Notes under the pieces: generated by a model
The model's input: only the letters and a program-made list of their open reading frames with translations
What the model was told of the DNA's origin: nothing
Database searches by the model: none
In this document: positions 1 through 64,000 of the stretch, in pieces
How positions within the stretch are numbered: position 1 is the first letter of the stretch
Layout of the letters: each line of letters begins with the position of its first letter
Position numbers and translations under genes: made by a program
Assembly: GCF_020723905.1 (NCBI RefSeq)
Contig: NZ_DYHZ01000006.1
Location: 124,001 to 188,000 of the forward strand
Source of the DNA: Anaerolinea thermophila
GTDB taxonomy: Bacteria > Chloroflexota > Anaerolineae > Anaerolineales > Anaerolineaceae
Direction: 5' to 3'
Length of the DNA: 64,000 nt

Positions 1-1
1 C

Positions 2-3000
2 ATTTCAGGTTTGATGGGAATACCCAATCAAACGGTCAAAGCGCAAGCCACAGTTCAGCGGGCAGACGCTATTGTTCTGGTCAATTCCACCAGTGCCCGG
101 TACTGGGAATTCCAGCAATGGGTTCAGCCTTACCTGGATCAATTCGGCGTTGCCTATACCCTGGTAGATATTTCTTCCTCACCGCTCCCCTCGCAAATTT
201 CCGATTACGCCCTGATCATAATTGGGCATGGGCAACTGGATTTACAAGGCACCTATCTGGACGCATCCGAACACCAGTTGATCACCAATGCCGTCAGCCA
301 GGGAACCGGACTGGTTAATTTTGATTCATTCCTCACCCAAAATGGCACAACCCCTCTCTATGGATTTATTCAGAACATCTTTTCCTTTGGGTACAACAGC
401 GGGATCTCTTCCAACCAGGCTCAGGTGCAATCCCAAGCCTCAATTGGCTCCTATATTTTGCAAAATCAAAACACCAATGCTACCTACACCCTCTTTGGAA
501 GCATTACTCCTCAAGGAATCATTCTGGGGACTAATACATCTGTTTTGCTCTCTCTTGGGAATCAACCGCTCTTAATAGCGGGAATTTATGGTCAGGGGCG
601 AGCCATACAGTGGAGTTCTATAGCCTGGATGAATCCTAATATTTGGGGACCCCTGCAGGGATGGGACGATATAGTATGGCGAAGCATCGTCTGGGCTGCA
701 AGAAAGCCTTTCGTGCTGCAAGCCCTTCCTCCATTCGTGACACTTCGCATTGACGATGTGGAAGGTCCTTTCCCATGGCTGGTTTCGACAGTAAACCAGG
801 GGTTCCGCCCCTGGACAGGAATCTTCCTGGACACAATTACCGATGTGAACACTCTCCGTTCGCTGGCGAATACCGGATCGGTAACAGTATCGATCCATGC
901 AAGAAGCCCCTGGGACTTCTTTTACTTCAACCATGAAGGGGGTGTAAACCTTCCTGACTCTGTGATTAACCAAAATTTTGCAGATGGCAGCGCATGGCAC
1001 ACCCTAAACCAGATTCCGATTTCAAAACTGGTAATCCCCCATTACTACGAAATCGGGACCAACGCATTTAATGGATTGAACAACTGGGGTGTGGAATTTG
1101 TAGGTGTCCCTATTCCGCCGGGCCGTTTATATGACGGCAATTGCCTCCAGGCTGGCCCTTATCGAAAATGGGCGGGTACAGATTGTATCGTCACCGACAA
1201 TCGTCCATTTTACTACGCTGACGATCTGACCATTTCGGGACACCCGGAATTGAATGGCGAATTCATGGTCATGATCAGTGAAATGCGCGGCATCCCTGCA
1301 TACGAATGGGCACCTGACAATAATGTTTCAGCAACCGTCACCCGCGGGGTAAACCAGATTTCCCGCGCCCTGAACAGTCTGGTACTGGCAACCTTATTCA
1401 CACATGAGTATTACATTCATAACATCTCATCCGGCAACTGGGACTCCATCCTGTCTGGAATTTATAATGGCGTTCAATTCTATAACCCCGAATTTGTGAC
1501 GCTGGACTATGCGCTCCAGTACGTCAGAGCACTGCATACCTCCCACATTTCCAGCAGCGTGATTAATCCGGTCAGTGGACTGCTTGAGACAACCTTAAGC
1601 GGGCGAACCGATCTGGAAACACGCTTTATGGTCTTCACAGAATCCAACGGACAAATCCAACGATGGTTCCTGCCTGTGCCGGTTTTTAATGGCAATATCA
1701 CCGTAAGTTATGATTTGGGAGTACCACCTCCCCCAACGGCTACGCCAACAACGATTCCGCTGACACCGACAGCCACTGCGGTTCAACCCACCCCGACATT
1801 TACCACACAACCCACCTCAACGCCGAATCCCACCCAGCAACCTACAGCCACCCCAAGCCCTACCCTTTCCCCCACCCCGATTCCCGGGCAACCCATACAA
1901 ATTAACCTCTATGAGGATCAGCATCAGGATCCAGTACTGGTTACCACTACAAACCTCAACGCGTTAAATGCTACCGATAACCAGTGGACAGAATTTCTCT
2001 ACGAACCGCGGGGATATCCGGGCATTTTTGCTGGAACAGCAGAACAGCCCCCTCTGATGCGTTTTTATGAAACTGTTCCTTCAGGGACGTATACCCTGAT
2101 TGCCAACCTGTACAAGCATGCCAACCTCAGATACTTCTGGGGATACAGTGCCACTTCTCCACAACAGTATTCTTATGATGTAACCACCGGCAATAGCGGC
2201 GACTTTTACGAGTACACCCTGGGGACAGTAACCATCACCAATGGGCTGTTTGAAATGTTTGTGAATCGGGCTGATATGCTACCTGGATCGAGCACCTACC
2301 CGTTTTACGGCTGGTCTTACATTCGACTGATCCCACAGGTGCCGGCAGTGTCCCCTACGCCCACAGCGACCGACACGCCTGTCCCGCCCACTGCCACCCC
2401 ATTGCCACCCACAGCGACCGACACGCCTGTCCCGCCCACCGCCACCCCATTGCCGCCCACCGCAACGCCCTTGCCACCCACGGCGACCAACACACCCGTC
2501 CCGCCCACCGCCACCCCATTGCCGCCCACTGCCACCCCATTGCCGCCCACCGCGACCAACACACCCGTCCCGCCCACCGCCACCCCATTGCCGCCCACCG
2601 CAACCAACACACCCGTCCCGCCCACTCCAACACCAACCAGAACCCTTACTTCACCTTCTACAACGCCCACAAGAACGCCCGTACCTACCACCATACGCTT
2701 TGATGTGTGGGATGACGCCCATCAAAGCCCTATCCTGACTACAACAACCAATTTCAGTGATCTGATTGCCACGGATAATCAATGGACAGAATTCTTATAC
2801 GAACCCAGGGGGTATCCGGGAGTTTTTGCCGCGGTCAGTGAACGTCCTCCAGTAGAACGTTTCTATGCTGAAGTGCCCAATGGACGCTACACTTTCTATG
2901 CAGGTCTATATCTGCACGCCAATCTGAGATACTACTGGGGATACACAGCCGATAACCCACAAGCGATGAACTTCAGAGCCGCTAATGGAACTCGAGGTGG

Positions 3001-3142
3001 TTTCAACGAATATAATCTTGGCACCGTCACGGTGACCAACGGCGTTTTTGAGATTTATGTCAACCGCGCTGACCTGTTAACCGGTAAGGGAACATACCCA
3101 TACTATGGCTGGGCGTGGATTCGCCTGGTCCCTGCGCCGTAA
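2..3142 (+). CDS. Large secreted protein with NodB-like region and duplicated C-terminal domain, 5' end cut off by window
   Basis: The reading frame is open to the left edge. The first residues end in an AQA motif like the tail of a signal peptide, so the true start is probably upstream. The N-terminal part has alternating strands resembling a glutamine-amidotransferase-like fold (to about base 700). It is followed by a stretch beginning TLRIDDVEG (near 740), which looks like a polysaccharide deacetylase/DUF2334-type domain. Then come a Pro/Thr linker (about 1721-1890), a roughly 145-residue domain (1893-2337), a second, longer Pro/Thr linker (2338-2690), and a second copy of the same domain (2692-3139). 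Both copies share ATDNQWTEFLYEPRGYPG. I infer a surface or secreted protein that acts on or binds polysaccharide. The repeated domain is not one I recognise. The polysaccharide locus follows directly. Confidence 0.75.
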   Translation: MSGLMGIPNQTVKAQATVQRADAIVLVNSTSARYWEFQQWVQPYLDQFGVAYTLVDISSSPLPSQISDYALIIIGHGQLDLQGTYLDASEHQLITNAVSQGTGLVNFDSFLTQNGTTPLYGFIQNIFSFGYNSGISSNQAQVQSQASIGSYILQNQNTNATYTLFGSITPQGIILGTNTSVLLSLGNQPLLIAGIYGQGRAIQWSSIAWMNPNIWGPLQGWDDIVWRSIVWAARKPFVLQALPPFVTLRIDDVEGPFPWLVSTVNQGFRPWTGIFLDTITDVNTLRSLANTGSVTVSIHARSPWDFFYFNHEGGVNLPDSVINQNFADGSAWHTLNQIPISKLVIPHYYEIGTNAFNGLNNWGVEFVGVPIPPGRLYDGNCLQAGPYRKWAGTDCIVTDNRPFYYADDLTISGHPELNGEFMVMISEMRGIPAYEWAPDNNVSATVTRGVNQISRALNSLVLATLFTHEYYIHNISSGNWDSILSGIYNGVQFYNPEFVTLDYALQYVRALHTSHISSSVINPVSGLLETTLSGRTDLETRFMVFTESNGQIQRWFLPVPVFNGNITVSYDLGVPPPPTATPTTIPLTPTATAVQPTPTFTTQPTSTPNPTQQPTATPSPTLSPTPIPGQPIQINLYEDQHQDPVLVTTTNLNALNATDNQWTEFLYEPRGYPGIFAGTAEQPPLMRFYETVPSGTYTLIANLYKHANLRYFWGYSATSPQQYSYDVTTGNSGDFYEYTLGTVTITNGLFEMFVNRADMLPGSSTYPFYGWSYIRLIPQVPAVSPTPTATDTPVPPTATPLPPTATDTPVPPTATPLPPTATPLPPTATNTPVPPTATPLPPTATPLPPTATNTPVPPTATPLPPTATNTPVPPTPTPTRTLTSPSTTPTRTPVPTTIRFDVWDDAHQSPILTTTTNFSDLIATDNQWTEFLYEPRGYPGVFAAVSERPPVERFYAEVPNGRYTFYAGLYLHANLRYYWGYTADNPQAMNFRAANGTRGGFNEYNLGTVTVTNGVFEIYVNRADLLTGKGTYPYYGWAWIRLVPAP
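2352..2630 (+). repeat. Tandem repeat coding a Pro/Thr-rich linker
   Basis: Near-identical units of about 24-33 bases encode alternating PTATPLPP and PTATDTPVPP or PTATNTPVPP blocks. Units are close to identical at the DNA level, which suggests recent expansion and probable length variation between strains. The linker separates two copies of the same C-terminal domain. Confidence 0.85.
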
Positions 3143-3168
3143 GATTTACTCCGCTAAGCCTCTTCGAA

Positions 3169-3198
3169 AAGGGCTTGCCGATTAACCGACAAGCCCTT
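3169..3198 (+). terminator. Hairpin after the large surface protein gene
   Basis: AAGGGCTTG and CAAGCCCTT form a perfect 9-bp stem with a 12-base loop, 26 bases after the stop codon. The T-run that follows is poor, so termination may be partial and allow read-through into the next gene. Confidence 0.55.
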
Positions 3199-3226
3199 CC
3201 TTGATTATGAATTTTCAGGGAATGGT

Positions 3227-4816
3227 ATGAAATCCAACACGCGACTTTTACTGGCGGGATCTCTCCTGATCGGAATTCTCACCCTTTTATTGGGGCAAAC
3301 CGTCATTTCTATATCGCCGGCACTCACCCATGATACCAGTGTTTATTTAAATGCAGCCTATAACCTGGCACAGGGGAACGGCTTGCGAATAGACATGACA
3401 TTAACCCCCATGCAAGAATCCTCCCGCCGTTATTGCGACTACATGCCCGGATTCCCTGCATTTCTTTCATTCTTTCTCTGGCTGGGAGTGCCTGAAGGCT
3501 TTGTTTTAAGAGGGGTTATCCTTGCAGGCATGCTTTCCATGGTAATGCTGGGAATCGGGCTGATGTGGGAATGGAGCCATCGCTTGATCCCATCCCTGGC
3601 AACAGGACTGCTGTTGTTACTCTTCCCACCTCTGGTCAATTATATGACCTACGCCCTGACAGAGTCGTTATACCTTCCCCTAACAATCGGGGTTATTCTG
3701 GGTTTGAGCCTGTACTTTCGCAAGACACCCCCATCCAGAAAGGTCTTGATCATCCTTGCCCTGCTCATGGCTTCGATCTCGCTGACTCGTATTGTTGGTC
3801 TGCTTCTCGTTGGGATTGTCGGCGCAATGATGCTCATCCGTTCAATCATCCACCGGGAATGGAAACAGGCTGCTGTGGAAACCACTGCCATTTTCCTCTC
3901 GCAGGTACCCACATTTCTGGTATTGCTGAGCAATTACCTTCAAACGGGAAAGTTTTACTGCGCCACCAATTCTGCAGGCTGGGAAATTGAACGCACCACT
4001 CGAGGGTATCTGCTTCAACTTCTGATCAATCAATTTAAGCCAGATTTAAGCCTGGGATTGGGTTTTCGCAGAGCATTTAGCGCTCTCCCTGTTGAAGTGA
4101 TCATGATGGCAGGGCTGCTGGCATTCATACTTGCTGGAATAGTCATCTGGAAAACCAGATTGCAGATTCGAGAAGGTTTTCAGAAATGGGTTTCTCTGCC
4201 AGTTCTCACCGTACTTCTTTACCTGGCAGGGTATTTTGGTTTTCTCTTTTTATTCGGTAATTCCTGGGCAATGTGGGATTTCCCCCGTTATTTCATTCCC
4301 GGTTATCCATTCTTACTTTTGCTAATTGTATTTTTCATTGACTCCCTGTGGCAATCCTGGAAACATTTTTTGCCGAGGACACTTTTGTTCCTGGCAATGG
4401 TCTTCCTGATCATTTCTTATGCCCAAATGACCTATCAAAAATTGCCGGAAATGATTACAGGAAGAGGCATTGAGTCTGAACCCATTAAGAATCATCCGGT
4501 GTTCACCTATTTGCAACAAAACCTGCAACCTTCTGACCTGTTATTGAGCACCCGAGAACCCACACTATGGTATTATCTCCGAAGACCTGTAAGAAGGGTA
4601 GAAAGAATCGAAAATCTTTCCTGTGCTGAACTGCAAAAGCCGCCTTCAGGGGGACGAATGTTCTTCGTTTTGTTTCCGGAAGGTAATTATCAGGGTGACC
4701 CGACAAGTGCCGAAAATGAAGCGTGGTTTCGCGGCTGGATAGCCCCCTGCGGCGTCATCATCGAGCACAGAAATTTCAACGAAACTGCAGTGTATATCAT
4801 TGATTTTCCAGAGTAG
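3227..4816 (+). CDS. GT-C type integral membrane glycosyltransferase (ArnT/PMT-like)
   Basis: This 529-residue protein has about ten hydrophobic segments and a hydrophilic C-terminal tail of about 130 residues. The first extracytoplasmic loop carries the acidic pair of HDTSVYLNAAYNLAQG, where GT39/GT83-type enzymes hold their catalytic Asp. These enzymes move a sugar from a polyprenyl-phosphate donor on the outer face of the membrane. The C-terminal part (DLLLSTREPTLWYYLRRPVRRV) is typical of uncharacterised members. It starts at an ATG preceded by AGGGA. It lies between the surface protein and the ABC exporter, so I infer a role in decorating the exported glycan. The acceptor is unknown. Confidence 0.7.
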   Translation: MKSNTRLLLAGSLLIGILTLLLGQTVISISPALTHDTSVYLNAAYNLAQGNGLRIDMTLTPMQESSRRYCDYMPGFPAFLSFFLWLGVPEGFVLRGVILAGMLSMVMLGIGLMWEWSHRLIPSLATGLLLLLFPPLVNYMTYALTESLYLPLTIGVILGLSLYFRKTPPSRKVLIILALLMASISLTRIVGLLLVGIVGAMMLIRSIIHREWKQAAVETTAIFLSQVPTFLVLLSNYLQTGKFYCATNSAGWEIERTTRGYLLQLLINQFKPDLSLGLGFRRAFSALPVEVIMMAGLLAFILAGIVIWKTRLQIREGFQKWVSLPVLTVLLYLAGYFGFLFLFGNSWAMWDFPRYFIPGYPFLLLLIVFFIDSLWQSWKHFLPRTLLFLAMVFLIISYAQMTYQKLPEMITGRGIESEPIKNHPVFTYLQQNLQPSDLLLSTREPTLWYYLRRPVRRVERIENLSCAELQKPPSGGRMFFVLFPEGNYQGDPTSAENEAWFRGWIAPCGVIIEHRNFNETAVYIIDFPE

Positions 4817-4828
4817 AATAGGATAATT

Positions 4829-5692
4829 ATGGTCGAAAATTCTCTTTCGCGATCTGCAACACCTTCACATCACCCACATGTCACTGTGATTGAGGCAACA
4901 AAAGGCTGGATATCCCTGGGACTGAAAGACATCTGGGAATATCGAGAACTTTTGTGGCTTCTCATCTGGCGAGAAGTGCGGGGAATGTATCGCCAGACAG
5001 CACTGGGGGCTTCGTGGATATTCCTTCGCCCTGTGCTGAATGTGGTCATTCTGACACTGGTTTTCGGTACCTTTGTAAAAGTTCCCAGCGATAATCTCCC
5101 TTACGCTCTCTTCTCCCTCTCTGCGTTACTGCCGTGGGGATATTTCTCGAATGCAGTTTTGCGTTCCGCTGGCAGTCTGGTTCAAAATATGGAAATTATC
5201 TCAAAAGTGTACTTCCCCCGGATAATTATCGCGATTGCTGGTGTACTTTCTGGACTGGTGGACTTTGCAGCATCTTTCGGGATTTTCCTGTTGTTTATGT
5301 TGTATTTCAAAGTCCCGATCCGGATTGAAATCCTCTGGTTGCCTGGTTTCATCCTGGCTTCGATGTTGCTGGCGCTGACTGTAGGTCTCTGGTTGTCAAC
5401 ACTCTCCGTAAGATTTCGAGATGTTTCTTTTGCAATCAACTTTCTGTTACAAGCCATGATGTACCTTTCACCGGTCATTTACCCGGTGAATCAGGTTCCT
5501 GAGGCTTTGCGATTTTTCTATCGGTTGAATCCAATGGCAGGTATTATCGAAGGATTTCGATGGTCGCTTCTTGGAATTGGCTCACCTCCAGATATCACCT
5601 TCTGGATTTCCATGGGATTGATGTTTGTGGCTATGTTATTAGGAGCCTTTATTTTCCGACGCACTGAACGAACAATTGTGGATTACCTATGA
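4829..5692 (+). CDS. ABC-2 type polysaccharide export permease (Wzm/TagG-like)
   Basis: This 287-residue protein has six predicted membrane segments in the ABC2_membrane arrangement. The N-terminal cytoplasmic helix includes LIWREVRGMYRQTALGASW, the conserved region of O-antigen/teichoic-acid exporters (RD or RE followed by RY/RQT). It would form the channel that moves a lipid-linked glycan across the cytoplasmic membrane. Its stop overlaps the start of the ATPase gene by four bases (ATGA), as expected for a co-translated Wzm/Wzt pair. AGGA lies 5 bases before the ATG. Confidence 0.88.
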   Translation: MVENSLSRSATPSHHPHVTVIEATKGWISLGLKDIWEYRELLWLLIWREVRGMYRQTALGASWIFLRPVLNVVILTLVFGTFVKVPSDNLPYALFSLSALLPWGYFSNAVLRSAGSLVQNMEIISKVYFPRIIIAIAGVLSGLVDFAASFGIFLLFMLYFKVPIRIEILWLPGFILASMLLALTVGLWLSTLSVRFRDVSFAINFLLQAMMYLSPVIYPVNQVPEALRFFYRLNPMAGIIEGFRWSLLGIGSPPDITFWISMGLMFVAMLLGAFIFRRTERTIVDYL

Positions 5693-6945
5693 GCGACATT
5701 GCAATTCATGTTGATAACCTTTCAAAAAAATATCGCATCGGGCGCAATCAAAATGAGGCTTTGCATAAACCTTCGCCCCTTCGTCATCTTGCCCATTCCA
5801 TGCGATATTTTCTGGGGGCTTTCTTCCAACCCGAAGAAACCCTCTGGGCATTGAAAAATGTCTCGTTTGAAGTAAAGCAAGGGGACGTCCTCGGAGTCAT
5901 TGGGAGAAACGGTTCAGGTAAAAGTACCCTGCTCAAACTGCTCTCTCGGGTCACTGAACCTACAACTGGACGTGCAGTTATCTATGGGCGAGTAGGAGCC
6001 TTACTTGAGGTAGGTACAGGATTTCATCCCGAATTGACCGGACGGGAAAACGTCTTCTTGAGTGGGGCAATTTTAGGAATGAAACGGGCAGAAATTGAGC
6101 GGAAGTTTGATGAAATTATAGCCTTCTCTGGAATCGAACGATTTATTGACACACCCATTAAGTATTATTCTTCAGGAATGCGGGTGCGGCTGGGCTTTGC
6201 AGTTGCCGCACATCTGGAGCCTGAAGTCCTGCTGATTGACGAAGTTCTTGCAGTGGGTGATGCAGAATTTCAACAAAAATGTCTGGGGAAAATGAGCCAG
6301 GTGGCGACTGAAGGACGCACGGTTCTGTTCGTCAGTCACAACATGGCAGCGGTTCAATCCCTGTGCAATCGAGGACTTTACCTGCAAAAAGGGGAAGTTC
6401 TGGTGGATGGCACCATCAGCGAGGCAGTGAAGATGTATCTCAAAATCATTGATGAAATTTCTCAGCAAGAAATTTCTGAACGCTCAGACCGAAGCGGATT
6501 GGGAAACATCCGCCTGGTTGGAGTGGATATTACAGACCAGAGTCACCTTACAGCCCTCACGCTGATCACCGGGGAACCTGCTCAATTTGTATTCCATCTC
6601 TCTCATCTCGAACCTAACACAGTGTTTGAATATCTGGATTTCACCATTTGCGATTTGCAGGGAAATCCGGTAGCCTACTTTAACAGTATTGACTCCAGCC
6701 CGGAAGATCAGAAATCCCCCGAACTGCATGATAAGGTCATTTGCTGGATTCACGAATTACCTTTGCTCCCCGGACGTTATCGGATTAACGTTGGGATAAA
6801 AGCCAATGGTGAAATGCAGGATCACGTTGAGGCTGCGGCCATTTTTAACGTTGAACAGGGACGATTAAGAGGCCGTCCCATTGATAACCGAAGCCAACGG
6901 CTTGGGAGTGTCATCTTTCCTCACCGCTGGATACTCCCGGGATAA
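5689..6945 (+). CDS. ABC transporter ATPase with C-terminal glycan-binding domain (Wzt/TagH-like)
   Basis: This is the energy subunit of the polysaccharide exporter. The nucleotide-binding domain shows Walker A (GRNGSGKST, about residues 72-80), the short SSGM signature at about 161 that is typical of polysaccharide-exporter ATPases, Walker B LLIDE at about 181 and the switch His at about 217. Residues from about 270 to the end form a beta-rich extension like the Wzt C-terminal domain. In characterised systems that domain recognises the terminal modification of the O-chain before export. Its presence suggests a chain-capped glycan. The following gene is a pyruvyl transferase, one possible source of such a cap (inference). 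Confidence 0.9.
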   Translation: MSDIAIHVDNLSKKYRIGRNQNEALHKPSPLRHLAHSMRYFLGAFFQPEETLWALKNVSFEVKQGDVLGVIGRNGSGKSTLLKLLSRVTEPTTGRAVIYGRVGALLEVGTGFHPELTGRENVFLSGAILGMKRAEIERKFDEIIAFSGIERFIDTPIKYYSSGMRVRLGFAVAAHLEPEVLLIDEVLAVGDAEFQQKCLGKMSQVATEGRTVLFVSHNMAAVQSLCNRGLYLQKGEVLVDGTISEAVKMYLKIIDEISQQEISERSDRSGLGNIRLVGVDITDQSHLTALTLITGEPAQFVFHLSHLEPNTVFEYLDFTICDLQGNPVAYFNSIDSSPEDQKSPELHDKVICWIHELPLLPGRYRINVGIKANGEMQDHVEAAAIFNVEQGRLRGRPIDNRSQRLGSVIFPHRWILPG

Positions 6946-6952
6946 ATACCAC

Positions 6953-8176
6953 ATGAAACAAAAAATCTTATCCAACTTGCTCAGGTTCTACGCCAGATGG
7001 GCGGGCACTTTTATCAAACCCTACCCCAATTCCGTCATACTGCTCCCCCCTTACTCTCCAGGGAGTTACGGAGATGCCGCTGTTGTGACTTCATTTGTTG
7101 AAAATCTTTCAAAACGTGGAGTCAAACGCATTGCCCTGCTCAATTACCAGGAAGCCGATGACTGGTCTTTCATTAAAGGAGTAGATGAGTTTTTCTGCCT
7201 GGAAGATTTTTTCCATTACCAGGCGTGGAAAATCCGCTTCTCCTTTTGTGATACGATCAGTCGGTATGAGCAATTTTTCGTGCTGGGCACAGATGTCATG
7301 GATGGGTACTATTCACTTGAGGACTCTCTTAAACGCATTTACCTCGCTAAAATCGGTTCCCAAACCGGACGTCCTACCAGGATTGTAAGTTTCAGTTTTA
7401 ATGCCCATCCTGAATCTTCCTGTGTAACGGCCTTAAGAGAATTGCCTGCATCGGTCAAACTCTTTGCACGCGATCCTGTTAGCAAAGAGAGGCTCGAAAG
7501 GTATCTTCAACGTCCAGTAACCCTGACAGCAGATATTGCATTTCTTCTCGAGCCCCGAAGTGGTGGACAGGTTTCCACCGAGGTGCTCGGGTGGATCAAA
7601 CAACAACAGGACCAAAATGCTATTGTTGTCGGCATCAATGCCAACCACGTTCTCATTGAGAAATATCCAGCACTCAGCGCGGAGAGACTGGCCAAAGCCT
7701 ACCAATCTGCCATCCAGGATATCTATAACCGGTTCCCCGAAGTCAGGTTCCTGTTTATCCCGCATGATATCCGCGGCAAAGCCAGTGATGTGGTGATCGC
7801 ACAGGCAATATTCGATGCGCTTCCAGAATCTATTCAACAAATGAGCAAAATTGTCCCACTGCCGTGTCCAACCGCTGAGATCAAATACATTGTGAGTAAA
7901 CTGGCATTTGTTCTGAGCGGAAAAATGCATCTTGCCATTGCCTGTCTGAGTCAGGGAATTCCCGTCGCCTGCATTGCCTATCAAGACAAATTTGAAGGGC
8001 TGTTTCAGCATTTTGAAATGGACAATATGACAATGGCACCTGAAGAATTACTGGAACCCGGTAAGTTAAGCCAGTTCTTTATTGAACGTTTTATGAAGAG
8101 ACAAGAACTTGCAAAACAAATCCAGATCCACTTACCCAAAGTGATTGAACTGGCTGAGAAAAATATATCCTCGTGA
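6953..8176 (+). CDS. Polysaccharide pyruvyl transferase family protein
   Basis: This 407-residue protein starts at ATG 6953, seven bases after the ATPase gene; an upstream in-frame start would overlap that gene by about 65 bases. The N-terminal PYSPGSYGDAAVV is a glycine-rich nucleotide/sugar-binding loop like the GNxGD region of the family. The C-terminal SGKMHLAIACLSQGIPV matches the family's S-x-R/K-x-H...G-P signature. Members transfer pyruvate from phosphoenolpyruvate to form ketals on sugars, though some have other activities. Here the basic residue of the signature is Lys. I infer modification of the exported glycan. Confidence 0.75.
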   Translation: MKQKILSNLLRFYARWAGTFIKPYPNSVILLPPYSPGSYGDAAVVTSFVENLSKRGVKRIALLNYQEADDWSFIKGVDEFFCLEDFFHYQAWKIRFSFCDTISRYEQFFVLGTDVMDGYYSLEDSLKRIYLAKIGSQTGRPTRIVSFSFNAHPESSCVTALRELPASVKLFARDPVSKERLERYLQRPVTLTADIAFLLEPRSGGQVSTEVLGWIKQQQDQNAIVVGINANHVLIEKYPALSAERLAKAYQSAIQDIYNRFPEVRFLFIPHDIRGKASDVVIAQAIFDALPESIQQMSKIVPLPCPTAEIKYIVSKLAFVLSGKMHLAIACLSQGIPVACIAYQDKFEGLFQHFEMDNMTMAPEELLEPGKLSQFFIERFMKRQELAKQIQIHLPKVIELAEKNISS

Positions 8177-9462
8177 TGAAAAAGATTCTGGTCATTGCAA
8201 ACATTCTTCCCTTTCCCCCCAAAGACGGCGGGAAAGCCCGTCTGTATCATCTATACAGCCGTCTCTCGAAAAAATATCAAATCACATGGGCATCACCAAT
8301 CTGGGATGGAGAAGAAGCCTATCTCCAGGGCGTGTCCGGGTTCTGTCATCAGGTCATTCCTTTGCCTAAAGAAGAGAATTTTTCATTCCCCACACAAGGG
8401 GGAATGGGATTGTTAAAACGCGTCCTGGCTCATTTGCGCATTCCCAGATTGTTTGAGTTCGCTTTTGGATACGTGAAAGCCCCGGGGGTTTACTGGCTCC
8501 CCAAAACTCCCGAACGTCTTGAAGCCATTGAAGGAATTCTTCGCCAGAATCACTTTGACCTCATTATCAGTGAGTTTGAGGGAAACGCAGAACTCATCCC
8601 CGAACATGTTGAAATTCCCCGCCTGCTTTCAACACACAATGTGCAATCCAATCTATTCTGGAGAGCAAGGAAAACATTTCCCGGATCCTGGGTGGACCGG
8701 TTATTTTTCTTCCCTGAATGGTTGAAAATTATCCATTACGAAAAGAAAAATTATCGCCGATACAACGGCATATTGGCTGTCTCGGAGAAAGACAAACAGA
8801 TCCTGCAAAAGCGTTGTCGCTCAATACCGGTCAGGTTGATACCCAACGGCGTGGATACAGATTTTTTCACTCCCTCTTCTTCTACTCCCATTCCCCACAC
8901 CATGGTCTATTTAGGTAATTACGCCTATCCGCCAAATGCCGATGCGGTAAGATATTTCTACACCCAAATCTTTCCCAAAATCCGCGGGCGATTTCCCGAT
9001 GCCAGGCTCATTCTCATTGGCGCATCCCCGCCGGAAGAACTGATCGGGCAGGAAGGCGTCGAACCGCTTGGATTTGTTGAAGATGTTCGCCCGATTGTCC
9101 AACAAGCCGAGGTAATGGTAGTTCCTTTACGCACAGGGGGAGGCACACGGCTGAAAATTCTCGATGGGATGGCAATGGGAAAAGCCATTGTCTCCACATC
9201 TCTTGGGGCTGAAGGGCTTGAAGTCACCCATGGTAAAAACATTTTACTGGCGGACACTCCCGAAGCCTTTGCCGAACGTGTCATTGAGGTTATGGAAAAT
9301 GCCGATTTGCGGAGAACTCTGGAACAAAATGGACGTGCTCTGGTAGAACGCTTATATGATTGGAACGCCATAGCCAGAGAAGCGGAGGAATGGCTGGAAA
9401 CCATTTTTCAGCAACCTGCCCCGCTTCTTTTGAGGAAAGAGGGAATTAATGCCCAGGGTTAG
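8176..9462 (+). CDS. GT4-family glycosyltransferase
   Basis: The protein has 428 residues and two Rossmann-like halves. The N-terminal half opens with KKILVIANILPFPPKDGGKARL, an acceptor-side glycine-rich loop. The C-terminal half holds VVPLRTGGGTRLKILDGMA, the GT4 donor-binding region with the E-x7-E-like motif altered to D/E. The ATG at 8176 overlaps the previous TGA by one base; a GTG three bases earlier is an alternative. It is a cytoplasmic retaining transferase using an NDP-sugar. Donor and acceptor cannot be read from sequence. It is related to the GT4 genes at 16939 and 24154. Confidence 0.85.
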   Translation: MKKILVIANILPFPPKDGGKARLYHLYSRLSKKYQITWASPIWDGEEAYLQGVSGFCHQVIPLPKEENFSFPTQGGMGLLKRVLAHLRIPRLFEFAFGYVKAPGVYWLPKTPERLEAIEGILRQNHFDLIISEFEGNAELIPEHVEIPRLLSTHNVQSNLFWRARKTFPGSWVDRLFFFPEWLKIIHYEKKNYRRYNGILAVSEKDKQILQKRCRSIPVRLIPNGVDTDFFTPSSSTPIPHTMVYLGNYAYPPNADAVRYFYTQIFPKIRGRFPDARLILIGASPPEELIGQEGVEPLGFVEDVRPIVQQAEVMVVPLRTGGGTRLKILDGMAMGKAIVSTSLGAEGLEVTHGKNILLADTPEAFAERVIEVMENADLRRTLEQNGRALVERLYDWNAIAREAEEWLETIFQQPAPLLLRKEGINAQG

Positions 9463-10669
9463 CATCATCATCCCGACCTATAACAACGCACAATTTTTGC
9501 CTTCCACGCTGGAAAGTGTTTTTCAGCAAACTTACCAGGATTACGAGATCATTGTGATTGACGATGGCTCAACCGATAATACCCGGGAAGTCCTTACGCC
9601 TTACCAGTCCAAAATCCGGTATCTGTTTCAGGAAAATCAGGAACGGTCAGCCGCGCGGAATTACGGGCTTACGGTCGCACAGGGAGAATTAATTGCCTTT
9701 CTGGACTCCGATGATCTCTGGCTCCCTCAAAAACTGGAACGCCAGGTAAAGGTCATGGATGAATATCCCGAAGTGGTTCTGGTATTCTCACAGGCGTATT
9801 TTATAAATCCTGAGGGTCAACCTACTGCATTTTGCGGAGATTGGATTGATGGAAAGCCTGCTGAGGGGATTGAGATTCGCTCTTTTTTTGAAGACTTTGC
9901 ACAGGGTAACGTGGTTTATGGAGGAGGCTCCACATCCCTGGTGCGACGAGAGGCTTTGAACAAAGCAGGAAATTTTGACATTCACATTACGCACGGGGAA
10001 GATTGGGATCTCTGGTGGCGTCTTTCCGCCCTGGGACCGTTTGCATACATCCCGGAACCGCTCATTTACTATCGCGTGTTTGGATGGAAAAAACTTCTCC
10101 AGAGGCAATCCACTGAAAAAGCCCTTCAAGAACATCTGTATGTAATTGAAAAAAATCTGGGGCATATGCCAGAAGAGATTAAGAACCATTTGCTTCCGCT
10201 GGCGCAATGTCATATGACTGTCCTTGCGGCGTTAGGCTCTTATCAATTGGGAGAATTTGAGCGCGCTAAAACCTTCCTCAAGCGGATCGGAGAAATCGAT
10301 CCGGAATGGGTTTCCCCACAGCGGATTATGTGGCTTGCGGTGGACCGAGCAAAAATCATTGAGAAAGACACTGGCTCATATGACGAAGCCATACACTTCA
10401 TTCGTGCCATGTTCCAGAATCTCCCTTCAGATATTCAACTGCCGGGCTCATTCCTCCACAAAGCCATTGGTTGGTTGTATATCAGCGGCGCATTTGAACA
10501 ACATGTGAGAAAAGACACTCAAAAAATCCGCCAGTTGCTATGGAAAGGACTGCCACATGTACCTGGAGCCCTGCTAAACCGGGGAGTGCTATCCATGTCT
10601 GTGGAGGCAATTTTGGGGCAAACCCTGGCTAACACCTTCAGAAACCTGATTGGAAAGCGTCATGCCTGA
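9449..10669 (+). CDS. GT2-family glycosyltransferase with C-terminal helical extension
   Basis: The GT-A domain fills about residues 1-220. It has VSIIIPTYNNAQFL at the N-terminus, DDGSTDNT at about 38-45 and the metal-binding DSDD at 86-89. EDWDLWWR is the usual catalytic-base region. The remaining 180 residues are helical and of unknown role. The gene overlaps its predecessor by 14 bases and has GAGGAAAGAGGGA just upstream. It is an inverting transferase expected to add one sugar to the repeat unit. The next gene is a close paralogue with the same layout. Confidence 0.85.
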   Translation: MPRVSIIIPTYNNAQFLPSTLESVFQQTYQDYEIIVIDDGSTDNTREVLTPYQSKIRYLFQENQERSAARNYGLTVAQGELIAFLDSDDLWLPQKLERQVKVMDEYPEVVLVFSQAYFINPEGQPTAFCGDWIDGKPAEGIEIRSFFEDFAQGNVVYGGGSTSLVRREALNKAGNFDIHITHGEDWDLWWRLSALGPFAYIPEPLIYYRVFGWKKLLQRQSTEKALQEHLYVIEKNLGHMPEEIKNHLLPLAQCHMTVLAALGSYQLGEFERAKTFLKRIGEIDPEWVSPQRIMWLAVDRAKIIEKDTGSYDEAIHFIRAMFQNLPSDIQLPGSFLHKAIGWLYISGAFEQHVRKDTQKIRQLLWKGLPHVPGALLNRGVLSMSVEAILGQTLANTFRNLIGKRHA

Positions 10670-11819
10670 AGTAACCGTCGTCCTTCCCACGTTTAACCGT
10701 GCAGACATGATTTTAGACGCCATCCGCAGCGTGCAAGCCCAGACCTTCCAGGACTGGGAAATTGTGGTTGTGGATGACGGCTCTACCGACAACACAAAGG
10801 AAATCATTCAGGCACTGGAAGACCCCAGAATCCGCTATCTCTATCAGGAGAACAAGGGCTTACCCGGCGCCAGAAACACAGGGATTCGTAACGCTCGTGC
10901 CGAACTGATAGCCTTCCTGGACTCGGACGATGCTTTTCTACCTGAAAAACTGGCATGGCAGGTACAACGGATGGCAACTCAGCCAGATCTCGGACTGGTT
11001 GCCGGAGATGTGTTTTTCACGGATGCGCATCTTAAACCCTTGTTTGAAGCCCGCGCATGGGAGTCCCATCCCACTCTGACCCTGAGTGACTGGGTGCTGG
11101 GCTGCCCGATCATTGTCTCAGCAACGATGGTTCGGCGTGTCTGGCTGGAAAAGGCAGGATATTTCGACGAAACCATGCGCTACGTGGAAGATTGGGATTT
11201 ATGGCTTCGATTATCTTACCTGGGCTGCCCTATGGAGTGGTTATCCAAACCCGTTACGCTTTACCGCATTCACGGACAAAATATGGCAAAGCATGCGGCC
11301 CTAATGAAGCAAGGCATGTTGAGAATGTTCGATAAATTCTTTTCTATTCCCAATCTTCCTTCGGAGATACTGGACTTAAAAGATCAGGCTTATGCGCATG
11401 CCTACCTGAATGGCGCGGCACGGGCTTTTTCGGCTGGAGATTCGATCGAAGGAAAAAACTCGTTACAGAATGCGCTCCGAATCAACCCCACACTGGGGAT
11501 TGGTGACCCACCCCAGGCGCTCAGTTCGCTTGCCTCTTTTGCACATTCTCCGCAGTGCCATCAACCGGAAATATTTCTTCAATCCCTGATTCAGGGACTG
11601 CCAGAGGAAGTGAAGCACTGGAAGCCTCAATACATCCGGGCAATCTTCCATGCTACAGCGGCGTTCGAAAAAGTAAGGCAGGGTAAAAAGAAACAGGTTC
11701 CTGTCCATGCTTTAAAAGCGATACTGTTTGACCCAACCTGGCTGAAAAACCGCGGATTAATTGCCATTGCATTGAAATCTCTGATTTCTCCTTCCCCCTC
11801 ACCCAAGGAGGATGTATGA
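10662..11819 (+). CDS. GT2-family glycosyltransferase, paralogue of the preceding gene
   Basis: The ATG at 10662 overlaps the previous stop by eight bases; a TTG 12 bases upstream is less likely. The 385-residue product has VTVVLPTFNRADMI, DDGSTDNTKE at about 38 and DSDD at 87-90, with the EDWDLWLRLS region near 177. The first 120 residues follow the product of the gene at 9449 closely, which suggests a tandem duplication with later divergence of the C-terminal half. It is an inverting, metal-dependent NDP-sugar transferase with unknown sugar specificity. Confidence 0.85.
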   Translation: MPEVTVVLPTFNRADMILDAIRSVQAQTFQDWEIVVVDDGSTDNTKEIIQALEDPRIRYLYQENKGLPGARNTGIRNARAELIAFLDSDDAFLPEKLAWQVQRMATQPDLGLVAGDVFFTDAHLKPLFEARAWESHPTLTLSDWVLGCPIIVSATMVRRVWLEKAGYFDETMRYVEDWDLWLRLSYLGCPMEWLSKPVTLYRIHGQNMAKHAALMKQGMLRMFDKFFSIPNLPSEILDLKDQAYAHAYLNGAARAFSAGDSIEGKNSLQNALRINPTLGIGDPPQALSSLASFAHSPQCHQPEIFLQSLIQGLPEEVKHWKPQYIRAIFHATAAFEKVRQGKKKQVPVHALKAILFDPTWLKNRGLIAIALKSLISPSPSPKEDV

Positions 11820-12958
11820 CCAAAGTACTGGTTACCGGTGGTGCAGGTTTTATTGGTTCTCATCTTGTCGATCGGCTTCTTCAAGAAGGGTTTGAAGTGC
11901 GTGTACTGGACTTGTTAGACCCTCGGGTTCATCCCAACGGAAAACCATCCTGGATTTCAGGCGAGGCTGAATTTGTTCAGGGAGATGTAAGAGACGCGCA
12001 AACACTGGCAAGCGCCCTTCGAGGGGTGCAGTACGTATTTCACGAAGCCGCCTATCAGGATTACATGCCCGACTTTAGCCGGTTTCTCCACGTGAACAGC
12101 GTCAGCACTGCGCTCATTCACGAACTGATTCTGGAATACAGATTGAACGTAGAAAAAGTTATCGTTGCTTCCAGCCAGGCTGTTTATGGAGAAGGGCAAT
12201 ACCAGTGTATAAATCCCCACTGTCAGCAATACCAACAGATGGTTCAACCGCCTGCACGCGATGAAGAGCAATTGCAGGAAGGGCGCTGGGAAGTGATCTG
12301 TCCATCCTGTCACACAGAGATGAATCCCCTCCGACTGAAGGAAGAATATGCCAATCCATACAACGCCTATGCCATCAGTAAATATGCAGAGGAATTGTCG
12401 GCGGTACGTTTAGGAAAACTGCACCACATACCCAGCGTAGCGCTGCGGTATTCCATTGTGCAGGGACCAAGACAATCTCTTTTCAATCAGTACTCAGGGA
12501 TTTGCAGAATTTTCTCGGTCCGTCTGATGAATGGTTTACCACCCATCATCTACGAAGATGGGCTTCAGACCCGGGATTTCACGCATGTTGCCGATGTTGT
12601 GGAAGCCAATATGACCGTATTGAAAGATCCGCGAGCAGATTATCAGGTATTCAATGTCGGGAGCGGTTGCGCCACCACCGTTTTAGAATACGCCCGAGTA
12701 CTCACCCAACAATTTGGAATGGATGTTGAACCCCTTCTTCCCGGGGAATACCGGCTTGGGGACAATCGCCACAGTGTTTCAGATATTTCTCGATTGCAGG
12801 CTCTTGGGTGGCAACCCACAAGAACTCTCCCTCAAATTTTTAAAGATTACCTGGAATGGATTGGCAATCAAGGAAATGTCCTGGATTACTTTAAGACAGC
12901 AGAAGCCTTGATGAAACAGGCCGGGGTTGTTCGGAAAGTATCATCTCCCTCTGGTTAA
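11816..12958 (+). CDS. NAD-dependent sugar epimerase/dehydratase with four-cysteine insert
   Basis: This is an extended short-chain dehydrogenase of the UDP-glucose 4-epimerase group. The NAD loop is GGAGFIG (residues 8-14), Ser is at 119-120, and the catalytic Tyr185/Lys189 lie in YAISK. Residues 130-166 between the Ser and the Tyr contain Cys131, Cys136, Cys162 and Cys165, spaced like a small zinc ribbon; most characterised GalE proteins lack this. The gene starts at an ATGA overlap with a strong AAGGAGG. It probably supplies an NDP-sugar precursor to the neighbouring transferases. The exact substrate (4-epimerase, UDP-GlcA or GDP-sugar enzyme) is undecided. Confidence 0.85.
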   Translation: MTKVLVTGGAGFIGSHLVDRLLQEGFEVRVLDLLDPRVHPNGKPSWISGEAEFVQGDVRDAQTLASALRGVQYVFHEAAYQDYMPDFSRFLHVNSVSTALIHELILEYRLNVEKVIVASSQAVYGEGQYQCINPHCQQYQQMVQPPARDEEQLQEGRWEVICPSCHTEMNPLRLKEEYANPYNAYAISKYAEELSAVRLGKLHHIPSVALRYSIVQGPRQSLFNQYSGICRIFSVRLMNGLPPIIYEDGLQTRDFTHVADVVEANMTVLKDPRADYQVFNVGSGCATTVLEYARVLTQQFGMDVEPLLPGEYRLGDNRHSVSDISRLQALGWQPTRTLPQIFKDYLEWIGNQGNVLDYFKTAEALMKQAGVVRKVSSPSG

Positions 12959-12969
12959 TCTGAAAAAGA

Positions 12970-13842
12970 ATGTTTGATTCCATGAAGCCACAATCCCGAC
13001 AACATATTTACTTTTCTCCCCATCTCGACGATGCCATTTATTCGTGTGGAGGGCGCATCTTCAGACAACGAAGCCACGGTGAAGCCGTAACCGTGCTTAA
13101 CTTCCTTGCTGGACATCCGACTGAAGGAAGGCTGACTCCTTTTGCACAACAATACCACAACATGTGGGGGAATGCCTCCGATCCAATTGCTTTGCGGCTA
13201 GGAGAGGATTCCCGCGCTCTGGGATTATGGGAAGTTCAGGCAATTTACTGGGGTACAAGCGATGCCATCTATCGCAAAGTGAACCAAGAAGCAGTTTATC
13301 CAGATTTGTCTGCTTTATTCGGACCTCCCCATCCTGAAGATGCAAAAGCCCTGATGCGCTTTTGGAAAAATGCCTGGCATGATCTTGGATTCTTTCCTGA
13401 GCAGGTTCATTTGTATGCACCGCTTGCCGCCGGAAATCATGTAGATCATGTGCTGGTACGGGAATTTGCGAAATGGTTAAAACAACAGGGCTGGCAGGTC
13501 TGGTTTTATGAAGACTTCCCTCATGCTTACGACACAACGACTCTTCAAAAAGCGCTAACTGAGTTTGGAGAAGTCCAATGGCATTGTTTCACTGAACTGA
13601 TTGATGTAAAAGAAAAAGTCAAAGCCATGTGCATGTACGAATCTCAGATTTCCATGATGTTTGCAGATAGAGAAGACATGGAGAAACGGGTAAAAGATTT
13701 CACCGCAGAGCGAGCGGCGGCAATCCACTGGGGAGAACGTCTTCGTAAACTTCTAGCCGGCTCAGGCGGTAGACGCGAACGGATCTGGAGGCGTTTTTTT
13801 GGATACCGGGCACATGCTGAACGATACTGGAGTTATTCATGA
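12970..13842 (+). CDS. PIG-L/LmbE family deacetylase
   Basis: HLDD at residues 18-21 is the AHPDD-type zinc motif (His18, Asp21) with its neighbouring catalytic acid, and GNHVDH (His157, Asp159, His160) supplies the third ligand. Family members remove N-acetyl groups from GlcNAc-containing glycolipids, mycothiol precursors and similar molecules. At 290 residues the length is normal and there is no signal peptide, so it acts in the cytoplasm. Within the glycan locus it probably deacetylates a lipid- or nucleotide-linked amino sugar (inference). It overlaps the next gene by four bases. Confidence 0.83.
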   Translation: MFDSMKPQSRQHIYFSPHLDDAIYSCGGRIFRQRSHGEAVTVLNFLAGHPTEGRLTPFAQQYHNMWGNASDPIALRLGEDSRALGLWEVQAIYWGTSDAIYRKVNQEAVYPDLSALFGPPHPEDAKALMRFWKNAWHDLGFFPEQVHLYAPLAAGNHVDHVLVREFAKWLKQQGWQVWFYEDFPHAYDTTTLQKALTEFGEVQWHCFTELIDVKEKVKAMCMYESQISMMFADREDMEKRVKDFTAERAAAIHWGERLRKLLAGSGGRRERIWRRFFGYRAHAERYWSYS

Positions 13843-14825
13843 TCCCGGCTGACTCAAATCTAAATCCTGCTTTCGTTCCTTCGGTCTCCATCGTCATTCC
13901 TGTGTATAACGGAATGCGCACAATACAGACTTGTCTGGATGCCATCTTTCAACAGGACTATCCCAGAGAAAAGTACGAAGTGATTGTGGTGGATAACAAC
14001 TCTACCGACGGCACACCCGAATTTGTGCAGAAATATCCTGTGAAACTGGTTTTCGAACATCAAATTCAGGGTCCTCATGCGGCAACCAACACGGGCGTAA
14101 AAGAAGCCAGGGGGGAAATCCTGGTATTTACCGATAGTGATTGTGTTCCCGAACCAGACTGGTTGAAGCATCTGGTTGCCCCTTTTGCAGATGAAACAGT
14201 CGTTGGAACCGGCGGAAGAATTGAAGCCTTTCAACCCTCCACGCCAGTTGAGCGATTTTTGGACCAGATGAAACCCTTCAAGAACGCGTATCAGGCTACT
14301 CCCAATTTTCCTGCCGCATTGATTACCGGAAACTGCGCCATTCGGCGAGACGATTTTATTGCCGCCGGGATGTTCAATCCCCATATGTACACTGGAGCAG
14401 AGGTGGACTTAAGTTATCGGGTGCAGTTGCAAACAGGGAAACGGGTTGTCTTTGTTCCTGAGGCTGTGGTCTATCACATTTTCAGCCCCACAGTCAAACG
14501 GCTGGGAAGGCATTTTTATATCTACGGATATTCCGAAATTTTACTGGGTACCATTTATAAAGATGTTCCGGGTTATCCATGGCCTCCTGCTGAGCAAATC
14601 AAAACCATGTTCCGGCAATTCAGAGCCTTACTGACGTATCTGGCATCTTTTGGATTTCGAGTACTTTCTTTTCCTTTCAGGCGCACCATTCCACAGGATT
14701 ATTTTCTCACCCCCCTCTTCTGGTTTTGGGTTGAATTGAACAACCTGCGTGGAAAAATTGAAGGACTGTGGGTGACTCGTTTTTACCGCCGCAAGTTCTG
14801 GGAAAAAGGGGTCAGGGTCATCTAA
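13839..14825 (+). CDS. GT2-family glycosyltransferase
   Basis: A GT-A domain with VSIVIPVYNGMRTI, DNNSTDGT at about 52-59 and DSDC at 99-102 is followed by a hydrophobic or amphipathic C-terminal region (about 255-315) that may bind the membrane. The Asp-x-Asp metal site and the GAEVDLSYR region, which replaces the usual ED motif, are visible. It starts inside the deacetylase stop (ATGA) and its stop overlaps the next ATG by one base. It probably adds a sugar to a lipid-linked acceptor at the inner membrane face. Confidence 0.85.
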   Translation: MIPADSNLNPAFVPSVSIVIPVYNGMRTIQTCLDAIFQQDYPREKYEVIVVDNNSTDGTPEFVQKYPVKLVFEHQIQGPHAATNTGVKEARGEILVFTDSDCVPEPDWLKHLVAPFADETVVGTGGRIEAFQPSTPVERFLDQMKPFKNAYQATPNFPAALITGNCAIRRDDFIAAGMFNPHMYTGAEVDLSYRVQLQTGKRVVFVPEAVVYHIFSPTVKRLGRHFYIYGYSEILLGTIYKDVPGYPWPPAEQIKTMFRQFRALLTYLASFGFRVLSFPFRRTIPQDYFLTPLFWFWVELNNLRGKIEGLWVTRFYRRKFWEKGVRVI

Positions 14826-16036
14826 TGCGCATCGCAATCTTTCATAACCTTCCCTCAGGTGGCGCAAAACGCGCCCTCATGGAATGGACCCGTCGGCTGG
14901 TCCAGAAACACGAAGTCCATGTTTATACCCTGAACACTGCCGACCATGCATATTGCGATATTCGCCCCATGGTACTTCATCACCTGGTTTACTCCTTTCA
15001 ACCCCTGCCCCTGTATCAGAGCCCCTTAGGAAGGTTAAACCAACTTCAACGCTGGAGAGATCTGGGAAGACTGACTACGCTCTATCAACGCATGGCGGAA
15101 CAAATAGATCAGGGAGGATATGATGTGGTCTTTACCCATCCCTGCCTGTTCACCTTCATCCCAATCCTGAATCTCTTTCTGAGCACACCAACTGTTTACT
15201 ATTTGCATGAGCATTTTCCCAATCAGGTGAACCGAAATTTCGAACGCCCTTACCTGCGTTCTTCTGTCCTGAGAAAAATCGCAGAACCTTTTGACCCTTT
15301 CATTCAAATGTATCAAAACCGACTGAGAGCGATACAAGACCAGGCTGTTGCAAAAACGCACCTTTTCCTGGCAAATTCGAATTTCACCTTACGGCAGTTT
15401 CAGAAGAGTTACTCGGTTCCCGCCTACCTCAATCGTTATGGCGTCAATACGGAACAATTCCACCCCAACGAAAAAATCAATCGGGAAGGTCACATCCTCT
15501 CAGTAGGCGAATTAAGCCCTCGAAAAGGATTCGATTTTCTCATCAAAAGTCTGGCTTACGTTCCGGAAGTTCGCCGTCCTCCATTACGGTTGATCTGTAA
15601 CATGCAATTAGATGAGGAGAGAGATTATCTGCTTCAGTTGGCAGAACAATATGGTGTACAAATAGAAATTTTCACCAATCTAAACAGCGAACAACTGGCT
15701 CAGGAATATCAAAAAGCCCGGTTAGTGGTTTATTCACCAGTTCAGGAACCCTTTGGACTGGTTCCACTGGAAGCCATGGCTTGCGGCACCCCTGTACTGG
15801 GGATTGATGAAGGGGGAGTGCCCGAAACAATTGTTGATGGGGTGACCGGACGCCTTGCCCCACGCGATCCCGTCCGGTTTGGTGAAATTTTACAGGAAAT
15901 GCTCAACCAACCAGACAGATTGAAGAAAATGGGACAAAACGGTGTCGAAATGGTACGTAAGAACTGGACATGGGAACAATCCACTCAGACACTGGAAGAA
16001 TATCTGATGCAAACCAGTAAGGCAGGAGTCCATTGA
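14825..16036 (+). CDS. GT4-family glycosyltransferase
   Basis: This 403-residue protein starts at the ATG overlapping the preceding TAA. It begins MRIAIFHNLPSGGAKRAL, the glycine-rich acceptor loop of GT4 enzymes. ILSVGELSPRKGFDFLIKSL marks the start of the second Rossmann domain at about residue 225. EPFGLVPLEAMACGTPV is the intact E-x7-E nucleotide-sugar motif at about residue 310. It is a retaining transferase, cytoplasmic or peripheral on the membrane. Of the four GT4 genes here it is the one closest to the canonical WbpY/PimB-like pattern. Confidence 0.88.
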   Translation: MRIAIFHNLPSGGAKRALMEWTRRLVQKHEVHVYTLNTADHAYCDIRPMVLHHLVYSFQPLPLYQSPLGRLNQLQRWRDLGRLTTLYQRMAEQIDQGGYDVVFTHPCLFTFIPILNLFLSTPTVYYLHEHFPNQVNRNFERPYLRSSVLRKIAEPFDPFIQMYQNRLRAIQDQAVAKTHLFLANSNFTLRQFQKSYSVPAYLNRYGVNTEQFHPNEKINREGHILSVGELSPRKGFDFLIKSLAYVPEVRRPPLRLICNMQLDEERDYLLQLAEQYGVQIEIFTNLNSEQLAQEYQKARLVVYSPVQEPFGLVPLEAMACGTPVLGIDEGGVPETIVDGVTGRLAPRDPVRFGEILQEMLNQPDRLKKMGQNGVEMVRKNWTWEQSTQTLEEYLMQTSKAGVH

Positions 16037-16926
16037 AACCGAATATCCTTGCTATCATCTTGAACTGGAATAAACCACAGGATACACTTCGTTGTCTGGA
16101 AATGCTGGGTGAGGATATTCCCCGCCTTGTCGTGGATAATGGTTCTGCTCCAGAATCCAGAGAAATTCTGCGCAAAGCCATCCGTGGCGTCCCGATGATC
16201 GAATTGCCACAAAATCTCGGTTATGCAGGTGGGAATAATGTCGGGATTCGCTGGGCACTGGAAAACCACTTTGACTGGATTCTTTTGATTAATGAAGATG
16301 CAATCCTCACAGGAAGCGACCTTCTCCACCTGATTTCGATTGCAGAAACAGATCCTTTAGCAGGTTTTGCAGGACCTCTCATTCTCCACGCAGACTCTGA
16401 TCACCTGATCCAGAGTGCCGGTGGACAGTTGAACCGTTTCTGGCATCCTTCTCACAGGGGACAAAATCAGGTCAATCAGGGACAATACGTTCACCCCGAG
16501 GAAGTGGACTGGCTGTCGGGTTGTGCGCTCTTAGCCCGTTCGCAAATGATTCGCTCAATCGGATATCTGGATGAAAGTTTCTTCCTGTATGAAGAAGAAT
16601 TGGACTGGTGCATTCGGGCAAGGCAGGCAGGCTGGAAATGTCTTTTCGTGCCAGAAATTCAAGCCAGGCATGCTGGCGTTCGCCCTGATTATGAACCTCC
16701 CCCATACATTACGTATTACATGGTTCGGAATCATTTCCGTTTATTAGCCAAACATCGGGCTGGCTTCCTCCCCTGGGCATATGCCCTGATTCAAAGCCTG
16801 CGCACGCTGATCGTCTGGAGTGTGCGCCCTAAATGGCGTTCAAAACGGTTACATCGAGACGCACTCTGGCTGGCAATGAAAGATTTCCTGCAGGGGAAAT
16901 CGGGACCCCTTTCACAGAACATATAA
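16033..16926 (+). CDS. GT2-family glycosyltransferase (rhamnosyltransferase-like)
   Basis: The start is a TTG overlapping the previous stop (TTGA). GGCAGGAG lies 5 bases upstream, and no in-frame ATG occurs before conserved sequence, which supports the TTG. The 297-residue GT-A protein has ILAIILNWNKPQDT, NLGYAGGNNVGI at about 61 and NED at 87-89 in place of DxD. YEEELDWCIRARQAGW is the acceptor-side signature of the WbbL/rhamnosyltransferase branch. Rhamnose as donor would be a family-level guess only. Confidence 0.83.
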   Translation: MKPNILAIILNWNKPQDTLRCLEMLGEDIPRLVVDNGSAPESREILRKAIRGVPMIELPQNLGYAGGNNVGIRWALENHFDWILLINEDAILTGSDLLHLISIAETDPLAGFAGPLILHADSDHLIQSAGGQLNRFWHPSHRGQNQVNQGQYVHPEEVDWLSGCALLARSQMIRSIGYLDESFFLYEEELDWCIRARQAGWKCLFVPEIQARHAGVRPDYEPPPYITYYMVRNHFRLLAKHRAGFLPWAYALIQSLRTLIVWSVRPKWRSKRLHRDALWLAMKDFLQGKSGPLSQNI

Positions 16927-16938
16927 ATCGGAACTCCT

Positions 16939-18132
16939 ATGCGAATTTTATTCTTATCCCGATGGTTTCCATTTCCCCCCAATAACGGTTCAAAATTGAG
17001 GATTTACAATCTTCTGCGGTACTTGAGCCAGAATCATTCCATTACCCTGCTTTCTTTTTATGAACCAGACGAGGGCAATCCTGACCTTTCTTCAGCCTCC
17101 GCTGTTTGCCAGAGGATTCATACCGTACCCTGGAAGGAATTCCGTCCCACCCACTGGCGGTCCTTACTGGGTTTCTTTCATCCTACCCCCCGCTGGGTTC
17201 TGGACACTTACTCAAAAGAAATGGAAAAAATGGTCAGAGACTGCCTTCAGAGTCAAACTTATGATGTAATCATCGCCAGCCAGACCATCATGGCGCCTTA
17301 TACCCGGAGAATCCAGGGAATCCCCAAAATTTTGGAAGAAGCCGAGGTGGGTGTATTTATCCAGAAAGCCCGGAGTTCATCTCTTCCAAGAAAAATCAGA
17401 CATTCCCTGACATGGTGGAAATATCGGGCTTATCTCCAGAGTCTGTTTCACGAGTTTGATCGAATAACAGTTGTTTCTCAGGAAGAGAAAAATTACCTCT
17501 CGCCGCTTGTCCCCCAAAAAGATCGGGTGGTGGTGATTTCCAACGGGGTATCGCTTAAAGATTACCGTTCTACTGTTGCCCTCCCCAAGCCAGATACGAT
17601 CATCTTCACAGGATCCTTTCGATATTCTGCCAACCACGAAGCCATGGCTTGGTTTATTTCACAGGTGCTCCCTCTGATTCAGGCACAGATTCCGGATGTT
17701 CGACTGATCATTACGGGCGATCCTGCCGGGAAAAGCATTCCTTCCAATCCCAATGTGATTCAGACAGGAGTGGTGGAAGATGTTCGAGAGTGGATTGCCT
17801 CTGCATGGGTAGCCATTGCGCCCCTTCAAACAGGAGGGGGAACCAGGTTGAAAATCCTTGAGGCAATGGCACTGCACACTCCTGTCGTTGCTACCACAAA
17901 AGGCGCAGAAGGACTGGGTGCAATCTCCCATGTCCACCTGCTTATTGCCGACACCCCTGAAGATTTTGCTAACGCGGTGATTCAGATTTGCCAGAGTCCT
18001 GCTCTTCGTGAACAGATTGCCCATTCTGCCTTCGAATTCGTCCAAAACCAATATGACTGGGATATGATCCTGCCTCTTTATCAACAGATGCTGGATGAGA
18101 TTACCTCCTCTAAAAAAGAAGAAAGAGGTTAA
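16939..18132 (+). CDS. GT4-family glycosyltransferase
   Basis: The 397-residue protein begins MRILFLSRWFPFPPNNGSKLR and carries APLQTGGGTRLKILEAMA at about residue 292, the donor-binding motif. It resembles the products at 8176 and 24154 (shared FPxPPxxGxKxR start and GGGTRLKILxxMA), so the locus contains a small paralogous family. It is a cytoplasmic retaining transferase using an unknown NDP-sugar. It sits 12 bases after the preceding GT2 gene and runs almost directly into the polymerase/ligase-like gene. Confidence 0.85.
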   Translation: MRILFLSRWFPFPPNNGSKLRIYNLLRYLSQNHSITLLSFYEPDEGNPDLSSASAVCQRIHTVPWKEFRPTHWRSLLGFFHPTPRWVLDTYSKEMEKMVRDCLQSQTYDVIIASQTIMAPYTRRIQGIPKILEEAEVGVFIQKARSSSLPRKIRHSLTWWKYRAYLQSLFHEFDRITVVSQEEKNYLSPLVPQKDRVVVISNGVSLKDYRSTVALPKPDTIIFTGSFRYSANHEAMAWFISQVLPLIQAQIPDVRLIITGDPAGKSIPSNPNVIQTGVVEDVREWIASAWVAIAPLQTGGGTRLKILEAMALHTPVVATTKGAEGLGAISHVHLLIADTPEDFANAVIQICQSPALREQIAHSAFEFVQNQYDWDMILPLYQQMLDEITSSKKEERG

Positions 18133-18136
18133 TTGC

Positions 18137-19588
18137 ATGTTTCCTCGCTTTTCTCAAAAGTGGCTCAAACTGGATCTCAGCCCTCTGCAAGACTGGCTGG
18201 ATGAAAACCGAACACGGTTGATTCGGCTTTTTGTGTTCCTCGGTCTGGCGGGATATCTGTTTCTACTCCCCCGTTATGCCATCGGGAAACACCGCCTGCC
18301 TCAAATGGTTATCTTTGCTACTTTGGGGATAGGCGGACTGGCTCTTTTGCTGGCAAATCCCGCACTGGCAACCTTACTGATCATCCCTGTCGCCTTAATG
18401 GTGCCTTTTGGAATCGGGACTGGAACACAGTCCAATCTCAACGCAGGGATTCTTATCGTGCTGGTATGCGCTGGATTATGGGTGCTCGAGATGATTGTGA
18501 TTCGCAAGAAGATTAACATCATCCAGTCCAGACCTATCCTGCCTTTGTTTCTGCTCATGCTTGCTTCGGTCGTTTCGTTGGGATTTGGTCAACTGCCCTG
18601 GTTCAATATGCCGCAAGCATCTCTGGCGTCTCAAATTGGCGGCATGATGATGTATGTACTGGCAGGGTTAACCTACCTTGTCGCCGCTCATCGTTTATCC
18701 CTTCCTGCGCTCAAATGGGCAGTAATTGTATTCCTGGGAGTTGGAGCGGTCTATTTGATTTTGCGTCCATTTACAAATAACTATTATTCCCTTGTTTATC
18801 CCGTCGTTCGTCTCTTTGAACCAGGCGCAACGGGGAGCCTGTTTTGGGTGTGGATTCTCAGCATCAGCACCGGACAACTCATTTTCAATCACCGTATGCC
18901 CCTGCTGCTAAAAGTTGGATTGGGAGGATTGCTCGTGGCTTTCTTCTACAATTCTCTCATTATCGGACGAGAATGGACCTCTGGATGGCTCCCCCCAATC
19001 CTCGGCGCCAGCGCAATCATTTTTGTGGGGTTTCGGCGTACCAGAGTTTTCATCGGGTTGATGGCTATCATTGGTATTATTGCCACTTTCCCCACTTTGC
19101 AAACAACAGTCATGGGTGGCAACGAATACAGTCTGGTGACCAGAACAGAGGCCTGGGAAATCCTGTTAAAAATGGTTCAAGTTAACCCGGTTTTTGGCCT
19201 GGGACCTGCCAATTATTACTTCTACACCCCCATTTTCCCCATCCGTGGATACTATGTACAGTTCAATTCTCACAATAATTACATTGATTTACTGGTACAG
19301 ACAGGTATTGTAGGGTTAGGGTTGTTTATCTGGTTCATGGTCGAACAATCTATGTTAGGGTTACGCATGATGACAAGAGTACCGGAAGGGTTTGCCAAAG
19401 GGTTAGTGTATGGCATTTTTGGCGGCACTATCGGTACGATTGTGGCAGGAATGTTTGGCGATTGGGTCATTCCCTTTATATACAATGTGGGTTTTAACGG
19501 CTTTCGAGCAAGTATTCTCGGCTGGTTCTTCATGGGGGCGCTGGTAGCGCTTGAACAGCACTTTCGCGTGGTTAATGAAAACAAATGA
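18137..19588 (+). CDS. O-antigen ligase/polymerase-like membrane protein (Wzy/WaaL type)
   Basis: The ATG at 18137 follows GAAAGAGGTT; the frame extends further upstream but would overlap the GT4 gene. The 483-residue protein has about twelve membrane helices. In the C-terminal half a large loop ends with the family signature NSHNNYIDLLVQTGIVGLGL, including the conserved His of Wzy_C proteins. Such enzymes polymerise lipid-linked repeat units or ligate glycans to an acceptor outside the membrane. Which of the two applies here cannot be told from sequence. Confidence 0.82.
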   Translation: MFPRFSQKWLKLDLSPLQDWLDENRTRLIRLFVFLGLAGYLFLLPRYAIGKHRLPQMVIFATLGIGGLALLLANPALATLLIIPVALMVPFGIGTGTQSNLNAGILIVLVCAGLWVLEMIVIRKKINIIQSRPILPLFLLMLASVVSLGFGQLPWFNMPQASLASQIGGMMMYVLAGLTYLVAAHRLSLPALKWAVIVFLGVGAVYLILRPFTNNYYSLVYPVVRLFEPGATGSLFWVWILSISTGQLIFNHRMPLLLKVGLGGLLVAFFYNSLIIGREWTSGWLPPILGASAIIFVGFRRTRVFIGLMAIIGIIATFPTLQTTVMGGNEYSLVTRTEAWEILLKMVQVNPVFGLGPANYYFYTPIFPIRGYYVQFNSHNNYIDLLVQTGIVGLGLFIWFMVEQSMLGLRMMTRVPEGFAKGLVYGIFGGTIGTIVAGMFGDWVIPFIYNVGFNGFRASILGWFFMGALVALEQHFRVVNENK

Positions 19589-19594
19589 GGTTTT

Positions 19595-20506
19595 ATGGAT
19601 CTGTCGATTATCATTGTGAGTTGGAATGTAGCCTCTTATCTGGAAAAATGTCTTCAGTCCATATTTGAAAATCCTCCCAATTGTCTTTTTGAAGTGTGGG
19701 TAGTGGATAATGCTTCCAGTGATCAGACCATTCAAATGGTACAAAGTTGCTTTCCCCAAGTCAACCTGATTGCCAATACTCAGAATGTGGGGTTTGCTCC
19801 TGCAAACAATCAAGCCATCCGCCAGTCCACCGGACGATACGTGCTGTTGCTCAATCCTGATACAATCATTCACCCGCACCCCTTACAAACGCTGGTGCAA
19901 TTCATGGACACCCACCCTGAAGCAGGTGGGGCTGGTTCGCTTTATCTATCTCCAAACGGTAAAATGCAACATTCCTGCATGCCATTTCCCACCGTGAGGA
20001 AGGAATTCTGGCGTCTTTTCCACCTTGACGTATTCTGGCACTATGGCACCTACAATATGAACCACTGGGAACGACATCAAGAGCGCGAAGTGGAAAGCCT
20101 CCAGGGAGCCTGCCTGATTTTGCGGCGGACAGTTCTGGATGAGGTTGGGTTATTAGACCCGGAATATTTCATGTATACGGAAGAAGTTGACCTGTGTTAT
20201 CGTATCCACCAAAAGGGCTGGAAACTGTTCTGGGTTCCCCAAGCCGTCATTACCCATTTTGGGGGACAAAGCACTCGCCAAACCGCCAGAGAAATGTTTC
20301 TCTGGCTGTACCGAAGCAAGATCATGTTCATTCGAAAATACTTTGGCGAAAAGGAAGCCCGGCGTTATAAACAGGTCATTCGACTGAGCGCCCTGGTCAG
20401 AATCTGGCTGGGACCTTTAACAAGTGTTTTCAAGCCATCTTCTGATTATTTCAGAAAGAATATAGAAAACTATAAAGAACTGCTCAAACAACTTGCAGTG
20501 ATGTAA
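19595..20506 (+). CDS. GT2-family glycosyltransferase (rhamnosyltransferase-like)
   Basis: The 303-residue GT-A protein opens MDLSIIIVSWNVASYLEKCL, has NVGFAPANNQAI at about 64 and NPD at 87-89, and contains MYTEEVDLCYRIHQKGW at about 188. This is the pattern of WbbL-like rhamnosyltransferases, as in the gene at 16033. The C-terminal 60 residues are basic and amphipathic. TGAGG lies close before the ATG, six bases after the polymerase-like gene. It is an inverting, metal-dependent transferase whose donor sugar is not determined. Confidence 0.85.
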   Translation: MDLSIIIVSWNVASYLEKCLQSIFENPPNCLFEVWVVDNASSDQTIQMVQSCFPQVNLIANTQNVGFAPANNQAIRQSTGRYVLLLNPDTIIHPHPLQTLVQFMDTHPEAGGAGSLYLSPNGKMQHSCMPFPTVRKEFWRLFHLDVFWHYGTYNMNHWERHQEREVESLQGACLILRRTVLDEVGLLDPEYFMYTEEVDLCYRIHQKGWKLFWVPQAVITHFGGQSTRQTAREMFLWLYRSKIMFIRKYFGEKEARRYKQVIRLSALVRIWLGPLTSVFKPSSDYFRKNIENYKELLKQLAVM

Positions 20507-20517
20507 CCAGGGGGATT

Positions 20518-21672
20518 ATGCTTCCAGGAAAATCGTTTCACGACTGGATACCCATAATAAGAGGAGGTGTTTTATCCTCACAAAAACGAGGCTGGAAGCA
20601 TCATCTGGAATTCGCATTAAAGTGGCTTCAATTAGCCACCTTAGCGGCAGGCAATAAAGGGTTGCTCAAAGGAAATGAACTGATCAGAAGAAAATGGCAT
20701 CCGTTGTACCCGGAAATTGCAGGACATACGATCCCCACCTTTCTAAATATTTACCTGCTGACCAGAGATTCTGCCTGGGAGTCTCTGGCACTGGAAAGCG
20801 CAACACACCTGCTGAATTACCGCACCAGAGACGGGGGAATTTACTACTGGGAAAGAGAACAACATCCATTTCCGGTAATTTTTGACACTGGACAGGCAAT
20901 ATTTGGGTGGATTTCAGCGTATCTTCATACAGGAAACTCTCTTTTCCTGGATGCCGCCATGCAATCTGGAAACTGGCTGGTGAACCAGCAATCCATGAAC
21001 GGCTTTTGGGTAAGACATCAACACCCTGGATATTCCAAAGTGATTGATGCCAGAGTTGACTGGGCATTACTGGAATTAAATAAAATCACCGGGGAAAAAG
21101 AATATTATGAAGCGGCTCTCCGCAATCTTTGCTGGGTAATTGAGAATCAACAACCAGATGGGTGGTTTGCCCACTGCGGCTTTCGGGCAACAGAGTCACC
21201 ATTTACCCACTCACTGGCATATACCGCCGAAGGTCTGTTCTTCTGCGGCAAAATCATAAACGATGAACGTCTTTTGCATGCGGCAAAGAAAACCGCTGAT
21301 GCATTATTAAAACATCAACATCCCAACAGATCGCTGGCGGGGGCATTTGGGGAGCATTGGAAAATTACGGAAAAACCCATTTGCCTGACGGGCAACGCCC
21401 AGATGAGCAAACTATGGATGTGCATGGCAAAGGAATTCAATGCTACCCAATATGAAATGGCGGCAAAAAAATTTCTGGAGTTCGTTTGCAGGACACAATA
21501 CCTGAAAGCAGATTACCCTCAAATTCAGGGAGGCATTGCGGGTTCTTTCCCCATTTATGGGAAATACGAGCGATTCAAGTATCCTGGCTGGGCATGCAAA
21601 CTTTTTGTTGATGCCCTGCGTACTGTTCAGGAAAATCCTAACGCACAGCGATTCTTAACTTACCGCGGATAG
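20518..21672 (+). CDS. Alpha/alpha-toroid protein, possible uronyl epimerase, hydrolase or lyase-like enzyme
   Basis: The 384-residue soluble protein has no signal peptide. It shows repeating helical hairpins with conserved aromatic/Gly/His clusters (GGIYYWEREQHPFPVIFDTGQ at 100-120; QSMNGFWVRHQHPGY; QPDGWFAHCGF; GAFGEHWKITEKPICLTGNAQ). This layout is that of (alpha/alpha)6 barrels such as glucuronyl C5-epimerases, unsaturated glucuronyl hydrolases and prenyl-type toroids. Placed between two GT2 genes it probably modifies a sugar in the glycan or its lipid-linked precursor. I do not recognise the exact family. AGGGGGATT precedes the ATG. Confidence 0.55.
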   Translation: MLPGKSFHDWIPIIRGGVLSSQKRGWKHHLEFALKWLQLATLAAGNKGLLKGNELIRRKWHPLYPEIAGHTIPTFLNIYLLTRDSAWESLALESATHLLNYRTRDGGIYYWEREQHPFPVIFDTGQAIFGWISAYLHTGNSLFLDAAMQSGNWLVNQQSMNGFWVRHQHPGYSKVIDARVDWALLELNKITGEKEYYEAALRNLCWVIENQQPDGWFAHCGFRATESPFTHSLAYTAEGLFFCGKIINDERLLHAAKKTADALLKHQHPNRSLAGAFGEHWKITEKPICLTGNAQMSKLWMCMAKEFNATQYEMAAKKFLEFVCRTQYLKADYPQIQGGIAGSFPIYGKYERFKYPGWACKLFVDALRTVQENPNAQRFLTYRG

Positions 21673-21680
21673 ATACCCTT

Positions 21681-22874
21681 ATGACACTTCTTTTTTGGAT
21701 TATCTGGATAATTCTGCTGATACCAGCGCTTTACTGGTGCGTGCTGGCAATTGCTTCAATTCCTGCTCCTCCCAGATATGCCTGGGAGAAGGAACAACCA
21801 CAAACCCGTTTTGCCCTTGCTATTCCCGCTCACAATGAAGAAGCCGTCATTGCCGAAACAGTCAAACGACTTCGTGAACTGGATTACCCCCCGCATTTAT
21901 ATTCTATTTTTATTGTGGCAGACCATTGTAAGGATCGAACAGCCGAAAAGGCTCGTGATGCAGGGGCAGTGGTTTTTGAGCGCAATGAAGGACCCCGCTC
22001 TGGAAAAGGTGCGGCACTTTCATGGTTGTTCAACAAAATCTTTGAGGATTCATCCATTCAAGCCGTGGTTATATTTGATGCGGATACCAACGTTGACCGA
22101 AAATTCTTGAGAGTTATGGATGTTCGCCTCAGAAACGGGGCTCAGGTTGTGCAGGGACAGCACCGCATTCGCAATGAAAACGATGGATGGTTCCCGTTGT
22201 TAACCTGGGCAATGTTCCTGATCGACAACCGCTACCAGAACCTCGGAAGGAATAATCTGAGATGTTCAGCCAAGCACATGGGAGATTCTATTTGTTTCCG
22301 GGCGGACATCCTGCGTAAACTGGGCTGGGGTGAAGGGTTAACCGAAGATTATCAGTTGCGTCAACGTCTTTTACTGGAAGGCATACGAATCGAATACGAA
22401 CCCGAAGCCATTGGGCTCGGTGAGGCTCCCCTGAACTGGCAACAAGCCCGTGCACAGCGTGCCCGCTGGTTGAGGGGAACGCGCGACGCCAGCCAGACAC
22501 TTGCACCTGTTTTACTCAAGGAAGGACTTCGCCGGCGTGATGTGGCAATTTTAGAAGGGGCATTCCAGGCTTATTTTCCCTCCTACTCCACCCTGACCGT
22601 CATTGCTGCGTTCTTTCTGGCACTGACCCTGATCGTTGGGTGGACAGGACAACCTGTGCCTTCTTCTCTCCTCACTGCATGGATAGGACTTGTGGGAGGA
22701 CTCTTTATTTATCCGTTTGGAGGGCTTCTCCTCGAAAGAGCGCCGCTTAAAGCCTACCTCGCCATTCTGACAGGACCTTTGTTTATTCTCTGGAGAACTC
22801 TTCTGGCTCTTCAGGCACGGCTGAGCCGAAAACCTGTCGAATGGATTAGAACAGCACATGGACAAGGAAAATGA
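21681..22874 (+). CDS. Membrane-bound processive-type GT2 glycosyltransferase
   Basis: One N-terminal helix (1-28), a GT-A domain (about 40-275) and three or four C-terminal helices match the cellulose/hyaluronan synthase layout. DAD at 133-135, TED at 221-223 and QRARW at 259-263 (the QxxRW motif of processive enzymes) are all present. RNEGPRSGKGAALSWL is the UDP-binding basic region. Enzymes of this type either polymerise a chain across the membrane or make polyprenyl-P-sugars. The length of 397 residues and the small C-terminal membrane part favour a simple polymer or lipid-linked product. It overlaps the next gene by four bases. Confidence 0.85.
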   Translation: MTLLFWIIWIILLIPALYWCVLAIASIPAPPRYAWEKEQPQTRFALAIPAHNEEAVIAETVKRLRELDYPPHLYSIFIVADHCKDRTAEKARDAGAVVFERNEGPRSGKGAALSWLFNKIFEDSSIQAVVIFDADTNVDRKFLRVMDVRLRNGAQVVQGQHRIRNENDGWFPLLTWAMFLIDNRYQNLGRNNLRCSAKHMGDSICFRADILRKLGWGEGLTEDYQLRQRLLLEGIRIEYEPEAIGLGEAPLNWQQARAQRARWLRGTRDASQTLAPVLLKEGLRRRDVAILEGAFQAYFPSYSTLTVIAAFFLALTLIVGWTGQPVPSSLLTAWIGLVGGLFIYPFGGLLLERAPLKAYLAILTGPLFILWRTLLALQARLSRKPVEWIRTAHGQGK

Positions 22875-24157
22875 AACGATCTGCGCTTTTCTGGATCTGT
22901 GCCTTAGCCGTCATCCTGAGAGTTGGAGTGGCTGTTTACCTGGGTAATTCCGTGGAAGCCTTGCCCGGTGTTTCAGATCAGTTATCCTATCATCATCTCG
23001 CCATCCGGGTAATTGAGGGCCATGGCTTTAGTTTTGATCGCGCCTGGTGGCCTGCTACACGGGCAGGCGAACCGACTGCTCACTGGAGTTTCCTGTATAC
23101 CTTCTACCTGGCGGGTATTTACGCCCTTTTTGGAGTACAGCCGATAATCGCCCGAATCCTTCAGGCAATCATCGTGGGAATTTTACAGCCCTGGTTGACA
23201 TACTGGATCGGAAAGAAAATTTTCGGGCATACCGTAGGGCTGTGGGCAGCCTTTCTCAACGCAGTTTATCTTTACTTTATTTACTACGCCGGTACTTTGA
23301 TGACCGAACCATTTTACATTACAGCCATTTTAGGGGTACTGGCACTTTCCATCCAACTGGCCCAATCCTCTCAATCAGCCAACCAGCAAACTCGAATATC
23401 TATTTTGCTGGGGCTGATTTTTGGAATTGCAGTGTTGCTACGCCAGTTATTTCTTTTATTTTTGCCTTTCCTGTTCTTGTGGATCGCCTTTAAAAATAAA
23501 CAGGAACGCCTTGGATTAAGATGGGCACATGTGATCATCCCCCTGGGTATTCTTTTGGGGATGATTCTTCCCTTCACCCTGTACAATTATGAGCGATTTG
23601 GTGAAGTGGTTTTGCTCAATACCAATTCAGGATATGCATTCTTCTGGGGAAATCACCCATACTACGGGACAAAATTCATCCCTATTCTGAGCGAAGAAGA
23701 ATATCTAGCCCTCCTTCCTGAAGAATTGCTCCACCTGAACGAAGCCGCTCTGGACAAAGCGCTGCTCGGTCTTGGTATACAATATGTGCTGGATGATCCC
23801 ATTCGCTATCTGTTATTGACTCTCAGCCGCATCCCTCCGTATTTTGATTTTCTCCCCCACAGGGACTCTGGTCTGATCAGCAATCTGACCCGCGTGTTCA
23901 GTTTTGGAGTGCTGTTTCCATTCATGTTGACAGGGATGGCACTGGCTGTTAAGAGTACCTATCGCAAATTTTCAACTTTCTTTGCCTCCTCTATCGGCTT
24001 ATTGCTCCTGTTCTCGCTCGTGTATACCGGTATTCATGTGCTCACATGGACATTGATTCGATACCGCTTACCCGTAGATGCCGTCTGTCTCATCTTTGCC
24101 GGGCTGGTCTTTGATCACCTTTCTGCCCTCGCCTTAAAAAAACCTTTGACAACATGA
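22871..24157 (+). CDS. GT-C type integral membrane glycosyltransferase (ArnT/PMT-like)
   Basis: The 428-residue protein has about ten membrane segments. The first outer loop, ALPGVSDQLSYHHLAIRVIEG, supplies the acidic residue used by GT39/GT83 transferases. MTEPFYITAILGVLALS is the typical helix with a conserved Glu. It is shorter than the related protein at 3227 and lacks that protein's soluble tail. It probably uses a polyprenyl-phosphate sugar as donor; the processive-type GT2 just upstream, with which it overlaps by four bases, could make that donor (inference). Confidence 0.7.
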   Translation: MKRSALFWICALAVILRVGVAVYLGNSVEALPGVSDQLSYHHLAIRVIEGHGFSFDRAWWPATRAGEPTAHWSFLYTFYLAGIYALFGVQPIIARILQAIIVGILQPWLTYWIGKKIFGHTVGLWAAFLNAVYLYFIYYAGTLMTEPFYITAILGVLALSIQLAQSSQSANQQTRISILLGLIFGIAVLLRQLFLLFLPFLFLWIAFKNKQERLGLRWAHVIIPLGILLGMILPFTLYNYERFGEVVLLNTNSGYAFFWGNHPYYGTKFIPILSEEEYLALLPEELLHLNEAALDKALLGLGIQYVLDDPIRYLLLTLSRIPPYFDFLPHRDSGLISNLTRVFSFGVLFPFMLTGMALAVKSTYRKFSTFFASSIGLLLLFSLVYTGIHVLTWTLIRYRLPVDAVCLIFAGLVFDHLSALALKKPLTT

Positions 24158-25371
24158 ACATTCTCTACTACGTTCCTTATTCTCCCAATCTGGTGCGGGT
24201 ACGCCCGTACAACTTGATTCGGGCTTTACTCCATCGAGGGCATTCCGTCACTTTAGCCTCGCTGGTTACCCACCCAGCCGACCATGAAGACCTGCAGAAA
24301 CTGGCTTCTGAAGGCGCCCGTGTTGTTTTTTCCCCTATGTCAAAATGGCAGTCACTGATAAACTGCGTCCTGTATTTACCCAGCCGGTACCCCCTGCAAG
24401 CTGTGTATTCCTGGAATGCTTCTCTGGTAAGGCAATTAAAGACGCTCATCGCCGAAGACCATTTTGATGTGATTCATGTGGAGCACCTCCGCGGAGCCAG
24501 GGTGGGCATAGCGTTGCGCAACGGAACCACCCTTCCAGTGGTATGGGACAGCGTGGATAACATCAGCCATCTGTTCCGTCAGGCACGAAAAAAAGCGGTT
24601 AAAGCCTCGAGTCGATTGATTACCTCCGTAGAACTGTTCCGTACCCCGGCTTACGAAAGATGGTTATGTGAGCAGTTCGATCATACTCTGGTAACCTCTC
24701 CCATAGACCGACAAGCCTTTCTGAATTTAAAGCCGAAATTTCCAGAACGGATCAGTGTGTTGCCTAATGGCGTAGATCTGGACTTCTTTACCCCTGGAGC
24801 ACCCGAGCAACGCCACCAGGAGGAGATTGTCGTAAGCGGAAAGATGAGTTACCACGCCAATATCAGCATGGTTATCCATCTTGTGCAGGACATCATGCCT
24901 CTGGTCTGGAATGAGCGTCCAAAAGTAAAGTTGATTATCGCAGGAAAAGATCCACCTCAAACGATTAAGTCCTTCGCCCAAGACCCACGCATTACCGTAA
25001 CAGGGGAAGTGCCTGACATCCGGCTCTATCTTCAACACGCCACCGTTGCCGTAGCCCCCATTACCTATGGCGCGGGGATTCAGAACAAGGTATTGGAAGC
25101 CATGGCATGCGCAACCCCTGTAGTAGCCAGCCCACAGGCAGTACAGGCATTAAACAGTGTGGATGGGAAAGACTTGCTGGTTGCCGAGTCCCCCCAATCA
25201 TTTGCCGAAAAGATATTACTCTTATTAAACAACCCCTTAGTGCGTGAGGAAATTGGGCAATGTGGGCGCAGATACATCGAACAATACCATTCCTGGAACG
25301 CAGTTGCCCAAAACCTTGAAGAGGTTTATGAAAAAGTCATTGAAAATCAACCCCAAAGCCACAGGCGATGA
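24154..25371 (+). CDS. GT4-family glycosyltransferase
   Basis: The 405-residue protein begins MNILYYVPYSPNLVRVRPYN and has PITYGAGIQNKVLEAMACAT at about 300, the donor site seen in EPS-associated GT4 transferases. GVDLDFFTP at about 208 is the conserved junction of the two Rossmann domains. The start overlaps the GT-C gene by four bases. It closes the run of glycosyltransferases; a 115-base gap with its own promoter separates it from the autokinase gene. Substrates are unknown. Confidence 0.85.
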   Translation: MNILYYVPYSPNLVRVRPYNLIRALLHRGHSVTLASLVTHPADHEDLQKLASEGARVVFSPMSKWQSLINCVLYLPSRYPLQAVYSWNASLVRQLKTLIAEDHFDVIHVEHLRGARVGIALRNGTTLPVVWDSVDNISHLFRQARKKAVKASSRLITSVELFRTPAYERWLCEQFDHTLVTSPIDRQAFLNLKPKFPERISVLPNGVDLDFFTPGAPEQRHQEEIVVSGKMSYHANISMVIHLVQDIMPLVWNERPKVKLIIAGKDPPQTIKSFAQDPRITVTGEVPDIRLYLQHATVAVAPITYGAGIQNKVLEAMACATPVVASPQAVQALNSVDGKDLLVAESPQSFAEKILLLLNNPLVREEIGQCGRRYIEQYHSWNAVAQNLEEVYEKVIENQPQSHRR

Positions 25372-25423
25372 GGCTGACGTGTTGAAATTGAATTACAGTT
25401 ACCCATATTAATGTCAATGCCAG

Positions 25424-25452
25424 GCGACAAAGAACGCTTCTTCACGTACAAT
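25424..25452 (+). promoter_or_regulatory. Sigma70-type promoter for the tyrosine autokinase gene
   Basis: GCGACA and TACAAT are separated by 17 bases, about 35 bases before the start codon, in the 115-base gap after the GT4 gene. It would allow the chain-length regulator to be expressed separately from the transferase operon. Confidence 0.5.
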
Positions 25453-25486
25453 TGAAAAGAACCTCTAGAAATGATAAGGATCTCGC

Positions 25487-27028
25487 ATGAACATCATAGA
25501 ATATCTTACCCCGCTCAAGAAATGGTGGTGGTTGCTCGTGGTTGCTACCGTTCTGGCTGCCATCTCGAGTTATGTATATTCACTTCGTCAACCCCCTGTG
25601 TATCAGGTACGTACGACCTTGATGGTAGGAAATACCCTCAATGCCCCCAATCCCAGTGGAGGGGAATTTTATCTACAGCAACTTCTGGCAGGAATTTATG
25701 CCGATATTGCCTACAGGGAACCTGTCCGCCAGGCGACCATGCAGGCGTTAGGGCTGGATTTTCTGCCGGAGTACACTGTGCGCGCCTTACCCAATTCAAC
25801 CCTGATTGAGATTGTGGTAACCGATACCGACCCGGTGAGAACAACCGTGGTTGCCAACGAACTGGCAAAGCAACTGATGAATCGCAGTCCCTCTCTGGAC
25901 GGGAACAGCGACCAGGACCGCGAATTCCTCCAGAATCAATTACAAATCGTGCGCACGCAAATTGAAGAGACTCGCAAGGAACTGGAAAGTTTACAGACAC
26001 AACTAAGCAATCTGACCAGCGCCCGTCAAATTTCTGAAGTTCAGGCACAGATCCAGTTCCTGGAAAACCGTTTGAATAATTTACAGTCCACCTATGCCGC
26101 GCTTCTGTCCAATACCCAACAGGGAGCAACCAATGCCCTCACTGTGATCGAACCAGCGGAGTTACCCACCAGCCCGGTGGGTCCGAATCGGTTGGCAGGC
26201 ATCCTCCTGGCATCAGGGTTGGGGTTGGTCCTGGCGGCAGGTTCGGCATATCTCATCGAATTTCTTGATGATACGGTGAAAACGCCTGAAGAAGCCAAAA
26301 GGCTGGTATCGTACCCTGTCCTTGGAGAGATTATTGAATTTCCGCCCGAAGCCAATACCTGGAAATACGCACTGGAAGAACCCAGAGCACCGGTCACCAA
26401 TTCCTTCCGGGTGTTAAGAAACAATCTGGACATGCTTCAGAAGGATTACCCTATCCGCTCATTACTTGTCAGTAGCGCAGGGAAATCCGAGGGAAAGTCC
26501 GTTGTGGTGACCAATCTGGCAATTGTGATGGCTCAACGGGATCGCAAAGTCATCTGTGTGGATGCCGATTTTCATCGTCCGGTCATGCACCAGGCTATTC
26601 AATACGATAATCATGAAGGATTAAGCGATGTTCTTCTGGGAAGAAAAAGTCTTCAGGAGGTCATTCATCCATGGATTGGAGAAAACCTCATGCTTATTCC
26701 TTCTGGAGAACTTCCCGAAGATACTGCCGACCTGCTGGGATCGCGGAAAATGGAGGAAATCATTGAAACCTTAACCCAAATGGCGGATATGGTCATTTTT
26801 GATGGTCCTCCTTTCTTTCTGGCCGACGCCTCAATTCTCAGCACGAAGGTGGACGGGCTTCTTCTGGTCATTCGACCGGGATATACCCGCAAAGATGCCA
26901 TCAAAGCCGTAAAGGAACAAATTGCTCAGTTAAATCTTACCAGGGTTTGGGTAGCATTGAATCGTGTTCCCAAAAAAGAATCCTATTACAGCAGGTATTA
27001 CCCTTACGAAAATAAAAAGAAATCTTAA
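25487..27028 (+). CDS. Wzz/Wzc-type polysaccharide co-polymerase and tyrosine autokinase
   Basis: The N-terminal chain-length determinant domain has two membrane helices (about 13-33 and 237-257) with a coiled-coil outer region (about 145-210). The kinase half has a SFRVLRNNL oligomerisation motif at about 306, Walker A SSAGKSEGKS (329-338), the second Walker motif VDADFHRP at about 358, and a Tyr-rich tail (ESYYSRYYPYENKKKS). In BY-kinases, cycles of tail phosphorylation control chain length and export. Kinase and membrane parts are fused as in proteobacterial Wzc rather than split as in most Firmicutes. AAGGA precedes the ATG, and a strong terminator follows the gene. Confidence 0.92.
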   Translation: MNIIEYLTPLKKWWWLLVVATVLAAISSYVYSLRQPPVYQVRTTLMVGNTLNAPNPSGGEFYLQQLLAGIYADIAYREPVRQATMQALGLDFLPEYTVRALPNSTLIEIVVTDTDPVRTTVVANELAKQLMNRSPSLDGNSDQDREFLQNQLQIVRTQIEETRKELESLQTQLSNLTSARQISEVQAQIQFLENRLNNLQSTYAALLSNTQQGATNALTVIEPAELPTSPVGPNRLAGILLASGLGLVLAAGSAYLIEFLDDTVKTPEEAKRLVSYPVLGEIIEFPPEANTWKYALEEPRAPVTNSFRVLRNNLDMLQKDYPIRSLLVSSAGKSEGKSVVVTNLAIVMAQRDRKVICVDADFHRPVMHQAIQYDNHEGLSDVLLGRKSLQEVIHPWIGENLMLIPSGELPEDTADLLGSRKMEEIIETLTQMADMVIFDGPPFFLADASILSTKVDGLLLVIRPGYTRKDAIKAVKEQIAQLNLTRVWVALNRVPKKESYYSRYYPYENKKKS

Positions 27029-27073
27029 CCTTTGCAGGGAAAAATTTCATTGATTTTTTCTCGTTTTTGACAC

Positions 27074-28567
27074 ATGATAAGGAGGATGAAAAACATCCTC
27101 CTTATTTTTTTCGTGTTTCTGTTATTTGCCTCCTGTGCGGCACAACCCTACCCCGAGGGTAACGAGGGTACCCAGGAAGTCCCCCTTCCATCCTCAACAA
27201 ATCCATCCGGGCAATCTTCTTTCTCCATCTTTCTCCCCACTGTGATGAGACCGGAAGAAAGCCGCTACCGGATTAACGCCCGTTTTCTGCCCGATGAGAC
27301 CTGGCTGGTCCCCGCCTCAATCTTCTGGTTTGGTAAAGTTAATCGCACCGAAAATTATGTGGATGTACGGGTTGGCTATGGCGATCAAAATTTGAAACTG
27401 CATTTTGAGGTTTTCGATCGCATGCTCTGGTATGATACCACTCCAACCACCGAAGAATTAACCCGGTTTGACGCCATCCAGGTCTTTCTTAAGACTTCAG
27501 GAGCGAATGGGAACAATCTGGATACCAGTTCTTACCAGTTCGTTGCCCAAAGTCATCCCAATTACCTGAATAAATCCTCATACATGGCATCCTACCGGTG
27601 GAATGGACAGCAATGGGTCAATGCCACCATCCCATTTGATATCCGGCTGGCATATGCGGGAGAAGGGGGTTACAACCAGACCAGCAAAGACAACCGCGGC
27701 TGGTTCATTGAAGTGTCCATCCCGTACACCAGCCTTGGTATCAGCCAAAAACCGGCTACGGGAACAACCTGGGGAATGGCCGTGATATTACATGACCGCG
27801 ATGACGCCAGCAGTTCTCTTCACACCCAACAGTGGCCCCCCAACGGAAACCTGAACGTGCCTGCTACGTGGGGAACACTTGGGTTTGGTTTACCCATTTA
27901 TACTCCGCCATCTTCTATTAATCAGACCACCCTGATCATCCGCGAAGGCTGGAACGCCGCCAAAGTCCCCGATGCCAGTGTAGGAGGCAGCACGGTTTGC
28001 GGAGAGGGTACTGATTTCTTCGGCACCTGGGGAGACACGCCAGAGAGTTTCTACGCAAACCGGACAGTGAATAACACCCAGTTCAACATCCAGAATCAAA
28101 TGGATGTTGCCGACTGGCCCTGCTTTGCCAAATATTATGTGACTTTTCCCCTAAACGCAATCCCAACAGGAAAAGTCATCGTCTCGGCAAAACTGATTCT
28201 GCACCATTTTGGCAATTCTGGTGCACCCGGGGAAGCAGAAGACTCTCTTATTCATGTCATGCTGGCTGAGAAAGAATGGGATGAACGCACTCTAACATGG
28301 AATAACGCCCCGTTAGCCCTGGAAAATTATGCCGCCGTGTACGTTCCTCCCCTGCTCAGTTACCCCGGAGATATGGGGGTCCGCCGCGAATGGGTGATCA
28401 CCCCGGCACTGCTCAGGTCTTACCAGAAAGGCGAGCCCTTGAGACTGGTATTGTACTCCTCCGATTCTGCCCGTCACAGTGGAAAGTACTTTTGGGCATC
28501 GAATCGTCCAGACCTGGAGGCATCCCGTCCAACGCTGGAAATTATTTACGGAGACCCTGCACCCTAA
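27074..28567 (+). CDS. Lipoprotein with CBM9/DOMON-like and DNRLRE domains
   Basis: The N-terminus has basic residues, a hydrophobic stretch and FASC, a somewhat non-standard lipobox, so it is probably a lipid-anchored surface protein. Residues about 55-275 look like a family-9 carbohydrate-binding/DOMON sandwich. Residues about 290-495 match DNRLRE repeats, with the typical LAEKEWDERTLTWNNAP. The start is uncertain: ATG 27074 has no Shine-Dalgarno, while ATG 27086 directly abuts AAGGAGG, and both lie in the terminator stem. It has the same orientation as the glycan locus and may bind or anchor its product (inference). Confidence 0.75.
   Translation: MIRRMKNILLIFFVFLLFASCAAQPYPEGNEGTQEVPLPSSTNPSGQSSFSIFLPTVMRPEESRYRINARFLPDETWLVPASIFWFGKVNRTENYVDVRVGYGDQNLKLHFEVFDRMLWYDTTPTTEELTRFDAIQVFLKTSGANGNNLDTSSYQFVAQSHPNYLNKSSYMASYRWNGQQWVNATIPFDIRLAYAGEGGYNQTSKDNRGWFIEVSIPYTSLGISQKPATGTTWGMAVILHDRDDASSSLHTQQWPPNGNLNVPATWGTLGFGLPIYTPPSSINQTTLIIREGWNAAKVPDASVGGSTVCGEGTDFFGTWGDTPESFYANRTVNNTQFNIQNQMDVADWPCFAKYYVTFPLNAIPTGKVIVSAKLILHHFGNSGAPGEAEDSLIHVMLAEKEWDERTLTWNNAPLALENYAAVYVPPLLSYPGDMGVRREWVITPALLRSYQKGEPLRLVLYSSDSARHSGKYFWASNRPDLEASRPTLEIIYGDPAP
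27077..27111 (+). terminator. Strong intrinsic terminator overlapping the start of the next gene
   Basis: ATAAGGAGGATG pairs perfectly with CATCCTCCTTAT (12 bp, 5-base A loop) and is followed directly by a run of seven T. It closes the polysaccharide locus. The same bases hold the AAGGAGG and ATG of the lipoprotein gene, so the hairpin would also hide that gene's start region. Confidence 0.85.
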
Positions 28568-28577
28568 GCGATGATCC

Positions 28578-29912
28578 TTAGCAGGACAATGGAAGACGCA
28601 AGGTGAATACGGCGCCGCCTTCCGGACGATTTCCGGCTTCCAGTGAACCTCCGTGAGCAATCGCCAGATGCCGCGCAATCGCTAATCCCAAACCAGTACC
28701 TTCATGGGAGAGGTTGCGATTCCCGCGGTAAAACCGTTCAAAAATGAAGGGTAAATCTTCGGGAGCGATGCCAGGTCCCGTATCTTCTACCACAAAAGCC
28801 ATGAAATTACCATCCTGAAGCAATCGCAGACGAATGTTTCCGGCTTCGGGGGTAAAGCGCAGGGCATTACTCAGCAGGTTGTTTAAGATTTGCTCGATCC
28901 GCTGTTCATCTCCCCAAACTGCCGGTACAATCCCGGGAAGTTCATTCACTATCTGTAATTGAATGGATTTTCCTTCTGCCTCGGGACGGAACCGTTCATA
29001 GACCTTCTGCGCCAGATGAACGGGCGAGATTTCCCGCTTCTCCAGCGGAATTTGCCCTGCATCGGCTAAAGCAAGCATCCTCAAATCTTCGACCAGCCGA
29101 GCCAGAAATTCAGTTTGATCCAGAACCGGCTGGAGATTCTCAGGGGTAAGAGGATAGATTCCATCCTGTAAGGCTTCTAAATGGGCGCGTTGAACGGCAA
29201 TGGGGGTGCGCAATTCATGAGCGATATCCGCTGTCATGGCTTTGCGATTATTTTCTGCCTTTTGCAAAGAGTCTGCCATGTGATTGAATGCCCGCGCAAG
29301 AAGCGCCAGTTCATCTTTACCTTTTTCAGGTACCCGAACAGACAAATTCCCCGCCGCCATTTGTTGAGATGCCTGAATTAATGCTTTCAAAGGTGACAGG
29401 AACAGATTGGATAAAATCAGTGCCAGCACAACAGCCGTAATGCCGCCAATGACTCCAGCCCAGATACTTGCCTGTGTGAGCCGATTGAGGAGTTGAGCAC
29501 TGTTCTGTCCACTCATCATCCCGCCTTCAACCAGCAAATACCCGATAATGCGGTTTTGGGCATCCCTCAGAATCACTGCACGGGAGCGATCCAGAAGAGA
29601 AATCCTCTTCCCCGACACCCCCTGGGTATCCGCAACAATTTTCCCTGCTTTATCGGCTACGCGAATACTGGATCCCATCATCATTCTTCCCATGCCGCGC
29701 CCGCCAGGCAATAAGGCTTCTACCCCTTCCCAGCCGCCATTCTGCTGGTAGTATTCTTCCAGGGTACCTGCCAGATCTTCCACTCCGACCATTCCCCCTC
29801 TAAGCATGAAAGATCGTAATTCCCCTATAGATGTGTATTGAAAGATGAGAATGACACTGAGCGCGGTGATAACCGCAACCAGCCCGTACGAAAGAAGCAA
29901 TTTCACCCTCAT
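28578..29912 (-). CDS. Membrane sensor histidine kinase (BaeS/HAMP type)
   Basis: The 444-residue protein has helices at about 5-25 and 150-172 flanking an outer sensor region of about 120 residues, then HAMP, a dimerisation domain with the phosphoacceptor His in DIAHELRTP, and an ATPase domain with N (NNLLSNALRF), G1 (DTGPGIAPED), F (FIFERFYRG) and G2 (GTGLGLAIA) boxes. The sensor region holds Met/Gly-rich patches (GGRGMGRMMMG and EGGMMSGQ). The regulator gene lies three bases upstream, so the two form one two-component system. Its stop faces the lipoprotein gene. The signal is unknown. Confidence 0.9.
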   Translation of the reverse strand: MRVKLLLSYGLVAVITALSVILIFQYTSIGELRSFMLRGGMVGVEDLAGTLEEYYQQNGGWEGVEALLPGGRGMGRMMMGSSIRVADKAGKIVADTQGVSGKRISLLDRSRAVILRDAQNRIIGYLLVEGGMMSGQNSAQLLNRLTQASIWAGVIGGITAVVLALILSNLFLSPLKALIQASQQMAAGNLSVRVPEKGKDELALLARAFNHMADSLQKAENNRKAMTADIAHELRTPIAVQRAHLEALQDGIYPLTPENLQPVLDQTEFLARLVEDLRMLALADAGQIPLEKREISPVHLAQKVYERFRPEAEGKSIQLQIVNELPGIVPAVWGDEQRIEQILNNLLSNALRFTPEAGNIRLRLLQDGNFMAFVVEDTGPGIAPEDLPFIFERFYRGNRNLSHEGTGLGLAIARHLAIAHGGSLEAGNRPEGGAVFTLRLPLSC

Positions 29913-29915
29913 GGT

Positions 29916-30596
29916 TTACCCCTTGCGGAAACGATAACCTACCCCAAAAACCGTCTCAATATACCGGGGATGGCGAGGGTCGTCCTCAATTTTGGCTCGC
30001 AGGTTTTTAATATGGGCATCAATGGTACGTTCATACCCTTCATAGGCTACCCCCTGAAGGGATTCCAATAATTGCATCCGGGTAAATACCCGTCCGGGTT
30101 GCATCATCAGCGTCGAAAGCAACTGGAATTCTGTAGGGGTCAGAGAAATTTCGCTTTCTCCCTTTCTGACGGTGTGAGTATCCAAATCCACCTCTAAATC
30201 TCCTTCATGGAGGATTTGAGAACCACCTGCAGCACGGTTGAAACGCCTTAAGACCGCGCGCACCCGTGCAACCAGTTCTCGAACCGAATATGGCTTGACA
30301 ATGTAATCATCTGCCCCCAGTTCCAGTCCAATCAAACGGTCTGTTTCCTCCACCCGTGCAGTGACCATAATGAGCGGGACATCGCTCTGGCGGCGGATCT
30401 CCCGGGCAACATCCAGACCATCCATTCCCGGGAGGTTCAGGTCGAGCAACACCAGATCGGGTTTATGCTGTTTGAATGAGGTCAAGCCGGTATCGCCACG
30501 GGAAGCAACGATGACCTGAAATCCTGCCTTCTCCAGATAAGATTGTGCCACTCTGGCGAGTTCTGTTTCATCCTCAATGAGCAATACGGTAGACAT
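29916..30596 (-). CDS. OmpR/PhoB-family response regulator
   Basis: The ATG at 30596 gives MSTVLLIEDETELARV; a TTG nine bases upstream is less likely. The receiver domain has the acidic pair (ED), phosphoacceptor Asp in LVLLDLNLPGMDG and Lys in DYIVKPYS. The C-terminal winged helix (about 130-225) shows LTPTEFQLLSTLMMQPG and RTIDAHIKNLRAKIEDD. The gene overlaps the end of mfd by 23 bases and is followed by its kinase. It therefore appears to be translated from the pth-mfd transcript unless an internal promoter exists in mfd. Confidence 0.93.
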   Translation of the reverse strand: MSTVLLIEDETELARVAQSYLEKAGFQVIVASRGDTGLTSFKQHKPDLVLLDLNLPGMDGLDVAREIRRQSDVPLIMVTARVEETDRLIGLELGADDYIVKPYSVRELVARVRAVLRRFNRAAGGSQILHEGDLEVDLDTHTVRKGESEISLTPTEFQLLSTLMMQPGRVFTRMQLLESLQGVAYEGYERTIDAHIKNLRAKIEDDPRHPRYIETVFGVGYRFRKG

Positions 30597-33500
30597 GTTC
30601 CCCAATCCCTTTCAGCACTTCCAGCAACCTTGTTTTCCAGGTTTCATCCTGTACCTGGAGCCAGTACGCGTTTTTCCCTGCTCGAATATCGCGTCCAAGG
30701 GGAGGAAGTCCTCGTTCAGAGAGACCTTCAGGCAAAGGCGGAAAACGAAGGACAATCTGATCGCCCTCAAAAGAGACAGAAGACAATCCGGCTTTTTGGG
30801 CATACAGTTTTATCCGCATCTGGTAAATCAGATTTTTCACCTGCTCAGGAATTGGACCAAAGCGGTCCCGGAATTCTTCTTCCAGCGCATCCAGTTCATC
30901 TTCCCGTTCCACATCCGCAAGGCGCCGGTAGAGTTTCAGCCGAAGATTTTGATCAGGGATGTAAGAGACCGGAATACCCATTGCCAGGGGCAAATCTACA
31001 TTAACAGGATTGGAGATGCCCCCTTTTAATTCCTCTTCGGGAGAAACAGAAATTCCACTGACCTCGCGAATCTGGCGTACGGCTTGTGCCAGTAAACGAG
31101 TGTATAAATGAAAGCCAACCGCGGCAATCATGCCATGCTGACGGGTGCCAAGCAGTTCTCCAGCGCCGCGCATTTCCAGATCCCGCATGGCAATAGAATA
31201 CCCTGAACCCAGTTGCGTATTCTCAGCAATAATTTCCAGGCGTTCCTGTCCTTCAGGGGTGGGCGCTTTTTTGCGGTGGCGGAAGAAGTAAGCATAGGCT
31301 CGTTGCGCTCCCCTGCCCACTCTCCCGCGGAGTTGATACAGTTGCGCCAAACCAAACGTGTCTCCGCGATCGACGATCAGGGTGTTGGCATTGGGAATAT
31401 CTAAGCCGGATTCGATAATTGAAGTACACAGAAGCACATCCAGTTCGCCGCGGGTAAATGCCATCATGACACGGGACAGAGCCTCTTCAGGCATTTGCCC
31501 GTGAGCGATTCCAATCCGGGCTTCCGGCACCAATTTCTGGAGATGCCTTTCCATCGCGTGAATCGTTTGCACACGATTGTGAACAAAGAACACCTGCCCA
31601 CCGCGTTCAATTTCACGTAAAATCGCCTGCCGCACCAGCCGGGGTGAATATGGACCGATGTGGGTGATAATGGGCAAGCGCTCAGCCGGGGGAGTATTGA
31701 TCTGCGAGATGTCTCTTACCCCCGTCAATGCCATATACAGTGTGCGGGGGATGGGGGTGGCAGTCAGGGTCAGCACATCCACTTCGGTGCGAAGTTTCTT
31801 GAAGTATTCTTTATGGGTAACGCCAAAGCGCTGTTCCTCGTCAATGATGACCAGACCCAAATCCTTGAAGGCTACATCAGGTTGGAGCAAGCGATGGGTT
31901 CCAATGATGATATCAATCGTGCCATCCCGAAGATGTTGAAGGATGCGTTCCTGTTCTTTTGGGGTGCGAAAGCGGCTGAGCATTTCCACCATGACCGGGA
32001 AGGGAGCCAGGCGCTGGCGAAACGTCTCGAAATGTTGCTGAGCAAGCACCGTTGTCGGCACCAGCATGGCAACCTGTTTTCCATCCATAACTGCTTTAAA
32101 TGCAGCGCGAAGTGCCACTTCCGTTTTTCCATACCCCACATCTCCACACAGTAACCGATCCATGGGACGGGAACGCTCCATATCCTGCTTGACCGCCTGA
32201 ATGGCTTTGATCTGGTCTTCCGTCTCAATATAGGGGAAACTGGCTTCCAGTTCTTTCTGCCAGACTGTATCCGGAGAAAACGCATGCCCTCTGGCTACCT
32301 GTCGTTTGGCGTACAATTCCAGCAATTCTTGCGCAACTTCCAGCACCGACTCTCGTACCCGCTGTTTCACCGAAGCCCATTCGCTCCCGCCTAAATGGGT
32401 CAGAGAGGGAGTCTCGCCGCTGGGACCTATATAGCGGGTGAGACGATCTGCCTGATATACCGGGACAAAAATGGTGTCTCCACCCTCGTATTCAATGGCT
32501 AAATACTCCCGTTCAATGCCATCTACTGTTCGACGGCTTAAGCCCGCAAACCGCCCGATACCGTAATCCACATGAACGATGTAGTCACCCACTTTAAAGT
32601 CGGTGTACTCCGATTCAGGGGCATAAACTGCCTGACGCGCCCGACCTCTCGGCTGAGGACGATCCCACCCGAAGATCTCGCTATCAGTAAACAGGTAGAC
32701 CTGTTGACCATCATCAAGGGTAAGCACCCAGCCCTCACTTAAAGTACCTTCCAGAAATTCTGGCTGGCAAGAAACCGGGTTTTGTTCAGTTTGTTCTTGC
32801 CAGACTTCACGAATCCTCCCTACCTGGCGGGAAAGGATGAAAAATTTCTGACGGTCCGCACATCCTGAGAGCAGGAAGTCCACAAAGGATTTCAGTCGTC
32901 CACCAAAACGAGGTCCGGGCTGGAAAGCCTCTGCCAGAGGCGAATTTTCTGTCGCCGTGCCACGTCCCAACTCAATCCAGGGGTACGCGCTGAGGATTTC
33001 CCTGATTTCAGAAAAAGAGATATAGGGAACGGGAAAATCTTTTTCCAGAATGCCTTCTGCAAGGCTATCGTGACGGGTTTTTATCGCCTGTTCTTCAATT
33101 TCATTGCTGAAAGTTTGCAGTAAATCCAGGTCATCCAGAATTATCAGGACATTTTGCGGGAGAAATTCCAGCACACTTGCAGGCGTGGAGTGCACAACGG
33201 GTAAATAGAACTCGTCTAAATCCTGAAGAGAAAGATTCAATTCACTGGCTTTCCCTGGCAGGACCTCCCGCGCTGGAGTAATCAATACCGATTGAATCGG
33301 TTGAATTTTTCGCTGGGTAGCCGGATCAAATGTACGCAGGGTTTCAATTTCATCGCCAAAGAATTCTAACCGCACAGGATACGCCTCAGCGGGAGGCCAG
33401 ATATCCAGAATTCCACCCCGATGTGAGAACTGCCCCGGCTCTAACACCGTATCCATGGATTGATAACCAATTTGCACCCACCAGCGCTTTAATTGCTCCA

Positions 33501-33963
33501 GAGAAATGGTTTGTCCCTGGCGAATGGGTTTGCTTGCTTTGAGAAACTCCCGCCTTGAGAGCGTCCGGGTCATTACTGCCCGGATTGGGGCAACAATCAA
33601 CGGGGGGATCTCCGGTTTGGGTACGCCAGGAATGGCGTATTTCGCCAGTAAAGTAAGCACCTGAATTCGATCCCTGCGAACCTGTGCCCCCCAGGCCGCG
33701 GGCTCATAAAAGAGCGGTGTAGGTTCCGGGAACAGATAGACCGGCAAATCTTTTGCCCAGAAGGACAATTCATCAAACCAGTACAGGGCATGGTCGGCAC
33801 GGTCGGTGATCAAAAAAACAGGGCGTTGTAAATCTTCTCGCAGGCTTTCTGCCAGCGGGATTCTGGCAGAGCGCATCAGGGCTAAACCGGGCAAGGGCAA
33901 TCCAGCCCGCAGATCTTCTAAAAGACTCCGATAAGCCTTAAGGGAACGAATCGAATCGAGCAC
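30574..33963 (-). CDS. mfd: Transcription-repair coupling factor Mfd
   Basis: The 1129-residue protein is near the usual length for Mfd, which displaces RNA polymerase stalled at DNA lesions and recruits UvrA. Domains run in order: a UvrB-like N-terminal module, the polymerase-interacting CarD-like domain starting at GDYIVHVDYGIGRF (about 475), RecG-type helicase motifs (GDVGYGKTEVALRAAF; DEEQRFGV; LTATPIPRTL; GLDIPNANTLIVDRGD; QLRGRVGRG) and a C-terminal TRCF domain. GTG is the start, directly after the pth stop. It is co-transcribed with pth upstream. Confidence 0.97.
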   Translation of the reverse strand: MLDSIRSLKAYRSLLEDLRAGLPLPGLALMRSARIPLAESLREDLQRPVFLITDRADHALYWFDELSFWAKDLPVYLFPEPTPLFYEPAAWGAQVRRDRIQVLTLLAKYAIPGVPKPEIPPLIVAPIRAVMTRTLSRREFLKASKPIRQGQTISLEQLKRWWVQIGYQSMDTVLEPGQFSHRGGILDIWPPAEAYPVRLEFFGDEIETLRTFDPATQRKIQPIQSVLITPAREVLPGKASELNLSLQDLDEFYLPVVHSTPASVLEFLPQNVLIILDDLDLLQTFSNEIEEQAIKTRHDSLAEGILEKDFPVPYISFSEIREILSAYPWIELGRGTATENSPLAEAFQPGPRFGGRLKSFVDFLLSGCADRQKFFILSRQVGRIREVWQEQTEQNPVSCQPEFLEGTLSEGWVLTLDDGQQVYLFTDSEIFGWDRPQPRGRARQAVYAPESEYTDFKVGDYIVHVDYGIGRFAGLSRRTVDGIEREYLAIEYEGGDTIFVPVYQADRLTRYIGPSGETPSLTHLGGSEWASVKQRVRESVLEVAQELLELYAKRQVARGHAFSPDTVWQKELEASFPYIETEDQIKAIQAVKQDMERSRPMDRLLCGDVGYGKTEVALRAAFKAVMDGKQVAMLVPTTVLAQQHFETFRQRLAPFPVMVEMLSRFRTPKEQERILQHLRDGTIDIIIGTHRLLQPDVAFKDLGLVIIDEEQRFGVTHKEYFKKLRTEVDVLTLTATPIPRTLYMALTGVRDISQINTPPAERLPIITHIGPYSPRLVRQAILREIERGGQVFFVHNRVQTIHAMERHLQKLVPEARIGIAHGQMPEEALSRVMMAFTRGELDVLLCTSIIESGLDIPNANTLIVDRGDTFGLAQLYQLRGRVGRGAQRAYAYFFRHRKKAPTPEGQERLEIIAENTQLGSGYSIAMRDLEMRGAGELLGTRQHGMIAAVGFHLYTRLLAQAVRQIREVSGISVSPEEELKGGISNPVNVDLPLAMGIPVSYIPDQNLRLKLYRRLADVEREDELDALEEEFRDRFGPIPEQVKNLIYQMRIKLYAQKAGLSSVSFEGDQIVLRFPPLPEGLSERGLPPLGRDIRAGKNAYWLQVQDETWKTRLLEVLKGIGEHVYRIAH

Positions 33964-34590
33964 TTATGTCCCTTCTTTTCCTGAACCATTAAACTCATTC
34001 ATTGCCGTCTGAATGCCGGCTTCTACGTAACGCAAAGCGGCTTTAACCGCGCGATCCAGCACTTCATCCAGAATTTCCTTTTCTTTTTCGGAAAAATCCT
34101 GCAACACATACGCCGCAGGATCCATCTGACCTGGCGGACGACCAATACCAATCCTCAAACGACAAAACTGAGCAGTCCCCAGTTGCTGAATGATGGAACT
34201 GACCCCTTTCTGGCCTGCAGATCCGCCTCCCGGGCGAAGCCGCAGGGTTCCCAATGGCAGGTCAAGGTCATCGTGAGCAACCAGAATTTGTTCCGGAGGG
34301 ATCTTATAAAACTGCGCCAGCCCTTTTACTGATTGACCCGAAAGATTCATATAGGTTTGAGGCTTTGCCAGAATCAGACGTTTGCCAGCATATTGACCGG
34401 TAGCAATGAGGGCTTTCGATTGCACCCGCCCCGGGGTGATTAACAGGGCTTTGGCAAGGCGGTCAATGAACATAAAACCGGCGTTGTGACGATTTTCTCG
34501 ATACTCTCGCCCGGGATTCCCCAATCCCACAATCAGAAAAGGCTTGAGCGGTTCGTCTGTTTGAGAATGATGAAACAACCGCTGAAACAT
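33964..34590 (-). CDS. pth: Peptidyl-tRNA hydrolase
   Basis: The enzyme releases peptides from peptidyl-tRNA that has dropped off ribosomes. FLIVGLGNPGREYRENRHNAG holds the catalytic His (in RHN) and the Asn residues; the usual Thr before the Arg is Asn here. Later conserved segments include PQTYMNLSGQSV, VAHDDLDLPLG (catalytic Asp region) and GGSAGQKGVSSII. At 208 residues it is of normal size apart from about 16 extra N-terminal residues. It is followed immediately by mfd, a common arrangement in many bacteria. Confidence 0.96.
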   Translation of the reverse strand: MFQRLFHHSQTDEPLKPFLIVGLGNPGREYRENRHNAGFMFIDRLAKALLITPGRVQSKALIATGQYAGKRLILAKPQTYMNLSGQSVKGLAQFYKIPPEQILVAHDDLDLPLGTLRLRPGGGSAGQKGVSSIIQQLGTAQFCRLRIGIGRPPGQMDPAAYVLQDFSEKEKEILDEVLDRAVKAALRYVEAGIQTAMNEFNGSGKEGT

Positions 34591-34593
34591 GGA

Positions 34594-35211
34594 TTATCCC
34601 CCTTTCCGGAAAAGAACCTGTAACAGGAAATATCCTCCCAAAAGGATAAAAAGCCCAATTGCTACAATTCCTCCTAAGAGGAACGAACGTTGAAGTTTAT
34701 CGGATGAAATTTCCAGCGGGTTGGCAGGCACAGTGCCCTGTCCTTCTACGCCAGAAGGGGTGTAATCGCCGGGAGCGGTGATGGTCTTTTGCGAACCTAC
34801 TGCGCCCTGAGGAACCGGTGTGCTGGTTTCAATGGGGGTGTAATTTCGAACCCGTACCTGTTGAACGATGGTTTCAGCCATCCTGCCTTCGGAGAGATAC
34901 ACCCTCACGCGAATACGGTATTGTCCATCGGTAATGGTAGTTGTGTCCCAGGTTGCCAGCGTCCCCCCACGGACAATTTGATCCCCTTTGTCAATCAGAA
35001 ACCAGGTGTTGGTATCGTCCCTTTGATAGGCAAAAGAAACCTCGTACGATTGGAAGCCTTCCAGGTCAACGTTGCCTGCAATGGTAACCTGCCCCTGAAC
35101 AGCCTCCCCAGGGCGTGGCGTATCCACAATGACTTGCTGTGCTAAAGGCACAAACCAGCCAGCCACAAGCACCATCCACCAACGAACAAGCCAGAGGATT
35201 ATTTTGAACAT
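34594..35211 (-). CDS. Membrane-anchored protein with one immunoglobulin-like domain
   Basis: The start is ATG 35211; a TTG six bases earlier is possible. A signal peptide or N-terminal helix (about 1-24) is followed by a beta-rich domain (about 28-130; TPRPGEAVQGQVTIAGNVD and TTTITDGQYRIRVRVYL) like Ig-like folds of surface proteins. Then come a Thr/Pro/Gly linker and a C-terminal helix (about 180-200). The bulk would lie outside the cell, tethered at the C-terminus. No function is recognised. It is the first gene of the pth-mfd operon, three bases before pth. Confidence 0.75.
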   Translation of the reverse strand: MFKIILWLVRWWMVLVAGWFVPLAQQVIVDTPRPGEAVQGQVTIAGNVDLEGFQSYEVSFAYQRDDTNTWFLIDKGDQIVRGGTLATWDTTTITDGQYRIRVRVYLSEGRMAETIVQQVRVRNYTPIETSTPVPQGAVGSQKTITAPGDYTPSGVEGQGTVPANPLEISSDKLQRSFLLGGIVAIGLFILLGGYFLLQVLFRKGG

Positions 35212-35223
35212 AAGCAAATGTAA

Positions 35224-35252
35224 AGTTTATCATGAAGCCAGAGAACCTGCAA
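35224..35252 (-). promoter_or_regulatory. Candidate promoter of the pth-mfd operon
   Basis: On the minus strand TTGCAG and TAAACT are spaced by 17 bases and end 12 bases before the first ATG of the operon. The -35 is weak, so the call rests mainly on spacing and position in a 100-base divergent gap. Confidence 0.35.
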
Positions 35253-35299
35253 ATTTTTTGACTCGACGGCAAAGGCGTGCTTTTCCTTAAGGGATAGAC

Positions 35300-35305
35300 T
35301 ATACT
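35300..35305 (+). promoter_or_regulatory. -10 element 6 bases before a start codon
   Basis: TATACT ends six bases before the ATG of the acyltransferase-like gene, so transcription would begin at about the first base of the start codon. No Shine-Dalgarno lies at a usable distance. A convincing -35 is not visible. Confidence 0.45.
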
Positions 35306-35311
35306 GGACCC

Positions 35312-35989
35312 ATGTCTCACGACCGCCTGTATCACGCTCTGCGTCTGTTGGGAAAGCCTTTTCGATATTCCTGTGATGGGACAACCTCTCTACCAGATGG
35401 AGAACCTGTGCTACTGGTAGGCAACCATTGTGGTGCCACCGGACCTGTTCAATGCGTCTTATCGCTCCCTCGCCGGGTTTACCCCTGGATTGTGGTGGAT
35501 ATGCTGGACCCCCAACGGATTGTCCCTTACCTGTATCAGGATTTTATTACCACCACCCTGCACCTGAAGGGAACCTTTGGGTGGTTCCTGGCAAAGGCAA
35601 TTGCTAAAATAGCCCTGCCCCTTCTGCAAGGTCTCGGCTGTATTGCAGTAGATCGCTATGACGTGCGTTTTAGTGGAGCGTTTCGTCGCAGTATGGAATT
35701 GTTAGAGACGGGCAAGGCACTGCTGATCTTTCCAGAGGATCCTCTGCTCCCCATCAACCCCCAAACAGGAATGCGCCCTTTTATGAGTGGCTTCCTGTGG
35801 CTGTGTGTGCTTTATGAACGAAAAACGGGCAAACGCCTTCCGGTAATTCCCATAGCAATCGTACCTTCTAAAAAGAGCATTGTTCTGGGCGACCCACTGG
35901 TTTTTCCGCTTCTTCAATCTCCCAGGGAAGACATGAAGAGACTGGCTCTGGAACTTGAGATAAACATCTCCCGATTACTGAAAAGATAG
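35312..35989 (+). CDS. PlsC/LPLAT-like acyltransferase with altered active site
   Basis: The 225-residue protein follows the lysophosphatidate acyltransferase layout. A motif I-like NHCGATGP sits at about 38-45 and a motif III-like FPEDPLLPINPQTG at about 141. In functional enzymes motif I is H-x4-D; here the Asp position is Gly, and FPEGTRS becomes FPEDPLL. Either the acyl chemistry has changed or the protein is a non-catalytic relative. There is no clear signal peptide, and hydrophobic segments near 95-115 may bind the membrane. It has its own -10 element and is divergent from the pth-mfd operon. Confidence 0.6.
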   Translation: MSHDRLYHALRLLGKPFRYSCDGTTSLPDGEPVLLVGNHCGATGPVQCVLSLPRRVYPWIVVDMLDPQRIVPYLYQDFITTTLHLKGTFGWFLAKAIAKIALPLLQGLGCIAVDRYDVRFSGAFRRSMELLETGKALLIFPEDPLLPINPQTGMRPFMSGFLWLCVLYERKTGKRLPVIPIAIVPSKKSIVLGDPLVFPLLQSPREDMKRLALELEINISRLLKR

Positions 35990-36013
35990 AATCTACCTTA
36001 CATAGTCCTTCGA

Positions 36014-36019
36014 TATAAT
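36014..36019 (+). promoter_or_regulatory. -10 element for the NAD(P)HX repair gene
   Basis: A perfect TATAAT lies 23 bases before the ATG, with AAAAGGAGG between them. TCTACC at 35992-35997 is a weak -35 at 16-base spacing. Confidence 0.5.
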
Positions 36020-36042
36020 GAAACTGCAAAAGGAGGAAAGCC

Positions 36043-37671
36043 ATGAGCAAACTGGTTACAGTATCGGAAATGCGGGAAATTGAAGCCGAAGCAAATGCAA
36101 AAGGATGGACTTACGCCCAAATGATGGAGCGTGCTGGCACGGGAGTAGCGCAACTGGTGCACTCGCTGTATGGATATGAAGAAAACCTCCAGGCGCTCGC
36201 ACTGGTGGGATCAGGAAATAACGGCGGCGATGCGCTTGTGACGTTGCACTGGCTGGCAAAAGCAGGCTGGAAGGTTCTGGCATATCTGGTACGCCCTCGT
36301 CCCGCTGGCGATCCTCTCGTTGAAAAGGTGCTGAATGGCGGTGGAGAAATTGCCCTGGCGTGGGAGGATCCCTCCTTTGCCCGTTTGAATGCATGGCTGG
36401 AAGGTTCAACGGTTCTGATTGACGGTGTACTTGGAACCGGAATCCGCCTGCCTCTCCAGGAAGAGGTTGCCCGTGTGCTTGCCCATGTGAAGAATTTGCC
36501 CAATCGTCCACCCTGCGTGGCTGTGGATTGTCCTTCCGGGGTAGATTGTGACAGTGGAGAAGCAGCACCCGAGTGCATCCCGGCAGAAATTACCGCCTGT
36601 ATGGCGGGCGTGAAAATTGGATTGATAAAGTATCCGGCATTTTCTCTTGTTGGCGAAATTCAGGTGATTGATATCGGGTTGCCTTCTGGACTTTCTTCAT
36701 GGGAAGGTGTTCAAAGAGAAGTGATTGACGAGGAATGGGTCAGCGCCCGATTGCCTGTCCGACCAGTGGAAGGGCACAAAGGTACATTTGGAACCGCTAT
36801 GATTTGCGGCGGGTGCCTTTCCTACAGCGGAGCGCCCATGCTCGCTGCCGAAGGCGCGGGAAGGAGCGGTGTTGGACTGGTTCAAGTTGCTGTGCCTGCT
36901 TCCGTCCATGCCGTGATTGCAGGGAGCAACTGGAATGTAACCTGGGTTCCTCTCCCCGAAGAAAAGGGGTTTATTGCTGCGGAAGCAGCCTCTGTGTTAT
37001 TCAAATCACTCCAGCGGACCACTGCACTTCTCATCGGTCCCGGGTTCGGACTGGAGCCCGATACCCAGAAATTCCTGCAACGCATACTGGAAGCCAATGA
37101 GAAAATCCCGGAAGAGCGTCCAATGGGGTTTTTATCCAGTAAAGACTTATCTGCCCGGAAACCTTCGCACCGCTCCCTACCACCTCTGATTCTCGATGCC
37201 GATGGATTGAAATTGTTATCTCAAATTGAGAACTGGCAAACCTTGCTTCCACCCAACAGCATTCTCACGCCTCACCCCGGTGAAATGGCAGTGCTTACCG
37301 GTTTAAGCACCAGCCAGATTCAAGCCAACCGAATCAATACGGCGCTGGAATTTGCGCAAAAGTGGAATCAGATTGTGGTTTTGAAAGGCGCATTTACGGT
37401 CATTGCTGCCCCGGATGGCAGGCTGGGGTATATCCCCATTGCCACAAACGCACTGGCACACGGTGGCACCGGTGATGTCCTGGCAGGGATCATCACCGCC
37501 CTCCGGGCGCAAGGGATGGACAGTTTCGAAGCCGCCTGCGCAGGCGCATGGATCCATGCACAGGCAGGATTGATTGCCGCGCAGGAAACTGGACATCCGG
37601 CTTCCGTTCAGGCTACAGATGTGTGTAAAGCCATCCCTGCTGTACTGGAATGGGTCTGGAAAGAAGGCTAA
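36043..37671 (+). CDS. nnr: Bifunctional NAD(P)HX epimerase and ADP-dependent NAD(P)HX dehydratase
   Basis: This enzyme repairs hydrated NADH and NADPH. The N-terminal YjeF_N epimerase domain (about 1-215) has GSGNNGGDALV and DCPSGVDCDSG. The C-terminal ribokinase-like domain (about 230-540) has HKGTFGTAMICGG, LILDADGLKLL, LTPHPGEMAVLTG and LAHGGTGDVLAGII, the ADP and catalytic region of the dehydratase. The length of 542 is slightly above the common value of about 500-520, owing to an insert at about 345-380 (EERPMGFLSSKDLSARKP). AGGAGG lies 7 bases before the ATG, and a strong terminator follows. Confidence 0.95.
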   Translation: MSKLVTVSEMREIEAEANAKGWTYAQMMERAGTGVAQLVHSLYGYEENLQALALVGSGNNGGDALVTLHWLAKAGWKVLAYLVRPRPAGDPLVEKVLNGGGEIALAWEDPSFARLNAWLEGSTVLIDGVLGTGIRLPLQEEVARVLAHVKNLPNRPPCVAVDCPSGVDCDSGEAAPECIPAEITACMAGVKIGLIKYPAFSLVGEIQVIDIGLPSGLSSWEGVQREVIDEEWVSARLPVRPVEGHKGTFGTAMICGGCLSYSGAPMLAAEGAGRSGVGLVQVAVPASVHAVIAGSNWNVTWVPLPEEKGFIAAEAASVLFKSLQRTTALLIGPGFGLEPDTQKFLQRILEANEKIPEERPMGFLSSKDLSARKPSHRSLPPLILDADGLKLLSQIENWQTLLPPNSILTPHPGEMAVLTGLSTSQIQANRINTALEFAQKWNQIVVLKGAFTVIAAPDGRLGYIPIATNALAHGGTGDVLAGIITALRAQGMDSFEAACAGAWIHAQAGLIAAQETGHPASVQATDVCKAIPAVLEWVWKEG

Positions 37672-37711
37672 AAAAACCGCCCACAGGCTAGTAACCTGTG
37701 GGCGGTTTCAG
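37672..37711. terminator. Bidirectional terminator between convergent genes
   Basis: AAACCGCCCACAGG and CCTGTGGGCGGTTT form a perfect 14-bp stem with a 7-base loop. An A-run on the left gives a T-run for the minus-strand gene, and TTT follows on the plus strand. Confidence 0.9.
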
Positions 37712-37737
37712 GCATTACTGAAAGAAAACCAGAAATC

Positions 37738-38064
37738 CTAAACGGGAGTTTCCCCTTTGGGTTTGGAAACAACGTTCTGAACAACCTCAGTCACTTTGGC
37801 TTTCTGCTCTTCCAGAACGGCTTGCCCTTTCTTTGCCAGTTCCTCGGCTTTGCTTAAATACTCTTCTGTGCGCGTTTCAACTTCCTTGCTAACGGTTTGA
37901 GCGGTTTCAGAAGCCTTATCCGCCAGTTCAATCGCGCGCTCTTTGATAAGCACACGGGTCTCTTCACCGCTCTGAGGGGCGAAAAGCAGAGAAACCACCG
38001 CGCCGGTAACAGCGCCAACAACAAAACCAATCAGGAACGCGCCGAATTCATCTCGATCCGACAT
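37738..38064 (-). CDS. YtxH-domain membrane protein
   Basis: The ATG at 38064 has GGAG eight bases upstream; a longer frame exists but lacks a ribosome site. The 108-residue protein begins with one Gly/Ala-rich helix (FLIGFVVGAVTGAVVSLLFAPQSGEETR), the hallmark of YtxH proteins, followed by a long charged coiled coil of Glu/Lys repeats. In Bacillus subtilis ytxH belongs to a general stress operon. It lies 36 bases after a DUF948-like gene, so the two form a YtxG/YtxH-like pair. The molecular role is unknown. Confidence 0.85.
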   Translation of the reverse strand: MSDRDEFGAFLIGFVVGAVTGAVVSLLFAPQSGEETRVLIKERAIELADKASETAQTVSKEVETRTEEYLSKAEELAKKGQAVLEEQKAKVTEVVQNVVSKPKGETPV

Positions 38065-38100
38065 ATGAAACTCCTTTCGTGCATTTTGCACAACTGTGGA

Positions 38101-38559
38101 CTACTTGCGAGTCATTCGCAAAATCTCTGTGAATTTGCGGATTGCCGCAAGATACTCGTTTAACTTGATCACCGGCTCACTGAGGTTGTCACTTAAGAAA
38201 GTAACCGTCCCTTTCAGGGTATTCACCGTTTGATTGGTTGACTGAATGATGGGACGAATTTCGTGATTGATCAGGTTAATCAAAATCGCCAGTTGGACAA
38301 TTAAGATAACCAGGGCAACCCCAATGACCAGCGATTCAAGCGCCATAAAGATAATAAAGACATCCCGCACACGGGCAGTCGTCTCATTATCCGATTGAAT
38401 CAGCAAGACTGCGCCGGCAATCAGTCCGGCAAGCAAAACTACTCCCGCAATGATCAGCCCTATCGGTACGCCAGATTTCTTCTCCACATCCGCGGGCGCT
38501 GACGGGAGGGTTTCAGACGGTATTTCCTGCGAGGGAGATTCAGGAGAAAATTCACTCAT
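38101..38559 (-). CDS. Two-helix membrane protein, YtxG/DUF948-like
   Basis: A 30-residue acidic, Pro/Ser-rich N-terminus is followed by helices at about 31-53 and 65-95. A C-terminal amphipathic region then begins NHEIRPIIQSTNQTVNTLKG, resembling the DUF948/YtxG pattern of Asn/Thr-rich heptads. Pairing with a YtxH-domain gene immediately downstream supports this. A -10 element sits seven bases before its ATG, suggesting a leaderless message. The function is probably structural or stress-related at the membrane; there is no catalytic motif. Confidence 0.65.
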   Translation of the reverse strand: MSEFSPESPSQEIPSETLPSAPADVEKKSGVPIGLIIAGVVLLAGLIAGAVLLIQSDNETTARVRDVFIIFMALESLVIGVALVILIVQLAILINLINHEIRPIIQSTNQTVNTLKGTVTFLSDNLSEPVIKLNEYLAAIRKFTEILRMTRK

Positions 38560-38566
38560 ACACTTT

Positions 38567-38572
38567 ATTATA
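38567..38572 (-). promoter_or_regulatory. -10 element 7 bases before a start codon
   Basis: A perfect TATAAT on the minus strand ends seven bases before the ATG of the YtxG-like gene, with no Shine-Dalgarno between them. No good -35 is evident. Confidence 0.5.
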
Positions 38573-38642
38573 CATCATCCTGGAGAGTACACCCTTCAAA
38601 AAAGGGTATCTTTTGCGAGAAAAGGGGGATTTTTCACCCAAT

Positions 38643-40034
38643 TTAACCACCCCGGACAGGATGACACAGCAAGTGATCAACGGCATCCGACAATTGACGT
38701 AAATTGCTTACCTGAAAGGCTAAATCACAAAACGGGAGATAACGGGGCATGTCTGAATCTCCTGTGCCCCATAACGCGAGCGGATCGGGATTTAACCACA
38801 CGCAGGTCCTGGCGCGTTTCGCCATCTTCTGAAACAAATCTTCACGGGGAGGATTAAAATTATTTCTCCCGTCTCCCAGTACAATCAAAATCGTGCGGTG
38901 ATCCAGTAAATCCATATAACCGGCGGCAAACGACTCCAGGGCATTCCCCAGGTCTGTATTGTAATAGCCAGGTGGCATACGGCGTAACACCTGCTGGATA
39001 ACTTGATTGGGTGCCATGCGCTCAAAATCCGGAGAGATATATTCCAGATGATCAATATAGGCAAAAGAATGGGATTTGCGGATCTGATCTCTCACCATCG
39101 AAATGAACGTGAGAAAAAATTCCACGCAGTAACGCATGGAGGTACTGAGATCACAGAGAATCACCAGTTTGGGTTTAAGAGTGTGGTCTCTATGACGTAG
39201 TTCGATCGGAATACTTCCATGCTGGAGATTGGCGCGGATCGTTGCCTTTGGATCAAACTGTCCATCCTTTGCCCGGCGCAGACGCAACGCCAGACGGGTT
39301 CGCAAAGCAGCAGCCATGCGGCGGACCTCTTCACGGAGTTGGCGTGTCTCGGCTTCAGTTAAATTTTGAAAAAGACGATCCACCAGACTTGCGTTGCCTT
39401 TTTGAGGCGGATTCTCCGCCATATTCTGTAGAATTTGCTGTCCCGCAAATTGCCGGATTTGTTCTTGCAGAGCGCGGCGATTCTCTTCCAGAGCTTTCTG
39501 GATCTGTGCAACCCGCTGGCGGTTCATTCCCAATTGTTGAAGCAACTCTACCAGTTCCTGAATACTCTGACGCAATTCGGGAAATTGCAGGGCGTTTTCT
39601 AATTGCCTTGCCAGATAATTCTGGTAACGCAAATCTGTAAAGTGGGAAGGATTGAACCAGTTATCCAGTTCCTGAAAATCCTGTGAAGAAAGGGGTTTGC
39701 CTTCCAGGAGGCGCTCCAGCATCTCGCGTAAACGGAGATTGAAGGCTCTCAAGGCTTCTGCCAGCATTTTGGCTTCGGATTCACTCAATCCTTCAAGGAT
39801 ATTTTGCAAAGGCGGGGGATCGCTGTTCTGGAAAAACATGGGGAAGAGCCGTTCAAACGTCGGGAAATCCTGAGCATCCTTGACCAGTGTTGCTCGAAGC
39901 GTCAACCGAAAGGTTTCCCGATCCGTCACACCTAACCACTCTACAGCCCGAAAAGCGTCAGCGCTTTCTGCGAGACTGATGCGCACCCCGCTGGCACGCA
40001 AAGCGGCGATAAATTCAACAATTCGGCGTTCCAT
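38643..40034 (-). CDS. vWA-domain protein (CoxE-like) paired with MoxR
   Basis: The start is ATG 40034, preceded by AAAGGTG; the frame is open further upstream but runs into the MoxR gene. The 463-residue protein has a helical, Gln-rich N-terminal region (about 1-270) and a von Willebrand A domain with an intact metal site, CDLSTSMRYC (D-x-S-x-S), at about 295. GDGRNNFNPP near 393 is the third metal-site segment. vWA proteins next to MoxR ATPases work as chaperone pairs that activate or assemble target enzymes. The target here is unknown; no CO dehydrogenase gene is present. Confidence 0.85.
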   Translation of the reverse strand: MERRIVEFIAALRASGVRISLAESADAFRAVEWLGVTDRETFRLTLRATLVKDAQDFPTFERLFPMFFQNSDPPPLQNILEGLSESEAKMLAEALRAFNLRLREMLERLLEGKPLSSQDFQELDNWFNPSHFTDLRYQNYLARQLENALQFPELRQSIQELVELLQQLGMNRQRVAQIQKALEENRRALQEQIRQFAGQQILQNMAENPPQKGNASLVDRLFQNLTEAETRQLREEVRRMAAALRTRLALRLRRAKDGQFDPKATIRANLQHGSIPIELRHRDHTLKPKLVILCDLSTSMRYCVEFFLTFISMVRDQIRKSHSFAYIDHLEYISPDFERMAPNQVIQQVLRRMPPGYYNTDLGNALESFAAGYMDLLDHRTILIVLGDGRNNFNPPREDLFQKMAKRARTCVWLNPDPLALWGTGDSDMPRYLPFCDLAFQVSNLRQLSDAVDHLLCHPVRGG

Positions 40035-40047
40035 CTGACACCTTTGT

Positions 40048-41010
40048 TTAATTTCTCCAGGGAGCAGAAGGAAAGGAATCCGTTTCACTGCGTTGATCTC
40101 TGGATGGGCGAGCAAAGAATTGCTGTCTGGCGCGTTGCAAATCGGCTTCATGTTTCAGCAGAACACTCAGGGTGGTTTCCAGGGTTTGCTGATCAAGCGC
40201 ACTGGCATTCAGTGCCACAAGCGCCTTTGCCCAGTCCAGTGTTTCACTCACCGAGGGGGATTTTCTTAAGTCCATTGTCCGCAAACGTTGAACCAGTTCC
40301 ACCGCCTGACGGGCAAGTTTTGGCGATAACTCGGGCACTTTGAGACGAATCACCTGAAGTTCCTGCTCCAATGTGGGGTAATCAATGTACAAATAAAGAC
40401 ACCGGCGCTTGAGGGCTTCGCTTAACTCACGGGTGTTGTTGCTGGTGAGTACAACTACAGGCATATGCACGGCTTTTAATGTACCCAATTCCGGAATGGA
40501 AACCTGAAAATCGCTCAGCACTTCAAGCAAGAAGGCTTCAAACTCAGCGTCTGCGCGGTCAATTTCATCAATCAACAGGACAACCGGTTTTTCGCTGAGG
40601 ATGGCTTTCAACAACGGACGCTGGAGTAAAAAGCGCATGGAAAAGAACACATCCTCTTCTTTTTCGAGACGATCAGCGGCTTCCCGTAAAGTGGAGACAT
40701 CGGAAAGGGTCTGAGAGAGTTTCTCCCGTAAAAGTTGTGTATATAACAACTGTTTGGCGTATTCCCACTCATAAAGGGCTTTGGTCTCGTCCAGCCCTTC
40801 GTAGCATTGAAGGCGAATCAATTCTCTGCCCATCGCGTTTGCCAATACTTTTGCCAGTTCCGTTTTTCCTACTCCTGCAGGACCTTCCGCCAGGATGGGT
40901 TTTTCCAACTGTAAACTCAGATACACCACTGTAGCCAGTTCATCACTGGCAAGGTATTTCTGGTTTAAGAGCGAGTCTTTCAACATGTTTGGGGAAGTAA
41001 AGTGTGTCAT
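40048..41010 (-). CDS. MoxR-family AAA+ ATPase
   Basis: The start is ATG 41010, with AAAGG upstream. The 320-residue ATPase has Walker A GPAGVGKTEL at about 40-49, Walker B VVLLIDEIDRA at about 145, sensor 1 VVLTSNNTRELSEALKRRC at about 190 and a C-terminal lid. It resembles the branch (CoxD-like) that pairs with CoxE-like vWA proteins, and the vWA gene follows 13 bases downstream. It is expected to form a hexamer that remodels a client protein together with its partner. Confidence 0.9.
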   Translation of the reverse strand: MTHFTSPNMLKDSLLNQKYLASDELATVVYLSLQLEKPILAEGPAGVGKTELAKVLANAMGRELIRLQCYEGLDETKALYEWEYAKQLLYTQLLREKLSQTLSDVSTLREAADRLEKEEDVFFSMRFLLQRPLLKAILSEKPVVLLIDEIDRADAEFEAFLLEVLSDFQVSIPELGTLKAVHMPVVVLTSNNTRELSEALKRRCLYLYIDYPTLEQELQVIRLKVPELSPKLARQAVELVQRLRTMDLRKSPSVSETLDWAKALVALNASALDQQTLETTLSVLLKHEADLQRARQQFFARPSRDQRSETDSFPSAPWRN

Positions 41011-41054
41011 AAGCAAACCTTTATTAATTGGATAACAATAGTCAGTATAGCAAG

Positions 41055-41083
41055 ATTTCAGCGAGAATTCCAGCCCCTGTCAA
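41055..41083 (-). promoter_or_regulatory. Promoter of the moxR-vWA pair
   Basis: On the minus strand a perfect TTGACA is followed after 17 bases by TGAAAT. A second possible -10 (TATACT) lies at 41044-41049, nearer to the start codon. Confidence 0.5.
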
Positions 41084-41146
41084 ACTAAATTTCATAGAAA
41101 AAATCACTCATTTTTTATACAGAACTCCGTGAAAGCCTTTACATAC

Positions 41147-41155
41147 TGGTATACT
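41147..41155 (+). promoter_or_regulatory. Extended -10 promoter of the isoprenoid genes
   Basis: TGGTATACT fits the TGnTATAAT extended -10 pattern and lies 31 bases before ATG 41187, with GAGGAG in between. No clear -35 is seen, as is usual for extended -10 promoters. Confidence 0.6.
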
Positions 41156-41186
41156 ATTTTTTAAGCCTTTGAGGAGCCCTTTTACC

Positions 41187-42215
41187 ATGGATCATCTTCC
41201 TTCAACCGAGTCGCGAAAATCTGATCATATACGTATCAATCTGGAAGAAGATGTCCGTTCTGAACTCACCACTGGTCTGGAACGCTTCTTCTTCATTCAT
41301 GAGGCATTACCAGAACTGAACCTGGAAGATATTGACCTGCGACTTTCCTTATTTGGAAAGTCATTGAATGCCCCCATTCTCATTTCCTCCATGACAGGAG
41401 GAACAGAAAAAGCGGCTCAAATCAATCAGCGTCTGGCTGAAGCGGCACAGGAAACCCGCATCGCCATGGGAGTGGGCTCACAACGGGTTGCGCTGGAAAA
41501 TGCTCAATGGCGAGATTCATTTCAAATCCGAAAATACGCTCCCGACATCCTGCTCTTTGCCAACATTGGCGCTGTGCAATTGAATTACGGATACACTGTA
41601 GAGCATTGCCAGCGAGCCGTGGACATGATTCAAGCCGATGCGTTAATCCTGCACCTGAACTCCATACAGGAAGCCATCCAACCGGAGGGAGACACCCGTT
41701 TTGCCGGGCTGATTGATAAAATCGAGCAGGTCTGTAAGAAAATTTCAGTTCCGGTGATTGGCAAAGAAGTGGGATGGGGAATATCTGAAAGGACAGCGCG
41801 CATGCTGGTGAATGCCGGTGTTGCGGCAATTGATGTCGCCGGCGCGGGAGGGACTTCCTGGTCCCAGGTTGAGATGTACCGGACGACAGACGAACGGCGG
41901 GCGCGAATCGCAGCGGCATTCCGCGATTGGGGCATCCCTACTGCATACTCCATTAAAATGGTCAAACACGCCGTTCCCCAGGTGCCTGTTATCGCTTCCG
42001 GTGGATTGAAGTCGGGGGTGGATATTGCAAAATGTATTGCCCTGGGCGCCTGCATGGGTGGAATGGCAGGACCATTTCTCAAAGCAGCAACCCAATCTAC
42101 AGAAGCAATCATCCATCTTATTGAAGAAATACGCGAAGAGATTCGCATTACCATGTTCGGGGTTGGCGCGGCGAATTTATCGGCTTTATCCCAAACCCCT
42201 TTGATTGAGTATTAA
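41187..42215 (+). CDS. fni: Type 2 isopentenyl-diphosphate delta-isomerase (FMN-dependent)
   Basis: The enzyme interconverts isopentenyl and dimethylallyl diphosphate in isoprenoid synthesis, using FMN and NADPH. The 342-residue TIM barrel has [54 protein letters not shown] and a phosphate-binding [12 protein letters not shown], all typical. The ATG at 41187 is ten bases after GAGGAG. A polyprenyl synthase gene follows 16 bases later, so the pair makes and uses C5 units. This isomerase class is common in Chloroflexota, Firmicutes and Archaea. Confidence 0.95.
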
Positions 42216-42231
42216 TTTGAAGGAATGTAAG

Positions 42232-43245
42232 ATGCTTAACCAGATTATTCAGGAAATGTTACCCCGCATCGAAGAAGAACTGCGCCTTGTAATAGAGGCA
42301 ACCGCCCGTCCTCATTCCGCTCAACTGTCTGGTATGCTTCGGTATCATCTGGGTTGGGAAGGAGAAGGCGCCGGACCGGAAGCGCAAGGGAAACGCATCC
42401 GCCCGCTGCTGGTGCTCCTCAGCGCCCGGGCAGTTGATGGAAAGTGGGAACAGGCTCTGCCTGCTGCAGCAGCAGTGGAATTAATTCACAATTTCTCCCT
42501 GATTCACGATGATATTCAAGATCAAAGCACCGTGCGACGGGGACGTCCAACCGTGTGGGTAAAGTGGGGCATTGCTCAAGCCATTAATGCCGGCGATACC
42601 ATGTTCACCCAGGCTTTTTGGGCTTTAAACCGACTGGAAGAAACCGTCTCCCCTGAAACCGCTCTGGAAGCGTCCCGTGTTCTCCAACAGGTGTGCCTGC
42701 AACTCACAGAAGGACAATATCTGGATCTGGCTTACGAGCAGGTAGACTTCCTTTCTATTGAGGCTTACTGGCCCATGGTCAGTGGAAAAACCGCCGCCCT
42801 CTTAGGGGGATGTATGGAGTTGGGCGGATTGTGCGCTCATGCCACTCCCAATCAGCGCGAGTCTTTACGGGAATTTGGAGAGAACCTGGGACTGGCTTTT
42901 CAGGTCCTGGATGACTGGCTGGGAATCTGGGGCGACGCCGCTTTAACGGGCAAGTCTACCGAGAGCGATCTGGTCTCGGGGAAAAAATCTCTTCCTGTAC
43001 TGTACGGGCTGGCAAACAGCGAGATCTTCTCTCAACGCTGGAGAAGAGGGAAAATTACCAGTGAGGAAGTCAACGACATTGCCGGAATTCTCCGGGAATG
43101 CGGCGCAGAGGCTTTCACCCTGAGCACGGCAGAACAATTAACCCAGAAAGCCCTGAACGCTTTGACGAGCGCGTTCCAGGATGACATAAGCCAAGCCAGC
43201 CTTTTAAGCGAACTGGCAAAACAATTACTCAGCCGGAAATCCTGA
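42232..43245 (+). CDS. Polyprenyl diphosphate synthase (trans-prenyltransferase)
   Basis: The ATG at 42232 is preceded by GAAGGA. The 337-residue all-helical enzyme has GKRIRPLLVLLSARA, the first Asp-rich motif LIHDDIQDQS with RRGRPTVW after it, and a second motif FQVLDDWLGIWGD in which the last Asp of DDxxD is shifted. A Phe at the fifth position before the first motif favours shorter C15-C20 products (rule from related enzymes, not proof). It is co-transcribed with fni. Its 3' end overlaps the convergent Lgt-like gene by 17 bases. Confidence 0.9.
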   Translation: MLNQIIQEMLPRIEEELRLVIEATARPHSAQLSGMLRYHLGWEGEGAGPEAQGKRIRPLLVLLSARAVDGKWEQALPAAAAVELIHNFSLIHDDIQDQSTVRRGRPTVWVKWGIAQAINAGDTMFTQAFWALNRLEETVSPETALEASRVLQQVCLQLTEGQYLDLAYEQVDFLSIEAYWPMVSGKTAALLGGCMELGGLCAHATPNQRESLREFGENLGLAFQVLDDWLGIWGDAALTGKSTESDLVSGKKSLPVLYGLANSEIFSQRWRRGKITSEEVNDIAGILRECGAEAFTLSTAEQLTQKALNALTSAFQDDISQASLLSELAKQLLSRKS

Positions 43246-43984
43246 CAGACTCGCGCAACCGTTTTCCAAATACCCAAAGGGAGACAACCAGAATCAGCCA
43301 GGCAATTATCTGTGCCTGTCGAAAAGGACCAATCCAAAGGCTATCGGCACGGAAGGTTTCCACAATTATCTGTCCGATTGCCGTAAGAATCACAAATAAC
43401 AGGAACCTGCCTCCGGGCACCTCAAAAAAGAGGCTTGCCTTGAAATTCTTTCGCGGAATCCATACTGCCAGCAGAATCGCCAGAGAAACAACTACCTCAT
43501 AAATCTGTGTGGGATGCCGACGGGCTCCCCAAAGGTCCACCCCCCAGGCAAGAGTGGTGGGAATGCCAAATTTCTCCCCGCTGGCGACGTGGGATAATCC
43601 GATAGCAACTGCGAGAATGCTGAAAAATGTGGTAAGGGCGTCCAGCGTTTGCCAGAACGGCAAGCCTGCTCGTTGAAGATATATGAGGCTCACCAGCAGG
43701 GCAGCCAATATCCCGGCTTCTACGGAAAGCATCTGTGGGGTGAGGGATAGAAAGCTCAACGGACTGCTCAAAAATGCCTGGGGGAATTGCAGCGCATAGC
43801 CTATTCTTGCCCCCAGCACACCAGAAATCAACCCAATGACTATGAGACGGTACACCTTAGCAGGATCGACTTGAAACCTCAGGGCATGTTTTTCCGTTAC
43901 ATCCATCGCAAACCAGACCCCGAGAAGCAAAATCAATCCCGGTGTTTGTACAGCAAACGGTCCAATGTGAATAACGGGAAGCAT
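43229..43984 (-). CDS. Prolipoprotein diacylglyceryl transferase homologue with degenerate signature
   Basis: The 251-residue protein has about seven helices and the Lgt hallmark RHPTQIYE near 158. The central Lgt signature (G-R-x-G-N-F-x-N-x-E) is replaced by a segment ending LSHVASGEKFG: the Arg and the first Asn that are essential in Escherichia coli Lgt are not present. It probably does not act as a normal Lgt, so a true lgt should exist elsewhere. Its ATG overlaps the TlpA-like stop by one base, so the two are co-translated and perhaps functionally linked. Confidence 0.8.
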   Translation of the reverse strand: MLPVIHIGPFAVQTPGLILLLGVWFAMDVTEKHALRFQVDPAKVYRLIVIGLISGVLGARIGYALQFPQAFLSSPLSFLSLTPQMLSVEAGILAALLVSLIYLQRAGLPFWQTLDALTTFFSILAVAIGLSHVASGEKFGIPTTLAWGVDLWGARRHPTQIYEVVVSLAILLAVWIPRKNFKASLFFEVPGGRFLLFVILTAIGQIIVETFRADSLWIGPFRQAQIIAWLILVVSLWVFGKRLRESVRISG

Positions 43985-44535
43985 TAAGGTTCTCCCTGAG
44001 AGAATTTCTCAGCCTGGGCAAGAAGCAGTGCTTCGGGCAACGGTCCACCCACAATCCAATCCCGGATGATACCTTCTTGATCGATAAAAACAGTTGTAGG
44101 CAAACCGCTGGTGCGATACACCGATTGAACCTCACCTTGCTCATCAAGCAGTACAGTAAAAGTTACCCCGCTGGATTGAATAAATTCCTGCACACTCGAA
44201 AGCACATCCTCGCTGGTAACGTTGACGGCAATCACTTCAACCCCTCTGGACTGATATGCCTGACTCACCCGCTGCAGGGCTGGCATTTCTTCACGGCAGG
44301 GCGGACACCAGGAAGCCCAAAAATTTAAGATAATGGCTTTCCCACGGAATTCGCTCAGGCGAACCGTCTCTCCGTCCAATGACTTCAGGGCAAAATCGGG
44401 CGCAAGGAACCCCCGATGCGCAATTGCACTCTGCTGTGTGGACCCCGGGATTAGATACGAAGATAACCCAATCCAGAGTGCCGCCAGGAGTGCAACCAGA
44501 ATGGCAAATCGCCGAAACGTGGCAAAAGAGTTCAT
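43984..44535 (-). CDS. TlpA/ResA-type membrane-anchored thioredoxin
   Basis: One N-terminal helix (about 10-30) anchors an outer thioredoxin domain of about 140 residues. The redox site is WCPPC in NFWASWCPPCREEMPAL (about residue 80), with the conserved cis-Pro in TSGLPTTVFID. Related proteins reduce apocytochrome c or other exported disulfides. The middle insert (VTSEDVLSSVQEFIQSSG) is typical of the AhpC/TSA-Redoxin branch. Translational overlap with the Lgt-like gene suggests a common task at the outer face of the membrane. Confidence 0.92.
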   Translation of the reverse strand: MNSFATFRRFAILVALLAALWIGLSSYLIPGSTQQSAIAHRGFLAPDFALKSLDGETVRLSEFRGKAIILNFWASWCPPCREEMPALQRVSQAYQSRGVEVIAVNVTSEDVLSSVQEFIQSSGVTFTVLLDEQGEVQSVYRTSGLPTTVFIDQEGIIRDWIVGGPLPEALLLAQAEKFSQGEP

Positions 44536-44665
44536 AGAGTTATCCTAATAGATGCACAAAACTCTGTCAAGTTGCACTTTTTCTGCGACTTTTATCCTTA
44601 TGAAGCGCCGGCTTGGAGATAAAATGGAATCAACTGGAAACGATTTGGAATCACCGGGAGAAAGA

Positions 44666-46165
44666 ATGAAAACACCCTTTTCGGTCCTCAGTGTGGATCT
44701 AGGCGCAGAAAGTGGGCGGGTGATGGGGATATCGTTTTCTACACAAAGCCTGACTGTGGAAGAAATTTACCGCTTCAAGAATGGCGCTATTCGAACACCT
44801 GAGGGGCTGCACTGGGATATTCTCCGTCTCTGGGAAGAAATCCTGCAGGGGCTGGCGCTGGCGAAACGCAGGGATATTCACCCGGCAAGCATGGGTGTAG
44901 ATGGCTGGGGCGTGGATTTTGCCCTGTTAGACCGCCAGAAAACCCTGATTGGTATCCCCTATCATTATCGGGACAGCCGGACCAATGGAATTCTGTCCAA
45001 AGCCTTTCAATGCATACCCAGAGAGGACATTTTCACCCATACCGGGGTTCAATTTATGCCCATCAATACCCTCTATCAATTGCTGGCAATGGTTCTTCAG
45101 TCATCTCCCCACCTGGAAATTGCTGAAACCCTGCTGATGATTCCTGATCTGTTTCATTACTGGCTATGTGGGTTTATCGGAAACGAGTTCACAAACGCAA
45201 CCACATCTCAATGTTTTTCACCCCTTACCGGAACCTGGGCATACCCGATCCTCCGTGCTTTAGGCATCCCCGATCATCTCTTTCAATCCATTGTCCCACC
45301 GGGGACAATGCTGGGAACACTGCGTCCGGAAATTTGTGAACAGACGGGTTTATCTTCCATTCCAATCATTGCACCGGCAACCCACGATACCGGTGCAGCG
45401 GTGGTAGCGGTACCGGCACAATCATCCCCCTGGGCATGGATCAGTTCGGGGACATGGTCTATTGCAGGGGTAGAAAGCCCTACCCCGGTAATTGACTCCC
45501 GTACCCTGGCACTGAATTTTACCAATGAGGGTGGCGCCTTGGGAACATGGCGTCTCTCGAAGAATGTGATGGGACTCTGGCTGGTCCAGGAGTGCCGCCG
45601 CATCTGGCAAGCAGAACAGACAGAACCGCTTACCTATGACGAGCTCACCTTTCAGGCATCTCTGGCACAGCCATTCCTGGCATGGATCAACCCCGACCAT
45701 CCGGATTTTCTTCCCCCCGGGGATTTACCTGCACGGATACGAACGTATTGCGAACGAACCCACCAGAAAATCCCCCAAACGAGAGGAGAGGTGGTGCGCA
45801 TTATTCTGGAAAGCATGGCTCTCAAATACCGGTGGATCATCGCCCAACTGGAACAGGTGACAGGAAGCGTGATTCAGGTCATCCATATTGTCGGAGGGGG
45901 AAGTAAAAACCGACTCTTAAACCAGTTTACCGCCAATGCTACGGGAAAACCCGTCCTGGCAGGGCCTGCAGAAGCAACTACCATTGGCAATGCCATTACC
46001 CAGGCAATTGGATTGGGGTATTTCTCTTCAGTGGCAGAAGCGAGAGCATGGGTTCGAGCGTCTTTTCCGATTGAGGCTATTGACCCTGTAGAAACTGAAC
46101 GCTGGAATGAAGTCTATACGCATTTTTATCAGAGGATGAAGGAAGATGAAAACATATACCTTTAA
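44666..46165 (+). CDS. rhaB: Rhamnulokinase
   Basis: This FGGY-family kinase phosphorylates L-rhamnulose, step two of L-rhamnose breakdown. It has SVDLGAESGRVMG at the N-terminus, MGVDGWGVDFALLD at about 75 (sugar-binding), PATHDTGAAVVAVPA at about 235 and HIVGGGSKNRLLNQFTA at about 408 (ATP site). At 499 residues it is of normal length. ATG 44666 has GGAG six bases upstream; in-frame codons exist back to 44552 but are probably leader. rhaD starts 20 bases inside its 3' end, so the genes are translationally coupled. Confidence 0.93.
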   Translation: MKTPFSVLSVDLGAESGRVMGISFSTQSLTVEEIYRFKNGAIRTPEGLHWDILRLWEEILQGLALAKRRDIHPASMGVDGWGVDFALLDRQKTLIGIPYHYRDSRTNGILSKAFQCIPREDIFTHTGVQFMPINTLYQLLAMVLQSSPHLEIAETLLMIPDLFHYWLCGFIGNEFTNATTSQCFSPLTGTWAYPILRALGIPDHLFQSIVPPGTMLGTLRPEICEQTGLSSIPIIAPATHDTGAAVVAVPAQSSPWAWISSGTWSIAGVESPTPVIDSRTLALNFTNEGGALGTWRLSKNVMGLWLVQECRRIWQAEQTEPLTYDELTFQASLAQPFLAWINPDHPDFLPPGDLPARIRTYCERTHQKIPQTRGEVVRIILESMALKYRWIIAQLEQVTGSVIQVIHIVGGGSKNRLLNQFTANATGKPVLAGPAEATTIGNAITQAIGLGYFSSVAEARAWVRASFPIEAIDPVETERWNEVYTHFYQRMKEDENIYL

Positions 46166-46976
46166 TATCCAGCCATTGCTGGAAATGATGGGCGAAGCTG
46201 GCAAACGCCTTTCCGAAATGAATGCCTGTGAAGGAGCGGCTGGAAATCTTTCGATATGCTTTCGTGGAGAGGTTTCCCCCCAAAAGGTGTTCTCAATGGT
46301 GGAAGAAATTTCTTTACCCATCCCGGTGCCTGAATTATGCGGCGCCAATCTTTTGGTATCCGGCTCAGGACAACGCCTCAAGGACATCATGGATCATCCT
46401 CTGGAAACAGTAGGATTCCTGATAGTCGGTGAGGGAGGACTTACCGGAAAACTCTTCACCTCTCCTCAACGGATGTTTCAACGACTGACCAGTGAATTCA
46501 ACTCCCATCTGGCAGTTCATGCTACTCTGATGAACGGGAAAAACCTCCATTTTCATGCCATTGTCCATGCTCAACCCCCCTATCTGACCTACCTGAGTCA
46601 TCTGCCCCAGTACCAGGAAGAATCCACCTTAAACCAACACCTGTTCCGCTGGCAACCCGAAACCATTATCCAGTTCCCTGAAGGGTTCGGCGTATTGCCC
46701 TTCCTGGTACCGGGCTCGGAAAATTTGATGCGTGCCAATGTGGAGGCTCTTCAACACCACAAAATAGCCCTCTGGTGTAAACATGGGGTCATGGCTTGTT
46801 CAGATGAGTCCATCCTGCGGGCAGTGGATTATATTGAATATGCTGAGGCAGCGGCAAAGTATGAGTATATGAACCTTGCACTGGGCTCTCCTACGGCTGG
46901 ATTGACAGTGGATGAACTTCTGCAAATCTGCCAAGCCTTTCATGTGCATCAAACCATCTTTCCTCAAACCTCTTAA
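46146..46976 (+). CDS. rhaD: Rhamnulose-1-phosphate aldolase (class II), one zinc ligand altered
   Basis: The enzyme cleaves L-rhamnulose 1-phosphate to dihydroxyacetone phosphate and L-lactaldehyde. The 276-residue protein has GAAGNLS (30-36), LLVSGSG (69-75), catalytic Glu117 in LTSEF, His141, and His213 in KHGVM. In Escherichia coli RhaD the zinc site is His141, His143 and His212; here the second position is Gln143 (VHAQP). This may be normal for a subfamily, and context between rhaB and rhaA leaves the role clear. The start overlaps rhaB by 20 bases. Confidence 0.88.
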   Translation: MKTYTFNIQPLLEMMGEAGKRLSEMNACEGAAGNLSICFRGEVSPQKVFSMVEEISLPIPVPELCGANLLVSGSGQRLKDIMDHPLETVGFLIVGEGGLTGKLFTSPQRMFQRLTSEFNSHLAVHATLMNGKNLHFHAIVHAQPPYLTYLSHLPQYQEESTLNQHLFRWQPETIIQFPEGFGVLPFLVPGSENLMRANVEALQHHKIALWCKHGVMACSDESILRAVDYIEYAEAAAKYEYMNLALGSPTAGLTVDELLQICQAFHVHQTIFPQTS

Positions 46977-47000
46977 CGCGCTGATTTGGGGAGGAATGTT

Positions 47001-48272
47001 GTGAAAATAAATGAAAACGAAATTCAACGAGCCTATTCGCTGGCACAGGAGCGATACGCATCTCTCGGGGTAGATACCGAGGACATTCTGAAGAGAATGC
47101 AAGGTATTCACCTCAGTTTACATTGCTGGCAGGGCGATGATGTAACCGGTTTTGAAAACCGGGAAGGGCCATTAACGGGTGGAATAGCAGCAACCGGAAA
47201 TTATCCCGGCAAAGCCAGAAACGCCGATGAACTTCGCGAAGACCTGCAACAGGTTTTCAGGTTGCTTCCAGGAAAACACCGGTTAAATTTACATGCCATT
47301 TACGCAGAAACTGGCACCCAGAAAATAGAACGCAATCAGATTCGTCCCGAACACTTTTCCCGCTGGATAGATTGGGGAAAGGAGCACTGTCAGGGATTGG
47401 ATTTCAATCCGACCTGTTTTTCTCATCCGAAATCCGCAGACGGCTTCACCCTTTCCCATCCGGATACCAGCATCCGTCAGTTCTGGATTGAGCATTGTAT
47501 TGCGAGTCGAAGCATTGGAGAAACCTTTGGAAGAGCCTTCCATACTCCCAGCATCGTAAATATCTGGATACCGGATGGATACAAAGATACCCCCGCCGAC
47601 CGTCTTGCTCCCAGACAACGTTTGCTGAACTCCCTGAACCAAATTCTGAGTCACCCTATCTCCAGAGAATATATTCTGGACGCCGTTGAGCCCAAACTGT
47701 TTGGAATTGGCTCAGAAAGTTATGTGGTGGGGTCTATGGAATTCTATGTCGGTTATGCCATACGCCGGAACATCCTGCTCACGCTGGATACAGGACATTT
47801 TCATCCTACGGAATCGGTTGCCGATAAAATCTCCTCCCTGTTACTCTACCTGGAAGGGATTTTACTTCATGTCAGCCGTGGGGTTCGCTGGGATAGCGAT
47901 CATGTGGTGATATATAACGAAGAATTGCAAGGATTAATGCAGGAAGTTATTCGCGCCAATGCACTTCAACGGGTATATATCGGGCTGGATTACTTTGACG
48001 CCAGCATCAACCGTATTGCCGCATGGGTGATTGGCGCCCGCACCACTTTAAGAGCCCTGCTAAACGCTCTGCTTGAACCCTATCCCCTGCTCCAGCAAGC
48101 CGAAAAGGAAGGAAACCTGACTTTACGCCTGGCGCTTCAGGAAGAATTCCAAACCCTCCCCTCGCAGGCTGTCTGGGAGTACTACCTGCTGACTCAGTCC
48201 GTCCCTGTTGGGATTTCCTTTATGGAGGAAATCAAAACCTACGAAAGAGAAAAACTCTCCAGACGCATGTAA
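47001..48272 (+). CDS. rhaA: L-rhamnose isomerase
   Basis: RhaA converts L-rhamnose to L-rhamnulose, the first catabolic step. GTG 47001, six bases after GGGGAGG, is the best start; a TTG 15 bases upstream overlaps that ribosome site. The 423-residue TIM barrel has LSLHCWQGDDVTGFE and GNYPGKARNADELR at the N-terminus, with metal and substrate residues in LDTGHFHPTESVADKI and RWDSDHVV. It is close to the usual 415-425 residues and completes rhaB-rhaD-rhaA. No regulator, transporter or lactaldehyde reductase is in the window. Confidence 0.95.
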   Translation: MKINENEIQRAYSLAQERYASLGVDTEDILKRMQGIHLSLHCWQGDDVTGFENREGPLTGGIAATGNYPGKARNADELREDLQQVFRLLPGKHRLNLHAIYAETGTQKIERNQIRPEHFSRWIDWGKEHCQGLDFNPTCFSHPKSADGFTLSHPDTSIRQFWIEHCIASRSIGETFGRAFHTPSIVNIWIPDGYKDTPADRLAPRQRLLNSLNQILSHPISREYILDAVEPKLFGIGSESYVVGSMEFYVGYAIRRNILLTLDTGHFHPTESVADKISSLLLYLEGILLHVSRGVRWDSDHVVIYNEELQGLMQEVIRANALQRVYIGLDYFDASINRIAAWVIGARTTLRALLNALLEPYPLLQQAEKEGNLTLRLALQEEFQTLPSQAVWEYYLLTQSVPVGISFMEEIKTYEREKLSRRM

Positions 48273-48398
48273 AAAATTACCGGGTGGGATCAGCCTTTTT
48301 CAGACCTTTCCCGGAAGATGTGGCTCAAAGAGGCAAAAGATTGATCCTTTCAAAGCGCGATTGCTGCGGTTGACATGAAAACTCAAGCAGATTCGGAC

Positions 48399-48426
48399 TT
48401 GACAAGAATCTAAGGAACGTTACAAT
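48399..48426 (+). promoter_or_regulatory. Strong sigma70-type promoter of the acyl carrier protein gene
   Basis: TTGACA and TACAAT are 16 bases apart in the 191-base gap after rhaA. A second TTGACA lies 29 bases upstream (48370) without a matching -10. The leader holds AGGAGGA before the ATG. Confidence 0.75.
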
Positions 48427-48463
48427 TCTGGTAAATTCACCCGATACGTGCAGGAGGAACGCG

Positions 48464-48700
48464 ATGAGCGACACATTCGAGCAGGTCAAAGCCGTGATTA
48501 TGGACGTAATGAAAATTGACGGCGAAGGGATTACGATGGAAACCCGCTTTGTGGAAGACCTGAAAGCGGATTCAATGGATCAATTCTTCTTAATCGATGG
48601 ATTCTGCGAAAAGTTCAACATGTCCATCAGTGATGAGGACGCCCGCCAGATCCGCACTGTGGGAGATGCTGTACGATACATTGACGCCCACCGCAGTTAA
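48464..48700 (+). CDS. acpP: Acyl carrier protein
   Basis: The 78-residue, acidic, four-helix protein carries acyl chains on a 4'-phosphopantetheine arm. The attachment Ser is in EDLKADSMDQF at about residue 37; the usual DSLD is DSMD here. DEDARQIRTVGDAVRYID matches helix III-IV. It stands alone, away from any fab gene in this window, with its own strong promoter and terminator, so it may be either the main fatty-acid ACP or a dedicated one. Confidence 0.9.
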   Translation: MSDTFEQVKAVIMDVMKIDGEGITMETRFVEDLKADSMDQFFLIDGFCEKFNMSISDEDARQIRTVGDAVRYIDAHRS

Positions 48701-48718
48701 TCCGGTTTCAAGATAATC

Positions 48719-48755
48719 AAAGACCGCCGGCAGGAAACATCACCGGCGGTCTTTT
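48719..48755. terminator. Terminator between acpP and sucD
   Basis: AAAGACCGCCGG pairs with CCGGCGGTCTTT (12-bp stem, 12-base loop). TTTT follows on the plus strand, and AAA before the stem serves the minus-strand sucCD operon. Confidence 0.85.
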
Positions 48756-48773
48756 CGTTTCTTTCTCGTTGTC

Positions 48774-49637
48774 TCAATTGAGTAAAGCAGGAATCTCTTC
48801 GGGGTGATTGGCTACGCGAACACCACTCTTTTCCAGCGCCAGTACTTTATCCCGGGCAGTACCCGTCCCACCTTCTATTATTGCTCCGGCATGCCCCATG
48901 CGCTTACCAGGAGGAGCTGATTGACCGGCAATGAATGCTACCACCGGTTTGGTCATATGCCGGGAAATAAATTCAGCGGCTTTTTCCTCATCTGTTCCGC
49001 CAATTTCTCCAATCATCACCACCTGATCGGTATGGGGATCGGCTTCAAACAATTCAAGGACATCCACAAAATTCGTCCCGTTGATTGGATCACCGCCAAT
49101 GCCCACACAGGTGCTGGCTCCCTTGCCAGCCAGTTTGAGCGCATACAATACTTCATAAGTCAACGTACCCGAACGGGAGACAATGCCAACGTTTCCCGGT
49201 ATTGCAATATTGTTGGGAATGATTCCCACTTTGGCTTCACCGGGTGTCAGCAAGCCGGGGCAGTTGGGGCCGATGAGACGGACGCGCTTTTGATCCAGAT
49301 AACTGCGTACACGCATCATATCCTGAACCGGAATCCCTTCGGTAATGCAAACAATCAACGAAACCCCCGCATCCGCGGCTTCCAAAATTGCATCGGGAGC
49401 AAAACGGGCAGGCACAAAAATCACACTGGTATTGGCGCCAGTCATTTCTACAGCCGAGCGCACCGTGTCAAATACCGGAATTTTTCCATCCAGCACCCAC
49501 TCCCCCCCTTTACCAGGAGTGACTCCCGCCACCACGTTGGTACCATAAGCCAGCATCTGGGTGGTGTGAAATAAACCTTCGTTGCCAGTAATACCCTGCA
49601 CAATCAAACGGGTTTGTTTGTTAACCAAAATGCTCAT
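48774..49637 (-). CDS. sucD: Succinyl-CoA ligase (ADP/GDP-forming), alpha subunit
   Basis: SucD binds CoA and carries the phospho-His of the succinyl-CoA to succinate reaction in the citric-acid cycle. [19 protein letters not shown] and GGVTPGKGG-type loops (here TPGKGGEWV) form the CoA site. [17 protein letters not shown] is highly conserved, and the active His lies in [11 protein letters not shown] near residue 245. At 287 residues it is of standard length. The ATG overlaps the sucC stop by four bases, giving coupled translation of equal subunits. Confidence 0.96.
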
Positions 49638-50776
49638 TTTGCTTCCCCTTTCACCACAGATACAGCCTTCTGAGCGGCTTCCAGAAGTGTTTCAGCAGTA
49701 ATCATGTTTGCCTCAGCCAGAAGTCGACGACCTTCTTCCGCGTTCGTACCCACCAGGCGAACCACCATGGGGATATTGGGTTTCACCTCGGCAAGCGCAG
49801 TTAAAATGCCCCGCGCCACCTCATCGCACCGGGTAATCCCGCCAAAAATATTAAAGAGAACGGCTTTGACCTTTGGATCGCTGAGGATAATTCGCAAGGC
49901 AGCGGCAACCTTTTCAGCGCCAGCCCCTCCACCGATATCCAGAAAGTTGGCAGGTTCACCGCCACACAGTTTGATGATGTCCATGGTTGCCATTGCAAGC
50001 CCTGCGCCATTGACCATACACCCGATCTCGCCATCCAGACTGATGTACGAGAGACCAAACTTACGAGCTTCCACTTCCGCCCAGTCCTCGGCGTCAAGAT
50101 CGCGCATCTCGGCTAAATCCGGGTGCCGGAACAGGGCATTATCGTCCACAATCATTTTCCCATCCAGCGCAAGGAGTTTCTTATCCGAAGTGATGACCAG
50201 AGGGTTGATTTCTGCCAGAGTGGCATCGTTATCGGTATAGGCTTTCCACAATCCATAAGCCACCTCAGCAAAGGAGCGCCATAAAGGACGGGGGAGATCA
50301 ATACTGACTGCCAGATCTCTGGCTTGATATTCTCGCAACCCCAACAGGGGGTCAATATGAATTTTGATGATTTTCTCGGGAGAAATTCGAGCCACTTCTT
50401 CGATATCCACACCACCGGCGGCAGAAGCCATCATCACCGGCCGGCGGGCAGTCCGATCATTGGTAATACCCAGGTAAATTTCCTTCTCAAAATTGACAGC
50501 TTCATCGACAAGGATTTTACGAACGGGCAGTCCTTTTATTTCCATCCCCAAAATAGCCGTTGCCAGTTCTTCGGCTTCTTTTGGGGTCTTCGCCAGGCGA
50601 ATCCCCCCGGCTTTTCCGCGTCCGCCAACCAGCACCTGGGCTTTGATGACAACTTTTCCACCCAGTTCTTCAGCAAAATGCTTTGCTTCGCTTGCCATAG
50701 TGGTCATGCGCCCCTTCGGGATCGGCACACCATAGCGGGAAAATATGGCTTTGGATTGATATTCATGCAGTTTCAT
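49634..50776 (-). CDS. sucC: Succinyl-CoA ligase (ADP/GDP-forming), beta subunit
   Basis: The 380-residue beta subunit has an N-terminal ATP-grasp fold starting [38 protein letters not shown] is the nucleotide-binding loop, and the C-terminal flavodoxin-like domain shows [15 protein letters not shown] and [17 protein letters not shown]. It phosphorylates ADP or GDP; sequence alone does not settle which. It leads the sucC-sucD operon, from an extended -10 promoter in the gap upstream. Confidence 0.96.
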
Positions 50777-50814
50777 AAAGAGAAGCCCCTGAAGAATTTT
50801 GACTAACCTTATTA

Positions 50815-50823
50815 TTTATAACA
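50815..50823 (-). promoter_or_regulatory. Extended -10 promoter of sucCD
   Basis: TGTTATAAA on the minus strand fits the TGnTATAAT pattern and lies about 38 bases before the sucC ATG. No strong -35 is present. Confidence 0.45.
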
Positions 50824-50842
50824 TAATTCACCGAATACAAAT

Positions 50843-50888
50843 AAAAAGACCCTGTACCTACCGAGTTTTTGTACGTACAGGGTCTTTT
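50843..50888 (-). terminator. Terminator of the SPFH-HTH operon
   Basis: AAAAGACCCTGTAC and GTACAGGGTCTTTT form a perfect 14-bp stem with a 17-base loop. On the minus strand the stem ends in a T-run, just after the stop of the SPFH-HTH gene. Confidence 0.85.
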
Positions 50889-50905
50889 CTCATCGTGCCT
50901 CGCTT

Positions 50906-51952
50906 TTATCCCTTCAGAAATGTCTCTAACGCTTCCCGGCTGATGCGATAAGCATTTCCAATTTTACGGGCTTTCAAGTCACCGGCATTAATGGCGGCAA
51001 GTACATCTTCTTCAGATACTTTCAAAATCGCAGCCGCCTCCGCGGGGGTCATCACGTCCGGTATTACCGGTGTTGTCTGCCCTCCTGCTGACGACGCGCC
51101 AGCACCACCTGCTGAACCCTGCAGGGTATTGGAGAGCAGGTTGCCAATCCCCATTCCAGCACCAATACCAGCGGTCAAGCCGGCACCACCGCTGGGATTC
51201 TGAGCAGCATCGCGTAAAGCATCTGCCGCCTGAAGTTGGGTATATGTCTGCATATCCAGCATGCCCATGGCGCGCAGTTCTTCGGCGGATTTTTCGGAGG
51301 GTTTAAGGCTGGCAATATAAAAACTCTTCAGGGTTAAGCCAACCGCCGCAAAATCATCCTGCGCTTTTGCCCGCACGGCAGCACCAATTTCTTCGGTTAA
51401 CCCGATCAGTTCCGCAACGGTGCGCTGGGCAGCAGTCTCTCCAAGAATGTCCTGTAATTTGGAGAGCAGCATGGTGCGCAGGCGGTTCTCAATTTCAGTG
51501 GTGGAATACATGTGCTGGGCACCCACCACCTGCGTGACAAACTGCTGTGGGTCGCGCACCTGGAAACTGTAAGTTCCAAAACTCTGGAGCAGAGCCACTC
51601 CCAACCCCATGCCCGGATTGCGTACCAGGATTGGTTGAGGGGTACCCCATTTTTTGTCTACGAACTCCCGCATGGAAACGAAGTACACTTCTGCAGTGAA
51701 CGGTGTGCGGTTGTTAAACGCTTTTCCGAGAAGTTCAGTCAGTAGAGGGACGTTTGCGGTGCTGATGGTATGTCTTCCGGGACCCAGAACATCCAGGGCA
51801 TGCCCATCGCGGAAAAAGACCGCCCGTTGAGATTCGCGGACGATGACCTGAGAACCAAAACGAAGGTCAGCCACCCCCTGTTCGGGAAAGCGGTGGACGA
51901 TTTCATCCTGCATCTCATTTGGGTATTCAACAACATCAAAAATTCTAGCCAT
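50906..51952 (-). CDS. SPFH-domain protein with C-terminal excisionase-type helix-turn-helix
   Basis: Residues about 1-230 match the SPFH_2 ('virion core protein'/YdjI-like) branch of the band-7 superfamily, with FRDGHALDVLGPGRHTIST and an amphipathic region ending near GMLDMQTYTQLQAADALRD. A Gly/Ala-rich linker (about 235-290) follows. Residues 298-348 are a compact helix-turn-helix of the MerR/excisionase (HTH_17) type: MTPAEAAAILKVSEEDV, then GNAYRISREALETFL. SPFH relatives usually end in zinc ribbons or short tails. The partner gene lies 17 bases upstream in one operon. There is no membrane helix. I infer an oligomeric scaffold with a DNA- or peptide-binding tail. Confidence 0.8.
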   Translation of the reverse strand: MARIFDVVEYPNEMQDEIVHRFPEQGVADLRFGSQVIVRESQRAVFFRDGHALDVLGPGRHTISTANVPLLTELLGKAFNNRTPFTAEVYFVSMREFVDKKWGTPQPILVRNPGMGLGVALLQSFGTYSFQVRDPQQFVTQVVGAQHMYSTTEIENRLRTMLLSKLQDILGETAAQRTVAELIGLTEEIGAAVRAKAQDDFAAVGLTLKSFYIASLKPSEKSAEELRAMGMLDMQTYTQLQAADALRDAAQNPSGGAGLTAGIGAGMGIGNLLSNTLQGSAGGAGASSAGGQTTPVIPDVMTPAEAAAILKVSEEDVLAAINAGDLKARKIGNAYRISREALETFLKG

Positions 51953-51969
51953 GGCTTACTCCCACTCTC

Positions 51970-52503
51970 TTACTCAGACTGTTCTGCCTGATTATGAAGA
52001 ATCACCTGCACCCGTTTGTCAAAAGCCTCGATGCATTTCTGCGATTCATTCACCAGCGCCCGGATTGCGGTGCCAAGCCCCTCTGTTCCTATTGCGGCTT
52101 CGACATTGTCAATAGCGCGTTCAACCGCCTCACCGGTTTCAAATAAAGCCAGGTCATATTGATAAATCAAAGCCAGTTCTTCGGAATTAACTTTGACCGC
52201 ATCGAAGAATCCCGCATACCCATAAGAAGCGGTGCGAACGCGGTCAATGAAAGTGCGCAACTTGACTGCAGCGCCTTCCAGGTCATCCACCCAGGTTAAA
52301 CCCCCCTGCGTGAGTAGATCTCGCTGTAAAGCAGAGATTCTTTGAACCAGAGTCTCAAATCGGCTGGCTATGGTCTCACGCAAGAGTTTGTCTGCTGATC
52401 TGCGGTTCACGCGGTCCACATACCCCTTAAACCCGGGGATCTTTCCCAACAATTTTCTAAAGGGGTCTTGTTCTTCCAGCACCCGTCCCAAAATGTCACT
52501 CAT
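51970..52503 (-). CDS. Uncharacterised helical protein paired with the SPFH-HTH protein
   Basis: The 177-residue protein is soluble and almost all helical, beginning DPFRKLLGKIPGFKGYVDRV and continuing with an Arg/Asp-rich helix (NRRSADKLLRETIASRF). I recognise no domain. There is no signal peptide or membrane segment. An excellent Shine-Dalgarno (AAGGAGG) and a good promoter suggest robust expression. It heads a two-gene operon with the SPFH-HTH gene, which suggests that the two proteins act together, for example as a scaffold plus a soluble adaptor (inference). Confidence 0.7.
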   Translation of the reverse strand: MSDILGRVLEEQDPFRKLLGKIPGFKGYVDRVNRRSADKLLRETIASRFETLVQRISALQRDLLTQGGLTWVDDLEGAAVKLRTFIDRVRTASYGYAGFFDAVKVNSEELALIYQYDLALFETGEAVERAIDNVEAAIGTEGLGTAIRALVNESQKCIEAFDKRVQVILHNQAEQSE

Positions 52504-52535
52504 TTTTCCTCCTTGGTTTTATCAACCCAGAATTG

Positions 52536-52564
52536 ATTATAGCGATAATTCATCAAGAAAACAA
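52536..52564 (-). promoter_or_regulatory. Promoter of the SPFH-HTH operon
   Basis: TTGTTT and a perfect TATAAT are 17 bases apart on the minus strand, 32 bases before the ATG of the helical partner protein. Confidence 0.65.
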
Positions 52565-52642
52565 CAAAAGTTCTCTAGGGGATGGTCAAGAAAACATCAA
52601 TAAAGTTAAGACAAGTTGCAACATTTCTGTAACATGAAATGG

Positions 52643-52670
52643 TTGCAAATCAAAGAATCGCCCTTATAAT
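52643..52670 (+). promoter_or_regulatory. Promoter of the Flp pilin gene
   Basis: TTGCAA and a perfect TATAAT are 16 bases apart, 54 bases before the pilin ATG. It is divergent from the SPFH operon promoter in a 221-base gap that holds no other feature I can see. Confidence 0.65.
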
Positions 52671-52724
52671 TGAGTATAGTATCCTGAAAGATACAAAAAT
52701 ATTTCATAAGGGAGGTCTGCAATT

Positions 52725-52871
52725 ATGTTATTCGCCGCCAGAGAAAAAGGACAGGGTCTTGTTGAGTATGCACTCATTCTGGTTCTTGTCGCTGTAGTCG
52801 TCATTGTGATTCTGGCTCTTCTGGGGCCCGCAATCGGAAACATTTTCAGCAACATCATGACCAAAATTTAA
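52725..52871 (+). CDS. flp: Flp/Fap-type pilin subunit
   Basis: This 48-codon gene encodes the major subunit of Tad pili. A short basic leader (MLFAAREKG) ends in Gly, followed by the mature start QGLVEYALIL with the conserved Glu at position +4 or +5 and Tyr beside it, as required for prepilin peptidase cleavage and assembly. A single hydrophobic helix (VLVAVVVIVILALLG) and a short tail complete it. GGGAGG lies nine bases before the ATG. A promoter precedes it and a large hairpin follows, separating it from the assembly genes. Confidence 0.92.
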   Translation: MLFAAREKGQGLVEYALILVLVAVVVIVILALLGPAIGNIFSNIMTKI

Positions 52872-52895
52872 GCAGGCAAACTCGTTTTCACCCGC

Positions 52896-52925
52896 CATGA
52901 AGGGACTCGCAGGAGTCCCTTCATG
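52896..52925 (+). terminator. Hairpin after the pilin gene, likely partial terminator or mRNA stabiliser
   Basis: CATGAAGGGACTC and GAGTCCCTTCATG form a perfect 13-bp stem with a 4-base loop, 24 bases after the stop. No T-run follows, so it may protect the pilin mRNA 3' end while letting some polymerases pass into the assembly genes. Confidence 0.65.
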
Positions 52926-53006
52926 CTTGAAAGCGAGAGTGGCAACATTATTGCAACTATTCCTAATAAAACCGTAAGGTAAATTTTATTGTTATAAAAT
53001 ATGCGT

Positions 53007-53012
53007 ATAATT
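53007..53012 (+). promoter_or_regulatory. -10 element before cpaB
   Basis: A perfect TATAAT lies 68 bases before the cpaB start; only an AT-rich weak -35 (TTTTAT at 16-base spacing) is seen. It could drive the assembly genes separately from flp. Confidence 0.4.
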
Positions 53013-53080
53013 AGGTTAACTGCTACATAAGACACTGAAGAAAATCTTGAAATTCAATTCCTTTTGTTCAGGAGGATGAC

Positions 53081-54208
53081 ATGGCAACAGGTGGGAGACG
53101 CCGCGGACGAGCATTTATTCTTATTGCTCTGATCCTGATTTTGCTTCTCGTATTAGCATGGGCAGTGGTCCGCTTCTTTGCGCCACAGCAACTGCCTGCG
53201 GCACCGGGCGAAAGTTCGGTACCGCCAACTCCGGTTGAAGAAATGACTTCCATTGTGATTTCAGTACAACCTGTCTCACGTGGTCTGGAATTCAACGAAA
53301 CGAATGTGACAACCATCCCGTATCCCAAGAAGGATCTGGTTGAGGGTGCATTCATCACCGACATTCAGGAAGTGCTGGGGAAACGTGCCAAGTTTGACAT
53401 CGAAGCCCGCACCCCCATCACGATGACCATGCTGGTTGATCCCACCATGAAGAATTCGCCAGCGGCATTTCAGATTCCACCTGGTCAGGTTGCCATTACC
53501 ATTCCGGTGAGCAAATTGTCTTCGGTGGCTTATGGACTGGAACCGGGAGATCATGTCAACGTGATTGTATCCTTATTGCTGGTGGACATTGATCCGGGCT
53601 TCCAGTCCAAACTTCCGAACAACACGGGAGTCGTAGTTGCTCCAGGTCCTTCAGGTGAAGGTGGACCTACTACCATTTCTGCTTCGGTCAGTAAAACCGA
53701 CTCGCTCTCCGGGCGCACAGAACTGGATCCAACTCTTGGACAACCAATTTATGTCATTCCTTCGGAGCCTCAACGCCCTCGCCTGGTAAGCCAAACCTTG
53801 ATTCAGGATGCCATTGTGCTCCGACTGGGAGACTTCACCACAAGCGATCAGCAAGCCCAGGCTACTGCTCAACAGCAACCCACGCCTGTACCAGCAGGCG
53901 GGCAGGCTCAACAGCCCACCGAACCCGCCAAACCGGATACAGTGACCCTGATTGTCTCTCCGCAGGATGCTGTTACGCTGAATTATTTGATGCTGGCAGG
54001 AGGACGGTTGAACCTTGTCATGCGCAGTGCCGGGGATAGCCAGCGAATTGCTACAGAACCGGTTACGTTGCAGTTCATTCTGGATCAGTACAACATCCCG
54101 AATCCGGCAAAACTGCCTTACGGGTTAGAACCGCGTCTGGATCAGTTCCCAACCACTATTCCGGCATTTCCGAGCACAGGTTCAACCTTCAGTGCAACGC
54201 CGCAATAA
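53081..54208 (+). CDS. cpaB: Flp pilus assembly protein CpaB/RcpC
   Basis: An N-terminal helix (about 9-30) anchors a 375-residue outer protein with an SAF-type domain (TSIVISVQPVSRGLEFNETN, about 48-110) and an RcpC-like beta domain (VAITIPVSKLSSVAYGLEPG). A long Gln/Pro/Ala-rich low-complexity stretch (about 265-290) interrupts the C-terminal half. In diderms CpaB works with the secretin; here no secretin gene exists, so it probably spans or stabilises the pilus in the cell wall. The C-terminal Thr/Ser/Pro tail fits a wall-exposed protein. AGGAGG lies six bases before the ATG. Confidence 0.88.
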   Translation: MATGGRRRGRAFILIALILILLLVLAWAVVRFFAPQQLPAAPGESSVPPTPVEEMTSIVISVQPVSRGLEFNETNVTTIPYPKKDLVEGAFITDIQEVLGKRAKFDIEARTPITMTMLVDPTMKNSPAAFQIPPGQVAITIPVSKLSSVAYGLEPGDHVNVIVSLLLVDIDPGFQSKLPNNTGVVVAPGPSGEGGPTTISASVSKTDSLSGRTELDPTLGQPIYVIPSEPQRPRLVSQTLIQDAIVLRLGDFTTSDQQAQATAQQQPTPVPAGGQAQQPTEPAKPDTVTLIVSPQDAVTLNYLMLAGGRLNLVMRSAGDSQRIATEPVTLQFILDQYNIPNPAKLPYGLEPRLDQFPTTIPAFPSTGSTFSATPQ

Positions 54209-54256
54209 TGAGAAGTAGGGAATTGCAAACTTTACTGGCATGGATTATTGTTAAAT

Positions 54257-54283
54257 CAGATGCCTGAACTCTTCAGGTATCTG
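54257..54283 (+). terminator. Hairpin between cpaB and cpaE
   Basis: CAGATGCCTGAA pairs with TTCAGGTATCTG (12 bp including one G-U) around a 3-base loop. No T-run follows. It may act as a weak terminator or processing site tuning the downstream genes. Confidence 0.5.
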
Positions 54284-54310
54284 AGAGTTTAAGAAGTTAG
54301 AGGAGTTTTT

Positions 54311-55552
54311 ATGCCATCTCAGGAAAAAGTCCGGGTGTTGATAGTTGATGACATCTCTGAAACACGGGAAAACATCCGTCGAATGCTTCAGTTTGATGCC
54401 AACATTGAAGTAATCGGAGCGGCAAGAACCGGCCGAGAAGCCATCGAACAGGCACAACAACTGAAGCCGGATGTGATCGTGATGGATATCAACATGCCGG
54501 ACATGGACGGGATTACCGCTACACAGGAAATCAAGCGGAAACTCCCCTTTATTCAGGTGGTGATTTTATCCGTGCAAGGCGATCAATCTTACATGCGCCG
54601 TGCGATGCTGGCAGGGGCGCGCGACTTCCTCACCAAACCCCCCATGATTGACGAGTTGACGGATGCCATTCGTCGAGCAGGTGTGTTAGCCCACGAGGAA
54701 CGCAAAAAGGTTACTCCCGGCTTCCCGGTAGCGCCGGTGGAACCCGGAATCAGCGCGCCCATGCCTTCCTTATTGCCGCGCGGGAAAGTGATTGTCGTTT
54801 ACAGCCCCAAAGGAGGCACGGGATGCACCACCATTGCGACCAACCTTGCCATCGCATTGAAGTCGGATGAAGAAACTCGAGTTGCATTGATAGATGCAAA
54901 CCTCGAGTTTGGCGATGTTGCCGTATTCCTGAACGAACAAGGGAAAAACACAATCCTTGACCTGGCACCTCGCGCTGAAGAACTTGACCCCGAAATTGTC
55001 CAGAGCGTTATGGTCAATCATCGTTCTTCAGGGCTGGACATTCTGGCTGCTCCCCCTCGTCCAGAACATGCCTCAAAAATCACGGGAGAACAATTCTCCA
55101 AGATGATTGATTACTTGAAGAACCTCTACGCATACATCGTCATCGATACAGCCAGTTCTCTCACAGAAGTGGTTCAGGCTGCGCTGGATATTGCACATGT
55201 TATCGTGCTGGTCACCACGCAAGACATCCCCTCCATCAAAAACTGTAATCTTTTCCTCGGGTTGGCAGATGCCGTGGGGATGAAACGTGACCGCATCCTG
55301 TTCATCATGAATCGCTATGACAAACGAATCAATATTACCCCGGAACGGGTGGGAGAAAGCCTGAGACAACCGGTAGCCACAGCCATTCCTTACGATGAAC
55401 GATTTATTCCAGCCTCCGTTAATCGGGGGATTCCGTTTATGCTGGATAACAAAGCACAAGCCATTGCAAAATCCATCCAGTCCTTAAGCGATCTGGTAAA
55501 GGAAAAGATTGCCAAACTCGAAGCAACTGAAGCAGAACTTTCTGCTAAATAA
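54311..55552 (+). CDS. cpaE: CpaE/TadZ-like protein: receiver domain fused to MinD/ParA-type ATPase
   Basis: CpaE-type proteins place the Tad machine at the right site in the cell. Residues 8-125 form a receiver domain with Asp13/Asp14, phosphoacceptor Asp59 (VIVMDINMPDMDG), Ser87 and Lys109 (LTKP), apparently all intact. Residues about 158-400 are the P-loop domain with the deviant Walker A KGGTGCTT at 167-174 and Walker A' DANLEFGDV at about 198. Many CpaE/TadZ proteins have decayed receivers, so phosphorylation control is plausible here. AGGAG precedes the ATG. Confidence 0.9.
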   Translation: MPSQEKVRVLIVDDISETRENIRRMLQFDANIEVIGAARTGREAIEQAQQLKPDVIVMDINMPDMDGITATQEIKRKLPFIQVVILSVQGDQSYMRRAMLAGARDFLTKPPMIDELTDAIRRAGVLAHEERKKVTPGFPVAPVEPGISAPMPSLLPRGKVIVVYSPKGGTGCTTIATNLAIALKSDEETRVALIDANLEFGDVAVFLNEQGKNTILDLAPRAEELDPEIVQSVMVNHRSSGLDILAAPPRPEHASKITGEQFSKMIDYLKNLYAYIVIDTASSLTEVVQAALDIAHVIVLVTTQDIPSIKNCNLFLGLADAVGMKRDRILFIMNRYDKRINITPERVGESLRQPVATAIPYDERFIPASVNRGIPFMLDNKAQAIAKSIQSLSDLVKEKIAKLEATEAELSAK

Positions 55553-55582
55553 TGGTGGTGACTTTCAAAGGAGGGAAAGCCC

Positions 55583-56998
55583 ATGTCCATTTTAAAGAGA
55601 ATTCAGGGCAATAATCCACCCCAACAGGGAGGGCAACCTCCCAGTAACGGGAGCGGGATTAATCCGCCCACAGCCCCAAATATGCAAGCCACACGGAGAA
55701 TCCCAGCCCCGGGAATCCCATCGGCTCAGGATACCTATCAGGACCTGAAATCTCGTGTCCAGAGCAAATTGCTTGCGGGGTTAGATCCAACAGCAGACCC
55801 TTCCCGTGTGCCCGAAATGCGCCGAACCATCCAGGAATTATTCGAACAAATCCTCACCGAAGAGAACATTGTGCTCTCCCGACCCGAACGGGCGCGGATG
55901 TTTGAGCAAATCGCGGCAGAAATTCTGGGACTGGGTCCTCTGCAATCCCTGCTTGAAGACGACACCATTACCGAAATTATGGTCAACGGTCCCAAAAACG
56001 TGTACGTTGAGCGTGGCGGACGCATTTACCGTGCCCCGGTCACTTTTGAGAACAACGAACATGTCATGCGTATCATTGAACGCATCGTTGCTCCTCTGGG
56101 ACGTAGAATTGACGAGTCTCAACCTTACGTGGACGCCCGCTTGATGGACGGCTCGCGCGTAAATGCGGTCATTCCTCCCATCTCACTGGTGGGTCCGGTA
56201 CTGACCATTCGTAAGTTTGCGCGTAAGCCCATCACCGTGGAACAATTAATTCAATTCGGCTCCATCACCCCGGAAGCCATCGAATTTCTCAAGGCGTGCG
56301 TGATTGCGCGTTTGAACATCGTGGTATCCGGCGGCACGGGCTCCGGAAAGACCACCCTGCTCAACATCCTTTCGGGATTCATTCCATCGGATGAACGCAT
56401 CATCACCATTGAAAACGCGGCAGAATTGCAGTTACGTCAGGAGCACGTGGTCACGCTAGAGTCGCGCCCACCAAACATCGAAGGCAAGGGTGAGATCACC
56501 ATCCGTCAACTGGTCATCAATGCCCTGCGCATGCGCCCTGACCGCATTATCGTTGGCGAGTGCCGCGGCGACGAAGCCCTGGATATGTTACAAGCCATGA
56601 ACACCGGTCATGATGGTTCCATGACCACCGCACACTCGAACAGCCCACGCGACACCCTGGCTCGTCTGGAAACCATGACAATGATGGCTGGTATGGAACT
56701 ACCGGTTCGCGCCATCCGTGAGCAGGTTTCTTCAGCCATTGACCTGATTGTTCATCAAGAACGTATGCGGGATGGTTCGCGCAAAGTTGTCAATATCACA
56801 GAAGTCTCCGGTATGGAAGGAGACGTCATCACCACAACCGATTTGTTCGTCTTTGAACAGGCCGGTTACGAAAATGGGAAGATTATTGGACGTCTGCGTC
56901 CCACCGGTTTGCGCCCGAAATTCATGGACAAGATCGAAGCCGCAGGCATTCACCTGCCTGCCACCATCTTTGGGATTGGCGAACGCCGCAGATTCTAA
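55583..56998 (+). CDS. cpaF: Tad pilus assembly ATPase CpaF/TadA
   Basis: This is a secretion-type ATPase that powers pilus extension, and perhaps retraction. The first 50 residues are Pro/Gln/Asn-rich and probably disordered. The N-terminal domain (about 55-220) leads to Walker [10 protein letters not shown] at 250-258, an Asp box, Walker [17 protein letters not shown] at about 322 and the His box [15 protein letters not shown]. The length of 471 is typical. AGGAGGG precedes the ATG. It follows cpaE by 30 bases and leads into tadB. Confidence 0.95.
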
Positions 56999-57037
56999 CC
57001 TCAGGGGGACGCACAACCTCGGAAAGGATGAACCCGT

Positions 57038-58009
57038 ATGGAACAGTTCACAATGATTTTGATCATCGGGGGCGCTGTGGCAGTGATCATGTTAATTGTG
57101 GGCATTGTTGTCTCGATCACCAGTGAGCGTTCTCTGGTTGAAGAACGCCTGGGACGGTATATCGAGACCCCTGCTCCGGTTAAAGAACGCCAGACACAGG
57201 CGCCTGTGACAGAATGGTTAAACAAACAGGTTGCCGGGTCGTCCTTTGGCGAAAATATTGCCCGTGAACTCGCCCGTGCGGATATTAAACTCAAAGCGGG
57301 CGAGTACATCGCCCTGATGATCATCTCCGCTTTCCTGGTCGGCTTCGTTTTCTATTTCCTTGGGGATAAAAACATGCTGGTCGGGTTAGCCGGTTCGGCA
57401 ATCGGGTTATTCCTGCCCCGCTTCTATGTTAAAAGCCAACAATCGAAAAGGCTGGTGAAATTCAATGAACAACTGCCGGATATGCTCAACCTGATGGTTA
57501 ACGGGTTGCGGGCAGGGTATTCCACCATGCAGGCACTGGAAGCCGTCAGCAAAGAACTCCCTCCACCCATTTGCGATGAATTTCGCCGGGTTGTTCAGGA
57601 GATGCAGTTGGGCGTTCCCATGCAACAGGCACTGGATAACCTGTTGCGGCGCATTCCCAGTGACGACCTTGATCTGGTAGTCACTGCCATTAACGTGCAA
57701 CGCGAAGTTGGTGGTAACCTGGCAGAGATTCTGGATACAATCTCCTTTACCATCCGGGAGCGTGTACGTATTAAAGGGGAAATCCGCGTTTTGACCACCC
57801 AGGTCATGTACTCTGGGCGTTTCCTGGCGATGATGCCAATCTTCGTAATGGGCATTCTGTATCTGCTGAACCGTCCTTACATGATGGAATTTTTCAAACC
57901 AGAAAACAACGCCAGTCTCCCATGTGGCTACATTGCACTGGTTTGTGCCGCGATTTTGATTATCAGCGGGTACGTGGTTATGAATAAAATCGGGGATATT
58001 GAAGTCTAA
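57038..58009 (+). CDS. tadB: Tad pilus inner-membrane platform protein TadB
   Basis: The 323-residue protein has an N-terminal helix, a helix pair at about 85-125, a T2SSF domain (about 140-265; LPDMLNLMVNGLRAGYSTMQ and NVQREVGGNLAEILD) and two C-terminal helices. With TadC it forms the membrane base on which pilins are assembled by CpaF. AAGGATG lies before the ATG. It ends 19 bases before tadC, whose product is a divergent paralogue with the same domain. Confidence 0.93.
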   Translation: MEQFTMILIIGGAVAVIMLIVGIVVSITSERSLVEERLGRYIETPAPVKERQTQAPVTEWLNKQVAGSSFGENIARELARADIKLKAGEYIALMIISAFLVGFVFYFLGDKNMLVGLAGSAIGLFLPRFYVKSQQSKRLVKFNEQLPDMLNLMVNGLRAGYSTMQALEAVSKELPPPICDEFRRVVQEMQLGVPMQQALDNLLRRIPSDDLDLVVTAINVQREVGGNLAEILDTISFTIRERVRIKGEIRVLTTQVMYSGRFLAMMPIFVMGILYLLNRPYMMEFFKPENNASLPCGYIALVCAAILIISGYVVMNKIGDIEV

Positions 58010-58028
58010 CGGGAAGAGGAGAGGACCT

Positions 58029-58988
58029 ATGAACCTGATCACCATTATTATCGGTGTTGTTGCGCTGGTGGTTATCGGCGCAGGGGTACTGGTCTACATC
58101 GGTCTGCGAAACCCAACCAGCGCAGATGACCGCCTGCTCCAACAACGTCTGGAAGAGTTTAACCAGCGTGGAGAGCAGGTTGACCTGGAAAAAATCGAAC
58201 TCTCTCTGCCCTTCACCGAACGGGTTATCTACCCGACAGCAAGAAAATTGGGAGAACTGGCAATCCGCTTCACCCCGCAAAATGCCATGCAAGACATCAA
58301 TCGTAAACTGGAACTGGCAGGCAATCCGGGAAAACTGGATGCAACCGTGTTCCTGGCACTTCAATTCATTGCGGGTGGTTTCTTTGGAGCCGTTCTCTTC
58401 CTTGCCATGTACTTTGGACAATCTAACTGGCCCTTTGGACAAAAATTCCTGGTTGTCCTCGGTGGTACCCTGTTGGGTTTCTTCTTCCCGCAAATCTGGC
58501 TGACTTCGCGCATTGGGCGCAGGCAAAAAGAGATTCGCAAATCTATGCCAGATGCACTGGACCTGCTCACCATTTGTGTGGAAGCCGGTCTGGGGTTTGA
58601 TGCCGCCATGGCAAAGGTGGCAGAGAAGTGGGAATCCGAACTTTCCCTGGCATTTGCACGGGTCATCCAGGAAATCCAGTTAGGAAAAACCCGTCGGGAC
58701 GCCTTGAGAGACATGGCAGACCGTATTGGCATTCCTGAAATGACCAGTTTCGTGGCGGCAGTCATCCAGAGTGAACAACTGGGTGTGAGCATGGCAAAAG
58801 TCTTACGCATTCAATCCGATCAAATGCGGGTGAAACGCCGCCAGGCTGCCGAAGAGGAAGCCCACAAAGCGCCGGTGAAGATGCTCATTCCGATGGCTCT
58901 GCTCATCTTTCCTTCTTTGATGATTGTGCTGATGACCCCCGCCGCACTGCGGTTGATGAACTCTGCCCTTGCCGGGATGTTTAGATAG
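58029..58988 (+). CDS. tadC: Tad pilus inner-membrane platform protein TadC
   Basis: ATG 58029 follows GAGGAGAGGA; an upstream in-frame start overlaps tadB and is less likely. The 319-residue protein has an N-terminal helix, a helix pair near 110-155 and a T2SSF domain (MPDALDLLTICVEAGLGFDA, about 172; VIQEIQLGKTRRDAL). Its MKVLIPMALLIFPSLM-like end (KMLIPMALLIFPSLMIVLM) is the conserved TadC C-terminus. It closes the recognisable pilus genes. ComF follows with a 22-base gap on the same strand. Confidence 0.93.
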   Translation: MNLITIIIGVVALVVIGAGVLVYIGLRNPTSADDRLLQQRLEEFNQRGEQVDLEKIELSLPFTERVIYPTARKLGELAIRFTPQNAMQDINRKLELAGNPGKLDATVFLALQFIAGGFFGAVLFLAMYFGQSNWPFGQKFLVVLGGTLLGFFFPQIWLTSRIGRRQKEIRKSMPDALDLLTICVEAGLGFDAAMAKVAEKWESELSLAFARVIQEIQLGKTRRDALRDMADRIGIPEMTSFVAAVIQSEQLGVSMAKVLRIQSDQMRVKRRQAAEEEAHKAPVKMLIPMALLIFPSLMIVLMTPAALRLMNSALAGMFR

Positions 58989-59010
58989 AGGGCTGGAAAA
59001 GGAGAAGCCC

Positions 59011-59766
59011 ATGATTGTGTCGGGTAGCAAGATGCACCCGGCTGGTTTTCTCTACCACCTTGGCTGGACCGCGGTTGACTGGTTGTTTCCGCCATACTGT
59101 ATCGACTGCGGGACACTGGGAGAACGCTGGTGTCAGGCCTGTCAGGAGAAAGTGCCCTTCCTGGCTCCTCCTCTCTGTGAACAATGCGGAAGACCTATTG
59201 AGCGTGCCGGGCTTTGCCCGGAATGCCAACATGAGCCTTTGCCACTGGACGGCGTGCGCTCCTGTTATGTCTACGAAGGAACCATTCGCGAAGCCATTCA
59301 CCGCCTGAAATTTGAAAAAGACCTTGGATTAGCGGAAATTTTAGCCAAAGCACTGGTAAAAACGCTCTCTCATGAACACTGGAACATTGAAGTGATTACC
59401 AGTGTTCCGGTCAGTTCCACCCGCATGAAAGAACGAGGTTACAATCAGGCAGAAATGCTGGCAGTTCCTCTGGCACTCATTACGGGCATTCCCTATAAGC
59501 GTTCTCTACTCAAACGGATCAAAGAGAGCCCCTCTCAAATTGGGCTGGGAAGGCAAGAACGCCAGGAAAATATTCGCGATGCTTTCGTGGCAACAGCCCG
59601 GGCAAGCCAATTCTCATCTATACTTGTTATAGATGATGTCATCACCACTGGCTCAACATTGCAATCCTGCGCTCTGGCACTTCGGGAGCAAGGAGTGAAG
59701 CAAGTATTTGGGCTCACCCTTGCCAGAGCGATTTCGCGCGATCCGCTGGCTCGCGCAATATCCTAA
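59011..59766 (+). CDS. comF: ComF-family phosphoribosyltransferase-like protein
   Basis: ATG 59011 follows AAAAGGAGAA. The 251-residue protein has two Cys4 zinc knuckles (Cys30/33/41/44 and Cys56/59/69/72) and a PRTase-type domain with the PRPP loop LVIDDVITTGST near 208. ComFC proteins are needed for DNA uptake in several naturally competent bacteria, although many non-competent species also carry them. Its position at the end of the Tad pilus operon suggests, but does not prove, a pilus-linked DNA uptake role. The C-terminus carries a short duplication (ARAISRDPLARAIS). Confidence 0.92.
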   Translation: MIVSGSKMHPAGFLYHLGWTAVDWLFPPYCIDCGTLGERWCQACQEKVPFLAPPLCEQCGRPIERAGLCPECQHEPLPLDGVRSCYVYEGTIREAIHRLKFEKDLGLAEILAKALVKTLSHEHWNIEVITSVPVSSTRMKERGYNQAEMLAVPLALITGIPYKRSLLKRIKESPSQIGLGRQERQENIRDAFVATARASQFSSILVIDDVITTGSTLQSCALALREQGVKQVFGLTLARAISRDPLARAIS

Positions 59767-59789
59767 ATCTTTTCTCTAAGGAGGACCAT

Positions 59790-60359
59790 ATGACACTCAA
59801 GGTCGAAATCTACCCCAAAAATCTTGAACTGACCCCTCACATTGCCGACTACATCACCAAGAAAGCCTCCAAACTGGATCGCTATCTCAGCGATATTGAG
59901 GAAACCCGCGTTGACCTCGAGTTTCAGAAATCCATGCGCAACCCTGCCGACCGCCAGGTAGCCCAGATCACCATTCGGGGACGAGGTTATATCCTGCGCA
60001 CGCAAGAACGCTCCGATGATATCCTGACCGCTTTTGATACCGCCCTGGACAATCTGCAGCGTAAAATGGAACGATATAAAGGGAAACGGGTTCGCGGACG
60101 CGGCGACGGTACACCGGCATCTGGTGTTAAGGAAGAGGCTATGGAAATGGAAACGGTAGAAGAAGAGACCCCGCCGTTAATCACCCGACGGAAGACCTTC
60201 ACCCTGGTGCCGATGGATGAAATGGAAGCCCTGGAGCAAATGAAGGCTCTTGGACATGAGAATTTCTTCGTCTTTTACAACATCAACACGAATTCTGTTA
60301 ACGTCCTCTACCAACGGCGGGATGGTACATACGGGTTGATTGAAACGCGACTCGGTTAA
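59790..60359 (+). CDS. hpf: Long-form ribosome hibernation promoting factor
   Basis: The N-terminal S30AE domain (about 1-100; KVEIYPKNLELTPHIADYI) blocks the decoding site. A charged linker (about 100-130, rich in Arg then Glu) leads to the C-terminal dimerisation domain (about 132-187; RRKTFTLVPMDEMEALEQM, FFVFYNINTNSVNVLYQRRD), which joins two ribosomes into 100S particles. At 189 residues it is the long form found outside gamma-proteobacteria. AAGGAGG precedes the ATG, 23 bases after comF, and a terminator follows. Confidence 0.95.
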   Translation: MTLKVEIYPKNLELTPHIADYITKKASKLDRYLSDIEETRVDLEFQKSMRNPADRQVAQITIRGRGYILRTQERSDDILTAFDTALDNLQRKMERYKGKRVRGRGDGTPASGVKEEAMEMETVEEETPPLITRRKTFTLVPMDEMEALEQMKALGHENFFVFYNINTNSVNVLYQRRDGTYGLIETRLG

Positions 60360-60389
60360 TGTGGTAAAGATTCTCTCTGGAAGGAACAT

Positions 60390-60413
60390 AGGGGCGCTGA
60401 TAGCGCCCCTTTA
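60390..60413 (+). terminator. Terminator after the hibernation factor gene
   Basis: AGGGGCGCT and AGCGCCCCT form a 9-bp GC-rich stem with a 3-base loop followed by TTTA, 30 bases after the stop. Confidence 0.8.
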
Positions 60414-60435
60414 TCATTGTAATGACTGAGTAAGA

Positions 60436-60441
60436 TATAAT
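60436..60441 (+). promoter_or_regulatory. -10 element 6 bases before a start codon
   Basis: A perfect TATAAT ends six bases before the ATG of the spermidine-synthase-like gene. There is no Shine-Dalgarno, so the mRNA may be leaderless. Confidence 0.55.
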
Positions 60442-60447
60442 TTCTAT

Positions 60448-62004
60448 ATGCGCTCTTCACAACTTTACCTCGCTGTTTTCTTTTCCGGTTTAACCACCCT
60501 CTCAGCAGAACTGGCGGCAGCGCGTTTGCTGGAAAACCATTTTGGCAACAGCAACCTCATTTACGCCACAATCATCGGTTTAATCCTTATCTACTTGACC
60601 TTAGGATACTTTCTGGGCGGGCGCTGGGCTGATCGTTCTCCCCATCCAGACACCTTTCTTCAAATTTTACTGTGGGGTGGGTTCTCCATTGGACTGATTC
60701 CACTGGTATCGCGCCCGCTACTGCAAATTGCCAGCCGCGCCTTCGATGCATATCAGATGGGAATGTTAATTGGTGCTTTTGTTGTAGTGATGGTTCTGTT
60801 TGTCATTCCCATCACATTACTGGGCACTGCTTCCCCATTTGCCATCCGTCTCGCTATCGAAGAGACTACCAGAGCAGGTCAGGTTTCTGGAAAAATCTAT
60901 GCCATCTCCACATTGGGATCCTTTATTGGCACGTTTTTGCCGGGATTGTTCCTGATCCCTGCTTTCGGGACATACCGCACATTTATCATCATCAGCGGGT
61001 TGCTGATTGTTGTAGCCCTCCTGCTTTATCTCCGACTTTACGGTTTAAGACGCGCTCTTGTTTATGTCTGGATGCCGATTATCCTGGTCCTCCTGGGTAT
61101 TCTGGGTGTGAGAGGGTTTGACAAGCCCACATCCGGGCTGATTTATGAGACTGAATCTTCATACAACTACATTCAGGTGGTGGAACAGAATGGATACCGT
61201 TACCTGCGATTGAATGAAGGACAGGGCATTCATTCCATGTATCATCCCACCGAACTCTTGTACGCAGGACCCTGGGAACAGGTGCTGGTTGCCCCTTATC
61301 TGAATACCCCCATTGTTGAACCTGAATCCATCAACAGCATGGCAATTATTGGTTTAGCCGCCGGAACAACCGCACGCCAGGCTGTGAAAGCCTATCCCGG
61401 GATCCAAATTGATGGCTTTGAACTGGATCCCAAAATTGTGGAAGCAGGGAAGCGATATTTTGACATGGAACAACCCGGATTAACCGTCTATATTCAGGAC
61501 GGGCGCTGGGGATTGAGCCACAGCCCTTCTCGATATCAGATTATCAGCCTGGATGCTTACCGCCCTCCCTATATTCCCTGGCACCTGACCACTCAGGAGT
61601 TTTTTCAGATTGTTCGTGACCATCTCACCGAGGACGGTGTAGTCGTGATGAATGTAGGTCATGTGCCTGACGACACCCGATTGATTGAAGGGTTATGTAC
61701 CACACTTGCCTCAGTTTTTCCCAGCGTGTATGTGATGGATCTGCCCCAGACCTTCAATTCGCTCATTTACGCCACGGTGCAACCCACCACGCTTGCCAAC
61801 CTGGAAACCAACTGGATCGCTCTCCTACAAAGGGAAAACCCTTCCCCATTAATCTTATATCCTCTACAGGTCATGCTTGAGAATATCCGTCCGGCACCTA
61901 TCAGCGGTATGGTGTTCACTGATGATCACGCCCCGGTAGAATGGATAACCAACGAAATGATCATCCGTTTCTTTTTTGAGGGGGGTATGGAGGTTCTTCA
62001 ATGA
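60448..62004 (+). CDS. Membrane-fused spermidine-synthase-like protein
   Basis: Seven or so helices in residues 1-225 (LYLAVFFSGLTTLSAELAAARLLENHFG at the start) precede a soluble methyltransferase-like Rossmann domain (about 250-500). MAIIGLAAGTTARQAVKAYP is the nucleotide loop, followed by DGFELDPKIVEAGKRYF and ISLDAYRPPYIPWHLTTQEF. This is the 'fused MFS/spermidine synthase' layout, found widely in bacteria but without a settled substrate. The usual GGGxG loop is GLAAG here. It overlaps the DUF1461 gene by four bases. Confidence 0.85.
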   Translation: MRSSQLYLAVFFSGLTTLSAELAAARLLENHFGNSNLIYATIIGLILIYLTLGYFLGGRWADRSPHPDTFLQILLWGGFSIGLIPLVSRPLLQIASRAFDAYQMGMLIGAFVVVMVLFVIPITLLGTASPFAIRLAIEETTRAGQVSGKIYAISTLGSFIGTFLPGLFLIPAFGTYRTFIIISGLLIVVALLLYLRLYGLRRALVYVWMPIILVLLGILGVRGFDKPTSGLIYETESSYNYIQVVEQNGYRYLRLNEGQGIHSMYHPTELLYAGPWEQVLVAPYLNTPIVEPESINSMAIIGLAAGTTARQAVKAYPGIQIDGFELDPKIVEAGKRYFDMEQPGLTVYIQDGRWGLSHSPSRYQIISLDAYRPPYIPWHLTTQEFFQIVRDHLTEDGVVVMNVGHVPDDTRLIEGLCTTLASVFPSVYVMDLPQTFNSLIYATVQPTTLANLETNWIALLQRENPSPLILYPLQVMLENIRPAPISGMVFTDDHAPVEWITNEMIIRFFFEGGMEVLQ

Positions 62005-62669
62005 AATTCTGGAAAAATGCAGGCAAAACGATCATTGCAATCAGCATTCCGTTTTTTCTCCTGATGACCGCAATTCGATTGCTTTTAACGCCACTCTATC
62101 CTGAAATTGAGTACCGCATGCCGTATTTTCCCCCGGATCCATACGGATTCACGCTGGAAGATCGTTTGAAATGGTCCAAAATTTCCATAGAGTACCTGCT
62201 CAATGATGCTGATCTGTCCTTCCTTGCCAGCCAGAAACTGGATGCTCAAACCCCGTTGTACAACGATCGGGAACTGCAACATATGCTGGATGTAAAAATC
62301 CTCGTCCAGCAGATGATTACAGTATGGACCATCTTATCCGGGATTTATGTGATTTTACTGGCGTGGGCATGGCGCCGGAGATGGCTTAAAGATCTGTTTG
62401 AGGCTTTTTCATGGGGTGGAAGAGGCACGATTGCGCTGATTGTCCTGATTCTGGTCAGCGTTGCGCTCAATTTTAATGCCCTCTTCACGGCTTTTCATCA
62501 AGTTTTCTTTGAGGGCAATTCCTGGCTGTTTCTCTACTCAGACTCCCTTATCCGCCTCTTTCCCCTGCCCTTCTGGCGGGATGCGTTCATTTGGGTTGGT
62601 GTGTTTGCCTTACTGGTTTCAGTGCTTCTCATCTGGATTGAGAGACGTATTCCCGAAAACACGCCGTAA
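62001..62669 (+). CDS. DUF1461 (TIGR01906-type) membrane protein
   Basis: The 222-residue protein has four helices (about 10-30, 107-125, 142-162, 195-212). Between the first two is an outer loop with YNDRELQHMLDVKILVQQ, and between the third and fourth is FHQVFFEGNSWLFLYSDSLI with RLFPLPFWRD. These motifs define the family; the function is unknown. It overlaps the spermidine-synthase-like gene by four bases, so the two proteins probably act at the membrane together. A strong terminator follows. Confidence 0.85.
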   Translation: MKFWKNAGKTIIAISIPFFLLMTAIRLLLTPLYPEIEYRMPYFPPDPYGFTLEDRLKWSKISIEYLLNDADLSFLASQKLDAQTPLYNDRELQHMLDVKILVQQMITVWTILSGIYVILLAWAWRRRWLKDLFEAFSWGGRGTIALIVLILVSVALNFNALFTAFHQVFFEGNSWLFLYSDSLIRLFPLPFWRDAFIWVGVFALLVSVLLIWIERRIPENTP

Positions 62670-62670
62670 A

Positions 62671-62706
62671 AAAAAAGGGCTGTCGCTCATGGACAGCCCT
62701 TTTTTT
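62671..62706. terminator. Bidirectional terminator
   Basis: GGGCTGTC and GACAGCCC form an 8-bp core, extended to 14 bp by flanking A and T runs, around a 7-base loop. It serves the DUF1461 gene on plus and the sugar ABC ATPase gene on minus. Confidence 0.92.
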
Positions 62707-62719
62707 ATACCTTATCTGA

Positions 62720-63832
62720 TCACCGAATAGCGGGTGGATTTTCGGAGTCCGCTGCCGGGTTGAACAGATGGAAATTATCCATGTTGAAGACCAGTTGAAC
62801 GGTATCTCCGATCTTAAAGCGCGTGCGAGGATCTACACGGGCAACATAATTGTTTTTACCGCTGACCATGTAGAGGAAAATTTCATTGCCCATCAATTCA
62901 ATCACATCCACCTTGCTTTCCACCGGTGCGGCATGAATACCTGGAGGGGCAAAAGTGGGGTTGTGGATATCTTCAGGGCGAATACCAAAAATTACCTGAC
63001 GATCCACATAGGGCGCATATAGATCCCGCTTTTCTGCCGGAATTTTGACGGCAAAATCGCCTGTGTCGATGATTAACTCGCCCTGCTCCTTGCGTAAGCG
63101 CGCAGAGAAGAAGTTCATCGCCGGTGAGCCAATAAAACCGGCTACGAAGAGGTTGGCAGGTTTATCGTACAGGTTTTGCGGGGTATCCAGTTGCTGGAGA
63201 ATGCCCTTATTCATGACCGCAATGCGGGTTGCCATGGTCATGGCTTCTACCTGATCATGGGTCACGTAGATGAAGGTCGTCTGTAAGCGCTGATGCAGTT
63301 TACTGATTTCCGCGCGGGTTTGCACACGCAGTTTCGCATCCAAGTTCGAAAGGGGTTCGTCGAAGAGGAACACCTTTGGCTCTCGAACGATGGCCCGACC
63401 AACCGCCACACGCTGTCGCTGACCGCCCGACAGTTCCCGGGGTTTGCGTTTCAAAAGCGTCTCAATCCCAAGAATTTGAGCGGCTTCTTCCACTCGACGT
63501 TTGATCTCGTCTTTCGGGAATTTGCGCAATTTCAAACCAAATGCCATGTTATCAAACACCGTCATGTGCGGGTAAAGCGCATAGGACTGGAAGACCATGG
63601 CAATATCGCGGTCTTTTGGGGGAATGTCATTGACCACCTGATCGCCAATCAAAATGCGCCCTGAGGTGACCTCTTCAAGCCCTGCCAGACAACGCAACGC
63701 GGTGGTCTTACCGCACCCGGACGGACCAACCAGCACCAGAAACTCCCGATCTTCAACTTTAATGTTGAGATCATTCAATGCGACCACATCTCCAAATTTC
63801 TTGGTTACATGATCAAAGGTTACACTAGCCAC
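62720..63832 (-). CDS. ugpC: Sugar ABC transporter ATPase (UgpC/MalK/MsmK type)
   Basis: This energises import by CUT1-type sugar or glycerol-3-phosphate transporters. Walker A is GPSGCGKTT at about 37-45, the signature LSGGQRQRVAVGRA at about 134, Walker B VFLFDEPLSNLDA at about 154 and the switch His in VTHDQVEAM. The C-terminal regulatory OB/TOBE domain (about 240-365) is present. It stands alone with no permease or binding-protein gene, so it may be a shared ATPase serving several transporters. GTG is the start, nine bases after AGGAGG. Confidence 0.93.
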   Translation of the reverse strand: MASVTFDHVTKKFGDVVALNDLNIKVEDREFLVLVGPSGCGKTTALRCLAGLEEVTSGRILIGDQVVNDIPPKDRDIAMVFQSYALYPHMTVFDNMAFGLKLRKFPKDEIKRRVEEAAQILGIETLLKRKPRELSGGQRQRVAVGRAIVREPKVFLFDEPLSNLDAKLRVQTRAEISKLHQRLQTTFIYVTHDQVEAMTMATRIAVMNKGILQQLDTPQNLYDKPANLFVAGFIGSPAMNFFSARLRKEQGELIIDTGDFAVKIPAEKRDLYAPYVDRQVIFGIRPEDIHNPTFAPPGIHAAPVESKVDVIELMGNEIFLYMVSGKNNYVARVDPRTRFKIGDTVQLVFNMDNFHLFNPAADSENPPAIR

Positions 63833-63869
63833 AAGATGTTCCTCCTTTCGGGATTCATATAGTGAGGTT

Positions 63870-63875
63870 ATTATA
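63870..63875 (-). promoter_or_regulatory. -10 element of the sugar ABC ATPase gene
   Basis: A perfect TATAAT on the minus strand lies 37 bases before the GTG start, with AAAGGAGGA in between. TTTACC at 19-base spacing is a weak -35. Confidence 0.5.
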
Positions 63876-63941
63876 GAACAGTTTTTGAAAAAGGGGTAAA
63901 AAAATCAAGGAGAATTTTCTGGAAAAACCTCAAAAGTTGAA

Positions 63942-63947
63942 TACAAT
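63942..63947 (+). promoter_or_regulatory. Candidate -10 element of mutS
   Basis: TACAAT ends eight bases before the mutS ATG, leaving a very short leader that still holds AGGA. The -35 (CTGGAA) is poor. Confidence 0.35.
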
Positions 63948-63955
63948 TAGGAACA

Positions 63956-64000
63956 ATGAGCGAAGACGTTACCCCCATCCGACAGCAATACCTGGAAATC
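63956..64000 (+). CDS. mutS: DNA mismatch repair protein MutS, first 15 codons only
   Basis: The 15 visible residues, MSEDVTPIRQQYLEI, match the MutS N-terminus (TPxxxQYLEIK), which precedes the mismatch-binding Phe segment lying beyond the window. AGGA sits four bases before the ATG. The gene continues off the right edge. Confidence 0.7.
   Translation, partial: MSEDVTPIRQQYLEI

Follow-up and report, generated by a model that had tools for sequence, protein, structure and literature searches.

The window (the whole stretch of 64,000 nucleotides of Anaerolinea thermophila DNA analysed here) carries a two-gene operon encoding a soluble SPFH_2 protein and a predicted four-helix-bundle protein, its partner. 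The two genes occur together in most genomes of the order, and the SPFH_2 protein ends in a winged helix in which the DNA-reading residues of BldC have been replaced. On the same SPFH core, some relatives carry other tails. The nearest known system is PspA-YdjG-YdjH-YdjI of Bacillus subtilis, above all YdjI (SPFH_2, PF13421), and we propose, giving the idea about an even chance, that the window holds a YdjI-type operon for envelope care, in which a soluble SPFH scaffold with a swappable protein-gripping tail would work with a dedicated helical partner. SPFH proteins are widespread in life, and we know of no settled account of how the soluble bacterial ones choose their clients.

The operon and the SPFH core

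The partner gene precedes the SPFH gene in the same direction, with 17 bp between them in the ORF list of the window (Table 1), so both reading frames and the co-directional operon described in the earlier note are confirmed. The strong terminator assigned to it also holds: the 15-bp hairpin is accompanied by a U-run, and an 87-nt stretch of the region has a folding energy of -33.1 kcal/mol (z -6.6). This hairpin could be used by both strands; it was unlisted by the pattern scan because its loop exceeds the length allowed there. The promoter, described as good, is so only in part. Its -10 box is perfect and the Shine-Dalgarno sequence of the partner gene is strong, but the -35 element matches the consensus at 3/6 positions at 17-bp spacing, and a consensus promoter scan returned no minus-strand site upstream of the partner gene.

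Table 1. Features of the partner-SPFH operon, in window coordinates
Feature	Position	Strand	Details
Terminator hairpin	50843..50889 (approx.)	.	15-bp stem, T-run at both ends; minus strand folded
SPFH gene	50906..51952	-	348 aa, SPFH_2 (Band_7_1) and winged-helix tail
Winged-helix (Xis/BldC fold) tail, residues 299-348	50909..51058	-	Pfam and structure comparison
Recognition-helix position, residues 314-322	50987..51013	-	Acidic, without basic residues
Variable linker, residues 273-298	51059..51136	-	Conservation 0.35, 27% mean identity
Glycine-alternating segment, residues 254-272, SGGAGLTAGIGAGMGIGNL	51137..51193	-	Alignment A2 and conservation
SPFH/Band_7_1 domain, residues 19-217	51302..51898	-	Pfam, E 3.6e-49
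Partner gene	51970..52503	-	177 aa
Shine-Dalgarno AAGGAGG of partner gene, strong	52508..52514	-	Read from sequence
-10 box TATAAT (perfect)	52536..52541	-	Read by eye

Downstream of the SPFH gene, past its terminator, lie sucD and sucC (48774-50776, minus strand), assigned through the Pfam families ATP-grasp_2, CoA_binding and Ligase_CoA; homologues of sucC and sucD are found near the SPFH gene in 55 and 52, respectively, of 80 Anaerolineaceae-type loci. A divergent Tad/Flp-type pilus cluster (52725-56998, plus strand), which starts some 220 bp away from the partner, comprises a Flp-like pilin (28.2 bits, just below the cut-off of 32.2), RcpC/CpaB, a response-regulator plus ParA-type ATPase (CpaE-like) and a T2SSE ATPase. 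Membership of the gene pair in the Tad pilus was considered and rejected, since a CpaB-type gene adjoins only 34 of the 80 loci.

At E 0.001, the genome of the window has no Band_7_1 match other than the SPFH protein, which scores 167.7 bits against a cut-off of 24. In structure comparison, the core of the predicted monomer matches stomatin, prohibitin and flotillin (Z up to 12.1). No membrane helix was found in the protein, its best 19-residue Kyte-Doolittle mean being 1.07, in agreement with its description as an SPFH_2 protein lacking one. The region between core and tail had been described as a Gly/Ala linker, which fits the variable linker of residues 273-298 but not residues 254-272. The latter form a separate glycine segment with a mean conservation of 0.76, like that of the SPFH core, across the tail types in alignment A2; its mean identity to the window is 87%, and G266 is kept in 46/46 alignment rows. 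By hydropathy this segment is too weakly hydrophobic for a membrane helix, and it is undefined in the AlphaFold model of the monomer. Our guess is that it packs in the oligomer, for example as a cap closing SPFH cages.

Conservation of the gene pair

A partner gene lies directly upstream of the SPFH gene in 72 of the 80 loci L033-L112, three of the other eight having upstream sequence shorter than 200 bp, and in 21 of 30 further loci of the phylum (L003-L032), a count that includes L004, scored as partner-family yet an odd long ORF. The genome of the window is Anaerolinea-like, its best loci with an organism name being those of Bellilinea, Anaerolinea and A. thermolimosa. L001 and L002, which are the window itself, are left out of these locus counts; one or more genomes have probably been counted twice, since L031 and L055 encode an identical SPFH protein. 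The gap between the two genes has a median of 42 bp (range 12-130, 93 loci). The partner is absent upstream in 17/110 loci, including six of the nine with zinc-ribbon forms. It adjoins HTH forms at 75 loci, SHOCT-like forms at 12 and zinc-ribbon forms at 3, and is missing at 10, 1 and 6, respectively; the partner is thus tied to the SPFH core rather than to a particular tail.

Co-occurrence extends to whole genomes. Among 400 genomes of the phylum, SPFH_2 (strong matches, E up to 1e-30) was found in 66 and the partner in 62, with both in 57, SPFH_2 alone in nine and the partner alone in five. Among 201 genomes of the order, where SPFH_2 was counted as present if stronger than ~1e-15, 170 have both genes, three the SPFH gene alone, three the partner alone and 25 neither, so that presence and absence are concordant in 195. 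Conserved pairing in other genomes is thus supported. In family f101, both genes are missing in 10/10 genomes, which looks like joint loss. Many of the 25 genomes with neither gene are incomplete assemblies and, since the genes are linked, linkage alone could remove both. However, family f2 retains both genes in 23 genomes despite their separation, on different contigs in 16 and at least 10 kb apart in five, and linkage is therefore not the whole explanation.

Full unlinking in f2 was rejected, as in the two closest cases of this family the partner and SPFH genes flank a xanthine-dehydrogenase-type cluster (L194 2714-9342; L193 3008-11053); the separation therefore looks secondary. Both clusters comprise an FAD/2Fe-2S subunit, a 137-140-aa protein without a Pfam match and a molybdopterin subunit, and that of L194 contains XdhC too, with all genes on one strand (genes identified by Pfam in L194 and named by likeness in L193). 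An XdhC-type gene is found near the SPFH gene in L186, L188, L192, L194 and L196 (by Pfam in L194, by likeness in the rest); in L188, a Rnk/GreA-type gene (138 aa; PF01272, PF14760) lies between it and the SPFH gene.

Evolutionary distances of the SPFH core and the partner correlate beyond what sucC accounts for (partial r 0.67, 56 loci), a value reached in 0/999 permutations. For the HTH alone, the partial correlation with the partner is lower (0.40). The correlation is consistent with physical contact between the two sequences' products, although it is no proof of it.

Such an uncharacterised two-gene operon could be an anti-phage defence module, and the HTH alone gives one weak PADLOC match (mad1, 22.9 bits). 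However, the partner is present in 173 of the 201 genomes of the order and the sucCD neighbourhood is recurrent, which is unlike mobile defence. Moreover, relatives of the partner were found neither in plasmids nor in IMG/VR, and visual inspection of the 25 commonest neighbour clusters revealed no recognisable defence gene. We regard a defence role as very improbable. An origin of the pair from phages or plasmids was likewise rejected: no partner relative was found in IMG/VR or on any plasmid record searched, and the SPFH matches there are distant cores.

The winged-helix tail

The helix-turn-helix fold seen in the tail by the earlier note is supported. Residues 300-347 match HTH_17 (E 1.7e-12; 47.8 bits against a cut-off of 27), an NCBIfam excisionase model matches the tail over its cut-off, and the predicted structure has block means of pLDDT of 83-90. 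It matches Xis of phage Pukovnik (4j2n; Z 9.3, rmsd 1.8 over 54 residues) and DNA-bound BldC (6amk; Z 8.8, rmsd 1.2 over 50 residues). On the other hand, the DNA-binding surface that the note had envisaged was not borne out. We collected 84 SPFH-HTH sequences including the window (L001), 78 of them distinct; L028, an SPFH fragment of 38 residues, stands outside every tail count. The recognition helix, mostly S-E-E-D-V-x-A-A-I, carries a net charge of -5 to -3 in 84/84 tails, whereas in 20 ordinary HTH_17 domains, sampled within the same family of bacteria and presumed to be DNA binders, it ranges from 0 to +3. These controls derive from 30 loci that yielded 27 domains (20 ordinary and seven SPFH tails), three loci having no domain.

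Comparison with BldC points in the same direction. Of the two residues with which BldC reads bases, Lys26 corresponds to Glu315 in 83/84 tails and Arg30 to Ala319 in 80/84; of the phosphate contacts, T27 is replaced by D in 83/84 tails and K33 mostly by T, N, Q or E. The register comes from a HMMER alignment with a weak E-value (0.21), and the 6amk fold match spans the same stretch. In BldC itself, the R30A substitution is reported to essentially abolish DNA binding (PMC5859096). Over 85 sequences, the window among them, mean identity to the window is 78.5% in the tail, close to the 81% of the core, but falls to 27% in the linker; the tail is therefore under selection. Given the acidic helix, the replaced BldC base readers and a likewise altered relative in Comamonas (see below), we take the tail for a winged helix that does not read specific DNA sequences and is retained for a different surface.

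The main fact against this non-DNA reading is the basic wing (K327, R/K329, K330 and R336), in which K330, R336 and R/K329 are each present in 84/84 tails. Thus, by the earlier note's own test of basic residues for DNA contact, the recognition helix fails in every tail although the wing remains basic, and weak or minor-groove DNA binding may have been retained. If the winged helix does bind DNA, an SPFH ring would offer a multivalent DNA surface and could serve as nucleoid scaffold or as a regulator linked to the membrane; avidity could offset weak single sites. Likeness to DNA-bound BldC and phage Xis, the HTH_17 and excisionase matches and the invariant K330 and R336 speak for such a role; the charge of the recognition helix, the substitutions at BldC contact positions and the occurrence of non-HTH tails on the same core elsewhere make it improbable in our judgement. 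Overall, the tail shares the winged-helix fold and a basic wing with BldC and the phage excisionases (HTH_17, Xis) but differs from them in that the DNA readers of its recognition helix are now acidic or small and in that it is fused to an SPFH scaffold. The peptide-binding surface, which the earlier note had given in brackets as an alternative, fits these data better than DNA, and the label 'excisionase-type HTH' need not imply DNA binding.

The adaptor reading draws further on the variety of tails. Elsewhere, the same SPFH core ends in another domain, namely double zinc ribbons, SHOCT or SHOCT-like helices, or GYF_2, which makes the tail the swappable part of the protein; Chloroflexota relatives with other tails share the glycine segment and the tail position with the window protein. 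Among the SHOCT-like tails scanned, that of L023 (37.4 bits) is the sole one over the Pfam SHOCT cut-off; those of L015, L021 and L183 score below it, and those of L013 and L018 gave no SHOCT match in the Pfam scan. Tail states change at least seven times on a tree of 51 cores, a quick tree from which three plasmid rows were left out. Interaction is the known or proposed role of SHOCT and of the peptide binder GYF_2, which favours the adaptor reading; zinc ribbons may have either proteins or nucleic acids as ligands. Judged from its residues, the winged-helix tail would most likely grip a protein. SHOCT is reported to be attached most often to PF13421 (PMC3581485).

The partner, PspA and related SPFH_2 systems

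As the earlier note supposed, the partner is an uncharacterised helical protein. Its model, predicted from 69 aligned sequences, is all helix (mean pLDDT 84.5) and forms a four-helix bundle (residues 31-65, 69-94, 107-137 and 143-176) with additional short helices at the N-terminus and at 97-100. The N-terminal region displays a conserved motif, P23-G24-x2-G27-Y28 followed by R34-R35-x2-D38-x3-R42, and the invariant residues of alignment A1 (which excludes the odd long ORF of L004, L008, L018 and a few near-duplicates) include P23, D38, R42, A92, G95, L110, D117 and R164. Residues 3-165 of 177 match NCBIfam NF047596 (the LIMLP_15305 family, which takes its name from a Leptospira locus tag) with 52.5 bits, below the cut-off of 210, and the partner is by sequence a distant relative of this family. 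A literature search for the function of LIMLP_15305 returned none, only one uninformative table entry. Foldseek with the partner model gave no match at E 0.001; the best VIA match, IncA (Z 13.2), lies at the limit of the scores that helical bundles commonly give. PDB sequence searches with both whole proteins and both profiles gave nothing meaningful.

YdjI of B. subtilis is a characterised SPFH_2 protein reported to be soluble, to interact with PspA in two-hybrid assays and to reach the membrane through YdjG/YdjH; it is required for PspA foci and to bring PspA to the membrane (PMC8581546). Operons combining Band-7 proteins and PspA have been surveyed (PMC11237479), and PspA genes are described as frequently lying beside winged-helix proteins (PMC10936438). 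Like YdjI as presented in these sources, the window protein is a soluble Band_7_1 protein without a membrane helix and has a small domain C-terminal to its SPFH core (PMC8581546, PMC11237479), which is a winged helix here and a zinc ribbon in YdjI. Both systems encode SPFH_2 with a helical protein, and in one genome, G253, PspA itself is part of the run: genes for a TM/zinc-ribbon protein, the partner, PspA and SPFH_2 lie in this order on a single strand, separated by 30, 23 and 36 bp. This run, the only case of PspA beside the partner-SPFH pair, places the partner, on the strength of one genome, among PspA/SPFH_2-type systems.

The small protein that heads the G253 run (L184 4812-5336, minus strand) is 42% identical to one encoded upstream of SPFH_2 in L015 (2271-2867, minus strand). 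Both have two membrane helices (by eye), a zinc-ribbon end (weak Pfam matches) and a weak HTH_DeoR match below the cut-off; possibly they represent a second winged helix in an SPFH_2 context, on a separate membrane protein.

The system of the window differs from PspA-YdjGHI in its additional helical partner family and in that PspA and the TPM-domain protein YdjH were not found in its genome. No PspA (PF04012) match was obtained there even at E 10, and no TPM-domain protein in any of 21 genomes including that of the window, although the same search finds one in B. subtilis. Two known Bacillus partners are thus missing, and no membrane anchor was identified in the operon. Of the 35 genomes of the order in the phylum set, none has PspA, whereas 34 have the partner and all 35 have SPFH_2. 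Complete absence of PspA from the order was nevertheless rejected: of the 201 genomes, 13 contain PspA over the cut-off and 17 at E 0.001 (partner, 173), and we therefore claim only that PspA is mostly absent.

This distribution, together with the usual position of the partner next to SPFH, which is that of PspA in G253, would fit a partner that took over the job of PspA, as a membrane-acting, SPFH-recruited substitute in the PspA-poor Anaerolineales. However, 18 of the 62 genomes with the partner also have PspA, and in G253 the two genes adjoin; the partner is therefore no mere replacement. Nor do the two proteins look alike. A divergent PspA was rejected by hhalign of A1 against nine PspA sequences of the phylum (probability 0.2%, E 0.25), and the partner has no Pfam PspA match. 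PspA is a long hairpin, whereas the partner is predicted to be a compact four-helix bundle, and its N-terminal region has no strong amphipathic helix (best moment 0.49). Substitution for PspA is, in our view, unlikely, though less so than DNA reading by the tail.

The architecture of the window protein recurs outside the phylum in WP_224153175.1, encoded on a Comamonas odontotermitis plasmid, which also combines Band_7_1 with a C-terminal HTH_17. Like the window protein, it has no basic residue in the recognition helix and carries a wing motif, LKGRKIG; unlike it (35% identity), it is followed by a zinc-ribbon gene. Zinc-ribbon proteins directly after SPFH_2 are encoded on Vibrio and Comamonas plasmids (L182 6075-7133; L181 7366-8454). 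They are 29% identical to each other, have a C-terminal hydrophobic stretch (by eye) and resemble YdjG as described in PMC11237479; the Vibrio SPFH_2 protein that precedes one of them has a GYF_2 tail.

The claim that this combination has no described function needs qualification. No paper on SPFH-HTH proteins was found in the open-licence literature, a search mostly outside subscription journals, but NCBI already names the architecture ('SPFH and helix-turn-helix domain-containing protein') and YdjI has been characterised (PMC8581546). Neither the pairing of the partner with SPFH_2 nor the loss of DNA-reading residues appears to be described in the literature searched.

Collectively, from the predicted folds, the gene pairing and the likeness to YdjI, we infer an envelope function, an oligomer and binding between its components. 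In the envelope-care proposal, the SPFH_2 protein would be a soluble, multi-subunit scaffold, as its predicted fold and the assembly of SPFH relatives suggest, and each subunit would end in a swappable adaptor, here a winged helix without the DNA-reading residues of BldC. The four-helix-bundle protein would be the dedicated partner of this scaffold, as their co-occurrence suggests, and would probably act where PspA acts in Bacillus, either as an effector of the scaffold or in coupling it to the membrane. Thus, a YdjI-like scaffold would work here with the partner and without PspA, and the winged helix would hold a further protein, possibly the missing membrane anchor. A bolder version recalls the ESCRT system, which has winged-helix adaptors (ESCRT-II) and helical effectors (ESCRT-III): the operon would encode a mostly PspA-independent membrane-maintenance machine, in which a ring of winged-helix adaptors organises a four-helix effector, as a separately evolved parallel to ESCRT. 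This we consider speculative and slightly less probable than the substitution for PspA.

The tails swapped on one core (zinc ribbon, SHOCT, GYF_2 and winged helix) are natural constructs for tests of what a tail binds, and what the scaffold does by itself stands apart in a lineage that keeps it together with a dedicated partner but mostly lacks PspA.
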